Origin: a virus
Strand: one strand, 5' to 3'
DNA: 64,000 bases
Virus record (IMG/VR): IMGVR_UViG_3300023179_000053
Span: 29,814-93,813 of that record
The notes beneath the pieces were generated by a model. The model did not search any database. It was not told where the DNA came from and worked only from the letters and a program-made list of their open reading frames with translations. This document shows, piece after piece, positions 1 to 64,000 of this stretch. Positions within the stretch are counted from its first letter, which is position 1. The number at the start of each line of letters is the position of its first letter. Made by a program: the position numbers and the translations under genes.

Positions 1-71
1 TAGATGGATTACCAGATGTGTATACATCTATATCTGAGGAAGTTGAAATTATAATGTGTTTTTGCTGTGTA

Positions 72-347
72 TTAAATGGCATTTTGCTTCTCCATTCTTT
101 CTTTGATATTTTTAATTACTGTTTTATTGGTTTGCAATTCTGATAAATCCCACCCTAAATCTTCAAGTTTTTGCCATACCAAATCTAACATTTCTGTATC
201 TGTTAGTTCGCCAAGTGGAGTTGTTATTATTTCAGCTATTTCAGTAATAGTTTTACTATACTGACCATGTGTTATTTCAGATTGTCTGTATGGTCTACCA
301 TTGTTATTATTGTTGTAATAGAGACCACCATGTGGATTAAATAACAT
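72..347 (-). CDS. Hypothetical protein, paralogue of the 12298-12498 product
   Basis: A 91-aa protein of unknown function. The start is well supported: AAAGGAGG lies just upstream of the ATG. An Asn-rich N-terminus (about residues 10-18) leads into a conserved-looking stretch, IAEIITTPLGELTD, then LDLVW. This aligns with IIDILTTPGEYLTD and CIDMIW in the small protein at 12298-12498, so the two are probably paralogues from a duplicated small phage gene family. It is the last gene before the left window edge. No membrane segment or catalytic motif is visible. Confidence 0.75.
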   Translation of the reverse strand: MLFNPHGGLYYNNNNNGRPYRQSEITHGQYSKTITEIAEIITTPLGELTDTEMLDLVWQKLEDLGWDLSELQTNKTVIKNIKERMEKQNAI

Positions 348-375
348 ATTGCCTCCTTTTGTTTTTATTACTTAG

Positions 376-449
376 CGTTTCCGATAGGATTTGAACCTAC
401 AACCTACTGATTAGAAGTCAGTTGCTCTATCCAATTGAGCTACGGAAAC
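376..449 (-). tRNA. tRNA-Arg (anticodon UCU)
   Basis: The minus strand folds into a standard 74-nt cloverleaf. The acceptor stem is GTTTCCG/CGGAAAC, the D stem GCTC/GAGC, the anticodon stem ACTGA/TCAGT with loop CTTCTAA, and the T arm GTAGG-TTCAAAT-CCTAT (one G-U pair). The anticodon TCT reads AGA. AGA is a frequent Arg codon in A+T-rich genes such as these, so the tRNA probably supports phage translation. CCA is not encoded. Confidence 0.95.
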
Positions 450-456
450 AATAAAA

Positions 457-505
457 ATGCCGGATAGAATAAAGTGTCGCAGCACTTTATTATTCTACCC
501 GGCAT
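457..505 (-). terminator. Strong stem-loop, probable Rho-independent terminator
   Basis: A near-perfect inverted repeat pairs ATGCCGG plus TAGAATAAAGTG with CACTTTA..TTCTA plus CCGGCAT around a six-base loop. On the minus strand it is followed by TTTTTAT. It lies directly downstream of the gene ending at 538 and upstream of tRNA-Arg, so it could end the upstream message or act as a processing signal before the tRNA. The long symmetric stem could work in both directions. Confidence 0.8.
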
Positions 506-537
506 TTAGGGGGATTATTTATTATTACCCCTAGTTA

Positions 538-1119
538 TTATTGTTTTATTCTATCAAATAATTGTTCAACCATTTTATTTGTTTTTTCAGCTTGTTGTAA
601 ATGTTGTTTAATTGTAATTTTATTACCTTTTGTAGCAAAAAATATTTTAGATCTGTGTACAAACATTTCACCATTTTTAAAATGCCATTTCCACATTTCA
701 CCTTCTTCTCCACGCCACACTATTTCTGTATCATTTTCAATATATGGAGCAAGAGCACAAAAGAATATATCTTCATTACCTGCTTTATTTGAATAGGATA
801 TGTCTACAAGATTGTTTTTTTCATCAAAAACTGAATCAAAGCCTAATTCATTTAAAATTTCTTTAAGATCTTTTAATTTGTTATGATAATCAGAAGCCAT
901 CCAACTAAACCATCTAGCAGGGTGGTAATCTAACCCATCTGGTCTTTTGTCGCCTTTATTTACTTTATCCTCTCCCCCATAGATTCCGCCATCTTTTAGC
1001 AAATCATATGCTGGATTAGAATTAAGTTCACATAAAGCCTCATATGCTTTTTGCACATTTTTGGCTTTAATAATTGCACCATTAGTTTTAATTGATTGAA
1101 TATCTACGTAGTAGCCCAT
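538..1119 (-). CDS. Hypothetical protein (193 aa)
   Basis: A soluble acidic protein I do not recognise. The start is supported by AAAGGAAG upstream of ATG. The sequence is rich in aromatic and charged residues (a HPARWFSWMASDYH stretch around residues 66-79 and a WRGEEGEMWKWHF stretch around 134-146), with a helical, Lys/Gln-rich C-terminus. It has no signal peptide or membrane segment. It follows 1132-1353 with a 12-base gap, and the 457-505 terminator lies downstream. Confidence 0.8.
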   Translation of the reverse strand: MGYYVDIQSIKTNGAIIKAKNVQKAYEALCELNSNPAYDLLKDGGIYGGEDKVNKGDKRPDGLDYHPARWFSWMASDYHNKLKDLKEILNELGFDSVFDEKNNLVDISYSNKAGNEDIFFCALAPYIENDTEIVWRGEEGEMWKWHFKNGEMFVHRSKIFFATKGNKITIKQHLQQAEKTNKMVEQLFDRIKQ

Positions 1120-1131
1120 TATCTTCCTTTG

Positions 1132-1353
1132 CTATTTGTTGTATAAAACGCTATCTTGTGGGTATCCACTAGGATACTTTTCATTGAAGTTTTGAATTGC
1201 CAATTCGTAGGCATTATCAAAACCGGGAGTTTCTTCCATTGGTTCATCTATTAATGGAATAAATCCTCTTTCTACTAAGTCAAGAAATGCTGACTCTATA
1301 AATTTATCTTGTACTTGTTCAGGGGCATTTTCCCAATGTGTTTCATCTACCAT
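1132..1353 (-). CDS. Hypothetical acidic small protein (73 aa)
   Basis: A small acidic protein of unknown function. Its ATG overlaps the stop of the upstream gene (TAATG), and AAGGAG lies within the upstream coding sequence, which indicates translational coupling. No recognisable motif. It sits in a run of small early-type genes of the kind that often adjust host metabolism in large phages, but that role is inference only. Confidence 0.75.
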   Translation of the reverse strand: MVDETHWENAPEQVQDKFIESAFLDLVERGFIPLIDEPMEETPGFDNAYELAIQNFNEKYPSGYPQDSVLYNK

Positions 1354-1652
1354 TATTCTTCTCCTTCTTCATCTGTAAAAGTTCCCCATTTAATTACAAT
1401 GGCATTATCTCCATGACTATCTGCTTCCCAAGGTTTTTCTGTAACTATATAAGCAAGCCTATTGACCCATCTATAGCCACTTTCAATCCACAACTCATTG
1501 CCTTCGGCAATCATAGTCCATACTTTTCTTGGCTCAATAGATTGAATAAATTTTTTCTCCACCCCAAATGTTTCATATGTTTTTACACGATCATCTTCCA
1601 TTTCGGGTGAATATTTATCAATCCAATCATCTGGTAACATTACTTTAACCAT
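1353..1652 (-). CDS. Hypothetical protein (99 aa)
   Basis: Unknown function. The start is supported by AAGGAAAAG upstream of the ATG. The protein is acidic with a central Trp/Tyr-rich segment (VWTMIAEGNELWIESGYRW) that looks like a compact beta-rich fold, and it ends in an Asp/Glu tail. It is coupled to the next gene by stop/start overlap. No catalytic motif seen. Confidence 0.75.
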   Translation of the reverse strand: MVKVMLPDDWIDKYSPEMEDDRVKTYETFGVEKKFIQSIEPRKVWTMIAEGNELWIESGYRWVNRLAYIVTEKPWEADSHGDNAIVIKWGTFTDEEGEE

Positions 1653-1666
1653 ATTTATCTTTTCCT

Positions 1667-2197
1667 TTACATTGACCAGTGGTCAGCGCCACCATTTTCG
1701 TATAGATACTTTGATACTTTTAGATTACAATCAACATCAAACAGACCATCAATTGATGTACCGCAAATGTTTTTTGTAACTGTTTTCCAAGTAGAATTAA
1801 CTTGTAGAAGCCCCAAGTCTTGTGAACCATCTTTGTTTAATTTAGTGTTGTGAGCTTCCGGATTACATCTACTTTCTCTCCAAGCTATATAAGAAAATAG
1901 CTTTGGTGGAAGACCATACTCAACAAATTTAGATTCCCATTGCGGGCATCTTTCTGTTTCGTCTTTAGGTATTCTCCTTTTAGTTTCTGCCGGCACTTGT
2001 GCCATTGGCAATGTAGATGTAGTTGTAGTTGTCTCTACAGTAGTTGTAGTTTCTACTACAGGAGCATCAACGACAATTACTTGAGCAGATTCTTGCTTTT
2101 CATAATTGTCTTCAACTATTGTTTTTGTAATGACAGCGCCTGTAAAAGCGCCATAAATTAAGCCTATAACTGCTATATAAGGCTGCGATTGTAACAT
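1667..2197 (-). CDS. Membrane-anchored lytic transglycosylase/lysozyme-like protein
   Basis: A 176-aa muralytic enzyme candidate. I place the start at the ATG at 2197, which has GGAGGAAAAT just before it; a TTG 12 bases upstream overlaps that ribosome site and is less likely. Residues 6-25 form a hydrophobic membrane anchor or uncleaved signal. A Thr/Val-rich linker (about 45-65) follows. The C-terminal half carries goose-lysozyme/SLT hallmarks: WRESR with candidate catalytic Glu108, then GLLQVN at about 129-134. Such proteins cleave peptidoglycan glycan strands. The domain is short and ends soon after the final helix, so it may be a minimal lysozyme-like fold. It could be the phage endolysin or an entry/exit muralytic enzyme; no holin is adjacent. 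Confidence 0.75.
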   Translation of the reverse strand: MLQSQPYIAVIGLIYGAFTGAVITKTIVEDNYEKQESAQVIVVDAPVVETTTTVETTTTTSTLPMAQVPAETKRRIPKDETERCPQWESKFVEYGLPPKLFSYIAWRESRCNPEAHNTKLNKDGSQDLGLLQVNSTWKTVTKNICGTSIDGLFDVDCNLKVSKYLYENGGADHWSM

Positions 2198-2338
2198 ATT
2201 TTCCTCCAAAGTTTAGGGTTTGCGTTATTACGCATTAGCATTTCTAATAGAAGAAACGTTAGTAAATCAACAACTTTACTTACGTTTTCTTAGTTACTAT
2301 TTTATAAATAATCCTCCTTGATATACACTTTTATTTTG

Positions 2339-2415
2339 TGCTGGCGATGGGACTTGAACCCATATGTCACCAGTTAACCTTTCTACACTTTATAAGAGTG
2401 AGGGTATACGCCAGC
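2339..2415 (-). tRNA. tRNA-like gene with degenerate D region, possible UAU anticodon
   Basis: The acceptor stem GCTGGCG/CGCCAGC and T arm ATGGG-TTCAAGT-CCCAT are perfect, and the overall length (77 nt with discriminator A) is normal. The middle does not fold canonically. The only good anticodon-type loop is CTTATAA closed by CACT/AGTG, which gives anticodon TAT. It starts only eight bases after position 7, leaving no D arm and about 22 nt before the T arm. This is either a D-armless or decayed tRNA, or I have missed an alternative fold. Confidence 0.55.
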
Positions 2416-2422
2416 TTATGAT

Positions 2423-2809
2423 CTAGTCGTTGTCCCCAGATATGTCTTCTTCCATTTCAAGTAGTGCAATAATTTCTTTGTGCATACTTGGTCTATTAGA
2501 CATATTCTCTGCTAACCGTTCACGAACATTTTGATTATAATGTTGCGTATATGTATTTGAAACTTCTTTCATTGTAATATCATTACTTTCAGCAAGCTCT
2601 TTCATAATGATACTCATATGCATCATAAATGCATATATTAATGCCGGCATAAAAAATGGATTGTCTCCGTGTTCATCAGATAGTGACTGAAACAAAGTTT
2701 CTAGTATTACTTTATTTTCTTTTGCTGAATTATCAGATGAGTTGATAAATGTATTAAACATTTGCAACGCAATATCTGTAAACAGGAATTCATCTTTTTG
2801 ATTTGTCAT
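2423..2809 (-). CDS. Hypothetical helical protein (128 aa)
   Basis: An unrecognised, acidic and mostly helical protein. A hydrophobic helix (MPALIYAFMMHMSIIM, around residues 53-68) in the middle could be a buried core or a weak membrane segment. It lies between two tRNA-type genes. No strong ribosome site precedes the ATG; translation may be coupled to the gene ending at 2812. Confidence 0.7.
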   Translation of the reverse strand: MTNQKDEFLFTDIALQMFNTFINSSDNSAKENKVILETLFQSLSDEHGDNPFFMPALIYAFMMHMSIIMKELAESNDITMKEVSNTYTQHYNQNVRERLAENMSNRPSMHKEIIALLEMEEDISGDND

Positions 2810-2811
2810 AA

Positions 2812-3000
2812 TTATTTATACTCACTAAGAACATAATACGTATATATTTCTCGATTAGAGATTAACCATTCTACCATAGTTATCTCATTTTGTCGAGTAA
2901 GATAGTCTAGTACATATTTAAATGAATATATATCTCCTCCTTGTTGTTTGATTCTTTTTGTAATTAATTTCATTTTTGTTGGTATGATATTTTGTTTCAT
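2812..3000 (-). CDS. Hypothetical small protein (62 aa)
   Basis: A small basic-then-aromatic protein of unknown function. The frame is open further upstream, but that part is the antisense-free transcript of the tRNA at 3005-3077, so the start must be the ATG at 3000 (or the one at 2973). No clear ribosome site is seen for either. It lies immediately 3' of a tRNA, so its mRNA may begin at the tRNA-processed end. Confidence 0.6.
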   Translation of the reverse strand: MKQNIIPTKMKLITKRIKQQGGDIYSFKYVLDYLTRQNEITMVEWLISNREIYTYYVLSEYK

Positions 3001-3004
3001 ATCG

Positions 3005-3077
3005 TGGGTGTAGTGGGATTCGAACCCACACTTTATTGATTTTAAGTCAACTGCCTCTGCCATTGGGCTACACACCC
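3005..3077 (-). tRNA. tRNA with UAA anticodon (Leu), short variable loop
   Basis: A complete cloverleaf: acceptor GGGTGTG/TACACCC, D arm GCCC..GGGC-like, anticodon stem GTTGA/TCAAT with loop CTTAAAA, variable loop AAAGT, T arm GTGGG-TTCGAAT-CCCAC, discriminator A. The anticodon TAA reads UUA (Leu). Bacterial leucine tRNAs normally carry a long variable arm; this one has five bases. Either it is charged unusually, or its identity differs from its anticodon. Confidence 0.9.
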
Positions 3078-3083
3078 AATTAT

Positions 3084-3419
3084 TTATTCGATATCTTCTT
3101 GTTCTAATAAATTTGTCAACTCAATGATATCAGCCGGTGTTTCACCTTTTTGAACAAGATCATTGTGATGAGATATATTCTTTGTTATTTCCCTAACAGA
3201 TACGGAATGTGGATTATAGAAATACTCTTTTACAATTCCGGGCTGTTTCTCACCGACTGAATATTCAAATATTCTGGCATTCCAATTGTCAGGTTTAAAA
3301 CCGTGTAATCTTTCGCAAATTCTATTAGCAATTGATACAGCTTCAATTACAGTAGATGTATCTTCAACTTTGATAGGGAATCTGTATTCTACTATGTAAT
3401 AGTTATCAAATTTAGGCAT
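3084..3419 (-). CDS. Hypothetical protein (111 aa)
   Basis: Unknown function. A soluble protein with a beta-type N-terminus (YYIVEYRFPIKVED) and an acidic C-terminus. Its ATG overlaps the stop of the tiny upstream membrane-protein gene (TAATG), so the two are likely translated together. No motif recognised. Confidence 0.75.
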   Translation of the reverse strand: MPKFDNYYIVEYRFPIKVEDTSTVIEAVSIANRICERLHGFKPDNWNARIFEYSVGEKQPGIVKEYFYNPHSVSVREITKNISHHNDLVQKGETPADIIELTNLLEQEDIE

Positions 3420-3547
3420 TATAATCCTTTACCAGAATACAGAATAAAACCAACTATTGCCATAAGAAATATAAGCCCCCAAGATACCAGAGATGCTGTT
3501 ATTCCCAATACAATTAATGCGGTTAATAAAATTTGCTTTTCTGTCAT
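3419..3547 (-). CDS. Tiny single-pass membrane protein (42 aa)
   Basis: A short gene with exact coupling at both ends: its ATG overlaps the TGA of the 3544-5205 gene (ATGA), and its TAA overlaps the next ATG (TAATG). The product begins MTEKQILLTALIVLGITAS and is almost entirely one or two hydrophobic helices, ending YSGKGL. It is one of three such microproteins in the accessory region. The role is unknown; a small inner-membrane effector or holin-like protein is possible but not shown. Confidence 0.65.
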   Translation of the reverse strand: MTEKQILLTALIVLGITASLVSWGLIFLMAIVGFILYSGKGL

Positions 3548-5205
3548 GAGATTTCTTCTATTTGAATACTATCACCATTTACCGGATTAAGAAATGCGTT
3601 TTTGATTACCATCGAGCTACCATCGTTAGATGTAGACATTATACCTTTCAGATTATTTACAAGCATCGGTGATTTAATCAAGAACTTTTTACTACCAATT
3701 TTTAAGATACAACCTTTAAGAACTTCTGACTTTTCTACTTGAAAGTCTAAGCCTTGTACATAAGGAAGGTCTTTAACTTTTACTTTGATATCCTTACTAC
3801 CAAAATCAATATGTATTAAGTCTTGTTTGTAATGTTCAAACATTAGCTTCCCGATTCTGTTATCAGCAAGATTTCTAAACTCAGTATTACCATCTGTGTA
3901 CCCAGAATCATAATGATCATATTCGTGTATAATAGTAGCAATCAGTGATTCAACACTAGAAGATTTTGCGTGATGTTTATTTATCAGAATCTGTCTTTCT
4001 TGTCTTGGTTTATCTACAAGTATAGTTAGACCAAGCAGGTTTTGACTTTCAGCAGAGAATAACCCTATCTTTCTATGCATTGTTTTCAAACCTTTTTCAA
4101 AGTGCTCTGCTATCTCTAACGCTCTGACAAAGTTGGGGTAGTTTTCGTAATCATACTCAACATCATATTTAAGATCTTCATTTGCAATATCAGAAAGTGT
4201 TCTGACACCGGATTTCTTAAGTATATAGTACAAGTTTGAAGACAGGCAATGAACAGATGAATACCCTAGTTCTTTAACTTTAAGAGCTACATTAGGAACT
4301 GCTGATTCAATAGAATTCAATAACACTGATTTATCACCGTACTTCAAATTAAAACATTCACCCCAGACATCATTAACTCTATTGTATTCAAAAGCAGCTT
4401 CTGAAAAATGCCAGAATTCCATATTGTCATTATCAAGTGGTTCAATACCAATAATCTTGTCTAAGATGGTATTAATTACAGCTTTATTGTCCATATGGCA
4501 TAATGCTCTTGCGATATCATAAGATACTAAATACGGAGATGCCAATTTTCTTTCTTCATTTAACTTAAATGACTTGCCATTGTAATGAAATAAATAGTCT
4601 TCATCACTTTCATATACCAGCACAGATTTACAATAAATAGCGGCGGCATTTGTATTTACTGGCTTTAAAATGTCAACTTTATTTATTGAGCAACTGTAAT
4701 AAACTTCAGCGTTATCACAATAGTAATAATCGTGATTTCTGTACACTTCCATAATTTTATCGGTTGCTTCAATAAATATTGAGAATTCGCCTTCTTTGAA
4801 ATAAACGTCATCTACTAGATCAATTCCCCACAATGACTTATCATTTCTAGCACCATCTTTTGCATTACTTACAACTTCTCGATAAATTTGAAATTCATCT
4901 TCCCAAGATAATGTGCCGGCATCAACTGTAAATGAAGATGGAATTTGCTCATAACCATAATCATAATATACAACATCAATGCCTTGAAGTTTTCTTGCAA
5001 TGTATCTAAGTTGATATGGACCATCTTGGTCATTGCCAACAAATACAAATTCAACACCTTTTCTTAATGCAAGAATTGGTGCGTATTTAATGCCGGAACC
5101 GAATTGACCAATAGTTTCTTCATCATCACGCTTTGTAGATAAACCTAGGTATTGTAAGTTTAGTCTACTAACTTCGTCTGCTTTATTCCATATTCTTAGA
5201 TACAT
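3544..5205 (-). CDS. GHKL-ATPase-like / HExxH metalloprotease-like protein
   Basis: A 553-aa protein of uncommon composition. Near the N-terminus, IGQFGSGIKYAP (residues 32-43) resembles the G1 box of Bergerat-fold (GHKL) ATPases of the Hsp90/MORC type (G-x-F/G-x-G-x-K-S/x-A). The preceding NKADEVSRLNLQ would then sit where the N box lies, but the usual ELxDN is not intact. Near the C-terminus, TIIHEYDHYDSG (HExxH at 427-431) followed by Glu442 in NTEF is a zincin-like metal site. The central region is unrecognised. A two-module protein coupling nucleotide-dependent movement with proteolysis is an inference; both modules need confirmation. It overlaps the tiny downstream gene by ATGA. Confidence 0.7.
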   Translation of the reverse strand: MYLRIWNKADEVSRLNLQYLGLSTKRDDEETIGQFGSGIKYAPILALRKGVEFVFVGNDQDGPYQLRYIARKLQGIDVVYYDYGYEQIPSSFTVDAGTLSWEDEFQIYREVVSNAKDGARNDKSLWGIDLVDDVYFKEGEFSIFIEATDKIMEVYRNHDYYYCDNAEVYYSCSINKVDILKPVNTNAAAIYCKSVLVYESDEDYLFHYNGKSFKLNEERKLASPYLVSYDIARALCHMDNKAVINTILDKIIGIEPLDNDNMEFWHFSEAAFEYNRVNDVWGECFNLKYGDKSVLLNSIESAVPNVALKVKELGYSSVHCLSSNLYYILKKSGVRTLSDIANEDLKYDVEYDYENYPNFVRALEIAEHFEKGLKTMHRKIGLFSAESQNLLGLTILVDKPRQERQILINKHHAKSSSVESLIATIIHEYDHYDSGYTDGNTEFRNLADNRIGKLMFEHYKQDLIHIDFGSKDIKVKVKDLPYVQGLDFQVEKSEVLKGCILKIGSKKFLIKSPMLVNNLKGIMSTSNDGSSMVIKNAFLNPVNGDSIQIEEIS

Positions 5206-5233
5206 TGCAATACTCCCTTTGTTGTTTTATTAA

Positions 5234-6040
5234 CTATAGAGGATTAGTTGAATTATTAGAGCTAAGAGCCTGAACTCTTGCTGTTTGAAGTTGTTTATCA
5301 TCAAACAAAAATTCTTTCAATCTTTGCGCTTGCTCGTCTGTATAAGTAGTAATCTTAAAGTGTGTACAAGGGTATGCTGTGCTTGGCACTAAATCTTCAA
5401 TAATTTCAACTTTTGTTGCTTTGTTGAATTCATTGGACAAGCCAGCTTTGTTGACAACATTTTGAGAAACTAATTCAATAAGCCTAATCAGTGCAATTAC
5501 TGAAGTGTTTAAACTACTGATGACACTGCTATTTTGACTTCTCTCATTAATTGCTGTTAAATAATCTCCTGATTTTACAGGCACAATTGAATCTAACACA
5601 ATATTAATGTCAGTAGCAATAGTATTTACAACTGCGTTCCAAACACTTCTACCTAAGCGGCAATGACTGGCTGGATTTGTTCTTATGTAATCATCAAGAT
5701 TACTTTGAATCCAATCATCAGTAATTGCTGAATCATTCATAATATCTTCAACATCGGATCTAATTTCATCCATTACATTAGATGATGTTAGATACCTATC
5801 ATCAAATGACTCTGTTAAATCGTCTTTAATTTCCTCTTTGAAAGAGTAAACATTGCTTGAGTCATCAAACCATTCATTAATACGATCATCAATTTGCTCA
5901 TCTTCGAGTGGTTCAATTTTCTCTTTAACTTTGTTATAAACGACATTGATAACATTGTCATTTTTTGCTAGAGACTCAACCAATAAATTGATTGGAATCG
6001 TGACAGATATTTCATTATTTGTTTGTTCATTTGTTTCCAT
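5234..6040 (-). CDS. Hypothetical acidic protein (268 aa)
   Basis: Unknown function. I choose the ATG at 6040 because CAGGAGCAAAT precedes it; the frame is open up to a GTG at 6175 without a ribosome site, so an extra 45 N-terminal residues cannot be excluded. Residues about 45-120 are very acidic, and the C-terminal half is more neutral and helical. No motif seen. It lies just upstream of the ATPase/protease-like gene with a 28-base gap, so the two may be co-regulated. Confidence 0.7.
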   Translation of the reverse strand: METNEQTNNEISVTIPINLLVESLAKNDNVINVVYNKVKEKIEPLEDEQIDDRINEWFDDSSNVYSFKEEIKDDLTESFDDRYLTSSNVMDEIRSDVEDIMNDSAITDDWIQSNLDDYIRTNPASHCRLGRSVWNAVVNTIATDINIVLDSIVPVKSGDYLTAINERSQNSSVISSLNTSVIALIRLIELVSQNVVNKAGLSNEFNKATKVEIIEDLVPSTAYPCTHFKITTYTDEQAQRLKEFLFDDKQLQTARVQALSSNNSTNPL

Positions 6041-6190
6041 GATTTGCTCCTGTTTGGTTAGTATTACATTTCCTGCTATTTCTGTTCTTTCTATTATTTC
6101 CACGGCGTTTTCCTGTTCTAATCGCCCCACAGCGTTTTTATTCTTTTTCTGTATGAAGTTGAGTATGCGTTTCACAACGTATCATCACAA

Positions 6191-6655
6191 CTACACTAGG
6201 TCCATTAATCCATCACAATATATCTCAGCGAATTCCCATAGTGGGTCGTTCTCATTAACTTCCATTTGTGCGTGGTCAAACCAATCAGCAAAATGATATA
6301 CAACTCGCACAATAGTTTCCGTATATTCTGGATCAATGAATACTTCTAGATAATCTGCCGGACCACCTGTACTCAATTCAATTTTAATTACTTTTGTAAT
6401 TACAAATCCAAGTGGAAATTCTACAAGACTATCTTCATTGTATTCATTATCGGATGCGTTTTCTCTGAATTTAGCTACTTCATCTTCAGATGGTTCTCTA
6501 TCTTCATTTTTTGTGAATTCCTCGACAAACTGCTCTGTCAATTCATCAAGTTCATCTGCCGCAGTTCCATTATGAAACTTTAGCATTTTAGCTACAGTTT
6601 CATTTCTATGATTATACTGTTCTTTTATGCGCTCTGCGCAAGTTGGCTGTGTCAT
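6191..6655 (-). CDS. Hypothetical acidic protein (154 aa)
   Basis: Unrecognised acidic protein; the start is supported by AGGAGATAATAA before ATG. The N-terminal third is helical and Glu-rich, then a beta-type stretch (FVITKVIKIELS, VRVVYHFADWF) follows. Strong negative charge would fit a DNA-mimic or a binding partner of a basic protein, but that is speculation. Confidence 0.75.
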   Translation of the reverse strand: MTQPTCAERIKEQYNHRNETVAKMLKFHNGTAADELDELTEQFVEEFTKNEDREPSEDEVAKFRENASDNEYNEDSLVEFPLGFVITKVIKIELSTGGPADYLEVFIDPEYTETIVRVVYHFADWFDHAQMEVNENDPLWEFAEIYCDGLMDLV

Positions 6656-6665
6656 TTATTATCTC

Positions 6666-7673
6666 CTAACCTTTACTAGTCCATACTTGTTGGGCAAGCA
6701 GGCTCATTGGGAAATCAGTCAATCTATTTTCACGCAGTTTCATATTGTAACGGCTCACAATTAAATATGGCAATGATGTGAAAGTTACAGTTTGACCACT
6801 ACTGATCATTGCTTGTGCTTGTGCAATTACTAATGAAGGACTGCCAAGCTTTGTCAATGCTTCAGTCAATCGTTGCTCATTAACTTTCTTACCGTAACGG
6901 TTATAAATACAAGAAACGGCAGAAATCATTTGGTCTCTAAACATTTCTTTATTGTCAGGATAGGAATTTTTAAGAGTACGCAATGCCTTTTCCAATACTG
7001 CTGGACCGGCATTAGTATAAACTTTACGAACTGCCGCAACACAACGAATTCTATTTGGACCAGGTGCAAAATGTACTTCTGCGCCAATTTTAGCAACTAC
7101 ATTTGAAATACCAATAGCAGTTTCATCACCGGCAACAATGCCTGCCTTAAAGATTTGAGCAGGAGTTGGCTTGGTATGTTCTTTATTAGTTAGTGCAAAG
7201 ATATGCGCTTCGTCTTCAAGTGTAAGACCAAAGTAAACCAATGCGTTTACATTTGCATCTTTCATTCCCATTTCAAGCATTGCGTGATAACGATGGCTAC
7301 CATCAATGATTGCCAATGTATTATCTTCACGCATTGAACAAGTAATAACACCAAGCAAATCCGGATCAAAATTCTTTACGATTCGATTGATTTTTGCTTT
7401 CAATGGACTGCGTTGATATTGATAATCAACAAACATATCAGAGATTTTGATTAAAGACGACATCTTTGAAATGTGTCCAACATCAAAGTTAGCGCCAAGA
7501 GATTCGTGTTTTGTAACAATTGGAACATTCAAACTCTTTGCCGCCTCCTTAATTTGTTTATTGTTTTTTGGTTTAACAGGAACAGTTTTGTTTTTCACTG
7601 TTTTCTCCTTTTTGTTGTTGTTAATTAATTGCTTTGATATTTTCATGCTATTTTTCTTACTAGGCGTAGCCAT
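6666..7673 (-). CDS. ParB/Srx-fold (ParB N-terminal domain-like) protein
   Basis: A 335-aa protein with a Lys/Asn-rich basic leader (residues 1-45), then a ParB-like region at about 74-165. That region holds YQR followed by the hallmark DGSHRYHAM (Asp124 to Met132), equivalent to the D-G-x-H-R motif of ParB/Noc and DndB-type proteins. The family includes CTP-binding partition proteins, but also phage proteins that act as nucleases or regulators. No ParA partner is present here, so a plasmid-style partition role is not supported. The C-terminal half is helical and unassigned. The start overlaps the upstream gene by 14 bases. Confidence 0.8.
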   Translation of the reverse strand: MATPSKKNSMKISKQLINNNKKEKTVKNKTVPVKPKNNKQIKEAAKSLNVPIVTKHESLGANFDVGHISKMSSLIKISDMFVDYQYQRSPLKAKINRIVKNFDPDLLGVITCSMREDNTLAIIDGSHRYHAMLEMGMKDANVNALVYFGLTLEDEAHIFALTNKEHTKPTPAQIFKAGIVAGDETAIGISNVVAKIGAEVHFAPGPNRIRCVAAVRKVYTNAGPAVLEKALRTLKNSYPDNKEMFRDQMISAVSCIYNRYGKKVNEQRLTEALTKLGSPSLVIAQAQAMISSGQTVTFTSLPYLIVSRYNMKLRENRLTDFPMSLLAQQVWTSKG

Positions 7674-7866
7674 TTATCTTGTCTCTTTCTGCTGTCATTA
7701 CACCTTTTTTATATTCTTCAAAGATATCAATGTTTAACATTTCATTGAAATAGTCAATCATTTCTCTTGAAGGTGTATTGTCTTCTTCTATCATTTTGCT
7801 ATAATAACCTCTAGCAAACCAATATTTAGATGTAAATGCAACGCCTTTTGATTTTATACCTGGCAT
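7660..7866 (-). CDS. Hypothetical small protein (68 aa)
   Basis: Unknown function. A small mixed-charge protein with an aromatic N-terminal half (YWFARGYYSKMI) and a helical acidic part after it. It lies one base after the WhiB-like gene and overlaps the ParB-like gene, so it belongs to the same transcription unit. No motif recognised. Confidence 0.7.
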   Translation of the reverse strand: MPGIKSKGVAFTSKYWFARGYYSKMIEEDNTPSREMIDYFNEMLNIDIFEEYKKGVMTAERDKINGYA

Positions 7867-7867
7867 A

Positions 7868-8209
7868 TTAAAACAATTTCTCTTTTGCTTTTTTGTATCT
7901 AATCATATGCATTGTTTGATTTACAATTTTGCTACTGATTGAAGTATAATCATCAAGATTAAACATTCTTCTTAAAGAGCCTCTTTCTCTTGATGTAAAA
8001 CCACCCCATACTCCAAATTTAATATTTTCATTTAAAGCATAAGCTAAACATTGCTCAGCAACGGGGCATTCTTTACAGTAAGATTTGGCTTTTTCAGTCT
8101 GTTTTTTTAGATTTCTATTATCTTCATCAGACTCAAAATAAAATGTATTTATTGATATACCTTTACAAGCAGCTCTATCTCTCCAGATTTCTTTGATTGG
8201 ACTAAACAC
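7868..8209 (-). CDS. whiB: WhiB-like Fe-S transcription factor
   Basis: A 113-aa WhiB-family protein. It carries the four cluster cysteines Cys15, Cys45, Cys48 and Cys54 (C-x29-C-x2-C-x5-C), followed by GVWGG, the family's conserved turn, and a basic tail (RERGSLRR). WhiB proteins bind a [4Fe-4S] cluster and usually act with the primary sigma factor sigma-A to change host promoter choice; in mycobacteriophages a WhiB homologue inhibits host WhiB2 and alters septation. The start is a GTG with GGAG seven bases upstream, two bases after the previous stop. It strongly implies an actinobacterial host. Confidence 0.95.
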   Translation of the reverse strand: MFSPIKEIWRDRAACKGISINTFYFESDEDNRNLKKQTEKAKSYCKECPVAEQCLAYALNENIKFGVWGGFTSRERGSLRRMFNLDDYTSISSKIVNQTMHMIRYKKAKEKLF

Positions 8210-8211
8210 AA

Positions 8212-8586
8212 TTATTCTCCATAGTAGGGGATAATAGGTTTATCAACAAGTGGATCAAGAAAATTAGTTTGATAATTGTCAAAATACTTTCTAATATCAA
8301 TATTTTCAATACTGCTTAGAGCATTAATTAAATGTGATATATGAGATGACATAGCAATAATAACATTTACTGCTTTGTTAATTTCCACCTCCTCTGTTTT
8401 ATCATTACAGGCTAAATTGATTAGATGTAAGCCAAATCTAGTTCTACCTGTATTAGTTGTGAAATCAGTGCTTTTTAGCAAGTCAGCAACAGCCTGTAAT
8501 GTTTTAACAAAGTCTGTTTCATCTGACATACCATCTGGCATTTTGTTTTCAACGCTTGCATTGTCAATATCTTTTTTGTTGTACAT
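8212..8586 (-). CDS. Hypothetical protein (124 aa)
   Basis: Unknown function. I place the start at ATG 8586 with AAGGAAAAA upstream; a longer frame reaches back into the upstream gene and has weaker signals. The protein is helical with an N-terminal Lys/Asp-rich segment. It immediately precedes the whiB gene and shares its transcript. Confidence 0.7.
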   Translation of the reverse strand: MYNKKDIDNASVENKMPDGMSDETDFVKTLQAVADLLKSTDFTTNTGRTRFGLHLINLACNDKTEEVEINKAVNVIIAMSSHISHLINALSSIENIDIRKYFDNYQTNFLDPLVDKPIIPYYGE

Positions 8587-8593
8587 TTTTTCC

Positions 8594-9103
8594 TTAATAC
8601 CACACTCTTGAACCATTACCATATTCAGCAACAAATTCTAACCACCAAGATGCGTAAATCCAGTCATTAATTAAATCTTTTTCATTCATATCTTGCTCTG
8701 GATTTCTTTCTATATAATCTTCAACCATTGCTGCAAAATGCTCTGTTTCATTTTTCATATATTGAGACAACTCTACACAATATTCTGGCGTTAACCCTTC
8801 TTCACCATCATCAAAACCATTTCCATAAAATGAGAATTTAGTTTCTCCGTAAGAAGCGAAATCTCCGTTTTCTGATAGATTTAGAAGCGAATTACCATAT
8901 TTACCTCTATACCAACATCCAACTCCAAACATTCCATATGTTGGAATTGTTTCTTTTAACAATGGATTTGCTTCATATTGAGTTTTCCAAGGGCAACCAC
9001 CACAACTTTGTGTTTTATCGCAATCTATTTTTTTATCTTCATCATAAACAGCAGTGTTTGCTTTTTCACAAGGATAAACTTTTGGAATATTATCTAAACC
9101 CAT
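8594..9103 (-). CDS. Hypothetical Cys-containing protein (169 aa)
   Basis: Unrecognised. The N-terminus begins MGLDNIPKVYPC and contains six cysteines in the first 65 residues (around PCEK, DCDK, SCGGCPW and GCWY), which suggests metal or disulfide binding; the middle is rich in Gly/Phe and the C-terminus is acidic and aromatic. It lies one base after the 9105 gene. Confidence 0.7.
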   Translation of the reverse strand: MGLDNIPKVYPCEKANTAVYDEDKKIDCDKTQSCGGCPWKTQYEANPLLKETIPTYGMFGVGCWYRGKYGNSLLNLSENGDFASYGETKFSFYGNGFDDGEEGLTPEYCVELSQYMKNETEHFAAMVEDYIERNPEQDMNEKDLINDWIYASWWLEFVAEYGNGSRVWY

Positions 9104-9104
9104 A

Positions 9105-9662
9105 TTAATACGCTCCTATTGCTTGTTGTAGTGTAGTTGGAATTTCTGAATATTCTGCGCAGCTTTTTGCTATTAAATTACCTTTATCAATATAAAAGAA
9201 ACCGTGAAAACCCATTCCCGGTTCACAATAATAAAGGTGGAATTTTAGATTACTATATTTTGCATCTACTAAGTGGTCAGATAAACAATCATCACCTGGA
9301 GACCACGCTGTGTCATATGTTATAAGCATTGAACACTCTTTTGAGTTTTCTTTTTTAAGAGGTTCAAAATAAGTATTATAACATCCCCACTTGGTTCCCC
9401 AATTTTGAATTGCCCAATCATACCATTTAGAATCTTGGTCTAAACCAAAATTTGGCATTGGTTTTAGCATTTTAAATAAACAAAAATCTTCTGTTACATA
9501 TCTGGATTCATCATCATATGACCCTCTGATAATAGCAGTTTTAATTTGATTTTCATCTAATCGCTCATCACCTTTCTTAGGAATAATACAAGAAGCAATA
9601 AATTTAATTACTTCCTCTGTATTCCCTTGAACTGTAAATTGATTATTACAATGATTTGGCAT
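9105..9662 (-). CDS. Api92/DUF1281-like ferredoxin-fold protein
   Basis: A 185-aa protein starting MPNHCNNQFTVQG. It contains WYDWAIQNWGTKWG and, further on, YDTAWSPGDD, the conserved blocks of the DUF1281/Api92-like family found in many phages and some plasmids. The family's function is unknown; it adopts a ferredoxin-like fold. The start is supported by GAGGTAGCAA and overlaps the upstream gene by 17 bases. Confidence 0.8.
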   Translation of the reverse strand: MPNHCNNQFTVQGNTEEVIKFIASCIIPKKGDERLDENQIKTAIIRGSYDDESRYVTEDFCLFKMLKPMPNFGLDQDSKWYDWAIQNWGTKWGCYNTYFEPLKKENSKECSMLITYDTAWSPGDDCLSDHLVDAKYSNLKFHLYYCEPGMGFHGFFYIDKGNLIAKSCAEYSEIPTTLQQAIGAY

Positions 9663-10020
9663 TTGCTACCTCTCTAGCTTTTTGCTTTCTAGATCTTCTT
9701 GCTGCATTATTCTTTGCAAGATATTGTTTTTTTCTTGCAACATCCATTGTGTCTTTCCACTTCTTAGTGTAGATTTTCTTTTTAGTTCTATATTTGCTAT
9801 CAATATATTTGTTATGAGCAGTAAAGGCATACTGTTCATCATTTTCAAATAATAGCTTTACAGAGTCTAAGTTTACTTTATCATAGTGATATTTTAAACC
9901 ACTTTGATATTCAACTATTAATTTACCTACATTATTATTTGGATTGTAAGTATAAACAGCATTATTTAGAATAGTACAATTAAATTTCTTTGACACTTTA
10001 TTCAAAGGAATCATCTCCAT
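9646..10020 (-). CDS. Hypothetical protein, KTSC-like core with basic tail (124 aa)
   Basis: The middle (LIVEYQSGLKYHYDKV, about residues 34-49) resembles the beta strands of the small KTSC domain, though the name-giving motif is not clear. The C-terminal 45 residues are very basic (Lys/Arg-rich), as in nucleic-acid-binding tails. It overlaps genes on both sides by 17-23 bases. DNA or RNA binding is an inference. Confidence 0.6.
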   Translation of the reverse strand: MEMIPLNKVSKKFNCTILNNAVYTYNPNNNVGKLIVEYQSGLKYHYDKVNLDSVKLLFENDEQYAFTAHNKYIDSKYRTKKKIYTKKWKDTMDVARKKQYLAKNNAARRSRKQKAREVANAKSL

Positions 10021-10423
10021 ATTCTAAACGTAACTGTTCATAATTATCTTCATCTGCTATTGGATAGTCTTTTAGTTCATTTTTCCAACACATAGCGGAA
10101 ATAAATGCATCAGTGATATTCCAGCCTACTAAGCCCATTGATTCATTTTTAAGGACTCTACAAACTAGTCTATCAACACTTCCAACTAACCAATGAGTAT
10201 AGGTTTCTACTCGGAAATCATCAGGGTAATTAGTAATCAAATCTTTACTGATTACTTCAAAGTTAGAAACATCTATTGCTGTAGAGTCTCTATGCTTATC
10301 AATTCCACAATAACCCCAAGTTTTAAACATATCTTCTGGACCATTATAATAGAAATCTTCCGGTTTTTTTAATGCTTCACCGGCGTACTCTATGATATTG
10401 TCTGTAAAATGAGTGCTATTCAT
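9998..10423 (-). CDS. Hypothetical protein (141 aa)
   Basis: Unknown function. A soluble acidic protein with several Trp/Tyr residues and the stretch TYTHWLVGSVDRLVCRVL in its centre. It begins right after the gene ending at 10424 and overlaps the next gene by 23 bases. No motif recognised. Confidence 0.75.
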   Translation of the reverse strand: MNSTHFTDNIIEYAGEALKKPEDFYYNGPEDMFKTWGYCGIDKHRDSTAIDVSNFEVISKDLITNYPDDFRVETYTHWLVGSVDRLVCRVLKNESMGLVGWNITDAFISAMCWKNELKDYPIADEDNYEQLRLEYGDDSFE

Positions 10424-10903
10424 TTATTCATCACCATCTCTCCAAATTGTTAGCAACTCTTCAAATCCTTCTGCCAATGATCCATTAGCATTCATATAGT
10501 CATACATAATTTCATCTTTGCCAGAGAATGTCAAGGTAGAACTATATTGATTTACAGTATTGCCAAGCAATGTCATTTTAACTCTAATTCTATCTGGATG
10601 TTGAGATGGCGCAATTTCATCTTCATCTTCTTCTTTTATTGGGGCAGCCCAACCACCAGTCAATAATGCTACCAATTGAAAGTTTTTTAAAGCATTTTTT
10701 GTCTTTGGATATTTACCAGCTCTCTCCATTAGTTGATAAACATCACCATTTGAAGCAAGAAGCTCCATTTCTCTTTCACCATTTTCCAACACTTTAATAC
10801 CAACTAAAGTTGCTGTTTTACTATCACGATAATCTTCAATTTTTGTATGAATATCTTTTGAAAGATTTTCGTATTCATTTGGTGTGTACATTTTGATTGT
10901 CAT
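10424..10903 (-). CDS. Hypothetical protein (159 aa)
   Basis: Unrecognised soluble protein, preceded by AAAGGAAAAAATA. The N-terminal half (residues 25-60, TATLVGIKVLENGEREMELL) looks beta-rich; an acidic loop EEDEDE lies near residue 96. The stop is adjacent to the next start, so translation is probably coupled. Confidence 0.75.
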   Translation of the reverse strand: MTIKMYTPNEYENLSKDIHTKIEDYRDSKTATLVGIKVLENGEREMELLASNGDVYQLMERAGKYPKTKNALKNFQLVALLTGGWAAPIKEEDEDEIAPSQHPDRIRVKMTLLGNTVNQYSSTLTFSGKDEIMYDYMNANGSLAEGFEELLTIWRDGDE

Positions 10904-10932
10904 TATTTTTTCCTTTGTTTTGTTGTTATTAT

Positions 10933-11307
10933 TTATTTGTATAACATTTCATTACTTACATCTAGTGCCCATCTTAAACAAGCATCTACTGATTCTTCCC
11001 CAAATAAAGATTTGAATTGAAATTCACCAGTTTGTTCGGCAATAACTTCAGCATAAGCATACATACCTTGATATGTTTTATTTTCTAATTCATAGTATGC
11101 TGAGCAACTCCAAACTTTAATAGTTATTGGCTTTGAATCAAATGAAAATGGAAAATTGGTATTTTCTTGTTGAAAATTGTATTCATCTACCCAATCGTGC
11201 AATGGTATACATTTTACACCTAGAGGTGTTGGGTTTTTGTAATTACGAAATTTCAACTCTTGCTCTTTTTCATATGTTTCAATATCATATGTATCTCTGT
11301 TTGTCAT
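10933..11307 (-). CDS. Hypothetical protein (124 aa)
   Basis: Unknown function; AAAGGAGAATGCA precedes its ATG. A soluble protein with a central beta-type segment (PITIKVWSCSAYYEL). It follows a tiny membrane-protein gene with an 11-base gap. No motif recognised. Confidence 0.75.
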   Translation of the reverse strand: MTNRDTYDIETYEKEQELKFRNYKNPTPLGVKCIPLHDWVDEYNFQQENTNFPFSFDSKPITIKVWSCSAYYELENKTYQGMYAYAEVIAEQTGEFQFKSLFGEESVDACLRWALDVSNEMLYK

Positions 11308-11318
11308 TGCATTCTCCT

Positions 11319-11420
11319 TTAGTCTAAATATTTGTCTATGTCAACAAAATCTAATATTAAATTAACTATAAATATTGTGATTGCTATTACTACCCAAATT
11401 GATATTAATATTGTTTTCAT
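11319..11420 (-). CDS. Tiny single-pass membrane protein (33 aa)
   Basis: A 33-codon gene whose ATG overlaps the upstream TGA (ATGA) and whose TAA sits inside the ribosome site of the next gene. The product begins MKTILISIWVVIAITIF and ends with Asp-rich DFVDIDKYLD, giving one membrane helix with a short acidic cytoplasmic or periplasmic tail. Unknown role. The tight coupling on both sides supports a real gene. Confidence 0.55.
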   Translation of the reverse strand: MKTILISIWVVIAITIFIVNLILDFVDIDKYLD

Positions 11421-11836
11421 TCTGCCTTTTTTATTACATATTTGCCATTTTTAAAACGAGATTTCATTTGTTTAAAACGCATTTGCCAATGACTAATATC
11501 ACATTGATCGTGTGTTATTTGTAAGTCAGTAAGCATTTCTAAATTATTTTTTGTAATTTTCCAATTTGGCAATGATTTTTCAAGTACTTCTATAACTAAA
11601 GGATCGTCTACCATAAGACCTTCAATTATTTTTCTGTAATATTTACTTGAAATAATAGAACCAACAGCACATTTGGTATCATTATCTCCTCTGTATAAAC
11701 AAGTGCTTTCAGTTACTTCACCATCTTCATCTTGAGATATAATTTTTTGAGATTTAGAATTTTGAGTTAAAAGATGATTTTGAATATAATCAAAAACATC
11801 CTTATCTGTTTTAAGCTGAGATAGTGACTTCTTCAT
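11417..11836 (-). CDS. Hypothetical protein (139 aa)
   Basis: Unrecognised. Mixed charge with Lys-rich ends. The central part (TKCAVGSIIS around residues 54-63 and KSLPNWKI around 97-104) resembles small phage proteins annotated only as hypothetical. The start overlaps the upstream gene by 26 bases. Confidence 0.7.
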   Translation of the reverse strand: MKKSLSQLKTDKDVFDYIQNHLLTQNSKSQKIISQDEDGEVTESTCLYRGDNDTKCAVGSIISSKYYRKIIEGLMVDDPLVIEVLEKSLPNWKITKNNLEMLTDLQITHDQCDISHWQMRFKQMKSRFKNGKYVIKKAE

Positions 11837-12296
11837 TTTCTTTTTTCCATTTTTCGTATTCGTGTTTATACACCGTCAGCATTGCTCTTAGAACTTTTTT
11901 ATCAGGGCAAACTGTTGAGTTGTTTCTAACAAATATATCAAGCCATTGTTTTGTATTAAACGTGCTATGATTTGTTGACAAACCAATATGATCTTTTACA
12001 TTTTGCATTGTTAATAAAATGTCTTTAGTAACCCATTGGTCATTATTATCTTTTTCCCAGCCGGTCATAAATGAAACATCACAAATTTTCTCTACAACTT
12101 TAGACCTAGCATAGTATTCAGCTGCATTTTTCTTAGTGATTTGACCATATCCAACAGCACCACCCCAGAATATAAATGTTTTTGTTTCTGGAACTAAATC
12201 ATATACTTTTCGACCATCTTCTTCTTTTTCAATATAAGCTTTTTCTACATCATCTTTGTACATTTCAATATCACCAATATACCAAGTTAAAGGCAT
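11811..12296 (-). CDS. Hypothetical protein (161 aa)
   Basis: Unknown function; AGGAGGAAAG precedes the ATG. The segment KTFIFWGGAVGYGQ near residue 42 is Gly/aromatic-rich, and the C-terminus is Lys/Glu-rich and helical. It lies one base after the 12298 gene. No catalytic motif identified. Confidence 0.75.
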   Translation of the reverse strand: MPLTWYIGDIEMYKDDVEKAYIEKEEDGRKVYDLVPETKTFIFWGGAVGYGQITKKNAAEYYARSKVVEKICDVSFMTGWEKDNNDQWVTKDILLTMQNVKDHIGLSTNHSTFNTKQWLDIFVRNNSTVCPDKKVLRAMLTVYKHEYEKWKKENEEVTISA

Positions 12297-12297
12297 T

Positions 12298-12498
12298 TTA
12301 CTTTCCTCCTGATTGATTCATTATGTGTTCTTTAAATTCTTTAACTGCTTGCAAATTAAAGTGCAATTCTCTAACTATTGTATTCCAAATCATATCTATA
12401 CATTCTCCATCAGTTAAATACTCACCTGGAGTTGTTAGTATGTCAATGATTTTATCAATAACTCTTGATTGAGCATTTGAATCATGCATATTTGTCAT
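12298..12498 (-). CDS. Hypothetical protein, paralogue of the 72-347 product
   Basis: A 66-aa protein with ACAGGAGATAATAAAG before the ATG. Its residues 16-40 (IIDILTTPGEYLTDGEC.. then MIW) align with the 91-aa protein at 72-347, and both end in a charged helix. The pair probably arose by duplication within the phage genome. No known domain; perhaps a small binding protein. Confidence 0.7.
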   Translation of the reverse strand: MTNMHDSNAQSRVIDKIIDILTTPGEYLTDGECIDMIWNTIVRELHFNLQAVKEFKEHIMNQSGGK

Positions 12499-12592
12499 CT
12501 TTATTATCTCCTGTAGTTAATACTTTAATAACTGAACCAGTTATTAATCCAACTAATGTAATAATAATTATTACAAGGATAGATTCAAACAT
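12482..12592 (-). CDS. Tiny single-pass membrane protein (36 aa)
   Basis: An ATG-initiated frame overlapping the end of 12585-12893 by eight bases and the start of 12298-12498 by 17. The product starts MFESILVIIIITLVGLITG and ends in a charged tail (GDNKDDKYA). It resembles the microproteins at 3419-3547 and 11319-11420 in having one N-terminal membrane helix and a polar tail. The ribosome site is weak, so it depends on coupling. Confidence 0.5.
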   Translation of the reverse strand: MFESILVIIIITLVGLITGSVIKVLTTGDNKDDKYA

Positions 12593-12893
12593 TTGCTTGA
12601 CACAGCTTAATCATTTTAAATACTACCGGTCCGTGCATATAATTTTCTCCACCCAATACAATATCCCATTCTTCAAATTTTGGATGATCTTTATAAACTT
12701 CATTAAACCATTGTTTACAAGATTCTAACAAAATGTTTTTATCCTCTTCTGTTAGTTGTTTTGTAATAGCAATAATTTCTTTTTCTTTTTGGTTTCCAGC
12801 ACTCCATACTCTATGGTCATCTGAATACTCATATGTATGATCGAAATTAATAATTTCATTTGCAATTTCTTCTAAATTATTGGTTTTCATCAT
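12585..12893 (-). CDS. Hypothetical protein (102 aa)
   Basis: Unknown function. AAAGGAGAAA precedes the ATGATG start. Acidic, with aromatic residues (KQWFNEVYKDHPKFEEWDIVL, in its middle). Overlaps genes on both sides. No motif recognised. Confidence 0.75.
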   Translation of the reverse strand: MMKTNNLEEIANEIINFDHTYEYSDDHRVWSAGNQKEKEIIAITKQLTEEDKNILLESCKQWFNEVYKDHPKFEEWDIVLGGENYMHGPVVFKMIKLCQANV

Positions 12894-13242
12894 TTTCTCC
12901 TTTGTTTTTATAGTGTAACTTTCCTTCTAACTTACTTTTTGAAATTTCATCCCAATAATACGGAATTGATTCTTCAATTTCATACACTACTTCATGCTCT
13001 ATATTATCAGGATAATAAATAACTCTAATAGTTGGATAAGAGCCAAAGTCGTGTTCATTCCATTTTATTTTAAATCTAATACCAATTTCTAATGCTTTTG
13101 GAAACGTTCTTTTTAATTGATCTAGGAAAGTTTCAGCTTCAAGCAATGCATCTTCATAAAAGTTTTCACTTCCTAATTGAGCGCAAGTTTCTTCTATTGG
13201 AGATGTATCAAATTCTAAATAATCTGTATTTACCACTTTCAT
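12877..13242 (-). CDS. Hypothetical acidic protein (121 aa)
   Basis: Unrecognised acidic soluble protein; AAAGGAGCTAT precedes the ATG. The centre looks beta-rich (EIGIRFKIKWNEHDFGSYP, about residues 51-69). It is the first gene after the 196-bp inverted-repeat element, so its leader contains that structure. Confidence 0.75.
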   Translation of the reverse strand: MKVVNTDYLEFDTSPIEETCAQLGSENFYEDALLEAETFLDQLKRTFPKALEIGIRFKIKWNEHDFGSYPTIRVIYYPDNIEHEVVYEIEESIPYYWDEISKSKLEGKLHYKNKGENDENQ

Positions 13243-13263
13243 ATAGCTCCTTTATAGTTTGAT

Positions 13264-13459
13264 TTATAGATAAAATAGAGATAGGCGGGAAACATTTGTA
13301 CCCAACTGAATTCATTTGCAAACCAACCCGTATATAAATTTACAAATATAGTTAAGCCATTCTTAACTGATACTTTAATATAACGCATCACCGTTATACA
13401 TATTTCCCTTCACCCAATAAGAAAGGAGATGGGCTAGCCTATCTCTATTTTATTTATAA
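13264..13459. repeat. 196-bp element bounded by 23-bp inverted repeats
   Basis: Positions 13264-13286 and 13437-13459 are inverse complements over 23 bp, with a single G-T pair; the core is a 15-bp perfect match (AAAATAGAGATAGGC). Between them lie perfect small hairpins: AGTTAAG-CCATT-CTTAACT (13350-13368) and TATAACG-CATCAC-CGTTATA (13379-13398). A further ATTTGTA/TACAAAT pairing links 13294-13300 with 13341-13347. The right repeat contains the stop codon of the 13454 gene. It could be a structured RNA in the leader of the downstream genes or a miniature mobile element; no target duplication is evident. Confidence 0.75.
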
Positions 13460-13837
13460 CTCTTCCCAGATTCTTTTATACTGGAACACATCTTCATCTC
13501 TATCAACAAGATAAAGAGATATTACGTGTTTTCCCAATTTACGATCATCTGAGCCAACATATGGATAAATCATCTGAATAGCAAATTGCCATTTAGACAT
13601 AAATTTCTTTTGATGATTTGTAAATGGTGGATTGACTTTGTAATGAGTAATATTGAAGTCCGTGTTAAGGTACTCATTTACAGCACCAAGAAATACATAT
13701 TCAAAGTATTTTTCTGGCACTGGTCTTGGCGTAAATCCATTATTTTCTCTTTCGTTTTGGAAAAGCCATTCTTTTTCTAAAACAATGAGATGCTTACCAT
13801 CTGCTGTGTATTTAAACTTACCGTATGGGTTTTTCAT
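13454..13837 (-). CDS. Hypothetical protein (127 aa)
   Basis: Unknown function. AAAGGAGAACAA precedes the ATG and the upstream zinc-ribbon gene overlaps it (ATGA). A basic/aromatic protein with a beta-rich look. Its TAA stop lies inside the right arm of the inverted-repeat element, so transcription past it forms the large hairpin. Confidence 0.75.
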   Translation of the reverse strand: MKNPYGKFKYTADGKHLIVLEKEWLFQNERENNGFTPRPVPEKYFEYVFLGAVNEYLNTDFNITHYKVNPPFTNHQKKFMSKWQFAIQMIYPYVGSDDRKLGKHVISLYLVDRDEDVFQYKRIWEEL

Positions 13838-13971
13838 TTGTTCTCCTTTGGTTTGAATTGATTCAAAAATTGTTGATGATTTTTACGAGCACACTTTCCA
13901 CAAACTTTATATTTAGTAAAGGCTGTAAGAAGGTCTGCTTTTTTACCACACTGGGAGCAAATAACATTCAT
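13834..13971 (-). CDS. Zinc-ribbon microprotein (45 aa)
   Basis: A 45-aa protein starting MNVICSQCGKKADLL with a second CGKC pair about 20 residues later. Two CxxC knuckles with this spacing are a standard zinc ribbon. The start overlaps the upstream stop (TAATG) and the stop overlaps the next start (ATGA). Such miniature ribbons bind nucleic acid or proteins; the target is unknown. Confidence 0.7.
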   Translation of the reverse strand: MNVICSQCGKKADLLTAFTKYKVCGKCARKNHQQFLNQFKPKENK

Positions 13972-14183
13972 TATTTAGCCCCGGCTTCTTTTAGAGCAAA
14001 AGATGCTTGAATAGCAATATTTTGATTTTCAAGATCAACAACTCTTTGGTTTAGACTTTTTAGTGCTTCTCTAATCACATCAAGTATTTCCATAACAATT
14101 TTATGATTTTTACTTTCTTGACCAACGGCTGTTGCCACAAGGTCAATAAGATTACCAATTTCTTGTTTTTCTAGTTCATTCAT
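13971..14183 (-). CDS. Small coiled-coil protein (70 aa)
   Basis: I start it at ATG 14183 (GAGGAAGAGT upstream); the frame is open to 14243 but that overlaps the neighbour without signals. The sequence MNELEKQEIGNLIDLVATAV continues into heptad-like leucine/isoleucine spacing (IREALKSLNQRVVDLENQ), predicting a coiled coil. Unknown function, perhaps an oligomerising partner. Confidence 0.65.
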   Translation of the reverse strand: MNELEKQEIGNLIDLVATAVGQESKNHKIVMEILDVIREALKSLNQRVVDLENQNIAIQASFALKEAGAK

Positions 14184-14346
14184 ACTCTTCCTCTTTCTTT
14201 GTAATAAATGTAAATTGTTGACCCCACGATTCCCAATCTTCATTCATTTCTAAATCAAGTTTCCAATCGTATGGTTCAATTACTTCGTGAATAGCCAATA
14301 CTTCTTTTGTAATTGCGTATTGCCAATTTCTATAGTACTTACTCAT
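14176..14346 (-). CDS. Hypothetical small protein (56 aa)
   Basis: The start is set at ATG 14346 (MSKYYRNWQYAI) with AAGGTAAG about eight bases upstream and inside the previous gene. The protein is acidic and Trp/Tyr-rich. Unknown function. Overlaps both neighbours by eight bases. Confidence 0.65.
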   Translation of the reverse strand: MSKYYRNWQYAITKEVLAIHEVIEPYDWKLDLEMNEDWESWGQQFTFITKKEEEYE

Positions 14347-14539
14347 TAAACTTACCTTCTTTCTTTGCTTGCCATAGTTTAGCAATGATCATTGCTTTAT
14401 CTGAATCTGTCATTCCACGAATTCTATCAGCAATAGCCCAGCATTCATTTGCATCTGCGCTTTTGCCTAATGCGTAATAGTGGTTTCCAAGTTTCTCCCA
14501 CTCTTTCCATTCAGCTTCAGTTTCAACAAAGTCAGCCAT
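14339..14539 (-). CDS. Hypothetical helical protein (66 aa)
   Basis: A 66-aa helical, alanine- and glutamate-rich protein (ADANECWAIADRIRG in its middle). It resembles a short TPR-like or helical hairpin, but no family can be assigned. The ribosome site is weak; it starts three bases after the upstream stop, so it is probably coupled. Confidence 0.65.
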   Translation of the reverse strand: MADFVETEAEWKEWEKLGNHYYALGKSADANECWAIADRIRGMTDSDKAMIIAKLWQAKKEGKFNE

Positions 14540-14542
14540 TGT

Positions 14543-14923
14543 TTAATAACCCCATTTCTTCATAGATTCTTCTAATGGATCAAATACATATATCCAAGCT
14601 TTATCCATTTTTTTAATTTGTGATAACTCAAATTCATTCCCATAAATGGTGTTATTGACAATAAGAGTTGGTAATTCATTTGGCTCTACTGTCAATAAGA
14701 AATCTATTGCTTTTTGAATAAGATATTTTCCATCAGCAACGATTTGAATAACTCTATCGCCTTCATAAGAAAGAAGATACATATTAAACATATAATATGC
14801 ACTAAACATTTCTTTATTTGCTACTGCACGATCTTTTTCTTTCCAAGAAGTAATTAATACATCTTTGTAAAGAGAAGTGTTTTTATCAAACACAATTCGG
14901 TATTTATCGACTGGCGGGTACAT
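14543..14923 (-). CDS. Hypothetical protein (126 aa)
   Basis: Unrecognised, with GGAGACAATATA before ATG. A mixed alpha/beta protein (VIQIVADGKYLIQKAIDFLL at its centre). The start overlaps the upstream zinc-ribbon gene's stop by one base. No catalytic motif visible. Confidence 0.7.
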   Translation of the reverse strand: MYPPVDKYRIVFDKNTSLYKDVLITSWKEKDRAVANKEMFSAYYMFNMYLLSYEGDRVIQIVADGKYLIQKAIDFLLTVEPNELPTLIVNNTIYGNEFELSQIKKMDKAWIYVFDPLEESMKKWGY

Positions 14924-15168
14924 TATATTGTCTCCTCTGTTTTGAATTCCAATGTTTTGTGATATTTGATAATGCCTTCTTCAAGAAGCAGTTTTATACA
15001 TTTATCGCAAATACAAGCTTTGTGAATGTCCATATCAAAGGCACTGCCATAGTCGCCAGAAATAAAGATTTCACAACCTGCTTCTAAATTTGTGTATTCC
15101 TTATCTTCCCAAACATAAGGAATGCTTTGTCTACAAGTTATGCAATACTGCTTTGGTTTGTTTGTCAT
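14923..15168 (-). CDS. Four-cysteine zinc-ribbon-like protein (81 aa)
   Basis: The N-terminus has CITC and, after about 40 residues, CICDKC, giving a two-knuckle metal site. The rest is acidic. Such proteins in phages usually bind nucleic acid or RNA polymerase, but no target can be named. Coupled to 15165-15404 by ATGA overlap. Confidence 0.7.
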   Translation of the reverse strand: MTNKPKQYCITCRQSIPYVWEDKEYTNLEAGCEIFISGDYGSAFDMDIHKACICDKCIKLLLEEGIIKYHKTLEFKTEETI

Positions 15169-15404
15169 TGTAAATCTTCTCTTTCTTGTAGTAAATCGCC
15201 TCTTGTATTTAATGTAACTAATTCTGTCTTTTTAATCCAGAAATAATTTGATTTATGCAATAACGCCGGAGTGTAAATCTTTCTAAATTCACGCTCTGTT
15301 TTGTCAATTCCTTGTTTATAGCAATCATCTGCTAAACAATAGTCATAGCCTGCTTCTTTTCTTTCATCAATGTATTCTTGTTTACAATAAACGCAAATAG
15401 CCAT
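15165..15404 (-). CDS. Small Cys-rich protein (79 aa)
   Basis: Starts MAICVYCKQEYIDERKEAGYDYC and continues LADDC, so four cysteines in the first 28 residues form a probable zinc knuckle of the FCS/MYM-like kind. The remainder is basic. AAAGGGCAAAA precedes the ATG. Unknown function. Confidence 0.7.
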   Translation of the reverse strand: MAICVYCKQEYIDERKEAGYDYCLADDCYKQGIDKTEREFRKIYTPALLHKSNYFWIKKTELVTLNTRGDLLQEREDLQ

Positions 15405-15414
15405 TTTTGCCCTT

Positions 15415-15666
15415 TCAGCACTCTTCTCTTAGGTTTTCTTCATCTCTTATTGTAAAGATGTTCTCTAAGAATAAATCAACATCTTTTGATGTAGATTTTT
15501 TAACTTGATCATTATCTACATACCAACCAGTCAATGTGTTGTTTACTTCATAAATATAACAACAATCTGGATTTTCTTGAGCATAACTATCAAAGTATGC
15601 CAATTCATAATACATATTGTCATTATAATCTGGATACCATCTAACTAAATCACCTTTTTTAAACAT
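15415..15666 (-). CDS. Hypothetical SH3-like small protein (83 aa)
   Basis: Begins MFKKGDLVRWYPDY and has a short strand pattern (YELAYFDSYAQ.., CYIYEVNN, GWYVDNDQV) typical of a small SH3-type barrel, as in KOW-like proteins. AGAGGAAACAG precedes the ATG. Fold assignment is inference from the strand pattern; function unknown. Confidence 0.7.
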   Translation of the reverse strand: MFKKGDLVRWYPDYNDNMYYELAYFDSYAQENPDCCYIYEVNNTLTGWYVDNDQVKKSTSKDVDLFLENIFTIRDEENLREEC

Positions 15667-15853
15667 CTGTTTCCTCTTTCATAAGCAGTTGACAAATTTT
15701 ATTTATCTTGTCAAGATTTTTGTGATTTGGATTATTTATGCCGGCATTTTTTATTAGCCAACGGAAATCTTTTTGTCTTTGAATAGGGATATTCATAGTT
15801 CTAGTTAGATTTTCAAGTTCATTTAGAAGTTGATTTCTTACTAGTTTATCCAT
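15659..15853 (-). CDS. Hypothetical helical protein (64 aa)
   Basis: A 64-aa basic, helical protein (LVRNQLLNELENLTRTM at the N-terminus). Overlaps the next gene by eight bases, and its start overlaps the upstream stop. Unknown function. Confidence 0.65.
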   Translation of the reverse strand: MDKLVRNQLLNELENLTRTMNIPIQRQKDFRWLIKNAGINNPNHKNLDKINKICQLLMKEETDV

Positions 15854-16362
15854 TATTCTAGACCTTTAGCTTTCCGCACTTCTTTGATTTGTGCTCTAAA
15901 TTCTTCTAGTTCTTTTTGCTTTTGTTCTGGTGTAGTTGGTCTTTTATTACCATAACGCAACCACATTAGATGTTCTAATTTCTTTGCTTTATTGTTTTTG
16001 TCTTCTGCTTCTTTGGTTTCTAATTCAATAATGTAGTTTTTGATATAAGCAATGTTATCTTGATTGCTTTCTTCAATTTGACCATCAATGAGAACATTGA
16101 TTTCTGATTGTAATAGACCAAGAACAAGTTTGAGTTGATTTATTTGATTGAGTCTGAGAAACAGGCGTTCTTCACCTAAATCAATACTTACATCTTTGCG
16201 ATAGTTAGTAATAACTTTTACTCGCAACAATGAAGTAATAAATGAAATTTCTTCTGGAGTATCGTATGTTACACATTGTACATCAAAGTGTAACTTTGGC
16301 TTTGGCTTTGCTTTTCTACGAGCAAGTGTGTGTTCAATTTCTTTGAGGCTGACTTTTGCCAT
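15853..16362 (-). CDS. Hypothetical helical, charged protein (169 aa)
   Basis: I start it at ATG 16362 (MAKVSLKEIEHTLARRKAK) because AAAGGTAACAAC precedes it; the upstream extension overlaps the neighbour in another frame. The N-terminus is basic, and the C-terminal 70 residues are a long charged helix ending with repeated Lys/Glu. Possibly a DNA-associated early protein; no motif to prove it. Confidence 0.7.
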   Translation of the reverse strand: MAKVSLKEIEHTLARRKAKPKPKLHFDVQCVTYDTPEEISFITSLLRVKVITNYRKDVSIDLGEERLFLRLNQINQLKLVLGLLQSEINVLIDGQIEESNQDNIAYIKNYIIELETKEAEDKNNKAKKLEHLMWLRYGNKRPTTPEQKQKELEEFRAQIKEVRKAKGLE

Positions 16363-16375
16363 TGTTGTTACCTTT

Positions 16376-16798
16376 CTATTTGCCTTTCTTCTTAGATGTG
16401 TAATAATCAAATTGTGATGGGTGAATAAATGCTGAACCATCTAATAGTTTAGCCTTACGCTTTTGCTTTGGCTTTACCCAGCTTTGTGCGTAATCAGAGC
16501 CTTGTGGATAAACAACTTCTATACCTTTGGCTTTGAGTTCAATAAGTCGCATAATGTACAATAACTCTTGGCATTCAAATTCATAGCCTTTATCAGTTAT
16601 TGCGTAAGTGATTTCATCTCTTTGTATGGTTACAGATTTGAAATGAGTAATAGCACCGTATTCAGTTGTGCCGAACGATAGTTCTGTGCCAATCAGTTTA
16701 CGATAGACTTTGAGAAACTCTAAGTCTATAGATACACTACGCAGTGCGTATGCCAATGCGTCAGTGTATGACTTTTTGTAATCGGATAGGTTGGTCAT
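16376..16798 (-). CDS. Hypothetical basic-tailed protein (140 aa)
   Basis: The start is ATG 16798 (MTNLSDYKKSYTDAL), preceded by AAAGGTGATAC. The frame is open for 58 more codons upstream, but those run across a good promoter and its leader, so they are rejected. The C-terminus is basic and aromatic (YYTSKKKGK). It is the first gene after the noncoding control region and is likely an early gene. Confidence 0.75.
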   Translation of the reverse strand: MTNLSDYKKSYTDALAYALRSVSIDLEFLKVYRKLIGTELSFGTTEYGAITHFKSVTIQRDEITYAITDKGYEFECQELLYIMRLIELKAKGIEVVYPQGSDYAQSWVKPKQKRKAKLLDGSAFIHPSQFDYYTSKKKGK

Positions 16799-16868
16799 TA
16801 GTATCACCTTTCTTTGGTTTATTTGATACTTTATTTTATAGTTTATTACGGGGTATGGTCGGGGGTCT

Positions 16869-16904
16869 GGCAGACATTGTATCGTATAGATAAAAAAACA
16901 ACAA
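16869..16904 (-). promoter_or_regulatory. Sigma-70-type promoter for the leftward accessory operon
   Basis: On the minus strand, TTGTTG (16899-16904) is separated by exactly 17 bases from TACAAT (16876-16881). Both boxes match five of six or four of six bases of the housekeeping consensus. The predicted transcript would start near 16869 and give a leader of about 70 bases before the ATG at 16798. It is the best promoter-like sequence in the left third of the window. Confidence 0.6.
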
Positions 16905-17248
16905 CCTACAGCAAAAGAAACATTTGAAATTCTTTTTTTTGCGCATTGAAACGCACAACAGGCGCATAGCAATTGATCGGGAAATTGATCGATAGAATGA
17001 TCTGCCTTATTGATAAAGGCTATATTATAGCGCTACAGATCGAGTATATTAAATAATTTATTGCGGGAACGGGTATGAACTAAATAAAGCCTAACTTTAA
17101 TGCACGCTTTCCACGCATTAAAGGCTTTATGAAAGAATATAATAATTGAACTACCCGCATTCTTTTCTTTATTTCTAGAAATTTTAGTATGTATTTTTCA
17201 AGGTCTCGAGGTTTTGAGAAAAAATCCATTTCCCAAACTGATTTCAAA
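16905..17248. other. Noncoding control region with nested dyads and repeats
   Basis: No gene is seen here. It holds: direct repeats AATTGATCG at 16972-16980 and 16983-16991; a nested stem GATCTG/CAGATC (16999-17041) enclosing GCCTT/AAGGC; and a larger stem with ATAAAGCC + TTTAATGC (17084-17103) opposite GCATTAAA + GGCTTTAT (17115-17130). Outside that lie CGGGTA (17070-17075) and TACCCG (17152-17157). The structure could be a replication origin, an RNA, or the end of the upstream transcript. It lies between the 17249 gene and the 16869-16904 promoter. Confidence 0.5.
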
Positions 17249-18067
17249 TTATTCGACTAGCTTTGCGTGCTTCTCTATAAAAGACATCATAGTTCCTTTA
17301 TATTTCATTCTGCCTAAATGAGTTAGTTCTATTGATGGCTCAACCCATATTTTGCCACCCATATTTTGCCAATATCTACAGAAACCATAATCTTCAGATA
17401 AGAATCTTTTCATATGAGGATCAATGTAAGAATTAAAGAATGCGTATGTCCATTTCTTTTCCTCTTCATTTAAAGATCCGGTATCGTCATTATACTTAAG
17501 CTCTGGGTATTTTTCAATCATTTTCAGTATGGCTTCTTTTTTAATTAACATAAAGCCAGTGCCGGCATCAAATATTTCTAATGCACCATTGCTTACATTA
17601 ATGGTTCTATTATCAGCATCTCTGACAGGATTTACAACAAATCTAACACTGTTGTCTAATAATTCATCATTCGCCATTCCGGCTTTTACATTTTCCTCAA
17701 CACGTTTCCAATCAATCTGTTTAATAGGGTATGCAGCAGTCATTACTTCTTTTTCATGATATAGAAGTTTAATAATACTCTCCGGCTCCCAGGCTATGTC
17801 TGCATCAATAAACATAAGATGGGTAGCTTTTTCAAATCCCATAAATTTTGCTATAACGCTATTTCTAGCTCTATTAATCAAGCTGTCAGTTATAGTACAC
17901 AATCCAAATTTTATTCCGTGATCTCGAAAATACATCATTGTTTTAATCAATGATAAAACTGTTGGTTCAGATATTTGTTGATCATAACAAGGTATTGCGA
18001 ATAATACATTCCAATTGTCTGTTTGTTCTTTACTAATTGTGATTTGCTGTGTCTCAAATAATGGCAT
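17249..18067 (-). CDS. GT-A fold glycosyltransferase
   Basis: A 272-aa protein with a typical family-2-like start, VLFAIPCYDQQISEPT (residues 21-36), an N-R-A-R-N segment (65-69) and the metal-binding DxD motif DADIAW (Asp88, Asp90). GT-A enzymes transfer sugar from a nucleotide donor. In phages they modify DNA bases, virion proteins or host surface polymers; the acceptor here cannot be read from sequence. TATAAT lies 12-17 bases upstream of the ATG, directly after a terminator, so it may have its own promoter with a very short leader. Confidence 0.85.
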   Translation of the reverse strand: MPLFETQQITISKEQTDNWNVLFAIPCYDQQISEPTVLSLIKTMMYFRDHGIKFGLCTITDSLINRARNSVIAKFMGFEKATHLMFIDADIAWEPESIIKLLYHEKEVMTAAYPIKQIDWKRVEENVKAGMANDELLDNSVRFVVNPVRDADNRTINVSNGALEIFDAGTGFMLIKKEAILKMIEKYPELKYNDDTGSLNEEEKKWTYAFFNSYIDPHMKRFLSEDYGFCRYWQNMGGKIWVEPSIELTHLGRMKYKGTMMSFIEKHAKLVE

Positions 18068-18081
18068 ATCAATATTATACT

Positions 18082-18108
18082 AAAAAAAAAGTGGGGCTTT
18101 CGCCCCAC
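18082..18108 (-). terminator. Rho-independent terminator
   Basis: A perfect GC-rich hairpin, GTGGGGC-TTTC-GCCCCAC (18091-18108), is followed on the minus strand by nine T residues. It sits downstream of the 18143-18484 gene and ends the long upstream transcription unit before the glycosyltransferase gene. Confidence 0.95.
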
Positions 18109-18142
18109 CCGAAAAAATTATTATTTTTTTTCTAGAAATTAA

Positions 18143-18484
18143 TTATGCTTTGACCGGAGCCTTAACATTCTTAACATCTTTTGCCTTTACTGACGTATTC
18201 TTAACGATAGTAACTTCAACATCATTCTTTGAAGGAACTCTGAAATAAAGCGTTTCATTGTTCTTATCAAAGTGAATTTGAACTTGCAGGTTTAATTTCT
18301 TAGCCTGTGCTCTAATTCTCTGTTGCATTGAGTTATATCGTTTTCCAGACTGAACGCCGGTAATACTGTATGCCTTACCGTTTTCAGATGACATCACTAA
18401 TGTATCGATTATTTGCTGTAATTCAGCAGATGTTCGACCACCTCGTGAAATAACTGGGAAATTATTAGCTTCATTGATTTGCAT
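18143..18484 (-). CDS. Hypothetical basic protein, possible DNA-binding (113 aa)
   Basis: The segment KRYNSMQQRIRAQAKKLNLQ (about residues 48-67) is a positively charged helix, and the C-terminus is Lys/Val-rich, like nucleoid-associated proteins. A GGAGCATAAA site precedes the ATG. Followed by a strong terminator, so it is probably expressed from its own or an upstream promoter. No family recognised; nucleic-acid binding is an inference. Confidence 0.7.
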   Translation of the reverse strand: MQINEANNFPVISRGGRTSAELQQIIDTLVMSSENGKAYSITGVQSGKRYNSMQQRIRAQAKKLNLQVQIHFDKNNETLYFRVPSKNDVEVTIVKNTSVKAKDVKNVKAPVKA

Positions 18485-18513
18485 TTTATGCTCCTATTTA
18501 CTGTATGTTTTTA

Positions 18514-18528
18514 TCGTCACCGTGACGA
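18514..18528. promoter_or_regulatory. 15-bp operator-like palindrome
   Basis: TCGTCAC-C-GTGACGA is a perfect 7+7 inverted repeat about 30 bases upstream of the 18484 ATG. It is too short and lacks a T tract on either strand to be a good terminator. A regulator-binding site is a reasonable guess. Confidence 0.4.
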
Positions 18529-18572
18529 CAGGGCAAATGGTAGCAGATTTATCAAAGACTATACCTCGTTCG

Positions 18573-18749
18573 CTAAACTTCTTTCAAAGAGTTTTTTTCC
18601 TGTTTCTGATTAACGAATTTAACAAGTGTATTTACTTGTGCAGTAAGCACTGCATTTTGAGCTATCAAATCTGCAACTTTATCTGTAAGAATTGCTATGA
18701 CTTCTGATGCTTCAACCTGTATATCTTTTGCTATATTGATTCTATCCAC
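18573..18749 (-). CDS. Small coiled-coil protein with GTG start (58 aa)
   Basis: A near-perfect ribosome site, AGGAGGTGGGAAA, precedes GTG 18749 inside the 3' end of terL (19-base overlap). The product is MDRINIAKDIQVEASEVIAI followed by a heptad-like Leu/Val/Ile pattern over 30 residues, predicting a coiled coil, with a Lys-rich end. Unknown function; its position after terL would suit a packaging accessory protein or a regulator. Confidence 0.7.
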   Translation of the reverse strand: MDRINIAKDIQVEASEVIAILTDKVADLIAQNAVLTAQVNTLVKFVNQKQEKNSLKEV

Positions 18750-20470
18750 TTTCCCACCTCCTGACTTGGTATACTAATTTCTTTATATCCGGGTGTGAAC
18801 TGTCTCAAATTATGATTATACACGCTTACAGTACCAAAATCTTCTAAATCTTCTTCAATCTCTGACTGCATTGAAAAGTCTAATACTTCAATTTCTACTT
18901 CTTGCTCTACCGCAATATTTTCTACACAATTGAATACAGATCCGGCTAGAGCATCAGCCATATCTTTTGAACCGCCAGACGGGTGATCAATTTTATTATT
19001 ACTAAACAATCTAAGCTTTAATAGCTCTTCGTTAACTAATATTTCATTCCAGTATCCTCTTAATCTTGTATCATATATAGCAGTCATTAATGTGTCATAA
19101 TCACTCTTCTTTACGCTATGAAAGTCAGATGCGATTCCTTGTGCTCTCAAACTCTGAATCATTTCAATAGATTGCCATCTATCAAATGTAACTTTAGCTA
19201 CATCAAACTTTCTACATAAATCGACTATCATTTGTCTAACAGAAGCAAAGTTAATTTCTTGACCGGGCGCTGCTTGCCAAGAATGTAAAAGATCTACATT
19301 TATTACCGGCAGTTTTTCTATACCCATAGAAGTTTTAACTTCTTTAAATCCTGCACAATGAGTCATACATAATGCAGATCTATCTCTTTTAAATCCTAGA
19401 TCTACGTGTATAAATCTTCTATGACCATCTGAATTATTAAACCATTTATGATATCTTCCATCTTCATCTTCCGGATTGTCTGCATACATAAAAGCTTTTC
19501 TAACTAAATCTTCATCTCTAAAATATGCGTCTTCCATTGTTGGTGGTTCACATTCAAATCTTGATGCAGCCTCTATAGGATTTCTTATGTATTCTGACTC
19601 TAAGTCCGATCTTTTAATTGTTGGGTTTACTTCCCAAGTAGCAGCTTTAATAAACCATGTTTTAGGTTCGCTTTTTTCTTTTGCCCCAAAATATCTTTGT
19701 TGAATAAAGTCACCCTTGTATCTTGGGAACGATAGTAAAATTACTTTACCTACTTCTGGGAATCTAGACATCACAGATAATTTACTCATGTTATATATTG
19801 CAGAAGCTGAGCCTTTAGCTCTCGTATCACCTTTCAATTCCATATCTGTTTTAAAAGCAGAAATTTCGTCTAACACTATTGTTAATACTTCATAACCTTC
19901 CCAACCTTCACTTTCAGAGTGACCGGAGAATAATCTTACTGGTCTAGAAAAGAAAAATATTTCTGAAACTCTAGGTTCAAATCCAACGCTATTAAAATAC
20001 GGAGAGCCAAGCAATAGATTTTTTAGAGGTTCAAAGAAAACTCTTTGAGCTTGCTGTGCGTTTACGGCAAGATTTAATAGGTCAACGTATACACCATTCG
20101 CTTTACCGTAATAACTGAGAGGATCGCGCAAACAATGTAGCAAATATGCCGTGTATGCAATTGAAATTCTGCTACAATGGTCCTTCCCAGAACCTTTTCC
20201 TAACATACAAATTATTTCATTATCTGTATATTTTTTATAGTATTCGAGACCATCATGCTCACCCATAAGCTTTTGCAAAGTAGGAAGTTTAAAGATTTGC
20301 GTACTATGTTTGACTATTTCAAGTTGTATATCAGACAATGGCGGGAGACCAAGATATTTCTTTTCTTGTACAAATGTTTCAATACTTACCGGTTGTTCCA
20401 TCAATTCATCTTGCCTAAGCAATCTATCAAAATCTGCAAATTCCAAATTTATTCCAAGATACTCAGACAT
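18731..20470 (-). CDS. terL: Terminase large subunit (TerL)
   Basis: A 579-aa packaging motor. The ATPase part has a Walker A-like GKGSGKD (91-97) and Walker B VLDE (199-202). The RNase H-like nuclease part has HVDLGF (Asp357) and, near residue 520, DMADAL, where a catalytic Asp is expected. It pumps DNA into the prohead and cuts concatemers. AAGGAAATAAAT precedes the ATG. It lies next to the small subunit gene, with the 33-bp repeats between them, and is unusually placed after the replication genes. Confidence 0.95.
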   Translation of the reverse strand: MSEYLGINLEFADFDRLLRQDELMEQPVSIETFVQEKKYLGLPPLSDIQLEIVKHSTQIFKLPTLQKLMGEHDGLEYYKKYTDNEIICMLGKGSGKDHCSRISIAYTAYLLHCLRDPLSYYGKANGVYVDLLNLAVNAQQAQRVFFEPLKNLLLGSPYFNSVGFEPRVSEIFFFSRPVRLFSGHSESEGWEGYEVLTIVLDEISAFKTDMELKGDTRAKGSASAIYNMSKLSVMSRFPEVGKVILLSFPRYKGDFIQQRYFGAKEKSEPKTWFIKAATWEVNPTIKRSDLESEYIRNPIEAASRFECEPPTMEDAYFRDEDLVRKAFMYADNPEDEDGRYHKWFNNSDGHRRFIHVDLGFKRDRSALCMTHCAGFKEVKTSMGIEKLPVINVDLLHSWQAAPGQEINFASVRQMIVDLCRKFDVAKVTFDRWQSIEMIQSLRAQGIASDFHSVKKSDYDTLMTAIYDTRLRGYWNEILVNEELLKLRLFSNNKIDHPSGGSKDMADALAGSVFNCVENIAVEQEVEIEVLDFSMQSEIEEDLEDFGTVSVYNHNLRQFTPGYKEISIPSQEVGKWIESI

Positions 20471-20472
20471 AT

Positions 20473-20604
20473 TTATTTCCTTGAATATGACATAAAGGCA
20501 TCAAAACCCGTTCTCAAATTCTGGCAATTAACCATAAAGGGTCCAAAACCGGTTCTCAAATTCTGGGCATAAAGGCTCGAAAATGAGTTCTCAAATTCTG
20601 ACAT
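20473..20604 (-). CDS. Possible repeat-encoded microprotein (43 aa)
   Basis: An open frame read through three of the four 33-bp repeats. It starts at ATG 20604, preceded by TTTTGGAGCC, and its stop overlaps the terL ribosome site. The product contains two QNLRTGF copies, reflecting the DNA repeats. It could be a leader peptide coupled to terL, or just a by-product of the repeats. The first residues SEFEN repeat the C-terminus of the upstream protein. Confidence 0.35.
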   Translation of the reverse strand: MSEFENSFSSLYAQNLRTGFGPFMVNCQNLRTGFDAFMSYSRK

Positions 20605-20634
20605 AAAGGCTCCAAAACTAGTTCTCAAATTCTG
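20491..20634. repeat. Four 33-bp direct repeats between terS and terL
   Basis: Copies at 20491-20523, 20533-20565, 20568-20600 and 20602-20634 all begin CATAAAGG and end GTTCTCAAATTCTG, with a variable 11-base middle. Spacers are 9, 2 and 1 bases. The last copy overlaps the final codons and stop of the small terminase gene. Iterated sites here commonly serve as small-terminase binding (pac/cos-proximal) sites, so this is the best packaging-site candidate in the window. A regulatory site for terL is the alternative. Confidence 0.85.
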
Positions 20635-21226
20635 AGCCCTCCACGTCTATAACATCTTTATTATCTGTAGAGAGATCAACTCTTTCTCCGGACATAATTT
20701 CAAAAGCTATTTCTAATTCTTTGCGAACTTCTTCAGCAATTGATGGATGTTTAGAAATTACATCTCTTAAGATTTTAGATAGAATTTGATTAACATTTTC
20801 TGCTTTCTGCATTCTTGCAATATACTCTCCATCAGCTTGGTTTCCGCCAAGCAATTTATGCAACTGAGCTTTTTTTGAAGCAATTTCTCCGGCAAGTTTA
20901 ATTGCTTGTATTCTTGCAGCAACCATACCATTATCTGTTGCAATATTAATCGTCTCCCAAGCTTCCTTGCTTAATTGATCAAATTCTTGTAAAGCTTTTA
21001 TTGTATTAAACTGCACTCTTTCTAAAAAATAAGGATCTTGCTCAACAGTTTTATTTAATATTGTTTTATATTCATCAATATAATCTTTTACTTCATTAAC
21101 TTTTAACGTCATAAGTGCAGCAATCTCTCTATTGCTGTAACCTTTTACATGCAACAATCCAACTTGCTCTACATCTTTAATTTTATCTATTAAGCTTTTT
21201 TCTCTAGATGGTTCGATATTTGACAT
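20618..21226 (-). CDS. terS: Terminase small subunit (TerS) candidate
   Basis: A 202-aa protein directly upstream of terL. The N-terminal region (about 21-55) has a helix-turn-helix pattern (GLLHVKGYSNREIAALM then a Val/Asp/Tyr helix), the central part is a helical oligomerisation-type segment, and the C-terminus is acidic. This matches small terminases, which bind pac DNA and load it on TerL. Function is from context and the HTH, not from a strong family motif. AAGGAAAGGTT precedes the ATG; its 3' end contains one of the 33-bp repeats. Confidence 0.75.
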   Translation of the reverse strand: MSNIEPSREKSLIDKIKDVEQVGLLHVKGYSNREIAALMTLKVNEVKDYIDEYKTILNKTVEQDPYFLERVQFNTIKALQEFDQLSKEAWETINIATDNGMVAARIQAIKLAGEIASKKAQLHKLLGGNQADGEYIARMQKAENVNQILSKILRDVISKHPSIAEEVRKELEIAFEIMSGERVDLSTDNKDVIDVEGSEFEN

Positions 21227-22317
21227 AACCTTTCCTTATATTCAAGACTTACTTTTTCCCAAGTTAAATTTTTATTGACGTATTTAGCGCCTTCAAAAGT
21301 ATGAAATGCAACTTCATTATAATTTTTTACTACATATAACATTTTATCACATAAATCATCAAAATCTGGTTCAGCCCACTCTCCACACCCTTCATATATG
21401 CCACTCATATTAGTAGTGCCCCATTTAAAATTTAAAGGAACTGAAAGATGTGCAAATTCTGTACACGCAGTTGCATTGGTGCATATTGTAGGTACACCTA
21501 AGGCTATACCTTGAACCGGCAACAACCCCCAGCCTTCTCCGCTAGTTGGGTAAAGAACACAATCAGATCTTTTGTATATAGATGCCAACTCATGCTCGCT
21601 AACTTGCCAATCAATAACCTCTATTCTTGGATGTTGAAAAATTGCCGCCAGTATTTCCCCTGATTCATTGTAAATTCTTGCATCTGGCGGTCCATTTGAT
21701 TTATATATAAGCTTAAATCTTTCATCGTGCCCAAACAGTTTTAAAAAAGCATTGACTGAGATTTGAGAGTTTTTCCTAGTTGATGGCGAACCAATACACA
21801 GAAAAGTAAATTGACCATTAGGGAAATCTCTTGGCTTATCTGGTAGAGTATAGATTTGATCGTTTATCCCTAATTTAAAATCATACACTGGTATTTGCAC
21901 ACCGGAGTTTATAAACACATCCCTAGCCCACCTGGATGTTGTCCATAACTCATCTGCGCTATTGATTGGATCTAGCCAGTGATGGGGTATCTTAGATGTT
22001 TCCCAATAAGTAAAACAAATATTGTAATTATTTTTTTTAATAAAAGTAATTGGAAGAGCATTATGAATATGAACATTAAATTTATTATTTATTTCTTTAT
22101 CAGACATGCATATTTCTTGAATTATATTAACACCAAAACTATTTAAATTTTGATTTAATTCACTTTGTGGATTCCAATTAAAATGTTGATTATAATCACT
22201 AATTAAAAAATATTTTTTTAAATATTTTTTTAAATAATTTGCTGTATCAGAATAGCCTTCTGATTTATTTGGTATTATTGATGTTGTCCACTGTATCTTC
22301 ATTTGTGTTAAACCCAA
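21190..22317 (-). CDS. GT4-family glycosyltransferase (GT-B fold)
   Basis: A 375-aa enzyme. The C-terminal half has FLCIGSPSTRKN followed by SGEGWGLLPVQGIALGVP with the nucleotide-sugar-binding Glu, the hallmark E-x7-E-like region of GT4 retaining transferases. The N-terminal half is an A/T-rich acceptor domain. The start is a TTG at 22317 (GGAG nearby) or the ATG at 22302. It overlaps the YkgJ-like gene by 53 bases and terS by 37. A role in modifying virion proteins or DNA is possible; the acceptor is not known. Confidence 0.85.
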   Translation of the reverse strand: MGLTQMKIQWTTSIIPNKSEGYSDTANYLKKYLKKYFLISDYNQHFNWNPQSELNQNLNSFGVNIIQEICMSDKEINNKFNVHIHNALPITFIKKNNYNICFTYWETSKIPHHWLDPINSADELWTTSRWARDVFINSGVQIPVYDFKLGINDQIYTLPDKPRDFPNGQFTFLCIGSPSTRKNSQISVNAFLKLFGHDERFKLIYKSNGPPDARIYNESGEILAAIFQHPRIEVIDWQVSEHELASIYKRSDCVLYPTSGEGWGLLPVQGIALGVPTICTNATACTEFAHLSVPLNFKWGTTNMSGIYEGCGEWAEPDFDDLCDKMLYVVKNYNEVAFHTFEGAKYVNKNLTWEKVSLEYKERLCQISNHLEKKA

Positions 22318-23050
22318 TCACTCCACCGGCAGCAGCAGCTTCTTCTTTTAACCTTGGCAATGGCAAGCCATGCACTTTTGTATACTCAACTCTATAGTTA
22401 TACCAGCCCTGCACAGCCCTCCACATTTTATCATCTGTTGTTCTTGCTAATTCTTCCAACTCTTCTGTTGATATTAAAAAACTAAGAACACCTAACGGCA
22501 TATAAACAACTACATCATAATTTGAATCTTTATCTTTTGAATATTTCTTCATAAGAAATTGAAATTGCCTAACAAGATCTTCAACTGGCTGACCGGCGTA
22601 AAAATCGATATTCCCATAAACGTTTCTAATTCTTGGGCAATAATCGTCAACACCAGCTATTGTTCCAAAACTTCTACACACCATTGGTCTATATCCATAA
22701 ATAGAACAACCATTTTTATAGAATGCACACCATCTTTCAGTTTCTCCACCAAACTCCCAGCTAGTATCATTCATAGCTTCTTTAAGTGAAGCAACTATAC
22801 CATCAAACCACTCTTTAGCAAATTGCTCGCCTTTATTCTCTAAGTGAAGATAATATTGCCTATTTAAATTGTATGCAATATTTGCACACTCAGTCATATG
22901 AATAGTAATACCAATCTTGCAACATTTCCCTGAGCCTAAACATTTGTATTTAGTTTCATTTTGTTTAGCCTCAAGAACACGAACTTGATTATACAACATA
23001 TCAAGTTCGCCAAAAATTGCAATATCAGTCAAAGCTACTTTTCTTTGCAT
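22265..23050 (-). CDS. YkgJ-like CxxC-cluster metal-binding protein
   Basis: A 261-aa protein with the cysteine pattern of the YkgJ/UPF0153 family (PF03692-type): KCLGSGKCCKIG near residue 36, WCAFYKNGCSIYGYRPMVCRSFG near 108-130, then DYCPR. The family is thought to bind iron or zinc, and includes FliB-like protein lysine methylases. What it modifies here is unknown. GGAAGATA precedes the ATG. It is tightly overlapped with the GT4 gene, suggesting the pair act together. Confidence 0.85.
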   Translation of the reverse strand: MQRKVALTDIAIFGELDMLYNQVRVLEAKQNETKYKCLGSGKCCKIGITIHMTECANIAYNLNRQYYLHLENKGEQFAKEWFDGIVASLKEAMNDTSWEFGGETERWCAFYKNGCSIYGYRPMVCRSFGTIAGVDDYCPRIRNVYGNIDFYAGQPVEDLVRQFQFLMKKYSKDKDSNYDVVVYMPLGVLSFLISTEELEELARTTDDKMWRAVQGWYNYRVEYTKVHGLPLPRLKEEAAAAGGVIGFNTNEDTVDNINNTK

Positions 23051-23346
23051 TATCTTCCAAAACCTTTCTTTCTTCTTTGAACTTCTTTCCTTCTCTCCCT
23101 CTTTCTTTGCTCAACTTGTTTTTGCATTGGAGATTGAGGTCTTCTCTTCGCTGTGGAGGCAAGATTACGCCCTTTGCCTCTAAACCTAAGAAGCTCATAT
23201 TTTTCACACCAGTTATATAAACCTTGCGGGGTGATATCAATATTATAAGTTTGTTTTAGTAACTTAACAATGTCGGTAAGATTCATCCTCTTTCTAACAT
23301 AATGCTCATACAGCCAGCTTTTGTCTTTATACGGTTCTAGAGCCAT
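23050..23346 (-). CDS. HTH protein with very basic tail (98 aa)
   Basis: The first half has a DNA-binding HTH-like helix pair (NLTDIVKLLKQTYNIDITPQGLYNWCEKY), as in Mu-type/terminase-like HTH domains. The second half is Arg/Lys-rich. The N-terminus overlaps the RuvC gene end by 20 bases. A DNA-binding role is likely; partner unknown. Confidence 0.75.
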   Translation of the reverse strand: MALEPYKDKSWLYEHYVRKRMNLTDIVKLLKQTYNIDITPQGLYNWCEKYELLRFRGKGRNLASTAKRRPQSPMQKQVEQRKRERRKEVQRRKKGFGR

Positions 23347-23902
23347 TTTTCCTCAACATTAAATCATACCATAAACCAATACCGATTGCGTCAACAATAT
23401 CATCATCTTCTAGATCCTCATCAGTCATGGGAAAGTATCCGGTAATAATATCTCTAACTCGATCCTTCCTTTCTTTCTTTCTGCTTGCTTCAGTTAAAAA
23501 ATGTTCTTTATCATCTTTAGATAAATTTTTATAACCAATACCACGCTTCCATATCATTGGATTTATGTCTATTACCTTTGTACAATATTTTTGAGACACA
23601 CCCCATGAATAACCAATAATGTAAGAAATAATACGACTTGTTTGAAAATTTTGTATATATACAGATTGTTCAATTACACAGTGATTTGGTTTATACTCTT
23701 TGCATATCTTGTCTATGCCATCATTTATTGCCTCAAATTTAATATGCATTTCCGGAGACTTAGGGAATTTAATTTTTCCACACTTTATCAAACGAGGTTG
23801 CCTCAATCCCATCTCTATCACAGCCCATCCAAGTGAATGTGATGATGGATCTAATGATAATACTTTTGTGAAATTAGTAGTCGCAATAGATTTGATACTC
23901 AC
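23327..23902 (-). CDS. RuvC-like Holliday junction resolvase
   Basis: A 191-aa RNase H-fold resolvase, if begun at GTG 23902, which overlaps the upstream stop (GTGA) and has AAAGAAAG before it; a longer ATG frame to 23986 overlaps the neighbour by 88 bases. Motifs fit RuvC: SLDPSSHSLGWAVIE (first Asp), CVIEQ (Glu) and DDDIVDAIGIGLW (final Asp pair). It resolves four-way junctions in phage recombination and packaging intermediates, next to the RecA-like and nuclease genes. Confidence 0.85.
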   Translation of the reverse strand: MSIKSIATTNFTKVLSLDPSSHSLGWAVIEMGLRQPRLIKCGKIKFPKSPEMHIKFEAINDGIDKICKEYKPNHCVIEQSVYIQNFQTSRIISYIIGYSWGVSQKYCTKVIDINPMIWKRGIGYKNLSKDDKEHFLTEASRKKERKDRVRDIITGYFPMTDEDLEDDDIVDAIGIGLWYDLMLRKNGSRTV

Positions 23903-24210
23903 ATTCTTTCTTTTCGGAGCTTTTCCTCGTCCCAGCCCCACCCCACTAGCCTTTGTATGAATCTTTCGTCTTTGCACCTTTCGCATATATTTTCCTTATT
24001 GTATCTAGATAATATTGTCGTGCAATTTTCTGTTACACAAGTTCGTTTTTTTCCTTTATTACGTTTTTTTTCGTAATAATTCGCTAGTAACTTTTTATTG
24101 GTAACTATCCTTCTGCATTCTGCAGAGCAATATATACTGTTGTAAACTTTTGCTTCAAACTTTTTCTTACATTCATTGTTTTTGCAAACTCTAGAAACAC
24201 CACTACCCAC
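23899..24210 (-). CDS. Two-zinc-ribbon basic protein (103 aa)
   Basis: Two Cys clusters: CKNNECKKKF with YCSAEC, and CVTENC with ICERCKDER. Between them lies a Lys/Arg-rich spacer. This suggests two nucleic-acid-binding zinc ribbons, as in HNH-associated or transcription-factor-like proteins. It lies in the recombination block. Function unknown. Confidence 0.7.
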   Translation of the reverse strand: MGSGVSRVCKNNECKKKFEAKVYNSIYCSAECRRIVTNKKLLANYYEKKRNKGKKRTCVTENCTTILSRYNKENICERCKDERFIQRLVGWGWDEEKLRKERM

Positions 24211-24928
24211 TATCTCCCCAACATAAAGCAGCCAAATCGCAAGAAGAACAATTCTTAGATGTTCTCTTGTATGGTCTGTCTGGAATACTTTGCCTTACAA
24301 AGTTTCCATAAAACTCTCTGTATTTTTTAAATAATTTATCTATAAAGTCTTGATCTTTTTCTATATATATTGGAAGTATCTCTTGATTATTTTTGTTTTC
24401 ATAAATAACAAAACCACCATCAAGATTTAGACATTGCATATATATCTGCGCTTGACGATAGTGTTCGTCTTTTGGTTTTTTGTATATTTGTCTATAATGA
24501 AATCCCTCAGAGCTAATAGATTTTAATTCTATCAGTTTATCTCCGTACCAATTAATGATACCATCTGCTGTGCCCTCAATTGGCGGATCAGCGTAAGTAA
24601 CAGGTATTTCTTCATCTACAAGTATCCCCATATCTCTAAAATAACTATATAAACGACTATGAACAGCATGACCATTATCAAATATTCTTAGAGTTTGTGG
24701 GCTAAAATCTGGCGTTACGTCAACTCCTTCAAATAAATAATACCAATATCTTGAACATTGATTTGTATAGCTAGGGTGAAATCCACTGACTTTTTTATAA
24801 ACAGTTTCATTTTTCTTAAGAAGTTGTTCATCTATTGCTTTATTTAGAGTTTGCTCTAAATCTGCAGGTGAATGAGATTCAACAATAACTGTTTCTTTTG
24901 GCTTTCTTAATTGCTTTAATGCTTTCAT
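24203..24928 (-). CDS. Cas4/RecB-like PD-(D/E)XK nuclease with Fe-S cysteines
   Basis: A 241-aa nuclease. The core has IEGTADGII (Asp), then LIELKSIS (E-x-K), then HYRQAQIYM (the QxxxY-type motif of RecB-family nucleases). Four cysteines, Cys58, Cys227, Cys230 and Cys236, match the C-terminal 4Fe-4S site of Cas4/AddB-type enzymes. It probably trims DNA ends for recombination with the RecA-like protein. No CRISPR array or Cas1/2 accompanies it. Confidence 0.85.
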   Translation of the reverse strand: MKALKQLRKPKETVIVESHSPADLEQTLNKAIDEQLLKKNETVYKKVSGFHPSYTNQCSRYWYYLFEGVDVTPDFSPQTLRIFDNGHAVHSRLYSYFRDMGILVDEEIPVTYADPPIEGTADGIINWYGDKLIELKSISSEGFHYRQIYKKPKDEHYRQAQIYMQCLNLDGGFVIYENKNNQEILPIYIEKDQDFIDKLFKKYREFYGNFVRQSIPDRPYKRTSKNCSSCDLAALCWGDSG

Positions 24929-25248
24929 TGATTATAACCGCCCTTTCCGGCAATTTTTAATGCATTTATATTTTCTGTTAGAGCTTCGTACATTGTTTTC
25001 CAAATGTCGTTTACAAATTTATCTTGATCACTCATAACCGCAGACTTTCTTTTAAAAGCCTGGGATTTAACAATCATCAATGTTCTGTAGGCAGCAAGTA
25101 TGTTTGCATACTTTATTGCCTGAGTGCCAAGGTAGTGATCTGGATTCTCAATAATATCCTGAACAACACGTATGCACTCAATAAACTCCTCTGCCTTATC
25201 CCCCATTTGCTCAGCAATAATCTCTTTGCTGATGATGATATCCGGCAT
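24925..25248 (-). CDS. Hypothetical helical protein (107 aa)
   Basis: Unknown function; AGAAAGGGCATCTG precedes the ATG. A helical protein with an acidic N-terminus. Overlaps its neighbours by ATGA/TGATG. Its position between the Cas4-like and PD-(D/E)XK genes suggests a recombination role, but no motif shows it. Confidence 0.7.
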   Translation of the reverse strand: MPDIIISKEIIAEQMGDKAEEFIECIRVVQDIIENPDHYLGTQAIKYANILAAYRTLMIVKSQAFKRKSAVMSDQDKFVNDIWKTMYEALTENINALKIAGKGGYNQ

Positions 25249-25388
25249 CAGATGCCCTTTCTAATTTGAATTCCGATTGACCATTTTATCACATAGAAAC
25301 CGAGATAAACCCCATCATCCCAGTTTAAATGAATTCCAATTGCAGCCCAACCAGTAAGCTTGTCAGAATATAAAGAAATTTTACTCAT
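25248..25388 (-). CDS. Small beta-rich protein (46 aa)
   Basis: A 46-codon gene with exact coupling: its ATG overlaps the upstream stop and its TGA overlaps the next ATG. The product is aromatic and Gly-rich (LTGWAAIGIHLNWDDG in its first half). Not clearly membrane-spanning. Unknown function. Confidence 0.6.
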   Translation of the reverse strand: MSKISLYSDKLTGWAAIGIHLNWDDGVYLGFYVIKWSIGIQIRKGI

Positions 25389-25680
25389 ACTCACTTCCTT
25401 TTATTAAATCTTTAAATACTTCCCAATCTATTATTGCGACTTTACTTTCAGAATCTTCACCCATAACTACCGATATGCATGGATATTTATAATTATTGTT
25501 CCAAGCATCTTTGCTAAATTTTTTCCAAAATTTTTGTGTGAGAGTGAAGCTTTTTGCATTGTGTTTATAGTCAAGTAAAAACTTATTCATCGTTGCATCT
25601 CCTTTTCTAAAACCCCTGCCTGAATTTTTAACACCTTTAGCTTTGTCTTTTTTGATCTCCTCTTTCTCAGTTCTTTTCAT
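25381..25680 (-). CDS. Small nuclease-like protein, PD-(D/E)XK candidate (99 aa)
   Basis: I choose ATG 25680; a TTG four codons upstream is less likely. The sequence has GRGFRKGDATMNKFLLDYKH (D ... DxK) followed by a helix and IISVVMGE/AIIDWEVF-like strands, the layout of the small phage Holliday-junction-resolvase-like PD-(D/E)XK fold. The final motif is weak, so a resolvase or DNA-end nuclease is only a candidate assignment. Overlaps the RecA-like gene. Confidence 0.6.
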   Translation of the reverse strand: MKRTEKEEIKKDKAKGVKNSGRGFRKGDATMNKFLLDYKHNAKSFTLTQKFWKKFSKDAWNNNYKYPCISVVMGEDSESKVAIIDWEVFKDLIKGSEYE

Positions 25681-26599
25681 CACTTCTACCAAGAATCTCT
25701 TTCTGAATCGCGGAACGTTGTTTGTCAGAAAGATTAATTGAAGTTAAACCATTCCATTTTTCGTTCTCGTATGAATACCAAGCCCCCTTGCGCTGAATTA
25801 TGTCCATCTCAACTGCAATATCAATTAACTCTCTATCAATATCAATCCTTCCTTCTTGCGGAAGGACATAGTAATATCCAGTAGTGCCAATACTTGGAAG
25901 TTGTTTTGTCTTTTCAATTGTCCAAGTAGCACGCTGACTAGTGATAAGATTTGTATCGTCTCTTTCCATTTCACTCTTTGACATAGATAAGAATAATTTA
26001 ATAATATTGTGCATGTTATGATGCACCGTATTACCCATTTTTGCTTTTGTAACAGCAAACATACCGCTAAGATCAACTGTTTGGTGAGCAACAAACATCA
26101 TCATATTTCTTTCTTTATGCAGATAGTTAACCAATTTCTGCAACAAGAAGCCTTGTGAGCGTGATTGCAATCCCATTGCTTTACCGCCCTCAGGCTTATC
26201 ATAAAATTCTTCTTTAATAATATTAGACAAGCTGTCAAATAAGAATATATGCTTTTCTTCTTGATGCGTAAGATACTCGTAAATATTTTTCAATATTTCT
26301 TCAACAATTGTTGATTGCACAACAACAATATCATCAACGTCAATACCACACTTAATTGCATATGCATCATTGTATGAAGATTCTGAATCAACTATTACCG
26401 GTCGATACCCCATACGCTGAGCTTCAGCAAGAATTCTAAAGCACATTGTCGTCTTACCGACAGATGGTGTCCCCCAAAATAAATGTGTTGCACCAGTATT
26501 TAATCCTCCACCAAGAGCTCTGTTTAAACCGATGCTTGGTGTTGGAATAACTTGATGCACTGGCATCAAATCACCTTTTCTTTTATCTACAATTAACAT
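25667..26599 (-). CDS. RecA/UvsX-like recombinase
   Basis: A 310-aa P-loop ATPase of the RecA superfamily: Walker A GTPSVGKT (43-50) and Walker B IFLFDS (near 118). It has the RecA-like core PVIVDSESSY and MMMFVAHQTVD (a Q-containing sensor motif). It lacks the large C-terminal domain of bacterial RecA and resembles phage UvsX/Sak4-like strand-exchange proteins. AGGAGGATGAT precedes the ATG. It sits with nuclease and resolvase genes, consistent with recombination-dependent replication. Confidence 0.85.
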   Translation of the reverse strand: MLIVDKRKGDLMPVHQVIPTPSIGLNRALGGGLNTGATHLFWGTPSVGKTTMCFRILAEAQRMGYRPVIVDSESSYNDAYAIKCGIDVDDIVVVQSTIVEEILKNIYEYLTHQEEKHIFLFDSLSNIIKEEFYDKPEGGKAMGLQSRSQGFLLQKLVNYLHKERNMMMFVAHQTVDLSGMFAVTKAKMGNTVHHNMHNIIKLFLSMSKSEMERDDTNLITSQRATWTIEKTKQLPSIGTTGYYYVLPQEGRIDIDRELIDIAVEMDIIQRKGAWYSYENEKWNGLTSINLSDKQRSAIQKEILGRSDEKN

Positions 26600-26600
26600 A

Positions 26601-27092
26601 TCATCCTCCTAATGTGTATAACACTCTTTTATTATAAAGCTCTGGGAATCCTGGCGTGCCAACTAATGGAAAAGTAAAATCAATTTTGTGTATTATCTTT
26701 TTTCCTGATTTAAATAATATTGTATTAAACTGGTTAAGACTTGGTTGATGATCTATTGGAAATTCTATCACTGAAATTTTAGAATTGTAAATTAAATTTA
26801 TAACAGTAGATATTTCATCATCATCACCTTCTATGTGACAACCTAAAATAACAACGGCATAATTTGTATCTATTAATTCTTCATTATACGTTTTAAACCA
26901 TTCAAATACAGTGCCATGAAATGTGTTTGGAAGAGTTTTAAGTGGATCAATTGAATGTAATTTTGAATTTATATTTAATTCTTTTTTATATGTTCCAATA
27001 TCAATTACCAAATCAAAACTATCCACAAAATATTCTGCAATCCTATGTCTAACAGAATATTCCGGAGTTATTAAGTATTCCCATTTATCCAT
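26601..27092 (-). CDS. Methyltransferase-like protein (163 aa)
   Basis: Start at ATG 27092, which overlaps the upstream stop (TAATG) and has AAAGAAGG before it. LVIDIGTYKKEL (near residue 28) resembles a SAM-binding glycine motif but lacks the full GxGxG pattern, and HSIDPLKTLP would place the next acidic residue. The protein pairs with the adjacent methyltransferase. Function uncertain; it may be a divergent or inactive methyltransferase. Confidence 0.55.
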   Translation of the reverse strand: MDKWEYLITPEYSVRHRIAEYFVDSFDLVIDIGTYKKELNINSKLHSIDPLKTLPNTFHGTVFEWFKTYNEELIDTNYAVVILGCHIEGDDDEISTVINLIYNSKISVIEFPIDHQPSLNQFNTILFKSGKKIIHKIDFTFPLVGTPGFPELYNKRVLYTLGG

Positions 27093-27688
27093 TACACACC
27101 TTCTTTTGGCATAATTAAAGCAGTACCGCATCCAATTGTAAAATTAATAAAACCATAATTATTTTCTTCTGCCCACTTTTTTGCCGCAAGGTATGATCCG
27201 ATTTGTAATCCTTGAAGAACTGCAGGTAAATTATTTGTATCATGAACTGTTATAGCCCAATTATCTTTTCTCATTCTAGAGCCATAATTTTTTAAATCAT
27301 TATACACTTGCTCATATGTATGATCAGCATCAACATGCAAATAACTAATATTTTCAAATTCAGAAAAAGCTTCATCAGTCATTTTTTTTATAACTTTAAT
27401 ATCTGGATATTCTGGAATTTTAAAATCATACACAGGTCTGCCCCAAATTCCAATATCTGCATCAACAATAGACACATTGGTATTATTAATAATCTTATGC
27501 TGAACAAGTTTTAATTGAGCTTGATACATTAATTTTGGCACAAAGCCAGCGCCTGAACCTAAACAAACGCAAATTTCAGATTTTAAAGCATATGGCAATG
27601 AATAATACAACGCCCCCATGCCGGGGTGCTCGCCAAATGCCCCATGAGATTCTGACCATTTTGAGCTGTTTATAATTTCTGTATACAT
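27092..27688 (-). CDS. Class I SAM-dependent methyltransferase-like protein
   Basis: A 198-aa protein. The N-terminal VCLGSGAGFVPKL (about 41-53) looks like a SAM-binding motif, and SYLHVDADHTYEQVYNDLKN with AITVHDT matches the Methyltransferase_24-type family, whose members often act on sugars, acyl groups or small molecules. The target is unknown. A surface-modifying role is possible in view of the nearby glycosyltransferases. Confidence 0.7.
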   Translation of the reverse strand: MYTEIINSSKWSESHGAFGEHPGMGALYYSLPYALKSEICVCLGSGAGFVPKLMYQAQLKLVQHKIINNTNVSIVDADIGIWGRPVYDFKIPEYPDIKVIKKMTDEAFSEFENISYLHVDADHTYEQVYNDLKNYGSRMRKDNWAITVHDTNNLPAVLQGLQIGSYLAAKKWAEENNYGFINFTIGCGTALIMPKEGV

Positions 27689-30600
27689 TATACCTCAACC
27701 ATATTTTTTATTTGTTTTCTAACGATGTAATCCTCGATAGTAATTAGTTTATCAGCAGAATCGAGCTTGAAAGAGTCAAGTCGATTAAGAGTTTCCTTAT
27801 CTTCAATCTTTGATAGTCGTGCAGCATACCATTCACCCTCTTTAAGCAGCGCCTTTACCTTCTTATACACTGCCGCAAATATCACTACCTTAAAGAATTG
27901 CTTCCCATCCCAGCAATAAACACTCGCCATCTCTTTGCCTGTTGATGTTTTAAAACTTCTAATATTGAATACATACATCATTGTCTTTGGATCATTGATG
28001 AAACCTATATCGTGCTTATAGACCCAAGAATATTTGTGGTCAGTACCGGATTTCTTCATCATCATGATATTATAAAGCTTTGAGTCTTGCGCCTGATAAA
28101 CATCACAGTATGCGTGAAGCGTTCTATCACCAATCAACGCATAAACATAATCACGCTGTGCTAGCTCGGTATTTCTTTCACCAAAAACGGTACAAGAGCC
28201 GGAGTGATCTTCAAACTCAACCCGCAAATAATTCTGCGCCTTCTTTGTAGACCTAACTACGGCTTTAATCAGCGTTAAATTAGAGGCGGTCTCATGAAAA
28301 TCTGCAGCATTTTCTACAAATTCATCAATATCTGTCTTAAATTCACTAGCCTTAATAGGGAATCCAAGAATTGGCAAGTAGTATCTAGGGTGATCGAACT
28401 GAGATACGTGCCCAATTGACTCAAATGCACCGACCTTATCCAAATTTTCTCTCAGCGGAGCCTTAACTGCACTCTTGGAGCACTTATTATTAAACTCCTC
28501 AAACGAATTGAATGGTCTCTTTGCGAATATTTCGTTTATTGCACTTACACCACAGCCGGTAACATTGGTAAGACCAAATCTAATGCCTTCTTCTTCATCA
28601 GGAAGAGACATTGAAAAGAATTCTTGTGACTTATTGATATCCGGTGGATAAATTTTAAGACCTAGCCGCTGCGCTTCCATCAAATACGCTGTAATTTTGT
28701 CAGTTGCAGACTCATTGTATAATAACGCCCACATAAATTCAAGTGGATAGTTAACCTTCAACCACATTGTTTGATAGGACATTAAAGAATAAGCAACAGC
28801 GTGGGATTTATTAAACATATACAACGCTGAAAGCTCAAATTCAGACCAAATCTTATCCGATTGCGCCTTTGTTAAATATTTATTGTTAACAAACTTGTCT
28901 TTGAACTTATCAAACTCAGCAACATCACGCTTCTTACCAATGATCTTACGCAAAGAGTCTGCTTCAGACCATGTAAAGTCAGCCAGCAGCACCGCCATTT
29001 GCATCAATTGCTCTTGGAAAATAACTGTGCCATAGGTTTCTTCTAAAATCGATTTCACAACCTCGTGGGCATACTTTGGATTTGTTTCACCCTTCTTGCA
29101 GTCAATATATCTCTGCCCTTGGGATAGCAAAGCGCCGGGTCTAACCAGAGCGTTTGACACAACAAGGTCGTTAAAGTTATCAATACCCATACGCTCAATC
29201 AAATTACGATAGGCGGCAGCATCTGTTTGGAAAATACCCACCGTATTGATGTTATTAAAGTTCTCATACACCTTTTGGTCGTCTAGGGCTAGGGAGAGCG
29301 CTTCCACATCCCTTCCATAACGCTTCCTAATCATTTCTAAAGCGTCTTTAATGACAGATACGGTCTTGAGACCCAAAACGTCTATTTTTATAAGCCCAAC
29401 GGCTTCTGCGTCTTCCATCGCAAAGGCTGTAACGGCACTTCTTTCCCCACCCTGTGAGTCTTTTCTGGATTCCACCGGACACACTTCGGTCAATGGAACC
29501 GCCGATACCACCATTCCTGCAGCATGGACACCTGCTGTGCGTACACGCTCTTGTAGGCGCTCTGCAAGCGCGGGAACATCGGGATATTTGCGAACAAATA
29601 TCTTGCCTTTCTCCGTGCTCTTTAGTTCATCAATGGTTTCAAAATATGGGGTGATATTATTGATCTCGGCATACGGAACCTGTAGAATTCTGGCAACATC
29701 TTTCACCGCACTCTTTGGTTTAAATGTGCCATAAATGGAAATCGCCGCTACCTTGTCTTCTCCCCAGCGTGTGGCAAGATAATTTTTGACTTCATCTCTG
29801 CGTTTATCTTCAAAGTCAAGGTCAATGTCTGGATAGTCGTTTCTTTCGGGGTTGATAAATCGTGAAAACAAAAGCTTATATTGAAGCGGGTCAACCTTTG
29901 TAATATCCAACAGATACGCCAGCAAACTTCCGCCAACCGAGCCTCGCCCTGTGCCTCGCCCAATGCCGTTGTTATCCGCCCATTTTACCAAGTCCCATAC
30001 AATCAAGAAATAATCCGCAAAGCCGAGCTGTTTAATAATTGCCAATTCTTCTTCAAGCCGAGCCATATATTCATCCCCAAGATTTAATTCCTTGAGCCGG
30101 AATTCCGCCATCTCTTTTAGATAATCATCGGAGTTGAGCGACTTCATATACTTGGGCAAAAGATTCTTCCTTTTCTCCAGCTTTGCCGTACACTTCTGCG
30201 CTACTTCAACGGTATTCTCCAGAATATCTGCTCTGTCATAACCGGCATCTTTAAACCACGATGCCACTTCTGCTGCATCTGCCAAGTACGGATTGATTTC
30301 ATCAAAGCGTAAAGACCTGTTAGGATACATATTATTGATTTTCGCCACCATATCAAGACTGGGGTTGTGTAAACAGTCGGCATGGTCTTTGGCATGTCTT
30401 TGGTCTGCTGCCCCAAGGCTTGGGTATTGAGAAATCATAAGAAGTATTTCTTCACACCCCTTATCCTTTCTTGAAGGGAAATGACAGTCTGCTGTTGCCA
30501 CCACCTTGCGCCCATAAGTTTGGGCAAGGCTTATTAGACCATCATTTAGCTCTTTTGGATTCCAAGCCTGTATTTCATAATAGAAGTCATCTTTAAATAT

Positions 30601-31089
30601 TTTTATAAAGCGTTCTGATAGCTCTTGCGCTCTATTTGTATCGCCCGCCATAATTGATTTAGATATGGCGCTAGCCATGCAACCAGACAACGCAATTACA
30701 TCGTTATCCACCAACTGCTCAAGAAGATCAAAATCGATTCTTGGTTTATAATAAAAGTTTTTTACCCAAGCTTTTTCATTAATCTTGAAAAGCTTTTTTA
30801 AACCATCATTATTTTTGGCAAGAAGTATAAGATGAAATCTTTCGCTTGTATCCTCTGCATCTTGTGGAACTGATGGAACAAAGTATGCCTCAATACCAAA
30901 CAATGGTTTAACATCATGCTTACTGCATGCTTCTTGAAACTTCAACACACCGCCCATTGTGCCGTGATCAGTTATTGCCGCTGCAATCTGACCATTTATG
31001 CTTGTAATTTTTGCTATCTCATCTGGGGTTGACATTCCGTCAAGTAGGGAATATTCAGAATGGCAGTGAAGGTGAACGAAATCTGTCAC
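27688..31089 (-). CDS. dnaE: DNA polymerase III alpha subunit (DnaE-type)
   Basis: A 1133-aa replicative C-family polymerase. It starts with a PHP domain (HLHCHSEYSLLDG from residue 7), then the palm with PDIDLDF (acidic catalytic pair), fingers, and a C-terminal OB-fold region (residues about 950-1050). The length is near that of bacterial DnaE. The GTG start has CAGGAGTAAAA before it. The middle (about 29350-30480) is visibly richer in G+C than its flanks. With the helicase, primase and recombination genes, it implies phage-driven replication; a beta clamp is not seen in this window. Confidence 0.95.
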   Translation of the reverse strand: MTDFVHLHCHSEYSLLDGMSTPDEIAKITSINGQIAAAITDHGTMGGVLKFQEACSKHDVKPLFGIEAYFVPSVPQDAEDTSERFHLILLAKNNDGLKKLFKINEKAWVKNFYYKPRIDFDLLEQLVDNDVIALSGCMASAISKSIMAGDTNRAQELSERFIKIFKDDFYYEIQAWNPKELNDGLISLAQTYGRKVVATADCHFPSRKDKGCEEILLMISQYPSLGAADQRHAKDHADCLHNPSLDMVAKINNMYPNRSLRFDEINPYLADAAEVASWFKDAGYDRADILENTVEVAQKCTAKLEKRKNLLPKYMKSLNSDDYLKEMAEFRLKELNLGDEYMARLEEELAIIKQLGFADYFLIVWDLVKWADNNGIGRGTGRGSVGGSLLAYLLDITKVDPLQYKLLFSRFINPERNDYPDIDLDFEDKRRDEVKNYLATRWGEDKVAAISIYGTFKPKSAVKDVARILQVPYAEINNITPYFETIDELKSTEKGKIFVRKYPDVPALAERLQERVRTAGVHAAGMVVSAVPLTEVCPVESRKDSQGGERSAVTAFAMEDAEAVGLIKIDVLGLKTVSVIKDALEMIRKRYGRDVEALSLALDDQKVYENFNNINTVGIFQTDAAAYRNLIERMGIDNFNDLVVSNALVRPGALLSQGQRYIDCKKGETNPKYAHEVVKSILEETYGTVIFQEQLMQMAVLLADFTWSEADSLRKIIGKKRDVAEFDKFKDKFVNNKYLTKAQSDKIWSEFELSALYMFNKSHAVAYSLMSYQTMWLKVNYPLEFMWALLYNESATDKITAYLMEAQRLGLKIYPPDINKSQEFFSMSLPDEEEGIRFGLTNVTGCGVSAINEIFAKRPFNSFEEFNNKCSKSAVKAPLRENLDKVGAFESIGHVSQFDHPRYYLPILGFPIKASEFKTDIDEFVENAADFHETASNLTLIKAVVRSTKKAQNYLRVEFEDHSGSCTVFGERNTELAQRDYVYALIGDRTLHAYCDVYQAQDSKLYNIMMMKKSGTDHKYSWVYKHDIGFINDPKTMMYVFNIRSFKTSTGKEMASVYCWDGKQFFKVVIFAAVYKKVKALLKEGEWYAARLSKIEDKETLNRLDSFKLDSADKLITIEDYIVRKQIKNMVEV

Positions 31090-31100
31090 TTTTACTCCTG

Positions 31101-31649
31101 TTATGATAGTGGTTTAACTTCAATGTCGAATAAGGTTTCTATTGTATCGTACTTTCCCCAAAATTCCTGGTTATACCACTGCTTTCTTAAAAAACATTTC
31201 ACCCCTGCAGACTGCAATATTAGTATTTCTGCCGGATTATCTTCTACAACAAATATTGGTTGAATATCTTTTATTACATTTATTTTTTCACCAAAATTTG
31301 AAAACACTGGAACTTGAGAATTGATGTTCCATTTTTCTAACCAAGGCAGCGTTTGCTTTACAGCGTTCTCTTGCCTTCTTGCTGTAACAATATGTATGTT
31401 ATATCCCATACTAAACCAATAATTTACTTGATACCAAGCATCTTCATATGGCTTCATGTTTGCCCAGAATAATGGTCTATTAAAAATTTCCAATGCATCC
31501 TTATCTTTGGTACTAGATATAAGCCATTCTCCGTAATTCATTTCTTCTATTGGCACACCACGAGAAGATAAGACTTTAAATAAAGAAGTATCAATATCTG
31601 CAATTACACCGTCTAAATCCAATACAATGGATTCGTTTACTTTTTTCAT
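31101..31649 (-). CDS. HAD-superfamily phosphatase (5'-nucleotidase-like)
   Basis: A 182-aa HAD hydrolase. Motif I is LDLDGVIAD (Asp11, Asp13), motif II IVTARRQ, and the acidic motif IV is VVEDNPAE. The pattern matches phage-encoded deoxyribonucleotidase/phosphatase proteins, which dephosphorylate nucleotides or nucleic-acid ends. GAAAGAGGTAAA precedes the ATG. Located next to dnaE, it may alter nucleotide pools. Confidence 0.85.
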   Translation of the reverse strand: MKKVNESIVLDLDGVIADIDTSLFKVLSSRGVPIEEMNYGEWLISSTKDKDALEIFNRPLFWANMKPYEDAWYQVNYWFSMGYNIHIVTARRQENAVKQTLPWLEKWNINSQVPVFSNFGEKINVIKDIQPIFVVEDNPAEILILQSAGVKCFLRKQWYNQEFWGKYDTIETLFDIEVKPLS

Positions 31650-31662
31650 TTTACCTCTTTCG

Positions 31663-31734
31663 CTGGGGAGGATGGGTTTGCACCACCATCTTCTAATTAT
31701 TGGTCAATTAGCGCTTTGCTTAAGCTACTCCCCA
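31663..31734 (-). tRNA. tRNA-like gene with unusual anticodon arm
   Basis: The acceptor TGGGGAG/CTCCCCA and T arm GGTGG-TGCAAAC-CCATC are clear. The D arm is short (GCTT/AAGC). The anticodon arm is a 6-bp stem CTAATT/AATTAG with loop GACCAAT, so position 33 is A, not U. Centred, the anticodon would be CCA (Trp), but a non-canonical loop makes this uncertain. The length is 72 nt. Confidence 0.55.
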
Positions 31735-31741
31735 CTTATTT

Positions 31742-32383
31742 CTACCAGCTATCTTTTAACTCTCCAGTAGTCAAAAACACCTGTTGCTTTTCATAAGGCA
31801 ACTTCATATATACATTATCTAATTGATGCATTGGGAGATCCGAAATAGCCTTCGGCTCCGGCGACACATCTAATGGGATAAGTGAATAGTTGGTATCGGC
31901 AGCAGTTGAGCCTGTGCGTGAATACTTGTAATATCTGTCAGTCACTGTGCTGAATTCTTTTGCATATTCAATCAATGTCAATCCAACATGGCGCTGATTA
32001 AATGTTGTATCAAGAACTCTTGGCTCCCATACACCAGGCTCTGTTTCAACTGCAATGTTGATCAAAAGATGCGGCTTAGGTCTCCAAGCCTTATCAACAA
32101 CAGCCTGCTCAGTAGCCCAGCACCTGTAATTGTGCTCTTCTAACGAAGCTGTTGAAGCAACTCTCCACTTCCAATTGATTGGGGATGTTACCACAGGAAC
32201 CGTAATTCCTGTACCAACGGCTTCTGAATAATTCTTTGAGTCTTCTGTCAATTCTTGTCTGAATCTAATACGGAACGACTGCCCTGCTTGAACAGTAAAG
32301 AATCGTTTTGGACCATTCTTACCACCTACTGGTGTTACTGCCTTTTCAAGGTCTTTTAATGTTTTAACTGATGTAAATGCCAT
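31742..32383 (-). CDS. Candidate single-stranded DNA-binding protein (213 aa)
   Basis: An abundant-looking soluble protein between primase and the HAD gene. It has an aromatic/basic core (SFRIRFRQEL, NWKWRVAST) and a C-terminus LTTGELKDSW. Its place in the replication block and size fit phage SSBs of the T4 gp32-analogue type, but I see no zinc finger or clear OB motif, so this is a context call. AGGAGAAAAT precedes the ATG. Confidence 0.6.
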   Translation of the reverse strand: MAFTSVKTLKDLEKAVTPVGGKNGPKRFFTVQAGQSFRIRFRQELTEDSKNYSEAVGTGITVPVVTSPINWKWRVASTASLEEHNYRCWATEQAVVDKAWRPKPHLLINIAVETEPGVWEPRVLDTTFNQRHVGLTLIEYAKEFSTVTDRYYKYSRTGSTAADTNYSLIPLDVSPEPKAISDLPMHQLDNVYMKLPYEKQQVFLTTGELKDSW

Positions 32384-32391
32384 ATTTTCTC

Positions 32392-33318
32392 CTATATAAT
32401 TTTTTGTTTGTTGTTTATTGCTTCTTGTATTTCATTACCAGACATTTCGCCGGGGTCTTTCAACCCCATTGGAATGCTTGCGAACGAGAGATCTTTCCCT
32501 CGACACATCTCTATAATACCACGCCGCATCGCCTCTCCAGCGTCATCATTGTCAGAAAATATAATTATGCTATCAAAAAACTTTCTAATTATTTTAACTT
32601 GCTTTTCTGACACTGCCGCTCCAAGTGTAGCAATAACATTTGGGAAACCAGCTTGATGAACGAACATGCAGTCAATACTACCTTCAACAATTATACATGA
32701 TGGGTATTGCTTTGCATTTTGTATATTAAATAAATTATCAGCTCTTTTGAATCCTTTATTGTATAAATATCTTGGCTCTTGATGCGATTCAACAGCTCTA
32801 CCTATAAAGCCGGTGAGTTTGTAATTATGAGCCCTTACAGGGATTACAACTCTGTTCTTTTCATTTGAAAATCCAACTTCAAAATATTGAATAGTTTCAA
32901 TAGATAACCCACGTTCAATCAAGGTAATTATTTTTCCAATATGATCTTTATTGCTATAATCTATAACAACATCATCAATTACTAATTCGTTAACATTTTC
33001 TTTGACATACTTAAAACTATTCAACTGCTTTTCAATTGATAATTTATCCAAAGCAAAATCTTTGCCATACGGCTTGCCTGTCAAATGAAAATACAACTGT
33101 CTAAAATTACCCTTTTTACCACAAGATGGATTAAAACATTGCCATAAACCTGTTTTAGTATTTATATACATAGCGGCGCTATGCACATTCTTATGAAATG
33201 GGCAAAAGACATTTAATTCTTGACCATTTACAGCCTGAACAGGAACTGAGTATTTAGCAAATAGATTATATATCTCTTCTTCTAATTGTTTAGACGTAAA
33301 TTTTGAATTTGTAGACAT
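32392..33318 (-). CDS. DnaG-type primase (short)
   Basis: A 308-aa primase. It has an N-terminal CHC2 zinc domain (Cys39, His42, Cys61, Cys66), the basic RNA polymerase region (about 145-205) and a TOPRIM domain with VEGSID (Glu212) and FSDNDDAG (Asp256, Asp258). It lacks the helicase-binding C-terminal domain of bacterial DnaG, as is common in phages. It makes RNA primers with the DnaB-type helicase nearby. Confidence 0.9.
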   Translation of the reverse strand: MSTNSKFTSKQLEEEIYNLFAKYSVPVQAVNGQELNVFCPFHKNVHSAAMYINTKTGLWQCFNPSCGKKGNFRQLYFHLTGKPYGKDFALDKLSIEKQLNSFKYVKENVNELVIDDVVIDYSNKDHIGKIITLIERGLSIETIQYFEVGFSNEKNRVVIPVRAHNYKLTGFIGRAVESHQEPRYLYNKGFKRADNLFNIQNAKQYPSCIIVEGSIDCMFVHQAGFPNVIATLGAAVSEKQVKIIRKFFDSIIIFSDNDDAGEAMRRGIIEMCRGKDLSFASIPMGLKDPGEMSGNEIQEAINNKQKII

Positions 33319-33472
33319 CCCGGCTCTTATCGTAATCTGTAATTAAGTTTGTCTTACCAAAATTTCCTTTTTTCTTTCTTGCTTCGTCTTCCATCCAAGG
33401 TCTTAATCTAGACAGCGTTTCAATGTCTACAACCTCACCAGAGACTATAACTTTATTTATTTTTTTATTCAT
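33290..33472 (-). CDS. Hypothetical basic small protein (60 aa)
   Basis: Start at ATG 33472 (MNKKINKVIVSGEVV), overlapping the helicase stop (TAATG). Basic and short. The longer frame to 33517 overlaps the helicase in another frame. It lies between helicase and primase genes; a small replication accessory is possible. Confidence 0.65.
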   Translation of the reverse strand: MNKKINKVIVSGEVVDIETLSRLRPWMEDEARKKKGNFGKTNLITDYDKSRDVYKFKIYV

Positions 33473-34686
33473 TAAATATCCCACTCCTCTGACCATTTTC
33501 CTGTTTCTAAATTCCATCTAAGATAGAAGCCGAAATGTGAAGCTCGCCTTACTTTTCTAGATATCACTTGGAATAAATCTGACGACATCTCTCGATGTAT
33601 AGCCAGTACTAAGTCGGCATCATATGCCAATTGCTTACTCCAAGCGACCTCTTCAAGCTCTGGTGGTCTTTCAGAATGACCATCAGCCATTGTTACTGCA
33701 GCAACATCTATAATTGGCACGCCGTTTTTAACAGCTATTCTCTTAAAAGCTTTAGAAAGGTTCTTAGCTTTTTCTGTTTCTGTTTTAGAGCCGGATGCAT
33801 CATCAAATAAACCGTGATAGTCAAGAATAACAATATCAGGATGATATTGATCAATCTTTGCCTGCACCATGTTTTGGTCTGCTGTTTCAAGACCTTCTGA
33901 TGTAACTAAATGAATTGCATGTTTACCAGTAAAGGTAACTTCAGCCCATTTCTCATATGTCTCAAGTATCTGTGGATTAGCTTTAACCAAGTCAGTATTT
34001 GTAAAATGACCTTCTCCATTATTTAATAATGTATCAAGTCTTTGACCTTCTTGTTGCTTATTCATTTCTAACGAAATAATAAGTGGTCGATAACCAGCTT
34101 TCCATGCATTAACTGCAAAGAGTCTAGCAATAAAGGATTTGCCAACACCTGTCCATCCAAGAAGAACAATAAAATCACCAGGCTGCCAGCCTCCAAATAC
34201 TTTATCAATTACATTGATACCAGATGGAATTCCCTGTATATCTTTCTTATTCTTAGACCTCTCCTTAAGATCTTCTGCACGGTCTTTCCACTCACCAACT
34301 AAATCAGTATCTTTAAGGTTACTGGAGAACTTATATAATTTAGAAGTTTCTTCCATTAAAAAAGACAATGCCTGTCTAGCGCCAGCATCGCCAATTAAAT
34401 TATGTGCTTTAGATACTATACTTCTTGTTTGATACGCGAGAGATTCTTTCTTTGCTTCATCAATATAATAAGCTATAGGCTCTGGAGTGGATATAAACTC
34501 AAAATCTGGGTGATGCTGTTTAACAGTTTCTTTTGATGGAACTCGCTTATGATCCTCATAATGGCTCACAACAAAATTCCATATATCTCTGTGCTCTAAG
34601 AATACATTCTCAACTCCGCCATTTACAGCAGATACATAGTCTTTAGAGTCAATGATTGCATTAAGCAATCTAACTTCGTAGTTCAT
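33472..34686 (-). CDS. DnaB-type replicative helicase
   Basis: A 404-aa RecA-fold helicase. The N-terminal domain (residues 1-120) resembles the DnaB primase-interaction domain; the ATPase has Walker A GWTGVGKS (177-184) and a Walker B-like IVILDYHGLF. Conserved PLIISLEM and VPIIDVAAVTM blocks match SF4 helicases. It unwinds DNA ahead of the DnaE-type polymerase. The stop is coupled to the next gene. Confidence 0.9.
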   Translation of the reverse strand: MNYEVRLLNAIIDSKDYVSAVNGGVENVFLEHRDIWNFVVSHYEDHKRVPSKETVKQHHPDFEFISTPEPIAYYIDEAKKESLAYQTRSIVSKAHNLIGDAGARQALSFLMEETSKLYKFSSNLKDTDLVGEWKDRAEDLKERSKNKKDIQGIPSGINVIDKVFGGWQPGDFIVLLGWTGVGKSFIARLFAVNAWKAGYRPLIISLEMNKQQEGQRLDTLLNNGEGHFTNTDLVKANPQILETYEKWAEVTFTGKHAIHLVTSEGLETADQNMVQAKIDQYHPDIVILDYHGLFDDASGSKTETEKAKNLSKAFKRIAVKNGVPIIDVAAVTMADGHSERPPELEEVAWSKQLAYDADLVLAIHREMSSDLFQVISRKVRRASHFGFYLRWNLETGKWSEEWDI

Positions 34687-34997
34687 TAAGATTCCAATCT
34701 TTTTTTAGTTTCCTGTACAATATCTTTAAACTTATCCTGCGACTTCTTTTCGAACTCAACCCTTTCTACGAATGTTCTAGATTCTATAGCAAAATCAAAC
34801 AGCAGGAACGGACCTGGGCGAGATTTTATAAAATATTCAACCGCGTTCTCCAGATTGTCTTTCTTGTAAAAAGATGCAAGCGCATCTGCGACTTGCTCTT
34901 GCCTTGGCGAATCCGGTATAAAAAGTTTATGATACTTTTTGCAATAATTTTTGAAGCATTCTATCAGTTCGCTTCCAGTTATTATCATTTGGATCAC
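34686..34997 (-). CDS. Hypothetical protein, candidate helicase accessory (103 aa)
   Basis: A basic, helical protein directly upstream of the DnaB-type helicase (one-base overlap of its stop with the helicase ATG) and overlapping the WhiB gene end. Start at GTG 34997 or ATG 34988; GGAAG lies nearby. The placement suggests a helicase loader or partner, without sequence proof. Confidence 0.6.
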   Translation of the reverse strand: MIQMIITGSELIECFKNYCKKYHKLFIPDSPRQEQVADALASFYKKDNLENAVEYFIKSRPGPFLLFDFAIESRTFVERVEFEKKSQDKFKDIVQETKKRLES

Positions 34998-35220
34998 TTA
35001 CTTCCTTCCATGTTTCCTGCATGATATCATACTCTGAAAGACCGCCATTGACTCCGTAAAAAGAATCTGTCTCCCACATATGCATTATACATTCTTTTCT
35101 TACAGTGCAAGATTGACAAACTTTTTTAGCATAATCAACTTCACTATATTTATAAGAAAACCAGTGTTTACTATTTTTATCTATTAAGCAAAGAGCTTTC
35201 TTTCTCCAGCCGGATATCAC
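34927..35220 (-). CDS. WhiB-like Fe-S transcription factor (second copy)
   Basis: A 97-aa WhiB-family protein with Cys11, Cys35, Cys38 and Cys44 and a turn GVNGG instead of the usual GVWGG. The C-terminal tail is longer and less basic than that of the 7868-8209 protein. It is embedded in the replication block, overlapping both neighbours. The two WhiBs have little sequence in common outside the cluster, so they probably have distinct partners or timing. Confidence 0.9.
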   Translation of the reverse strand: MISGWRKKALCLIDKNSKHWFSYKYSEVDYAKKVCQSCTVRKECIMHMWETDSFYGVNGGLSEYDIMQETWKEVSDPNDNNWKRTDRMLQKLLQKVS

Positions 35221-35432
35221 TTTTCTGCGTCCAGCTCTTGCAGTTTAGACTCAATTTGTGAATCAACTGCATCCCATAATTTCTTCCAACCTTCTTCATC
35301 TTCAATACCACTGCAAACAACTCTTGCACCGGCATCTAATCTTAATGACTCATAGTTGCCAAGATTTTTGGTAATCCCAACAGATGCCCAAATTTCAACT
35401 TGACCTTCATTAATTTTATTTACTTTTGTCAT
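35217..35432 (-). CDS. Hypothetical small protein (71 aa)
   Basis: AAAAGGAGCTAATT precedes the ATG. The central block GITKNLGNYESLRLDAGARVV is of a kind seen in short conserved proteins of actinobacteriophages, where no function is known. The rest is acidic. It overlaps the WhiB start (ATGA). Confidence 0.7.
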   Translation of the reverse strand: MTKVNKINEGQVEIWASVGITKNLGNYESLRLDAGARVVCSGIEDEEGWKKLWDAVDSQIESKLQELDAEK

Positions 35433-35434
35433 AA

Positions 35435-35878
35435 TTAGCTCCTTTTTAATTTGATTTTTTGTGACATTCTTATGATTCTAGCATTAACATTTTTACTATT
35501 AGACGGTCTTCCCGGCACTCTTTTGTTGAAAAAAGCAACCATGTCGTAGACATCTTGCTTATCATAATAGCGCCAGTTTTTATATCCATCGCACGTTTCG
35601 CTAAACTTTTTTCCACTTGGAATTAAATTACGTTTTTCATACTTTCTTATGGTGTCTGGTCTTTTCTCAACTATCTTTGCTACTTCCCCTATAGTATAAA
35701 TTCTATGCAAAATTAATTCTGAGTTTTGATATGGAAATATAACTTCTTTTTTAGAATTAAGATCTGTAGCATAAATTTGGTTCATATTCTTAACAATTTT
35801 TTTAACTTTAATAATTGTTTCAGAATATTTGTAAAATTTATTTTTAATTATTTTGTCTTGTAGTAGCATAACGCTCAT
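35435..35878 (-). CDS. MerR-like DNA-binding protein
   Basis: A 147-aa protein with a MerR/excisionase-type winged-helix motif: IGEVAKIVEKRPDTIRKYEK (about residues 62-81), followed by the wing WRYYDKQDVYDM. The C-terminus is basic. The N-terminal 50 residues are Lys/Ile-rich. It may regulate phage genes. Two bases before it, the next start is spaced normally. Not an integrase-linked excisionase, as no integrase is present. Confidence 0.75.
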   Translation of the reverse strand: MSVMLLQDKIIKNKFYKYSETIIKVKKIVKNMNQIYATDLNSKKEVIFPYQNSELILHRIYTIGEVAKIVEKRPDTIRKYEKRNLIPSGKKFSETCDGYKNWRYYDKQDVYDMVAFFNKRVPGRPSNSKNVNARIIRMSQKIKLKRS

Positions 35879-36092
35879 TTATTGTTTTAAAATTAAACTC
35901 TGTTAAAATTTTATTAAGCTCAGAAACTGCAATATCAACTCCTCTTGCGCAAGACAGACATGTTAGGTCTATCCAAGATGTTTTCATTGCATAATATTGA
36001 ACACCTGTCATCATTTTGCCACCACAATGTGTGCAACGAAGTTCTTGATTTGCATAATAACTTTTTAATTCTGGAATGTGTATATTTTTCAT
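35844..36092 (-). CDS. Four-cysteine zinc-ribbon protein (82 aa)
   Basis: LRCTHCGGKM near residue 18 and TCLSCARG near 45 form a probable zinc ribbon. The remainder is helical. The ATG overlaps the phosphoesterase stop (ATGA). Function unknown; it may bind DNA or RNA polymerase. Confidence 0.7.
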   Translation of the reverse strand: MKNIHIPELKSYYANQELRCTHCGGKMMTGVQYYAMKTSWIDLTCLSCARGVDIAVSELNKILTEFNFKTINERYATTRQNN

Positions 36093-37258
36093 TGATCTAA
36101 CCAGCAGTTATATTCTGCTGTTACTATACCTTTCTCTGGATGTACGAATACCAATGTCTGCGATGGTCTTCCGGCAGCAGCAAGTGTTTCAGCAGCATAT
36201 GTATTAACAGATTCTGGACTGCCTGCAATTCTTAACTGAACTGTATTAAAAGTCATCTTAGTTGGCGTATGAAAATGACCGATATAAATATCATCAAAGT
36301 CTTCCTCTATAGCACCTATCTTCCACCCATAAGCTTTCTTTTGAAAAGCATAAAATGATGAAAGACTTCCAAATTGATCTCCGTGACAAAGCAATGCTTT
36401 GTATTGACCAATTTTATCAATTGCGTACCAATGACGTTCGCCCCTCCCGTCTGGGATAACAAACTTTATTCTTGGCTCTTTTTCAAACATTAATTGTGTA
36501 ATACGATACAGCATTCTATCGCCGTTTGTTTCAGGGTCATGATCCCTCCTAGCTCTTCCGCCAATTGAACCATGATTACCAATAACACCAACAAATGTTA
36601 CTTTTTCAAAATTTTCCAACATCATATTGATAAAATTTTTCATAATCCTTGGACCATCAACTGTTATTTGACGATACAATCCACCATCAACAAGAAATGA
36701 CTGTCCGGGAAATATGAGTTCTCCTTCAATAATATCCCCAAGAGCCCAAATTCTTACTTCCCTAACTGGGTGATCTTTTCTTTGTATATTTGTAAGATTA
36801 ATAATTTTTTCTGCATATTTATATATTCTTTCTTCACAAACATTTGAATTATAATCAGGAGTTACTTTAGATAATTGCCAGTCAGACAATATAGCAACAG
36901 CAACTTCTTCAGTTCCTTTTCTTTTATCAATTTTTGGTTTTGGAATAGGCTTAGTTTTAGTTGATGCAATATCATCCCTAACTGCTTGATATACTGCAGA
37001 AACCAAATCATCACTTTTATTTTTTAACTTATTATATTCTTGCAATAATCTTGTATAAGCAACTTTCACTTCTGCTTCTGACTCTGGCTTTTTACCAGAT
37101 ACCGGATCTGTTGGCACTTCAAATAACCCCTTTTCTCTTCTGAATTTACATAAACCGCCGATATCAATTGACTTTCTACAGTCTTTATCAGCATATTTGT
37201 GATTGGCGGATTTGGGTTCAAATTCTTGATTGCAACCCTTAGCTTCGCAAATTTTCAT
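36089..37258 (-). CDS. Calcineurin-like metallophosphoesterase with Zn knuckle
   Basis: A 389-aa protein. Residues 1-30 have a cysteine knuckle (CEAKGCNQEF ... DCRK). The phosphoesterase motifs follow in order: ILSDWQLS, LGDIIEGEL, GVIGNHGSIGG, LLCHGDQF and YIGHFHTP, covering the D-x-H, GD, GNH, H and GHxH sites. The first motif has DWQ rather than DxH, so one metal ligand may be altered. Likely a DNA repair-type (Mre11/SbcD-related) or nucleotide phosphoesterase. Confidence 0.85.
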   Translation of the reverse strand: MKICEAKGCNQEFEPKSANHKYADKDCRKSIDIGGLCKFRREKGLFEVPTDPVSGKKPESEAEVKVAYTRLLQEYNKLKNKSDDLVSAVYQAVRDDIASTKTKPIPKPKIDKRKGTEEVAVAILSDWQLSKVTPDYNSNVCEERIYKYAEKIINLTNIQRKDHPVREVRIWALGDIIEGELIFPGQSFLVDGGLYRQITVDGPRIMKNFINMMLENFEKVTFVGVIGNHGSIGGRARRDHDPETNGDRMLYRITQLMFEKEPRIKFVIPDGRGERHWYAIDKIGQYKALLCHGDQFGSLSSFYAFQKKAYGWKIGAIEEDFDDIYIGHFHTPTKMTFNTVQLRIAGSPESVNTYAAETLAAAGRPSQTLVFVHPEKGIVTAEYNCWLDQ

Positions 37259-37266
37259 AAGGTCAA

Positions 37267-37716
37267 TTATACACTATTTTCTGAAGACTCTGCATTACCC
37301 GAAACATTCTTTGGATTTATTTTAGACCTTTCTCTCTTTTCATCATTTTTACGACGCATTGTCTGTCTCATCTTCTCTCTGTGCTTATCAGATGGCTTCC
37401 TGCCTTCCCTATGTATTGCGCTGTGTTCAGGCACAGTGCAAAGGTATAAATTTTCAACACGATTATCTGTTTTTATTTCATTTATATGATGCACTGTCTC
37501 CCATGGCTCAAGAAGCCTATTTAAATATGATTCAAAAACAAGACGATGTTCATATACATAACCCTTAATATTATATTTATGTTCTGGATTTAGTATTCTT
37601 ATATATCCTTTATCATCTACGTACTTGCCACCGCCATAATTTGGATTATTTTCTCCATGAATAGTTTTTGCTGACCATTCAATATCTTTTCTTCTAGAGG
37701 CTAGACTTTCTCTCAT
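37267..37716 (-). CDS. HNH endonuclease
   Basis: A 149-aa nuclease with the HNH beta-beta-alpha fold: EHRLVFESYLN, VHHINEIKTDNRVENLYL and a following HS. Such proteins are often free-standing homing endonucleases or packaging-associated nucleases in actinophages. The basic C-terminus would bind DNA. It sits between the tail genes and the phosphoesterase gene. Confidence 0.9.
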   Translation of the reverse strand: MRESLASRRKDIEWSAKTIHGENNPNYGGGKYVDDKGYIRILNPEHKYNIKGYVYEHRLVFESYLNRLLEPWETVHHINEIKTDNRVENLYLCTVPEHSAIHREGRKPSDKHREKMRQTMRRKNDEKRERSKINPKNVSGNAESSENSV

Positions 37717-38378
37717 TAAACACTTGCGCCAACATCTTCAACTATTAATTGCAGCCTTTCTGTGGCACTAGGATTCACTGAAACTACCGGTGCATTTGTT
37801 AAGCCAGATGTACCGCCGACTCTTGCAACCGCAGCAGAGAATGAGTTTGCATTTAACCCACCACCACTCTCTAAGTATACGGAATATGTTCCTGCGCCAA
37901 CAGTTACAGCATCACTTGCTTTCATAGATGATGTAACAGTATTTGCGTTTGCTGCTGTGTTATAAAAGTCATATGGTGGTATTGCAAAATTCCAAACCAT
38001 TAATGGCGCTGAAGCGCCGTAACCGGCAGATACTGCATTATAAACTTTAAGCTTAAGCACTGCATCTTCAGCCCCCTTGCCTTGTACGGTAAATCCAGGA
38101 AACACGCATGTGATTTTATAAAATCTATTTTGATCAATAGTAACTCTTTGATCAGACCCGCCTCCGGGGTTAGTTAACGCTAGAATTTGAGTATCAGAGC
38201 TACCAACATTAGCCACTACGTTTCCAGAAGTTGTTTCAATAAATTCTAAAACCCCTTGTGGTTTAGCATCATTAGCATCCCTAATTTGCTCCATATTCAT
38301 AGACATCTGAGATAGGCGATCTGATGAAATTGGTGTGCCATCTGTCCAGGAAACAAAGACGTAATTTTCGTATGCCAT
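37716..38378 (-). CDS. Structural protein, tail-tip or fibre associated (220 aa)
   Basis: Starts MAYENYVFVSWTDGTPISSDRL and is Ala/Ser/Val-rich with beta-type repeats, like phage minor tail or fibre-associated proteins. It follows the S74 fibre gene with its stop one base before. No domain recognised; role from context. Confidence 0.65.
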   Translation of the reverse strand: MAYENYVFVSWTDGTPISSDRLSQMSMNMEQIRDANDAKPQGVLEFIETTSGNVVANVGSSDTQILALTNPGGGSDQRVTIDQNRFYKITCVFPGFTVQGKGAEDAVLKLKVYNAVSAGYGASAPLMVWNFAIPPYDFYNTAANANTVTSSMKASDAVTVGAGTYSVYLESGGGLNANSFSAAVARVGGTSGLTNAPVVSVNPSATERLQLIVEDVGASV

Positions 38379-39815
38379 TTAACTATTATACCCCAATTGT
38401 TGCTCTATTGCAGAGAGTCTTTGATTTAAATTAGAAATTGCTGTTAAAAGTAATGGTATTGATTTAACATAAACAACCTGCTGATATTTTTCTGGATTGT
38501 CAAGATTTTCAACATACTCTGGAAATAATTGAGCAAATTCGTCAGCAATAACGCCTATTCCATTTTTCCCGGCAATCCATGGGTATGGAATGTCGTCTTT
38601 GTATCTGAATTCGTATGACTTTATCGAATATATTTTTTCCAATAAATCACTGCTGACATTATTGATGTTTTCTTTCAGCCTTCTATCCGAATAGTAACCG
38701 TCCGGAGAGAAATATGGGTCAACATTTGTATCATTATTTACTATGCATGACAGCACTCCAGACCCATTGTCCCAGCCAAATGCTATTCCAAATCTATCAC
38801 CTGATAAATTTGAAGCATTATAATAAACACCATTGCCACCACATGTAATCGTATCGGTTGTGGTTATTCCATCAGAACCTATTGATGCGCAATCTATATC
38901 AAAAACATCCAAAAGACCGCCAGATTGAATAACCAAATTGCCATCAACATCTATTCCATTAGAGTAAATAGTTCCAGTTGAAATAATATCTCCATTTGGT
39001 TGAAGGGTTACGTTATCACCCGTTGCTTGCTCAATAGATATATAATCATATTGAATTCTTGCAGAATATCCATTTTGCCCTGGTCCACTTGGACCATTAA
39101 TTTCCATTCCAACACGAACATTGTCTTCAATTTCTCCGATGGTCATATCTCCAAGAAAATTTCCACCTGTGCGCAAATAATCGCCAGGTCCAATTTGCCA
39201 CCCAGCAATTGTTCCAGTATTTGCATTAATTTCACCTGTTAATACAAGAGTATTGCCATTGTAAATTAAAGAATTAACTCCATCTCCAACTGAAAATACA
39301 CCATTTGCATTCCAATAATTATTTGCATTAATTAAAATAGCACCTGCTGTCAATGTACCTCTTATTGATGTAGCATCAAAAACAGCATCGCCAGCCCATG
39401 TTATTGCCCACCCTGTAGAGCCATCACTTGTGATTACACCATTTGCAGCAATAGTGCCATTAAAATTACTACTTCTTATTACATTGTTAATTAAAGCGAC
39501 ATTGGCTGATAATTCATTTGCAGTTATTGATCCAGCAGCAATGTGTATAGACTGAACAGAATTTGGCAAAAGCCTTACACCGGATGGACCAAGAACGTCA
39601 TTTATTACAACATTTGATATCACAGTTTTTAAATTATCAAAATTTCTTTGTTGCCTTATTTGTCTTGCATTGGAGCCTGTTTTCCCAACTATAAAATCAT
39701 AAATAGAATATTGTTCTGTATCAATCAAGGAAGAAGAAACGCCATCATGATCATGACCACCTTCAAAAAACACTATTGAATTTTCAGAAATTGCACTGCT
39801 AGATCTAAAAGTCAT
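38379..39815 (-). CDS. Tail fibre/receptor-binding protein with S74 chaperone
   Basis: A 478-aa fibre. The body is beta-helix-like with many Asn/Gly/Thr residues (MTFRSSSAISENSIV then repeated ITANGxxxSDGS-type segments). The last about 100 residues (from DRRLKENI) are the intramolecular chaperone/peptidase S74 domain of endosialidase-type fibres, which trims itself after trimer assembly. It likely recognises host surface polymers. It starts one base into the stop of the 1338-aa tail gene. Confidence 0.85.
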   Translation of the reverse strand: MTFRSSSAISENSIVFFEGGHDHDGVSSSLIDTEQYSIYDFIVGKTGSNARQIRQQRNFDNLKTVISNVVINDVLGPSGVRLLPNSVQSIHIAAGSITANELSANVALINNVIRSSNFNGTIAANGVITSDGSTGWAITWAGDAVFDATSIRGTLTAGAILINANNYWNANGVFSVGDGVNSLIYNGNTLVLTGEINANTGTIAGWQIGPGDYLRTGGNFLGDMTIGEIEDNVRVGMEINGPSGPGQNGYSARIQYDYISIEQATGDNVTLQPNGDIISTGTIYSNGIDVDGNLVIQSGGLLDVFDIDCASIGSDGITTTDTITCGGNGVYYNASNLSGDRFGIAFGWDNGSGVLSCIVNNDTNVDPYFSPDGYYSDRRLKENINNVSSDLLEKIYSIKSYEFRYKDDIPYPWIAGKNGIGVIADEFAQLFPEYVENLDNPEKYQQVVYVKSIPLLLTAISNLNQRLSAIEQQLGYNS

Positions 39816-42800
39816 TACAGCACCTTCCTTATCACTATAGATTGAGACAATGATTTGTCATATGAAAAATCAGAACTTATAACCCAATAATCTCCATTTA
39901 TTATATCAAATGAATCCATTGTCGATATTCTTATTCTATCTCCTAGTTGAAGTTTTGGAACTGTTAATATATTTAAATTTAATATTGGAACAGGATCGCT
40001 CATTTTTGTAATTATAAAATTAGCTAATCTTTTTGCATGATCTAAATTAGTTATAAATGGATTTTCAATAATTATTTCTTTTAGACCATATTTTCTTATA
40101 TTATCATCTAATGCGACTTTTTGCTCTTTAACATCACCTTTATTATCAGTAACTATTACAGGTATACCAGCAATAGATGAAAAATGTTTTTCTTCAGTTA
40201 TTGGATTTTCACCTTCTAAATAAATTATATCACCAACCGCATTGTTATTTGAAGCCGCTATAATTAGCACGGCTCCATAAGGAGTTGGGTTATACCTCAC
40301 CAATTCTAACTTTGGTGGCTTTACTGTAGTTATATTTGTAATCAATGGCTGCTCCACCATATATGCAGGAGCCTTGTCAAATGATAATTTATCATAAACT
40401 TTTACTTCTCTAACAATTGTATTGGTATTGTGAGAAGCAGCAACTGTATCAAACTGAGCTCTTTCAAGAGATAGAAAAGAATTGCTGGTTGTATTGCCAT
40501 ATTTAACTATTTCATTATCGATCATCAAATACCCGGTTTTGGGGAAAAATGGCTCATTTGTAGATGTTACATTCATACTTATATCTGAATTACTCATTGA
40601 ACTTGTTAAACCAACAACAGCAACTGTTGTTGGATCTTCAGCTCTCCAAAGACCTTGCTTACTTACTATATTGTTTGTAACACCTTGTGTTTTTACGGTA
40701 ACTTTATTTGTCTGCAATTGAACATTATAACTTGCATCAATTATATTTGAAGAATCTGAAAGAGTATATTGAACATTGGCATGTTGACTAATGGAAGATT
40801 CAAAGAACCTATTAAAATGCTCATATCTAGCTTTATTAAATTCATCATAATAAAGCCTACCAAAATCGGACAAACTTATCTCATCCATTATTTGAGTTAT
40901 AGTTTGATCATTTCCATAAATAAATGGCATTACCTGTATTGGTTGCATTTGTGTTTGTATGTAACTATCTTTAACCAACTGATCATCAAATTTTATATTT
41001 GAAATTGCAAATTCATCTATATAAAATGATCTAATTGTAACCGGTGGATTTTCAACAGCATAACTGGATTCTGTCTCTAATGTAAACGAAGCACCTCTGC
41101 CGCCAATAGTTATGTCTTTATTAGAAAATGAAACGAGGGATCCAACTGTTGTAACAGTATTTTTTAAATCACCATTGACAAAATATTTAAGAGTATTATC
41201 TGAATATGTAATTGTTATTAAACTAAAATTGCTATTTGATAATGCAGAATTTGATGATATTGTTTGTACACCATTTGATGTAATCATTTTGAAACCATTT
41301 GATGAAGAGTTTGAATAAAATTCAAACCCATTAGATGGAGACGAGTTATTAAAACTACTTATATATTCACCATCTCCAGAGAATGCGCCATTATGCATTT
41401 TTGCATAGAATTCGATAGTAAAATCTCCTGTATACGAAATACTGTTTGAATTAAAAACATCAAATGATTGATGATATGGTATTCTTATATAAGCATTTGA
41501 TTCAAGCAAAACAGATCTGCTATCCAGATCAGAAACAACACCGGAAGGTTCTGATATTTTAGCATTGGCAAGTAAAATTGCATTATTTTGCCTTCCAGAC
41601 CTTTCTATTACATTTACATTTGCAGTCGGTGTCCATGTATTAGAAGAGAATGTCAAATATGAATCTAGAGTTCTGGACCCATAATTGTCTTCAGCAACCA
41701 TTGTATAACATTCATGACTGTAAACCCAGTCTATATAAGAATCATATTCTTTTTTAAGAAAGATTTTAAATGGCTCATTAGTAATTTTGTGCTCTGTAAA
41801 AAATTCTATTCTTACAGAATAAATTTTACCGGCAGTTAAATTATACAAATTAGAAGAAAAAGACTCTGGCGTATTTGTTCCAGAATCAACAAATCTCCAT
41901 TCATCTATGATTTTTACTTGATTTAAATATACTCTAACTCCGCCTTTATTAATACCAATTATTAATCTTTGATCTCCAGTATTTGATGGAATATAATATC
42001 CATCAAATACGCCATTAAAAAATTTATCTACAGTTGTATTATCTTTTGATACAAATTGACCTGATAGCCAATTTAAAGCTTTACTCTCGCCGGCTTGTTC
42101 TGATATTTCTTTTGATGTTGTTGTTTTTGACGGGGCAACAGCAGTTCTTATATCCAATGCCTTTTCATATGTTGATAAATATTTATCTAAAACATCCAGC
42201 CTTATATCACGTGGATTGCCATCTTCTGGGACTGCATACAATCTTGCTGACAATGATGAAGCAACAGTTCTAGAATTATTAGATCTATCTACATTTTTTT
42301 CATTAAAGTTAAGATGAATAACTGAATTATTTTTTGGATAAAATTTGTCTGGATTTATTAAATAATTAATATCTTTTCTTGGGAAATTTGTCATTAACAA
42401 TAAATGCTCAACCGCTTCTGCTACCGTTGTTTCTTGCAACAAAAAGCCCTTTGTTATTGTTTTATCTTGACCGAATTTAGACCACCCTGTTAAATTAGCT
42501 GAAACTGTCATACTTGAAGATGTTGCTTGCCATTCATCGACATAGAATACTCCAAATGGAACATATTCGAATATATCGTAAACAACACTTGTGCCAGAAG
42601 AATGCGCCCTTGCTTTTGTTTCACCAATTCCTCTACTTGAAACAGAAAAACTATTTCCAGAACCCTTTCTTGCTAACACCCTTTCTTGCTCTTTTGAGCC
42701 TGGATTAATTGTTATAATATAATCATCACCGGAACCGCCAGCTGGAAAATCATTTATATTAATAACATTTATTGTATTACTTGAAGATGTTATATTTGAT

Positions 42801-43831
42801 GATAGAGATGTGGTTATTTGATCAACAGAATATGGTTCACGCTCCCATCCTGCAAACACAAAACAGCGTAAATCTTTTTTCATATATTTCCCATATAATG
42901 AAGCAGAATTAAATAAATTAAAATCTTTATTTGCATTATCAAGAGTTAAAGATGCCGTATTACTCCCACCGCCAGCAATTGGCAAACTGGTTTCATGAAC
43001 ATCACGAACTTTGGAAACATTAAAATTAATAATATAGTCAGTTACATCAACTCTATATATTGGTGCGACTTCATTTACTCTAACGTAATCATTAGGATTT
43101 TTTGTTGTATACACTGTTAATAAAATTTTATTAATATTATTATTTGTAATTGATTCTAAATAATGATTAAAATAATATGAATCAGCAGGAATCTCTCCAT
43201 CTTCATTATAAACAAGAGTATTTGTGTTATGATATGCTTTTATATTATAAGCACAAATTTGACCATTATATTCAGAAGTTATAACTTTTATTAAATTAAC
43301 CTTTCTCTCCTCAAAAACATATGTTAATATAACTGGCGATTGTAGATCATAACCGTTTAATGTTGCATGAATATTTGCTGTGCTTTTAATAGAAGATTCA
43401 TAACCAAATTCATAATGCTCGTCTTTTGTAGTTGGCATGCAATGCCATTGACCATTAGCTGTAATTGTCTTGCCATTTACATCTTTTGCATCGCAAACAC
43501 CCCATGTAAATGATTGTCTTTCAATTCCATTAATAGATTCATTTGGCGTAAAATAAAAACTTCTATTCCTTGATTTATTAAACAATATTTCTCTTTCGGA
43601 CAAAGTTCTGCCAGAAGCTAATAAACCGCTAGCATTGTCTATTATATTTTGATTTGTTTTTTCATTATTAGTATAATTACTTGAAGCTACTTCTGTATTA
43701 CCAGATTTATCAATATGTCTGCTGTCTAGCCAATCTATTACAATAAGAGGTTTTACTCTTTGAGATATAGAAGATATAGCATTATTAAAAGAAGACGATA
43801 TATCAATATTGTATCTACCCTTTGTAAGCAT
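39815..43831 (-). CDS. Large tail protein with LamG-like region
   Basis: A 1338-aa protein between the paralogous distal-tail proteins and the fibre, where tail-tip/tail-associated lysin-like proteins lie. The middle contains a concanavalin/LamG-like stretch (GDFTIEFYAKMHNGAF near residue 800 to GGRGASFTL near 915). The C-terminal third (ERAQFDTVAASHNTN to the end, including KLQLGDRIRI) resembles the hub domain of Tal-like baseplate proteins. No peptidase motif is clear. Probably a baseplate hub with carbohydrate-binding insertions. Confidence 0.75.
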   Translation of the reverse strand: MLTKGRYNIDISSSFNNAISSISQRVKPLIVIDWLDSRHIDKSGNTEVASSNYTNNEKTNQNIIDNASGLLASGRTLSEREILFNKSRNRSFYFTPNESINGIERQSFTWGVCDAKDVNGKTITANGQWHCMPTTKDEHYEFGYESSIKSTANIHATLNGYDLQSPVILTYVFEERKVNLIKVITSEYNGQICAYNIKAYHNTNTLVYNEDGEIPADSYYFNHYLESITNNNINKILLTVYTTKNPNDYVRVNEVAPIYRVDVTDYIINFNVSKVRDVHETSLPIAGGGSNTASLTLDNANKDFNLFNSASLYGKYMKKDLRCFVFAGWEREPYSVDQITTSLSSNITSSSNTINVININDFPAGGSGDDYIITINPGSKEQERVLARKGSGNSFSVSSRGIGETKARAHSSGTSVVYDIFEYVPFGVFYVDEWQATSSSMTVSANLTGWSKFGQDKTITKGFLLQETTVAEAVEHLLLMTNFPRKDINYLINPDKFYPKNNSVIHLNFNEKNVDRSNNSRTVASSLSARLYAVPEDGNPRDIRLDVLDKYLSTYEKALDIRTAVAPSKTTTSKEISEQAGESKALNWLSGQFVSKDNTTVDKFFNGVFDGYYIPSNTGDQRLIIGINKGGVRVYLNQVKIIDEWRFVDSGTNTPESFSSNLYNLTAGKIYSVRIEFFTEHKITNEPFKIFLKKEYDSYIDWVYSHECYTMVAEDNYGSRTLDSYLTFSSNTWTPTANVNVIERSGRQNNAILLANAKISEPSGVVSDLDSRSVLLESNAYIRIPYHQSFDVFNSNSISYTGDFTIEFYAKMHNGAFSGDGEYISSFNNSSPSNGFEFYSNSSSNGFKMITSNGVQTISSNSALSNSNFSLITITYSDNTLKYFVNGDLKNTVTTVGSLVSFSNKDITIGGRGASFTLETESSYAVENPPVTIRSFYIDEFAISNIKFDDQLVKDSYIQTQMQPIQVMPFIYGNDQTITQIMDEISLSDFGRLYYDEFNKARYEHFNRFFESSISQHANVQYTLSDSSNIIDASYNVQLQTNKVTVKTQGVTNNIVSKQGLWRAEDPTTVAVVGLTSSMSNSDISMNVTSTNEPFFPKTGYLMIDNEIVKYGNTTSNSFLSLERAQFDTVAASHNTNTIVREVKVYDKLSFDKAPAYMVEQPLITNITTVKPPKLELVRYNPTPYGAVLIIAASNNNAVGDIIYLEGENPITEEKHFSSIAGIPVIVTDNKGDVKEQKVALDDNIRKYGLKEIIIENPFITNLDHAKRLANFIITKMSDPVPILNLNILTVPKLQLGDRIRISTMDSFDIINGDYWVISSDFSYDKSLSQSIVIRKVL

Positions 43832-44902
43832 TTAAACCTCTTCCAAACTTATAGAACAATCCCAAAAGTACACACCTTCTGACAGATCTCTTCTAATCAA
43901 AGTTTCGCTATAATCTTTAACCAATACATTATAACTCGTTTCTGTTGGCGGTGTATTGCCATTTTCATCTAAATTAATAACTTTTAATACATGGTGTTGA
44001 GGCTTTCCAGCTATTTCTTTAATATAATCACGACCTCGCTTTCCATCAACTGTATGCGTTTGTGTATTTGGCACATATGTCCATGAAAGGCTAAAAGTTC
44101 TTCTTGCCGGTCTTGCGGATGATTTATAATATCTAGATTTCTTATTATTCCAATTAATATTTTCTGTAAATACTGGGTCAACAGAAACATCAAACTTTCT
44201 ATTATGGTTTGTTAGTGGTTTATCGTCTAATAACAAGAATGTCCTTATACCGCCAATATCAAGCGGTGTATTAGAAGAAACAGATGTATTAGAGAATTTA
44301 ATTGCTTTAGCAGTAATACTTCCTAAGTTGTTTATTACTATTCTTATTGTAATTAATATTAAATCACCAGCAACAGTTAGATTTACATTTCCACTCAATG
44401 AAGCAGATACATTCTTTACAAGTATTGATTGTGCAGAGATATTTGAATTGGAATTAATTAATACATTTGCAAATGCATATTTAATTATAGTTGCATTTAC
44501 ATTTGAAGATGATGCAATCGAGACTTGAGCATTTAGTATTTCTTTTGCTGAAACAGACACATTAGAGTCTGAGGAAATTGACGCAGCAGCCAAAGCAATT
44601 TTTTGAGCAGATGCTGTCATTGACGATGAGATATCAATTAAAGCAGCAGCCAGTTTTACTCTTGTTCCAAGCGTTAATGTAGCACCATCAATTGTTATAG
44701 AAGATTGAGCATATGCAATCTTTATTGCGGTTATTGAAACATTACTTTCAACATTTGCTGATGATCGTATCTGCATTGTAAAATTAACAGATAATGTTGA
44801 TTCACCAGATAGTGCAATTTGTATAGTTGCTGCTTCATCAACGGTATAAAAATCTATACCCGGTTTAAATGATTCAGAAAATGAATAGAATCCAAACTCC
44901 AT
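43832..44902 (-). CDS. Distal tail protein, extended paralogue (356 aa)
   Basis: Residues 230-356 align with the whole of the 131-aa protein at 44904-45299: both contain HNRKxxVS, SYxPxxQxxTVDGxxGRD and YSETLIRRxxS motifs. The N-terminal 220 residues are a repetitive beta-type segment with many Ser/Asn/Ile/Ala residues (SSSNVNATIIKYAF), perhaps a shaft or decorative extension. It is probably a distal tail or baseplate protein, with gene duplication followed by extension. GGAGAGATAGT precedes the ATG. Confidence 0.8.
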   Translation of the reverse strand: MEFGFYSFSESFKPGIDFYTVDEAATIQIALSGESTLSVNFTMQIRSSANVESNVSITAIKIAYAQSSITIDGATLTLGTRVKLAAALIDISSSMTASAQKIALAAASISSDSNVSVSAKEILNAQVSIASSSNVNATIIKYAFANVLINSNSNISAQSILVKNVSASLSGNVNLTVAGDLILITIRIVINNLGSITAKAIKFSNTSVSSNTPLDIGGIRTFLLLDDKPLTNHNRKFDVSVDPVFTENINWNNKKSRYYKSSARPARRTFSLSWTYVPNTQTHTVDGKRGRDYIKEIAGKPQHHVLKVINLDENGNTPPTETSYNVLVKDYSETLIRRDLSEGVYFWDCSISLEEV

Positions 44903-44903
44903 A

Positions 44904-45299
44904 CTATCTCTCCGTCAACGAAATAGAGACATCATAGTAAGCACATTGTGTACTATACTCTCTTCTTATTAAAGTTTCACTATATGAATCAATATAGCAA
45001 TCATATGATGTTAGCCCGCCATTTGGCTCTAACTCGATTCCAACAGCTACTGATGCAGAGCTATTTGCTATGTTGTTTAAAAAATCCCTTCCAACTCTGC
45101 CATCTACTGTTTGAGCCTGAAGGCTGGGTAGGTAGGACCATGTTAAATTAAATTGCCTTTTATTTCTTGAATAATATCTTCTTCTATGACCAGATGCTAA
45201 GTCAATATCATTACCAGCAATTTGTTCACTAACAGATATTTTTCTATTATGTTCTGTTATTTCTGTAGAATTAATAGTTATTATTTTCTGTATTGTCAT
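44904..45299 (-). CDS. Distal tail protein, short paralogue (131 aa)
   Basis: A 131-aa protein directly after the tape measure gene, where Dit-type distal tail proteins lie. It shares the blocks HNRKISVS, SYLPSLQAQTVDG, GRDFLNNI and YSETLIRREYS with the C-terminal part of the 356-aa neighbour. It starts at the tape measure stop (TAATG). A ring-forming tail-tip role is inferred from position. Confidence 0.8.
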   Translation of the reverse strand: MTIQKIITINSTEITEHNRKISVSEQIAGNDIDLASGHRRRYYSRNKRQFNLTWSYLPSLQAQTVDGRVGRDFLNNIANSSASVAVGIELEPNGGLTSYDCYIDSYSETLIRREYSTQCAYYDVSISLTER

Positions 45300-48200
45300 T
45301 ACATACCCCTATTAATTCCATTGTATGTTCTTATAACCCTGTTTTCAAGACCGGCAGCTTTTTGATTTCTTGGAACAACTTTCATGTTGTATTCCTTCAT
45401 CATTGAGTTAAACCATTCTGGCTCGCCAATAAAGTTGTCAACGTAAATGTTTACATTAGATGTTGAAGACGAAGATGGGACTTGTGTTGAATTATCAATC
45501 CTGACGTTGGGCATTGATATGCCTGGGATCGCAGGCATTCTTGGATATCTTGGCTTAGAAAGGCGCAAGTTATTTAATGCATTAAGAGCATCTGTGCCAA
45601 TTCTTTGCACAGCTTTATGGTTAATTATATATTCACCACCATGAAGAATTGCCGGCACTGCTTGTTGTGAAAATCCAGGTGTTACACCGCCAAAAGCATA
45701 TGTCATGCCGCCCTTCATATAAGAGCGAATTTTTCCGCCATTATACTTCCCATCTGGCTGAACCAAGCCGGCGGCTTTGCTTTGTAGAGCAATTTTTTGC
45801 TGAGCCAAGGTTGCTTGCGCTTTAGCAACCTGATCGTCAGTTAATGCACCGCTTCTCATTGCTTCTGCTAATTTTGCAGATGTAGCATTCCATTGAGCAA
45901 CGGCTTTCATATAGTCTTCTTGTCTTTGCAATGCGGTTACTTCTTTTCCTACCTCAATTTCTTTAATTTCTGGTATTACGTCTCTAAATGAATATGTTTT
46001 ACCAGCAATTGACCCAAGCCCCACATATTTAAGCCATTCAGGCATTGTAAATGTATAACCTGTTATTTTATTTATTCCTTTAATAACTAAATTAATTGCA
46101 CTAGCAAACAAATTTGGAATTTTTCCAACTAAACCAATAACAAAATCAATAGCGCCGCCAAGAGCATCTCTTATAAAATCTCCAATTTTTTGAATTTTTG
46201 GCACAACAAAATCATAAAATGTACTAAATGCACTTTTAATTGAACCCCATAAATTTTTTATAAAATCTAGACCGGCGGCAATTTTATCCCATACCCAGTG
46301 TGCAAATTCTTTAAGCACTGGACCAGCCCAGGACCAGAATTCTTTAATTTTATTCCAGACAAATTGAATAGCCTCAGTAACTTTTTCCCATCCAGCCTTG
46401 ATCTTATCCCATATCCAGGATGCAAATTCTAGAAGTATTGGACCAGCCCAAGACCAGAATTGTTTAAATTTTTCCCATAAGAATCCGATTGCATCTGTAA
46501 TTTTATCCCAAGCCCACTTAATACCATTCCACAGCCATTCCCATAATTTACTTAAAACAGGCTCAATCCAATTCCAAACTTTTTTAAACAATTCCCAATA
46601 GAAGTCGATTGCCTCTGTAATTTGATCCCACGCCCACTTAATACCATTCCATAACCACTCCCAGAGCTGAGAGAGTACTGGCTCAATCCAGCCCCAAATC
46701 GTCTTGAATATTTCCCAATAACCATTTAAAGCTTCTTTCAATCTTTCCCATACCCAAACTATTCCATCCCACAGCCAACTCCAAAGTTTGCTAAGAACTG
46801 GTTCTATCCAACCCCAAAATTCTTGGAATACCCCCCAATACTCAGTCAAAATATCTTTGATAAATTCCCAACCCACTTTAATTTTATCCCACAGCCAACT
46901 CCAAATTTTTGTAAATACTGGTTCAATTATTATCCAACCCTCAGTTATTGCATCCCAGAATGTCTTAATTGGATTCTTAAGAGCTTCCCAGACCCAGCCA
47001 AGTGCATCCCAAATACCTTGACCAACTTTTTTAATTAATTCCCAGACTGCTTCCGCAACATACTTAACACCTTCCCAGAATTTCTTAGCAGCAGTTCCTA
47101 TGATACCCCAAACCCAGCCAAGTCCATCCCAGATAGCATTACCAACAGATACAGCAAATTCTACAATTTTATTAAATACCATTTTTGCAATTTCAAAGAA
47201 CTTTTGAATTGCAGGTCCAATATTATTCCAAATCCAACCAAGCCCTTCCCAGATTGCTTTTGCAACTGTTTTCAAAATATCAATAAACGTTACAAATATT
47301 TTTCTAACAGCAGCCCAATATTTTCTAACTGCATATGACAGCTGATCCCATATGAAGCCAAGAGCATCCCAAATTACACCACCTACAGCTTTAAATATCT
47401 CCCAAACACCACCCCAGAACTTTTTCAACAATTCCCAATACTTTTTAAGAGCTATGCCAACTATATCCCAGACCCAACCAAAAGCATCCCAAATTGCATT
47501 GCCTGCAAGTTTCAAAATATCCCAAACAGTACCCCAAAACAATTTCAAAAATTCCCAATATTTTTTAAGAGCTGCGCCAACCAAATCCCACACTTTACCA
47601 AGAGCATCCCAAACTACTTGTCCCACTAATTTCAAGATATCAACAAAGTATTCAAATATTGCAGACACAGTATCCCACCACAACTCTGCATAGCCCTTGA
47701 TTCTCCCCCACACCCAACCGAGACCTTCCCAAATTAATTTGGCTAAATCAATTATTGGTCCCATAATTTTTTTCACCAAATTAAATATTGTCTCAAATGC
47801 TGCTTTCATAAATTCAAACAACAACATCACCACTTTTCTTAAGAATTCAAATGCTGCAATAAATGGAGTGAGTATTAGACCAATGATTCCAAATTCTTCA
47901 TATATCCATTTAATTAAGTCCCAAATTCCTTGAAGTATTGGCTGCACCACACTCCAGGCAGTTTTAAACGCCCCTACAAGCAAATCTTTAACAATCATTG
48001 CAAAATTCCAAATCAATTCGAAACCAGGCTTAAACGTATCATATAAAAATATAGCAATGGTTTTAAGAATATCAAATACTGTTTTAAATGCGTTATATAT
48101 TGTTTTTGCAAACGTTTCAAGCAATTTTGCAATTATAAAAATTCCAAGCATCAAAACTCTGAACAGGAAATCTCTAATCCATTTAACAACCGGATTATTC

Positions 48201-51200
48201 CAAATTGCATTAAGAACACTAAATATTGCAACAGCTATGCCAGATGCTACGTCAACGACTTTACCTATTATTGAACTAATAACATTTACAACACTACTGA
48301 AAACACTAACAATTACAGATACGATTGCCAAAAATATTGGCGATACAAAATCATAAACTTTTTTGGCAGCATCAATTATAAATTCAAATATCCCTTTAAC
48401 TATTGGTGCTAGAGCTTTAATTGGGCTCCATATTGCCGGTCCAAGGAATGGAGCTATATTTTGGAATAGTCTAACTATACCGCCAAAGAAATCTCCAATT
48501 GATTTGTAAGCAAAATCAAAAATAATTCTAATGCCATCAAATGGGGCAGATAATGCTCTTCCAATTACTTCTATTATTTTAACTAATACTGGTGTTACAT
48601 ATTGATTAAATAAATCAAAGATAAAACTAATTCCATCAAAAATTTTCTGGAATACTGGCATTACCACTGGCATTAATTTTTCAAATGCAATTATTGTCCA
48701 TTCAACTAATTTTACAAGAAGTAGAGAAATTCCACCAACAACTATCTTAACCGTCTCCCATATAAAATTAAGAGGCGGTCCTATGACAGCTTTTATAGCG
48801 CCCCAAATAGATTTGAAAATTCTTACAAATTCTTTTATAAGCGCTATGGAAATATCAAATGCAAACTTCAATGTTTCCCAAATTACATTCCACGTTGGAG
48901 GACCAAGTTTTACACCAATTTCTTTTAGAATATTCCAAAGCCTTCCACCCCATTCAACAATCCAATCAAAAGCAATAATAAATGGCTTTGAAAAATCTTT
49001 TAACCCTTCCCAAATTTTTGGAATTCCAATCTTTATGCCTTCAAATGTAGCTACAGACAAATCTTTTAAGAAATTAAATGCAGCAACAAGACCATCCCAG
49101 ATTGCTATAACAATACCATTTACTACATCTCTTACTGATTTAAATCTGGCATAGAGATATATCAATGTGCCTATTATAGTTCCAATAATTAATGGTAGTA
49201 ATCCAATTGTTGAACCAATACCTATTGCAAGACCTTTTATAGCAGTCCATATTGGAATTGCAGCCCCCATGCCGGCAACAACACCAACGGCTCCCAAGAT
49301 GGCAGTTTTAAGAGGACCAAGATAATCTGCAATTGAAACAATAATGTCACGAAGTTTTCCAAAAAATCCCTGCTTTGGATCTTCTTTTGGCTCGAGGTCT
49401 CTTGGGTCTACCGGCTTAGCCTGCAAGCCGTAGCCGACTCTGACAAGATTATCTCTTGAATCTTGTGGTGGATTAATCTCACTTGGTGTCAAACTTGGAG
49501 TCTTTGGTTTGTCAGATTGCCCTCCGCCTGAATCTTCTTGAGATCTAGTAGTTTCAATTATTACAATTTTTTTCTTCAACTCTTCTGCAGATGGGAATAG
49601 GTTCGCAAAATATTCTTTTAATTTTTCTAAATCTAGATCTGGGAACATTTCCCCAAATATTCTCTTCAAGTCTTCGACTGGAAGATCTGCAAACAATTTT
49701 TTGAACTCATCATACAAAGTTCCTTTAAGAGCAACGAGCTTTCTCTTCATCTCATTAACCATTTCAATTATTGCAAGACCAGCTGCTTCAATCCAAAGAT
49801 CTTTTGGAACTGTTCTATCTAATTCAGTTTTAACTGCAGTAGAGAACGGAGTAACAAATTGCGGTATAATTCCGGCACTAAATGCTTGCTTGAACGCATC
49901 AGGCATTCCTTTAACAAGATAATACGCCGCACCTAGTATTGACTCAGCATTTGGTCCAGCGACCCCTGCTCCAAATGATCTCTTTGCTTCGTCAACTAAT
50001 TGACTCATTGAAGTACTAAACATTCCAATAGCAGGGTCTGTTCCATCCCTAATCAAGCTTGGAAGTCGAGTCATTGCATTAGTAAATGATGTTGCTAAAT
50101 CATCTGAGAACCCTGACGCAACTGTTTGAATATTAGTAAACATTTGCTTAAATTCTTCTTCATTACTAAAACCACGAATTTTAATTTTTTCAATTCTTTG
50201 ATCAAAATCTTTAAACATCTTATCGTATTCTTTAATAAGAGCTTCTTTTTCTTTATTAATTATCTTTATAGCATCTTCTCTATTCTGACCTTGTAATGTT
50301 TTAACTCTATCTAAATCAAAATCCTTTAATTCTTTATCTTTTTCTTTACTACTCTTTTGGAAAGCAAGATCTAATGACCTCACATCCTCCGATCTTCCTT
50401 CATAAGCAGCAACCTTTCTTTCACGTAAATAATTCTCTCTATCCAGCGCTCGCTCTCTTATCATTTCACGACGCTTTTCTTCGTATTCAATCTTTGCAGT
50501 CAATCTTTCTTCAGCTTCAGCCAAAGCCTCAATTGCTTCTACCTGATTATCAAAAGCTTCAAGAGCTTTATCTTTTTGCTCATTTAAACCTTCTTTTAAT
50601 TTTTCAACAAACTTATCAACTTGCTCATCAGCTCTTCCAAAAAAGTTGTCTGTAAATTCAGACTTAAGATCACGTAATCCGTTTTTAATACCTTTAGCTA
50701 TTTGCTCTCCTAAACTTTCACCACCGGCATTAGCATCTTGAGCAGATCTCATTATTGCATTTTTAACATCTTTTGGCATTTCTTTAATCAAAGTAGCACT
50801 AAGAGCTGAATTTATACCTCTACCGATTGTTTCACCATATTTTTTACCAACAAAGTTTTTGAATTTATCTAACCCTCTCGCTGCGCCTTTTGCTCCGCTA
50901 GTTATTCCATTTGCAATTGATTCACCCACTCCCTTTTGACCAGATTTAACATCGGCTGCAAATTTTTCGATTCTGCCTTCAAGAGCAGTTATCCCAACAC
51001 CGCCAGCGACAATTGCAGCGCCACCAAGGGCGATTGGAAGTTGACCTGATATTGCTCCAACAACTGTTATGATTGATCCAAGTAACATCATAACTTCTTT
51101 TGCAAAACTCATAATTTTTATAAATGCTGTAATTGTTGCTGCAACAATCGCATCAATTATTTTTGCAAGAGTTGGAGCAAACATTTCTAAACCGGCAGCT

Positions 51201-54200
51201 ATAATGCTTACAAATTTACCAACAAAAGCTATTGCTTCATACAGTAATGATAATAATAATCCTTTAAAATTCTTACCGGCTTCAGCGCTTTTACCGCCAA
51301 ATGCAGCTCCAATTGCTCTACCAAGCAATATAAATCTATTGATTATTCTTGTTAAAATGGGAACAACAGTAGATTGCATATACTTTGCACCAACGCCTGT
51401 TGCAAATCTTTGAAATGCTTCAGCAGCTGCACGAATTGCTTTTGATATCACCCATATAAGCCCTGCTGTTCTTTTAACCGAATCATTTTGTTTACTAATA
51501 CCAGCAAATGCTCCGATCATATTTTCCAAAGGTGCTGCGAGCGCATATATTGCATCTTTAATTGCAACCCAAGCAGCTTTAAAGTTTTCAGATGCTGGCG
51601 ATAGACCTTGAATTCCTCGCTTTACTTTTGAAATAATTGCAAACAGCAATACAACAACAGGAGCAATCATTAATAAGGCAGCATTTATCTTAATTGCAAG
51701 TGCTGTAAAGCTTAGAGCAGTTCTTAAAACTGTTTGATATAATTGCTGAAAGCTAGCTACCAGACCTGAAAATTTCATTGTTAGCAAAGCCCTTCCGGCT
51801 GCTATTCCTAATGCCACAAATCCTTTAATTAACGGTTTAATACCAGTGAATAGCAAAAAGCTCCATGCTTTTATTATTTTACTCTTTTGTAAAGATGCAA
51901 AAAATGTTGATAATTCTGTAGCTGTTGTAGCACCGATAGCCTTCCCTAAGCTAAAAAAAGCACCAGCTAAACCTTTTATCATTTTATCTGCGATAGCAGC
52001 AGCTCTTCCTAAACCAGCAATAGCTTTTGAACCAACTAAAGCCGCCATACCAGCCATTCTTGATGAAGCACCCGCACCGCCAAGAGCCGTCACATACATG
52101 TCAAGAAATGCAATACTCATCTTAAAGAATTCGCTAGTTGATTTACCAACTATCTTAAATGCCCCTGATAGTGCAGCGCCACCAACTTTTCCTGCAGCAG
52201 CAAGACCTTTGCCAACAATACTGGCAACGCCACTTAATGCTGTTTTCAATAAACCTGCTTTTGCTACAGCAGCCCCAGTAGCAGCGCTGGCGGCTGTTGT
52301 TGCTGCGGCGGCAGGATCAGCACCAGCGGCTCTCGCAGCAGCTCTTGCATCAATTCTTCGCTTAGCCTCTTCTGCCCTCCTTGTATGGTGTGAAATCCTT
52401 GCTGCTCTTTCCCCTTCCGTCATATCGGAGAATTTCTTTTTATAATCTTTAAACTTGGCATTTGGCATTACTTGCAATGGACCGGCGAAATAATTTGGTC
52501 CTTGAAAGAAATTTGGTCCTTTAAAGAAGTTTGCAAGAGACCTATCAAACTCAACAATAACCTCATCCAATTTTTCAACAATTGCTGAACTTACCACTGC
52601 TGTTGCCGGGGCAGCTGTTGGGACCGCAACACGTGGAGCTCTTGGGGCTGCGCCTGTTGCACCTGCACCTGCTGCACCTGTTGTAGCCGCAGCTGCTGGA
52701 GCTGCACCCGCTGGAGCTGCAGAGGGCGCTGCTGTAGATGCCGACGCTGCCTTTTCAGCTTTTGCCGCTGCATCTCTAGCGGATTTTAACATTGAATTAA
52801 GTTTTCTTTGAGTCTTGTCTAACTCTTTATTATTACTTATTAACGCTTTTGTTTTTTTGTTAAATTCTTTTTCAACTTTTTCAAGCTCTTTTTTCCAAAA
52901 CTTCTGCCCTCTTTCAGAGGTGTCAGTCTTAAGACCTTCTTGAACCTGTGTTAATCGCTTTGCAGCATCTGATATTTCTTTATTTAACACCTCATCTATT
53001 TCTCTTAATGATTTAATTTTTTTGTATAGCTCACTTTTATCTTTGTCACCTTTTAAGAAAGATTTAAGATCAGACAATTTAGTTGTTCTTGCATCAAGTG
53101 CATCTGGAATTGCTGCTGAAGTGGCAGCAGTCCCAACAGTAGTTGCAGCAGTGCCTCCACTAGTAGCGGCAGCCGCAGTGACACCCTCAGTCGCTTCTTT
53201 TATTGCGCCGGTCGTAGCATCACTAACTTTTTCAGCAGCATCGCTAATTGATTTACCAACTTCTTCAGTAACTTCAGCCGCTGCATCTTTTGCAGCCTCA
53301 GCAGCTTCCGTCACCTTTTCAGCCACAGCAGCCTTTACACCTCTCTTACCTTTTGGAGCTAATTCCTCCAATGCCTTCTCACCTTTGCCAGCGGCTTCAT
53401 CAAACATTCTGCCTGCTGTTTCGACATCGAGATCCGGGCGTTCCTTAACAAGTCTCTCCACCACCCTCTTCTTTCTTCTCTCCAAAGCCCGCTGTTCTTT
53501 AGACTTACTCGGTCCTCTTTTACGAGCACCCTTTTCTGCGCTCTCTACAGCCTTATCACTTCTTGCTACTTTTTCTGCACCAATCCCTCCCAGATATTCA
53601 TCAAGCATTTCCTCCTTATAAGTTCCGGCACGGAATGCCTCTGCGATTGGACTCTTTACACCTTCAACTGCAGCGCCAGCAGCAGTCACTGCATCTAAAA
53701 CTGCAGCTTCTACGAAGATTCTAAAATCACTTAAACTAGCAACAACACCAGCAGCTGTAGCAGTTTTTGCACTAGCAATTTTTCTGAATGTGCCCATGAT
53801 AGCGCCTTTTGCCTTCATGAACACTCCGCCATCAACCTCTCTCATCGCAATTGTTCCAGTAGATAATGCTTTTGTTAAATCATCACCTAACGTTTGCAAT
53901 TGACCAAAACTAAACACTTGCTGTATAACTTTAGTAAGTTCATCATTTAATAGTAATGACTGGGACATGACCAGTTTTGCAATATCTGCATATTCAGCAT
54001 TGCCTGTAATGGGCACTGTCATTAGAACTTTTTGAATAACTTTTCTCATCACATTTACCTTTGCAGGATCAAATCCGGCAGGAATTGCTTTTACAAGAAC
54101 ATCATCCAAAAGCCTTGCAATTTCATCAGCTACTGTTTTTGAAACACCAGTTACAGAGGCGGATGCTGCCTTAACAGCATCTGCAAAGAAGACTCTTGAA

Positions 54201-57200
54201 ACACCACCAGGCAGTCTTACAGTACCAGCGCCACTGGCTGAAACTACAGGACGCGCAACACTCGCCGCAGTTGGAGTGGCGGCAGAAGTCGCTGCTGTTG
54301 CTCCTTTAATAACCCCAGCATCAAGTTTTGCCTGTGCAGTCATGGCAGCCTCGGCAGCCTCTATTGACCCATACTTTTCTAAGAGAGCAGCCCTAGCTTT
54401 TAGAAATGCCTTTCTTATTTTATTTCTAGAATCTGTTGCAGCTTTACTTCCATCTTTAGCAATTGCTGCCATTTCTGCATCTACCAATGCAACTCTATTA
54501 CGTGCCTCTTCTAACATTTTAGATATACGAGTTCTTTTAGTTTGATCTAACTTTGGAAGACTTTTCTCGACTTGAGGCAAAGTCTGACCGAAAGTCATAT
54601 GATCTTTGTCTAATACATCTTGAATCATTCTTGACTTAACTCTTGACATTAAGCCTTTTCTAGAAACTAATTTCTGCTCTGCTTCTGGATTGTATCTTTG
54701 ATCCAGCGGGTTAAATTCAGCAAGACTTTGCTGGTCTCTTATTTGATCTCTAGCTATTGAGGAAATAACTTGCCTTCTCAGGGCGGCAATTCTTTGAGGT
54801 GAAATTTTTTTCCCTTGTGGCGTTGTTTGCATAAGTCTTTGATTTACTTTTTCAGTCAAAGCTTTATCAACACCTGAATCTAAAGCTTCATTAATATCAT
54901 CAATTTTACTTTGTAATAACATTTCATATAAAGCTTTCATTTGAATATCAGCTTTTGGCACAGCAGCGCTTGGGACAGTTTTTGCAAATCTTTCAGTTAA
55001 AATCTTGTAATAATTTTTATTAGCTGTATCTCCACCACCAAGACCGCTTACAGCTGCCGCACCCATGTCTTTGTCTAGTTGAATATCAGTAAATGCTTTT
55101 CCGAGAGCACTCGGCGCTGTAACCAGGGTTCGTGGAGAGCCTTTAAGAACTTGTTCAGCTTCAAATTGCATTTTTTTAGCTGTCAAATCTGCGAGTGCTT
55201 TTGCGTGTGTCTTACGAGCAACATCTAAATTTTTAGTTAGACTGGCACGTGTTCCTTGTGGTATATCAGTTCTTGCAAGAGCATCTTCAAAAACTTTAAT
55301 TTCTTTTGAAAGCTTATCTACATGTTTTTCTAATTCGCCATATCTAATTGAAGCATCGGAGCTATAATTTACTACTTCTTGTAAACCATAAATTTCTGCA
55401 TCTAAGCCATTAAAAACACCTTTAAGCAATTTAGCCCTTGCCGTTTCAAAATCGGCATTTAGTTTTCTTGCTGCATCTGCAGCAGCTTCTTTAGCGGCGT
55501 TTTCCGCCGCCTTGCTTGCTTTTGCAGCTTTAGCTGCGGCACTACGAGCAGCGTTAGGATCCGCCCCCGCTCCACCAACTGCATTTAAAAGATTACCAGA
55601 TTCTGTTGCTGTTAAACCGCCGGCTTCAACTCTTTTCTTAAAAATATCTTCATATACTTCTACAGCATGACTTTTTTGATTAAGAGTGCGAGCTGCTATT
55701 TTTTTACCATCTTTATCAACACCACCAGCCCTGCCTGGTCTAAACTTAAACCTCCTTCCTCTCTTAGAGCCCTGCCCTTTGTCTGCAATTAGCTCTCCAA
55801 ACGGACCAGTAACTCTCATTTGTTCGGTCATAGCTTGATCAAACAATTGCTTTTGAGCAATATCAATTTTTTCTCTTAAAGCAATAACTTCATTTGCTGC
55901 TTTTTTAGCTACTGCTGTATCTTTAGAACCCTGAAGCTCCAGAGCCCTTTCTAATTTATTTTCTAATTCTATTACCTGATTAGCCCTTGCCTTTAACTCT
56001 TTTGAAATATTACGACCCAGCCCTTTATTTTTTGGATCTTGTGCAAATGATAAAGCTTCATTTACTGCTTTTGGAGCTTTTACATCTCTTACCTCAACCG
56101 CCATTTGTTGAGTATCTTTAAGCAGAGTTTTCATTTTTGTTTCTGAAACTTCCCATTCTTTATCCCACGTTCTTAAGAACATATAATCGTTAGGCAAAGA
56201 TACGTGAACATCATCTAACGCTTTAACAATATCTCTTGTATGCAAAGTAACTGTTTTAGCAACTCTTCCACCTTTTGATGCAGCTTTTTTAGCATCATCT
56301 ATACCATCTGTTATAGTTGCTGCAGCATCAGATGATACAGAAGTTACAGCTGCCGCAGTATCTGCAACTACTGCACCAACTCCGGCAGTTACATCAGCAA
56401 CTACATCCGTTCCTTTTTTAACCGCATCTTTAACGCCCTTCGTAACTCTCTTTTTAACTTCAGCTACAGTTTTTTTAACCGGCTCAGGACCGGGAATTGT
56501 TGGCAATACAGGAGTTGTTGGTACTTTAAAACCACCGGCTGGTATGCCGCTTGTGCCAGTTACAGGTGGAGGTAGCGATGGACCATACGTTGGTCTTGTG
56601 TCTGGAGGTAGCGATGGACCATACGTTGGTCTTGTGTCTGGAGGCGGCACTTCTGGTCCATACACAGGACTAGGCGCTGGGGGACCATATGTTGGTCTTG
56701 TATCGGCAGGTGTTCTAGGAGACCTAGGCGTTCTTGGTCCACGAGGTGTGCCGGCACGACCTGTTCCACTGCCGCCTGGACCTCCAGTAAATGTATTACC
56801 CATAAATCTGTTACTGGTAAATACGGCTCCTTTAAAACCCACCGCAAGAGCTTCTTTAACTGAATCACCGACAGCTTTAGCAGTTGTAGCAGCAGCATCA
56901 GCAGTCCCATCAAGTGCGTCTATAGCACCACCTAGTGCTTCTATTTCCAAACCACCCGCTGGAAGACCAGCGGCTCTTCTTATGATTGACTTAAGACTCC
57001 CAGATCCCGGTCCTGAGCCTTGTTGCATTATTTTTTGCAATTGTGGATTTAAACCACTAACGTCTGTTACAGCACCTCTCTTTCTTCCAGACAAAAGAAC
57101 TTGCTGACCACCTGGGAGTGATGTTGCATTTTGCCATCCTTTAAGCGCTTTTCCACCACGCATTATTAGATCAGTAACATCAACTATCTTTGCACCTGTC

Positions 57201-59242
57201 TTTCCAAAACTTGTAGCAAGTTTTGCTAGAGATGAAACAGCGCCAGCAAAGAACCATCTAAAAGAAACAGACAATAATTTTATTGTTGGCAACAAGCCGG
57301 CAAATATTACTGCAAAGCTCAGCATTTTCTTACCGGCTGGGCTGAGTCTTTCTATAAAATCTCTAATTGCTTGAAGTATCGGTGTAAAAAATTCTATTAA
57401 TGGTCTAAATGCACTAACAATAACTCTTCCTATTGCCAGCACCTCTTCTTTTAGTATTCTAAATTTTGTTATTGTGGTATCTAAACCAATTTTTAATTCA
57501 GTTTCTAATTGCTTTTGAGCTACGTCTTCAATTCTAAAAGCAGTAGACATTAATATTCTACCAGCCTCTGTATTAATCTTGCTTAAAAAGTCTTGCGATT
57601 TATCACCACTAGTACCAAATAATTTGTTAAGTTGATTAAAAGCTTGTTCTTGCCCTATACGAATTATATTAGCTCTTTTCGTGTATTGCCCATTAACACT
57701 TTCTGTTGCTTTTCTATGAAGGTCACTTATATCAATCATTTTATTCAAAGAAAACATTTCATTTTCTGCATATCCAGCTGCTTTTAATCTTGCATTAATA
57801 TTAGATTCAAGAACTGATGATATTTTTCTTTCAACAGAGTTAGCTTCTGATAATTGTTTTTGATAAACAGCAAGTTGTCTAATTGATGTCTCCATTCTCG
57901 GTCCCTGACGAACGCCGAACAATCTTGAAAACAATTCCAAAGTACCTTGCTCACCTTTTATACTTAATAATGTATTAAAGCCATCTGTAAGTTTTTGTAT
58001 ATTCTCTATACTTACGCCAGCTGCATAATCAAAATCCGGTCCTAATGCTTTATTTAATTCACCAATAATCTGACTATTTTGTTTTGTCATTGCAACCATT
58101 CTTTGCAATGAAACTTTAATTGAGTTAGCAGACGCACCAACTTGGAATCCAGATGCCACCATCGGAGCAAGAAGCGCAGCAGATTCCGTCATTGACAAGC
58201 CGAACGTTGTTGCAGCTGCTGATACTTCAGGGAATGCATCTGCGAGATCTTTTAATGAAAGACTTGTTTTATTTTCGACTAAGTTAAATTCTGCTAATTG
58301 ACCTCTAAGCTCTTGTATAATTACTGCAAACTGTTTAGGATCTGTTAAATCAAGTTGCTGCCCTAGTGCTTGAGATTGTTCTCGTTTAACTCTAAGAATA
58401 TTTTGCAACATTGATTCAACAAATTTCTGAGATTGCTCAATATCTACGTTACCTAGCTTTTCAACTGTTGTAGTTAATTCAACAAGATCTGCTAATGCCT
58501 GAGTATCACCTATACCTAGTTCCGCAAAGTCTCCGGCTAGAGCTTGAACAAGCACCCTGCTGGTTCCAAATTTTCTAGTAATTTTGTCCAGTTCTTTTCC
58601 AAGAACCGCAGTCTGCTCTGCTGCTAATTTAATAGCTTCCTCTCCAGAGCCAAAATTGTCAACCATGAGTTTTGTAACTCGGGCAGACTCTTGCTCTAGA
58701 TCTGCAAAACTAAAGAAGGCTGTTCTTAATGCTCTTGTGAATGCAAATGTTTGAGCAGTGGCTCTTAGGATACTCATGTTCATTTGTGTTAATGAACCCT
58801 TGCTTCTATTAGCCCACTGTTGAATAGATGTTGCTTGCAATGCTTTATTAAGAGAAGTTGCGCTGCTTGCTAATTTTGCAGTTGCCGCCGCTTGAGATTG
58901 TAGAGCCGCTGTAGCTTTAGGAGAAGAAGTTCCAAGCCTTGTAATTACCTGATCTAAGGCGGCATTTTGCTTTACAGCTTCACTTATAATTTTATTACTA
59001 AGCACATGAGCTTTTGTATTTGCAGCAATTAAACCTGTGAACGTTTTTGTAGTATTGCCTGTACCTTTAGTAATATTTTGCAGCATTTGCTGAGTGCTGC
59101 TGAGTTTATTAATAGTAGCTACTGTATTATTAATATCCTGCGCTACTTGAGATAGACTATTGCGTAAAATTGCAGCTTCAGAAGTGTCTGCAGTGACAGT
59201 AAATTTTATATCACCATAAGGTGTTGATGAAGTGTCAGACAT
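45299..59242 (-). CDS. Giant tape measure protein (4647 aa)
   Basis: A single 13.9-kb reading frame. The N-terminal portion (about 160-430) matches the PhageMin_Tail-type core (FADLEQESARVTKLM ... GDFAELGIGD), then TM-type helices (near 640), a Pro-rich segment with a 12-residue DNA-level repeat (about 825-900), long Ala/Lys-rich coiled regions (900-2000), a helical charged stretch (near 2930-3000), and Trp-rich helical repeats (about 3830-4335). The C-terminus ends with GGEYIINHKAVQRIG, a common tape-measure end. At about 0.15 nm per residue it would span roughly 700 nm. It sets tail length and delivers DNA. Confidence 0.95.
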   Translation of the reverse strand: MSDTSSTPYGDIKFTVTADTSEAAILRNSLSQVAQDINNTVATINKLSSTQQMLQNITKGTGNTTKTFTGLIAANTKAHVLSNKIISEAVKQNAALDQVITRLGTSSPKATAALQSQAAATAKLASSATSLNKALQATSIQQWANRSKGSLTQMNMSILRATAQTFAFTRALRTAFFSFADLEQESARVTKLMVDNFGSGEEAIKLAAEQTAVLGKELDKITRKFGTSRVLVQALAGDFAELGIGDTQALADLVELTTTVEKLGNVDIEQSQKFVESMLQNILRVKREQSQALGQQLDLTDPKQFAVIIQELRGQLAEFNLVENKTSLSLKDLADAFPEVSAAATTFGLSMTESAALLAPMVASGFQVGASANSIKVSLQRMVAMTKQNSQIIGELNKALGPDFDYAAGVSIENIQKLTDGFNTLLSIKGEQGTLELFSRLFGVRQGPRMETSIRQLAVYQKQLSEANSVERKISSVLESNINARLKAAGYAENEMFSLNKMIDISDLHRKATESVNGQYTKRANIIRIGQEQAFNQLNKLFGTSGDKSQDFLSKINTEAGRILMSTAFRIEDVAQKQLETELKIGLDTTITKFRILKEEVLAIGRVIVSAFRPLIEFFTPILQAIRDFIERLSPAGKKMLSFAVIFAGLLPTIKLLSVSFRWFFAGAVSSLAKLATSFGKTGAKIVDVTDLIMRGGKALKGWQNATSLPGGQQVLLSGRKRGAVTDVSGLNPQLQKIMQQGSGPGSGSLKSIIRRAAGLPAGGLEIEALGGAIDALDGTADAAATTAKAVGDSVKEALAVGFKGAVFTSNRFMGNTFTGGPGGSGTGRAGTPRGPRTPRSPRTPADTRPTYGPPAPSPVYGPEVPPPDTRPTYGPSLPPDTRPTYGPSLPPPVTGTSGIPAGGFKVPTTPVLPTIPGPEPVKKTVAEVKKRVTKGVKDAVKKGTDVVADVTAGVGAVVADTAAAVTSVSSDAAATITDGIDDAKKAASKGGRVAKTVTLHTRDIVKALDDVHVSLPNDYMFLRTWDKEWEVSETKMKTLLKDTQQMAVEVRDVKAPKAVNEALSFAQDPKNKGLGRNISKELKARANQVIELENKLERALELQGSKDTAVAKKAANEVIALREKIDIAQKQLFDQAMTEQMRVTGPFGELIADKGQGSKRGRRFKFRPGRAGGVDKDGKKIAARTLNQKSHAVEVYEDIFKKRVEAGGLTATESGNLLNAVGGAGADPNAARSAAAKAAKASKAAENAAKEAAADAARKLNADFETARAKLLKGVFNGLDAEIYGLQEVVNYSSDASIRYGELEKHVDKLSKEIKVFEDALARTDIPQGTRASLTKNLDVARKTHAKALADLTAKKMQFEAEQVLKGSPRTLVTAPSALGKAFTDIQLDKDMGAAAVSGLGGGDTANKNYYKILTERFAKTVPSAAVPKADIQMKALYEMLLQSKIDDINEALDSGVDKALTEKVNQRLMQTTPQGKKISPQRIAALRRQVISSIARDQIRDQQSLAEFNPLDQRYNPEAEQKLVSRKGLMSRVKSRMIQDVLDKDHMTFGQTLPQVEKSLPKLDQTKRTRISKMLEEARNRVALVDAEMAAIAKDGSKAATDSRNKIRKAFLKARAALLEKYGSIEAAEAAMTAQAKLDAGVIKGATAATSAATPTAASVARPVVSASGAGTVRLPGGVSRVFFADAVKAASASVTGVSKTVADEIARLLDDVLVKAIPAGFDPAKVNVMRKVIQKVLMTVPITGNAEYADIAKLVMSQSLLLNDELTKVIQQVFSFGQLQTLGDDLTKALSTGTIAMREVDGGVFMKAKGAIMGTFRKIASAKTATAAGVVASLSDFRIFVEAAVLDAVTAAGAAVEGVKSPIAEAFRAGTYKEEMLDEYLGGIGAEKVARSDKAVESAEKGARKRGPSKSKEQRALERRKKRVVERLVKERPDLDVETAGRMFDEAAGKGEKALEELAPKGKRGVKAAVAEKVTEAAEAAKDAAAEVTEEVGKSISDAAEKVSDATTGAIKEATEGVTAAAATSGGTAATTVGTAATSAAIPDALDARTTKLSDLKSFLKGDKDKSELYKKIKSLREIDEVLNKEISDAAKRLTQVQEGLKTDTSERGQKFWKKELEKVEKEFNKKTKALISNNKELDKTQRKLNSMLKSARDAAAKAEKAASASTAAPSAAPAGAAPAAAATTGAAGAGATGAAPRAPRVAVPTAAPATAVVSSAIVEKLDEVIVEFDRSLANFFKGPNFFQGPNYFAGPLQVMPNAKFKDYKKKFSDMTEGERAARISHHTRRAEEAKRRIDARAAARAAGADPAAAATTAASAATGAAVAKAGLLKTALSGVASIVGKGLAAAGKVGGAALSGAFKIVGKSTSEFFKMSIAFLDMYVTALGGAGASSRMAGMAALVGSKAIAGLGRAAAIADKMIKGLAGAFFSLGKAIGATTATELSTFFASLQKSKIIKAWSFLLFTGIKPLIKGFVALGIAAGRALLTMKFSGLVASFQQLYQTVLRTALSFTALAIKINAALLMIAPVVVLLFAIISKVKRGIQGLSPASENFKAAWVAIKDAIYALAAPLENMIGAFAGISKQNDSVKRTAGLIWVISKAIRAAAEAFQRFATGVGAKYMQSTVVPILTRIINRFILLGRAIGAAFGGKSAEAGKNFKGLLLSLLYEAIAFVGKFVSIIAAGLEMFAPTLAKIIDAIVAATITAFIKIMSFAKEVMMLLGSIITVVGAISGQLPIALGGAAIVAGGVGITALEGRIEKFAADVKSGQKGVGESIANGITSGAKGAARGLDKFKNFVGKKYGETIGRGINSALSATLIKEMPKDVKNAIMRSAQDANAGGESLGEQIAKGIKNGLRDLKSEFTDNFFGRADEQVDKFVEKLKEGLNEQKDKALEAFDNQVEAIEALAEAEERLTAKIEYEEKRREMIRERALDRENYLRERKVAAYEGRSEDVRSLDLAFQKSSKEKDKELKDFDLDRVKTLQGQNREDAIKIINKEKEALIKEYDKMFKDFDQRIEKIKIRGFSNEEEFKQMFTNIQTVASGFSDDLATSFTNAMTRLPSLIRDGTDPAIGMFSTSMSQLVDEAKRSFGAGVAGPNAESILGAAYYLVKGMPDAFKQAFSAGIIPQFVTPFSTAVKTELDRTVPKDLWIEAAGLAIIEMVNEMKRKLVALKGTLYDEFKKLFADLPVEDLKRIFGEMFPDLDLEKLKEYFANLFPSAEELKKKIVIIETTRSQEDSGGGQSDKPKTPSLTPSEINPPQDSRDNLVRVGYGLQAKPVDPRDLEPKEDPKQGFFGKLRDIIVSIADYLGPLKTAILGAVGVVAGMGAAIPIWTAIKGLAIGIGSTIGLLPLIIGTIIGTLIYLYARFKSVRDVVNGIVIAIWDGLVAAFNFLKDLSVATFEGIKIGIPKIWEGLKDFSKPFIIAFDWIVEWGGRLWNILKEIGVKLGPPTWNVIWETLKFAFDISIALIKEFVRIFKSIWGAIKAVIGPPLNFIWETVKIVVGGISLLLVKLVEWTIIAFEKLMPVVMPVFQKIFDGISFIFDLFNQYVTPVLVKIIEVIGRALSAPFDGIRIIFDFAYKSIGDFFGGIVRLFQNIAPFLGPAIWSPIKALAPIVKGIFEFIIDAAKKVYDFVSPIFLAIVSVIVSVFSSVVNVISSIIGKVVDVASGIAVAIFSVLNAIWNNPVVKWIRDFLFRVLMLGIFIIAKLLETFAKTIYNAFKTVFDILKTIAIFLYDTFKPGFELIWNFAMIVKDLLVGAFKTAWSVVQPILQGIWDLIKWIYEEFGIIGLILTPFIAAFEFLRKVVMLLFEFMKAAFETIFNLVKKIMGPIIDLAKLIWEGLGWVWGRIKGYAELWWDTVSAIFEYFVDILKLVGQVVWDALGKVWDLVGAALKKYWEFLKLFWGTVWDILKLAGNAIWDAFGWVWDIVGIALKKYWELLKKFWGGVWEIFKAVGGVIWDALGFIWDQLSYAVRKYWAAVRKIFVTFIDILKTVAKAIWEGLGWIWNNIGPAIQKFFEIAKMVFNKIVEFAVSVGNAIWDGLGWVWGIIGTAAKKFWEGVKYVAEAVWELIKKVGQGIWDALGWVWEALKNPIKTFWDAITEGWIIIEPVFTKIWSWLWDKIKVGWEFIKDILTEYWGVFQEFWGWIEPVLSKLWSWLWDGIVWVWERLKEALNGYWEIFKTIWGWIEPVLSQLWEWLWNGIKWAWDQITEAIDFYWELFKKVWNWIEPVLSKLWEWLWNGIKWAWDKITDAIGFLWEKFKQFWSWAGPILLEFASWIWDKIKAGWEKVTEAIQFVWNKIKEFWSWAGPVLKEFAHWVWDKIAAGLDFIKNLWGSIKSAFSTFYDFVVPKIQKIGDFIRDALGGAIDFVIGLVGKIPNLFASAINLVIKGINKITGYTFTMPEWLKYVGLGSIAGKTYSFRDVIPEIKEIEVGKEVTALQRQEDYMKAVAQWNATSAKLAEAMRSGALTDDQVAKAQATLAQQKIALQSKAAGLVQPDGKYNGGKIRSYMKGGMTYAFGGVTPGFSQQAVPAILHGGEYIINHKAVQRIGTDALNALNNLRLSKPRYPRMPAIPGISMPNVRIDNSTQVPSSSSTSNVNIYVDNFIGEPEWFNSMMKEYNMKVVPRNQKAAGLENRVIRTYNGINRGM
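46260..47750 (-). repeat. Trp-rich 40-residue repeats in the tape measure
   Basis: Within the tape measure C-terminal part, two related helical repeat families occur. The first reads IWDALGWVW-type followed by KKYW or KKFW, six or seven times; the second reads W-I-E-P-V-L-S-K-L-W plus WLWNGIKWAW, about five times. The spacing is about 40-43 residues and Trp/Phe recur every 3-4 or 7 residues. Nucleotide similarity between copies (for example around 46500-46700) points to recent duplication. Confidence 0.85.
56567..56638 (-). repeat. Tandem 36-bp repeat encoding PPDTRPTYGPSL
   Basis: Two perfect tandem copies of a 36-bp unit encode the same 12 residues; further, diverged copies lie on both sides (for example PPDTRPTYGP near 56660). 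This makes a flexible Pro-rich linker about 880 residues into the tape measure. The near-identity indicates very recent expansion. Confidence 0.9.
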
Positions 59243-59296
59243 AATTCAGCCACATCAATTATTACACATTAGGTCAATAAAATCAAGATTTATTGT

Positions 59297-59638
59297 TTAA
59301 TTTTGCTTTGTTTGTTCATATCCAAGACCGATTCCCATTTGCATAATATCAAGTCCTTGGATAATTCTCTTAGGCGCTGGATTGTACCAGTCTTCATCAA
59401 AGTCAACATCAGCCCCTTGAGCTGCTGCAGCAATTTTCATAGAAGTACTTGTCTCATTAACTGCCGCACGATAGAGAAGGAACAGCTCGTTGAGAGTAAG
59501 ACATGACTCTAACTCTCCGATGCTGTTCCAAGCTCCGGTCTTTATAAAAATTTCAGACTCATATTTGAGGAGAGGAATATCTTCCCAACTTGTGTTGGAA
59601 TCTACCTCACTCTCCTCGCCTAGAAGGAAGGGTCGGAC
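59297..59638 (-). CDS. Tail assembly chaperone, -1 frameshift extension
   Basis: A 113-codon open frame without its own start that begins inside the 59620-59922 gene. Read after a -1 slip it gives VRPFLLGEES then acidic/aromatic sequence to KQN and the stop at 59297. Its composition (SWEDIPLLKYES, WYNPAPKR) is that of a lambda gpT-like extension. Together with the first part it makes a 208-aa fusion. Such extended chaperones coat the tape measure protein during tail assembly. It has no ribosome site of its own. Confidence 0.8.
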   Translation of the reverse strand, partial: VRPFLLGEESEVDSNTSWEDIPLLKYESEIFIKTGAWNSIGELESCLTLNELFLLYRAAVNETSTSMKIAAAAQGADVDFDEDWYNPAPKRIIQGLDIMQMGIGLGYEQTKQN

Positions 59639-59922
59639 CCCATTGCGGCTGACATGAGAGCGCCGAACGATTTAAGGTCAAGCACATCTTCAAGCTTTTC
59701 CTTGTCACCAGCAAGCTCTGGATCGCCAACGGCTAAAGCAACCGCTGCCGCTTCAACCATGACATCAATATCTGCATCTTCAAGAGTTTCATCATTTTTA
59801 AGATTCTTAACGATCTTCATGAACTTACGAAGATTGCGGATTGTTAGAGGCTTAACAACTCTCTTTTTGCCATCTGCAAAAAGAATTTCAGTTCCAGCCA
59901 AAATATCTTTGTTATCACTCAT
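59620..59922 (-). CDS. Tail assembly chaperone (gpG-like, unshifted form)
   Basis: A 100-aa acidic helical protein starting MSDNKDILAGTEILFADGKKRVV, with AAAAGGTAGG upstream. It lies between the tail tube protein and the tape measure gene, the usual place for gpG/gpGT chaperones. Ribosomes that do not slip stop at 59620. The ratio of the short and extended forms normally matters for tail assembly. Confidence 0.85.
   Translation of the reverse strand: MSDNKDILAGTEILFADGKKRVVKPLTIRNLRKFMKIVKNLKNDETLEDADIDVMVEAAAVALAVGDPELAGDKEKLEDVLDLKSFGALMSAAMGSDPSF
59638..59641 (-). other. Candidate -1 frameshift slip site (GGGG)
   Basis: In the coding strand, ATG GGG TCC reads in frame; slipping back one base on the four-G run gives GGG GTC CGA and opens the extension. 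The site is ten codons upstream of the zero-frame stop. It is not a perfect X-XXY-YYZ heptamer, so another nearby site (for example CCCTTCC) cannot be ruled out. Confidence 0.6.
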
Positions 59923-59956
59923 TATTATTTACCTACCTTTTGTGTAAAATAAAGAA

Positions 59957-60008
59957 GCCCTCGCTTCTTACCTATCAAGTTTATCACAAGATAGAAGCCT
60001 GCGAGGGC
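59957..60008 (-). terminator. Stem-loop with T-rich tail between tail tube and chaperone genes
   Basis: GCCCTCGC (59957-59964) pairs perfectly with GCGAGGGC (60001-60008), and an inner CTATC/GATAG stem fits inside. On the minus strand TTCTTTATTTT follows. It could reduce transcription beyond the highly expressed tail tube gene, or protect its mRNA end. Confidence 0.7.
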
Positions 60009-60030
60009 AACTCTACGATTTTTCAATCAA

Positions 60031-60615
60031 TTATTGCTCGTCAATAATCTTACCGTATTCGTAGTTTGTGTCTTCCGTCTTCGGGAGAATGCGGAAACCA
60101 ACAGCGAACATCGTTGCCTCTGCACGCTTCATGCTGATCATCGATGATTCCATCGAGACCGCACGCTTTGTGTAGTAGGTACGAGTCTTAATTGCTGCTG
60201 CTGACGAACCAGGGGCTGAGCCAACAATGACCAAACCCTTTTCACGTGGGTACACATTCTGCGAACCGAACAGGAAAGTGTTTGTATTTGCACCCGAGCC
60301 TGCCAAGTTTGCCTTAATGTCATCACCATCTGTGACATCATCATAGTTCCAAGCAATAGCAAGATTGTTCAGTGTTGCCTCAGCAAGCGTGGTCTTCACC
60401 ATTACCTTAACTTTGGACTGGATGAGCTTTGCAGCATCACCATACTGATCGATCTCAATATCCACAATGTCCGGCTCCCACGAAATCTCGACACCATTTT
60501 GTGTAGCACCGACATCAGCGAAGTTGTTCATTGCAGCGATTGTTGTTGCGTTAGCAGAGGGACCAAGCTTAATTGTTGCCTCACCAACGACAATATTTGC
60601 GACATTAACTGCCAT
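60031..60615 (-). CDS. Major tail tube protein
   Basis: A 194-aa protein starting MAVNVANIVVGEATIKLGPS, with the strand pattern and Gly/Ala/Thr composition of a siphovirus tail tube protein (SWEPDIVDIEIDQYGD, TRTYYTKRAV). TTAGGAGGTAATACAA precedes the ATG, the strongest ribosome site in the block, fitting a high-copy structural protein. Its codons are richer in G+C than the neighbours. It polymerises around the tape measure. Confidence 0.85.
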   Translation of the reverse strand: MAVNVANIVVGEATIKLGPSANATTIAAMNNFADVGATQNGVEISWEPDIVDIEIDQYGDAAKLIQSKVKVMVKTTLAEATLNNLAIAWNYDDVTDGDDIKANLAGSGANTNTFLFGSQNVYPREKGLVIVGSAPGSSAAAIKTRTYYTKRAVSMESSMISMKRAEATMFAVGFRILPKTEDTNYEYGKIIDEQ

Positions 60616-60826
60616 TTGTATTACCTCCTAATTTATCGAGTCGAAATATCCTCCGACCCTTCTTGTCACGCCAATTAGCGATCTTAGAAATATCTTTTGG
60701 ATTAACCTCTCCTTGACGTTTGCCAATTGCAAGAGATTTATTCCATTCGAATTCATATACAGAACTACCAACTTTCGCTATGTATCCGGGAGTCTTCCCA
60801 ACATAGGTAATTGTAAGATATTCCAT
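60605..60826 (-). CDS. Small hypothetical protein in tail-connector cluster (73 aa)
   Basis: A basic, beta-type small protein (MEYLTITYVGKTPGYIAK) whose 3' end overlaps the tail tube start. No ribosome site is seen; instead the ATG lies in the centre of an 18-bp perfect palindrome. A tail or connector accessory role is inferred from place only. Confidence 0.65.
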   Translation of the reverse strand: MEYLTITYVGKTPGYIAKVGSSVYEFEWNKSLAIGKRQGEVNPKDISKIANWRDKKGRRIFRLDKLGGNTNGS

Positions 60827-60835
60827 ATGGAATAT
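60818..60835. promoter_or_regulatory. 18-bp perfect palindrome around a start codon
   Basis: ATATTCCATATGGAATAT reads the same on both strands, and the start codon of the 60605-60826 gene is at its centre. It could be a protein-binding site or, if folded in RNA, mask the start. Confidence 0.5.
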
Positions 60836-60853
60836 ATTGTACCATATAATTTT

Positions 60854-61270
60854 TTATACGTTACAGACTCTGAAATCTAAATTCATCCTATACCAGCCTT
60901 CTTTTTCTAAAGGAACGGCTAGGCTTGAATCTGTTTGCATTGATGATAATATCCTACGGTCTTGACCAGTTGCTTCTATACCGCCAGACTTAGCAACAGT
61001 GTCTGCCTTGCCAAGAACCTCTATAAATAGCTCTGATATTGAAAAAAGTCTCTCTACATCTGTATCAAATATAGAATAGCGAATAACATCTTTTCTCATC
61101 CAATGCCTATCTGGATCGGGTATTAGCGGGTTGTAATAATAAACAACATACGGCGCAGTCGCACTTGAAGGGGCTACAACGGGATAGAAGCTCATTTGTT
61201 TACCGGCAGCAGTTACAATATCTGTATCTTGTTTTAAATATGTATTAATATCATAAATAGGAAGTGTCAT
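60854..61270 (-). CDS. Tail terminator-like protein (138 aa)
   Basis: A 138-aa protein with the size, position and strand pattern (VVAPSSATAPYVVYYYNPL, then IRYSIFDTD and helix) of DUF3168/lambda gpU-type tail terminator proteins, which cap the tail tube and join it to the head. Identity is inferred from position and pattern. The start overlaps the upstream stop. Confidence 0.65.
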   Translation of the reverse strand: MTLPIYDINTYLKQDTDIVTAAGKQMSFYPVVAPSSATAPYVVYYYNPLIPDPDRHWMRKDVIRYSIFDTDVERLFSISELFIEVLGKADTVAKSGGIEATGQDRRILSSMQTDSSLAVPLEKEGWYRMNLDFRVCNV

Positions 61271-61512
61271 TATAGCCTCTCATAAGAAAGTTTTATTTTT
61301 TCTATTATAGAATTTCTAATATCTTCCACAGTATCTTCTGACACATTTGCCATCTGAACCTCAACACCGCCAGAGGTTGAAACAATTTCAACTTCTCCAT
61401 CAGACCTTACAGCAGATGCACCTTCGGCAATTGCTGACTGCACATTAATTGGAATCATTTCTATTTTATTTACAACATTATTTAAGTTATGTTTAATAGA
61501 AATATTAATCAT
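61270..61512 (-). CDS. Head-tail joining small protein (80 aa)
   Basis: An 80-aa protein (MINISIKHNLNNVVNKIEM) in the connector cluster, shorter than the usual gp10/minor tail Z-type proteins, but with a similar N-terminal helix. It may be a reduced version. Its stop and start overlap both neighbours by one base. Confidence 0.55.
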   Translation of the reverse strand: MINISIKHNLNNVVNKIEMIPINVQSAIAEGASAVRSDGEVEIVSTSGGVEVQMANVSEDTVEDIRNSIIEKIKLSYERL

Positions 61513-61901
61513 TACGTCTCCACTACTCTTCTGAGAGAAAGAACTATATGATGTTTTCTACCAGAAAATGTAAACTTTGGCTGTATGCCAACAATCTCAT
61601 ATGTATCAGTGTCTACTTGATTACCTTTTGAATCAGTAATATTTGTAATTCTATTATCATAACTAATATATTCTGAATACATTGCCGGAACAATTCCCTC
61701 ATATTTTGAAAAATTATCAACATATGGAGATAACCTTCTATCGCTCGATGAAGTAGATTGAGTTGTTGGTGCTTGAAATTGAAATCCTATTGTAGCTGCC
61801 TTAGTGAACGATGCATATTCTTGACCGGCAGCATTTGTAGTTGTTGTTTTTGTGTAAATATCACATTTATGTGCAAAACGAAAAAATGTTTGATAAGACA
61901 T
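61512..61901 (-). CDS. Head closure-like protein (129 aa)
   Basis: A 129-aa beta-rich protein with strand pattern like SPP1 gp16/head closure or HK97 gp7-type stopper: HKCDIYTKTTTT near the N-terminus, and a C-terminal TFSGRKHHIVLSL. It probably plugs the portal side of the connector. Assignment from position and pattern only. Confidence 0.65.
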   Translation of the reverse strand: MSYQTFFRFAHKCDIYTKTTTTNAAGQEYASFTKAATIGFQFQAPTTQSTSSSDRRLSPYVDNFSKYEGIVPAMYSEYISYDNRITNITDSKGNQVDTDTYEIVGIQPKFTFSGRKHHIVLSLRRVVET

Positions 61902-62828
61902 TTAAACCACATAATCCATTACAAACAAAGTATAGTCCATAAGCAAAATATCTGCGTCAATATTACCAGTTGACTCATAGAATGAATCTTTTGTTTCATA
62001 TTTAAGAATATCCATATCAACACTCTTCATCCCATGCCTTCTAAAATCAGAATCACTATTCATCATATCTTCAAGCAATAAATCTGCGGCTTGCACAATA
62101 TTGTCTGGTATATACTTCCAACCAAAACTTCCTTCAATTTTATAATCATCACTTTCATTAAATACTGATGCAGTTATCAAAGTTTGAACACTATCTAAAA
62201 AAGATCTTTTAAATTTAATATAATAAGTTGATTGAAAATTATGAGGTTCTTTAGATTTTTCAATATTATTTAAAGTAGCATCTGTTGAATTATGCACTAC
62301 AGCTTCATCTTCATCACCAATATTTACAGTAACTTTAGTTAAATCACTAATTGGATACGGCAGATGTAGTGTATTTTTTCCAGAACCAGAAATTTCAATA
62401 TATTTATTTGGGTAATAATCAAATGATTGACCACAAAATGTATTGATTATATTTCTTATACGTTTTTCCATTTTATCAAATTTTTCGTAATAATCATTTT
62501 CTAAATCAGGATGATCTGTAAAGAAAGTATCAATATCAATATACGGAGTATAGACATTAATATATTGAGATTGTGTATAACTTGTTCCGGAAATTGTATA
62601 TGTAAAATCAGCCCTGTGCCGACCGGCACTGTTTAAGATGTAAATACCAGATGCTTGCTGACCATAAGTTATGGTATATACACCAGTTCCTGTTCTTGTT
62701 GCATTTGTAGGTCCAGAAACTAGTGAACCAAATTCATGATAAAGACTAACAGAAACAACATTGCTTGCAGGGTCACTTGGAAGTGTCAATGTAAGAGTTT
62801 TACTTGTATTGATTTTGACATCATCCAT
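61902..62828 (-). CDS. Ig-like/head-tail adaptor fusion protein (308 aa)
   Basis: The N-terminal 100 residues (beta-rich, TLTLPSDPASNVVSVSLYHEF) look like an immunoglobulin-type domain. The C-terminal 200 residues begin YIDIDTFFTDHPDLEN and match a gp15/gp6-like DNA-packaging adaptor pattern: helices with acidic residues and YIPDNIVQAADLLLEDMM. I use ATG 62828; a TTG nine bases upstream also fits. A fusion of a decoration-type domain and an adaptor is unusual. Next to a fibre gene, it may anchor surface decorations. Confidence 0.65.
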   Translation of the reverse strand: MDDVKINTSKTLTLTLPSDPASNVVSVSLYHEFGSLVSGPTNATRTGTGVYTITYGQQASGIYILNSAGRHRADFTYTISGTSYTQSQYINVYTPYIDIDTFFTDHPDLENDYYEKFDKMEKRIRNIINTFCGQSFDYYPNKYIEISGSGKNTLHLPYPISDLTKVTVNIGDEDEAVVHNSTDATLNNIEKSKEPHNFQSTYYIKFKRSFLDSVQTLITASVFNESDDYKIEGSFGWKYIPDNIVQAADLLLEDMMNSDSDFRRHGMKSVDMDILKYETKDSFYESTGNIDADILLMDYTLFVMDYVV

Positions 62829-62863
62829 AATATTCAATTGTACCAGAGTTACTGTTTTAAGTC

Positions 62864-63091
62864 TTAAAAGGTTTGCATTGCAACAGAGACTTCAAGATCA
62901 TCTAAGTCATTTCCAACTTCAGTAATATTAAATGTCCCGCTAATATCAAAAGATACAACAGTATTGCTTAAATCTTTATAAAATAAAAGACCATCAGCAT
63001 AATTTATTGCCAATTCACCATACTCTAAAGAGCTGGCAAGAGGAGTAGAATTTGCCGTTCCAGATCTTTTAATTTTTATAATGTTAGCCAT
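62864..63091 (-). CDS. Small fibre/tropism-determinant-type protein (75 aa)
   Basis: Starts MANIIKIKRSGTANSTPLAS followed by EYGELAINYADG, a motif common to the N-terminal head-binding domain of phage fibre proteins. It is a stand-alone 75 residues ending LEVSVAMQTF. It may be a truncated fibre or a small adaptor for the fibre upstream. Confidence 0.7.
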   Translation of the reverse strand: MANIIKIKRSGTANSTPLASSLEYGELAINYADGLLFYKDLSNTVVSFDISGTFNITEVGNDLDDLEVSVAMQTF

Positions 63092-63101
63092 CTACGGCTC
63101 C

Positions 63102-64000
63102 TTAAAAAGTACCACCATCAACAGTAACATTATCAAGCGCAGTGCTGCTTAATACAGTTGTATTATTGATTTTGAAAACTTTTCCTGATAGGAGATTAAA
63201 GTGCTCTGATGAAGTCCATGCATCCGTCGCATCAACCCAGTTTAAAGTTTTGGTAGTATTGCCAAGAACTGAGATGCCAGCTCCATCCGCCGTTACATCT
63301 GTTGGTGTAGCAACATTAGCAAGAACAACATTCTTATCTTCAACCGTCAAAGTTGCTGTGTTAAGAGTTGTTGTATTGCCTTGGACAGTAAGATCTCCAG
63401 TTACTGTTAAATTGTTTGAAATTGTAACATCTGCTGGCAGGCTAAGAGTAACTGCACCAACACCAGAGTTTGAAACAGCAATTTGATTTGCTGTACCAGT
63501 TAATCCCGTGACAAGATTTGTTGTTCTATCACTGATTTGTGATGCAGTAATAGAAATTGTAGAATTGCCAGCTGCTGTTAAACGACCTTGTGCATCAACT
63601 GTAAATGTTGCAACAGTACTTGCCGAACCATATGAAGCAGCAGTGACTGATGTATTATCAAGATTGATTGTAACTGTATCAGTTGCACCAGCAACAGATG
63701 AAAGACCTGTTCCACCAGAAATTGTTAATGTATCAGTGCCAGTTGTAATTGTTTGTGACGTACCACTATCGCCAGCAACTGTAAATGTAGAGGCAACATT
63801 TGCAATTGCATTATCAACATAAAGTTTTGTTGCAGCATGACCATTTGCACTTGGTGCTGGGACAATTGTAACGCCATTGAATGTAGTATTACCATTAACT
63901 GTTTTATTTCCAGCAATAGTTTGATCACCAGAAAGGGTTAGAAATGCACCAGAGCCGCCGATAGCAATAACTGCTGTAGCCGTGCCATCTTGACCGCCAG
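63102..64000 (-). CDS. Large fibre protein, 5' end cut by window edge
   Basis: The frame is open without a stop from the right edge to 63102, at least 299 residues. The product is Thr/Asn/Gly/Val-rich with beta-strand repeats such as ISNNLTVTGDLTVQGNTTTL and the block NGHAATKLYVDNA, hallmarks of long phage fibre shafts. The start lies outside the window. Its position among head-side genes suggests a capsid or whisker fibre; the alternative is an accessory tail fibre. Confidence 0.85.
   Translation of the reverse strand, partial: GGQDGTATAVIAIGGSGAFLTLSGDQTIAGNKTVNGNTTFNGVTIVPAPSANGHAATKLYVDNAIANVASTFTVAGDSGTSQTITTGTDTLTISGGTGLSSVAGATDTVTINLDNTSVTAASYGSASTVATFTVDAQGRLTAAGNSTISITASQISDRTTNLVTGLTGTANQIAVSNSGVGAVTLSLPADVTISNNLTVTGDLTVQGNTTTLNTATLTVEDKNVVLANVATPTDVTADGAGISVLGNTTKTLNWVDATDAWTSSEHFNLLSGKVFKINNTTVLSSTALDNVTVDGGTF

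Follow-up and report, generated by a model that had tools for sequence, protein, structure and literature searches.

A predicted structured RNA carried at two alternative loci by uncultivated freshwater phages

Phage T4 carries within its tRNA cluster the small stable RNAs C and D, two non-tRNA species for which we know of no function. Base-pairing small RNAs with C/U-rich loops are known to bind Shine-Dalgarno (SD) sequences. GOLLD, a structured RNA of phages and prophages that is often found near tRNA islands and was first known from metagenome covariation, and ROOL, a phage-borne RNA often located near tRNA genes, are both of unknown function (PMC12286853). Among the noncoding RNAs of phage K, which are lytic-phage RNAs detected during infection, some likewise lie by tRNA genes (PMC9241854).

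Here we describe an element found in a 64,000-nt stretch of DNA (referred to as the window), taken from a virus record of 93.8 kb (IMGVR_UViG_3300023179_000053, positions 29,814 to 93,813). As modelled by folding, the whole element spans positions 13264-13459 of the window on the minus strand, on which the surrounding genes also lie, with its 5′ end near 13459/13460 and its 3′ end near 13264. Judging from the comparison of related sequences detailed below, this is a genuine element that works as an RNA of the minus strand. The RNA is non-coding, belongs to freshwater phages and has an elaborate fold, which is maintained as the sequence diverges.

The original prediction, made from the letters of the window, had described 23-bp inverted ends, and 22 of the 23 positions do pair (13264-13286 with 13437-13459). 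Taken slightly wider, the inverted arms extend over 26 nt each (13261-13286 and 13437-13462), with 92% complementarity. The two perfect 7-bp hairpins announced inside them are present at 13350-13368 and 13379-13398. A longer-range pairing exists as well, but as two minus-strand helices (P3 and P6, see below) rather than one. As had also been noticed, the outer stem covers the stop codon (13454-13456, minus strand) of the gene located 5′ of the element, which codes for a 127-aa protein (13454-13837, minus strand). The statement that no gene lies within the element holds too: a 50-aa open reading frame (13239-13391, minus strand) is interrupted in each of the five relatives examined (L004, L006, L008, L009 and L146). 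The minus strand folds with a minimum free energy of −65.7 kcal/mol, compared to −39.7±4.2 kcal/mol for shuffled sequences (n = 200, z = −6.1, no shuffle equal). Since the arms are inverted repeats, folding of the plus strand is also beyond chance (z = −7.4). A terminator-like site on the plus strand (13425-13446) was set aside as the palindrome formed by P1 and P2, and a hammerhead or 6S-like fold was dismissed by eye, the core nucleotides and the bubble being unsuitable.

A search with the 127-aa protein, which has relatives at 54-89% identity and no match in Pfam or PHROG, returned seven contigs, in six of which the element follows the gene. A profile of the same protein revealed a more diverged copy in L146. 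A covariance model (R1) built from the six distinct sequences of this near group scored the window at 208 bits on the minus strand (13256-13460) and at 31 bits on the plus strand, and, in contigs G020, G015 and G009 of the same wider phage group, recovered three further homologues with scores of 45-56 bits. Altogether, 11 records of related uncultivated phages carry the element, corresponding to nine distinct sequences. Contigs of the group devoid of the RNA are also devoid of any tRNA gene and may therefore simply lack the locus.

Outside this group, no convincing match to the element was found in six cultured actinophages or in 31 further viral records, and the plasmids searched did not match it. 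Several candidates were rejected. One pattern match in genome_contigs was not confirmed by the covariance model, matches to an 18-base pattern elsewhere lay in unrelated sequence, and a short match in L164 was not matched by the model. In the unrelated contig L139, a stretch directly 5′ of a RuvC-like gene (7327-7352) shares a 25-nt identity with the P3/P4 region; it has no similar fold and no model match, and was taken as chance. The model also gave weak hits, not accepted, to phage BillNye (E = 0.3) and to L203 (E = 0.05, fold unlike). In mycobacteriophages, an antisense match of 21 nt (E = 0.7) corresponds to an SD-containing stretch and was attributed to chance. The terminase of the source phage shares 41% identity with its counterpart in Streptomyces phage Coruscant (Stanwilliamsviridae), from which an actinobacterial host appears likely on sequence grounds. 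The window also contains a single 4647-aa open frame (45299-59242, minus strand), very large for a phage gene and possibly a giant tail gene.

Compensatory changes in the long stem had been proposed as the mark of an RNA, and the comparison of relatives came out in favor of one. Among the nine sequences, 96.5% of the cells of helices P1 to P3 are paired, and both sides have changed with pairing retained in 22 of 35 pairs, compared to 8.4 after shuffling (0 of 500 shuffles reaching this count); these sequences come from one phage group and six of the nine are closely related, so that pair counts are not independent events. When the partner strand was slid, both-side changes in the nine sequences fell to 1-8. 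Within the six near sequences, 17 of the 58 pairs of all six helices changed on both sides and stayed paired, against 7.1 after shuffling (0 of 500). In the distant homologues, the P1 arms have diverged at many positions without losing their pairing. Non-Watson-Crick cells comprise 21 G-U and 3 A-C, indicating that the minus strand is the RNA strand. The structured non-coding RNA, one of the options initially listed, is thus strongly supported by compensatory stem changes exceeding both the shuffled and the slid controls. Another of these options, a non-autonomous mobile DNA element with terminal inverted repeats, would account for the long inverted ends and for the occurrence of the element at two genomic positions across relatives, but hardly for arms that change by compensation, G-U states that are paired only in RNA included, or for inner helices that covary as well. 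No target duplication was seen by eye in the flanks, and the proposed search for further copies found a single one in each of the 11 records, which leaves this reading with next to no credibility.

In the resulting model, for which all coordinates are on the minus strand, the 5′ strand of P1 (UUAUAAAUAAAAUAGAGAUAGGC, 13437-13459) and its 3′ strand (GCCUAUCUCUAUUUUAUCUAUAA, 13264-13286) form 22 pairs along 23 positions, and across the nine sequences 16 of these pairs changed on both sides. P2 is a side hairpin (13412-13434) made of a 4-bp stem (GCCC, 13431-13434, and GGGU, 13412-13415; three of four pairs changed on both sides) and a 15-nt loop, in which CUCCUUUC (13421-13428) contains a CCUUUC motif that is invariant in the alignment of all nine sequences. 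P3 joins GGGAAAUAU (13400-13408) to AUGUUUCCC (13287-13295) through 9 bp, with 100% of cells paired and three of nine pairs changed on both sides. Its 3′ strand is contiguous with that of P1; as P1 and P3 share this uninterrupted strand, a stack of the two is expected, from whose 5′ strand P2 would branch. The figures for the three remaining hairpins come from the six near sequences: P4 (UAUAACG/CGUUAUA, 13379-13398) has four of seven pairs changed on both sides and is 100% paired; P5 (AGUUAAG/CUUAACU, 13350-13368) has three of seven changed, is 70% paired and is poorly aligned; P6 (13314-13347), in which AUUUGUAAA pairs with UUUGCAAAU (13339-13347 with 13314-13322), has four of nine changed and is 98% paired. 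Between P4 and P5 lies a single strand, J4/5 (UUAAAGUAUC, 13369-13378), with a conserved AAA. Folded singly, each distant homologue adopts the same P1/P2/P3 layout and has two inner hairpins where the near group has three. The length of P3 is constant at 9 bp, that of P2 at four positions, and the AAA/UUU of P3 is invariant in all nine sequences.

The distribution of conserved positions bears on whether the element could be a cis-acting mRNA processing site, in which RNase III would cut P1 between messages and the inner hairpins would be incidental. P1, with at least 22 bp, is located between genes and reaches into the end of a coding sequence, as such a site might, and its neighbors in the distant group are a tRNA-Arg gene on one side and a coding gene on the other. 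The conserved nucleotides, however, cluster at the junction (AGGC-UA, the CCUUUC loop, AA, the P3 strand including AAA, and GCCU), conservation thus being highest at the P1/P2/P3 core and not along P1. In addition, the inner helices covary and both loci occur without the element in relatives. We therefore consider a mere processing site quite unlikely.

Two alternative loci harbor the RNA. In the near group, it follows the 127-aa gene, and a coding gene comes directly after tRNA-Arg(UCU) (375-449 of the window, minus strand) with no RNA between them, so that this other site is empty in the window. In the three members of the distant group, the RNA is instead downstream of tRNA-Arg(UCU), directly after it in L198 and L199 and ~95 nt after it in L197, while other genes, and no RNA, come after the 127-aa gene. 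In each group the opposite site is empty and its flanking genes are intact, which is our main reason for thinking that the RNA gene acts in trans; the RNA is conserved independently of its flanking genes, as befits a trans-acting small RNA. This arrangement argues against both a mobile DNA element and a leader. In the latter, another of the initial options, the RNA would control the gene 3′ of it as a riboswitch or leader, and it is true that a start codon lies ~20-60 nt downstream in several relatives and that the compact conserved core recalls aptamers. Yet the 121-aa gene found 3′ of the RNA in the window (12877-13242, minus strand) does not always adjoin it: L146 has a different downstream gene, and the distant group has yet another, presumably DUF3846-like. 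In the near group this distant-group gene occurs unaccompanied by the RNA; there, the gene after tRNA-Arg in L214, L215 and L216 resembles it by eye. No conserved expression platform was seen, and with the RNA at two unrelated loci a leader role is very unlikely.

Other features were observed around tRNA genes and at the ends of the element. In L197, L198 and L199, but not in the near group, U-rich tails follow the long P1 and could be a terminator. Just ahead of tRNA-Arg in the window (~450-530, minus strand), a long near-perfect hairpin with a T-rich run resembles a strong terminator. A tRNA-like RNA (2339-2415, minus strand) scores 34 bits against the Rfam tRNA model without being called by ARAGORN, and four near relatives retain it with scores of 33-34 bits; it is possibly a degenerate or unusual tRNA. 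A weak tRNA match (31663-31734, minus strand, 42 bits) appeared in a search of the whole record and neither in the scan of the window nor with ARAGORN.

Taken together, we think it probable that the element is a stand-alone, single-copy phage RNA gene whose product is excised from a co-transcript and acts in trans, rather than in cis on one gene. The minus strand would give rise to an RNA of ~160-200 nt, shown by covariation to fold into the long P1, the coaxial 9-bp P3, P2 at their junction and two or three more hairpins. This RNA is probably co-transcribed with its neighbors and then excised. Because P1 is long and tRNA-Arg is adjacent in one of the loci, we infer that RNase III could act on P1 and that, where the RNA follows tRNA-Arg, processing of the tRNA 3′ end would also release it.

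How such an RNA would act may be sought in the P2 loop. CCUUUC is identical to a portion of the 3′ tail of actinobacterial 16S rRNA, and the loop could therefore pair with SD sequences. The trans-acting RNA may then base-pair through CCUUUC with the SD (AGAAAGG) of host or phage messages, altering their translation during infection. We put SD capture forward as our leading proposal for the mechanism, while rating it as less likely than not. Distant homologues have U/C/A-CCUUUCU in place of CUCCUUUC, showing that the portion best suited to pair with AAGGAG is not fixed, and the phage start sites carry ordinary SDs, so that the complementarity of the loop is not specific. A broader proposal, that of a new class of phage regulatory RNAs presenting a copy of the 16S 3′ tail on a rigid, possibly pseudoknotted scaffold to capture SDs and redirect translation, seems unlikely to us. 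As the main alternative, the same RNA gene could use its loop internally, in which case only the last step would differ: CUUU would pair or form triples with GAAA/UUU in P3 or with AAAG in J4/5, a possible partner from its sequence, without any pairing to messages, and the compact pseudoknotted fold would bind a protein or self-assemble, as GOLLD and ROOL do. The exact 9-bp length of P3, its invariant AAA/UUU, the conserved AAA of J4/5, and the constancy of CCUUUC within an otherwise variable loop are all consistent with an internal contact, and CUUU/AAAG pairing could involve 3 bp in L197 and L198 and 4 bp in the other distant homologue, L199, as well as in the near group. In the nine sequences, neither the loop-message pairing nor the internal contact shows covariation, the two sides of the latter never varying. 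We hold the internal contact to be a real possibility, somewhat short of an even chance.

The window and the distant loci were also compared with known RNA families. With the curated thresholds of Rfam 15, only tRNAs were reported in them, and permissive searches gave sub-threshold matches that were weak and chance-like. One of these, U6atac in two homologues (E = 0.17 and 1.8), was far below its cut-off and was rejected. The GOLLD and ROOL models gave no gathering-score match in the window or the distant loci, nor in the permissive searches. The element is a previously undescribed RNA family among the structured phage RNA genes of unknown function, its closest known counterparts being GOLLD and ROOL. 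For lytic-type phages, few small structured RNA genes have the support of covariation, and the tRNA-island RNAs GOLLD and ROOL are still without a function. The size of the RNA described here suits direct structural and genetic work, nine diverged sequences are available to guide mutants, and the two alternative loci separate the function of the RNA from its neighbors. The source phage being an uncultivated relative of the Stanwilliamsviridae phages of Streptomyces, a deeper search of actinophages could yield a tractable system.

Several described RNAs resemble this one in part. RNAs C and D of phage T4 belong to a different phage group and are likened to it by description only. With the C/U-rich-loop small RNAs it has in common a pyrimidine run, complementary to SDs, in a hairpin loop; here, however, the loop lies inside a branched conserved fold and pairing to messages is putative. 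Like ROOL and GOLLD, the RNA is phage-borne, and it is near a tRNA gene in the distant group, whereas the RNA of the window group sits elsewhere. ROOL is much larger and more complex. The phage K RNAs come from RNA-seq of a staphylococcal phage, and their likeness to the present RNA is one of description only (PMC9241854). GOLLD, too, is a structured phage RNA found near tRNA genes and seen through metagenome covariation, but it often exceeds 800 nt (PMC12286853), compared to ~160-210 nt for the RNA described here.
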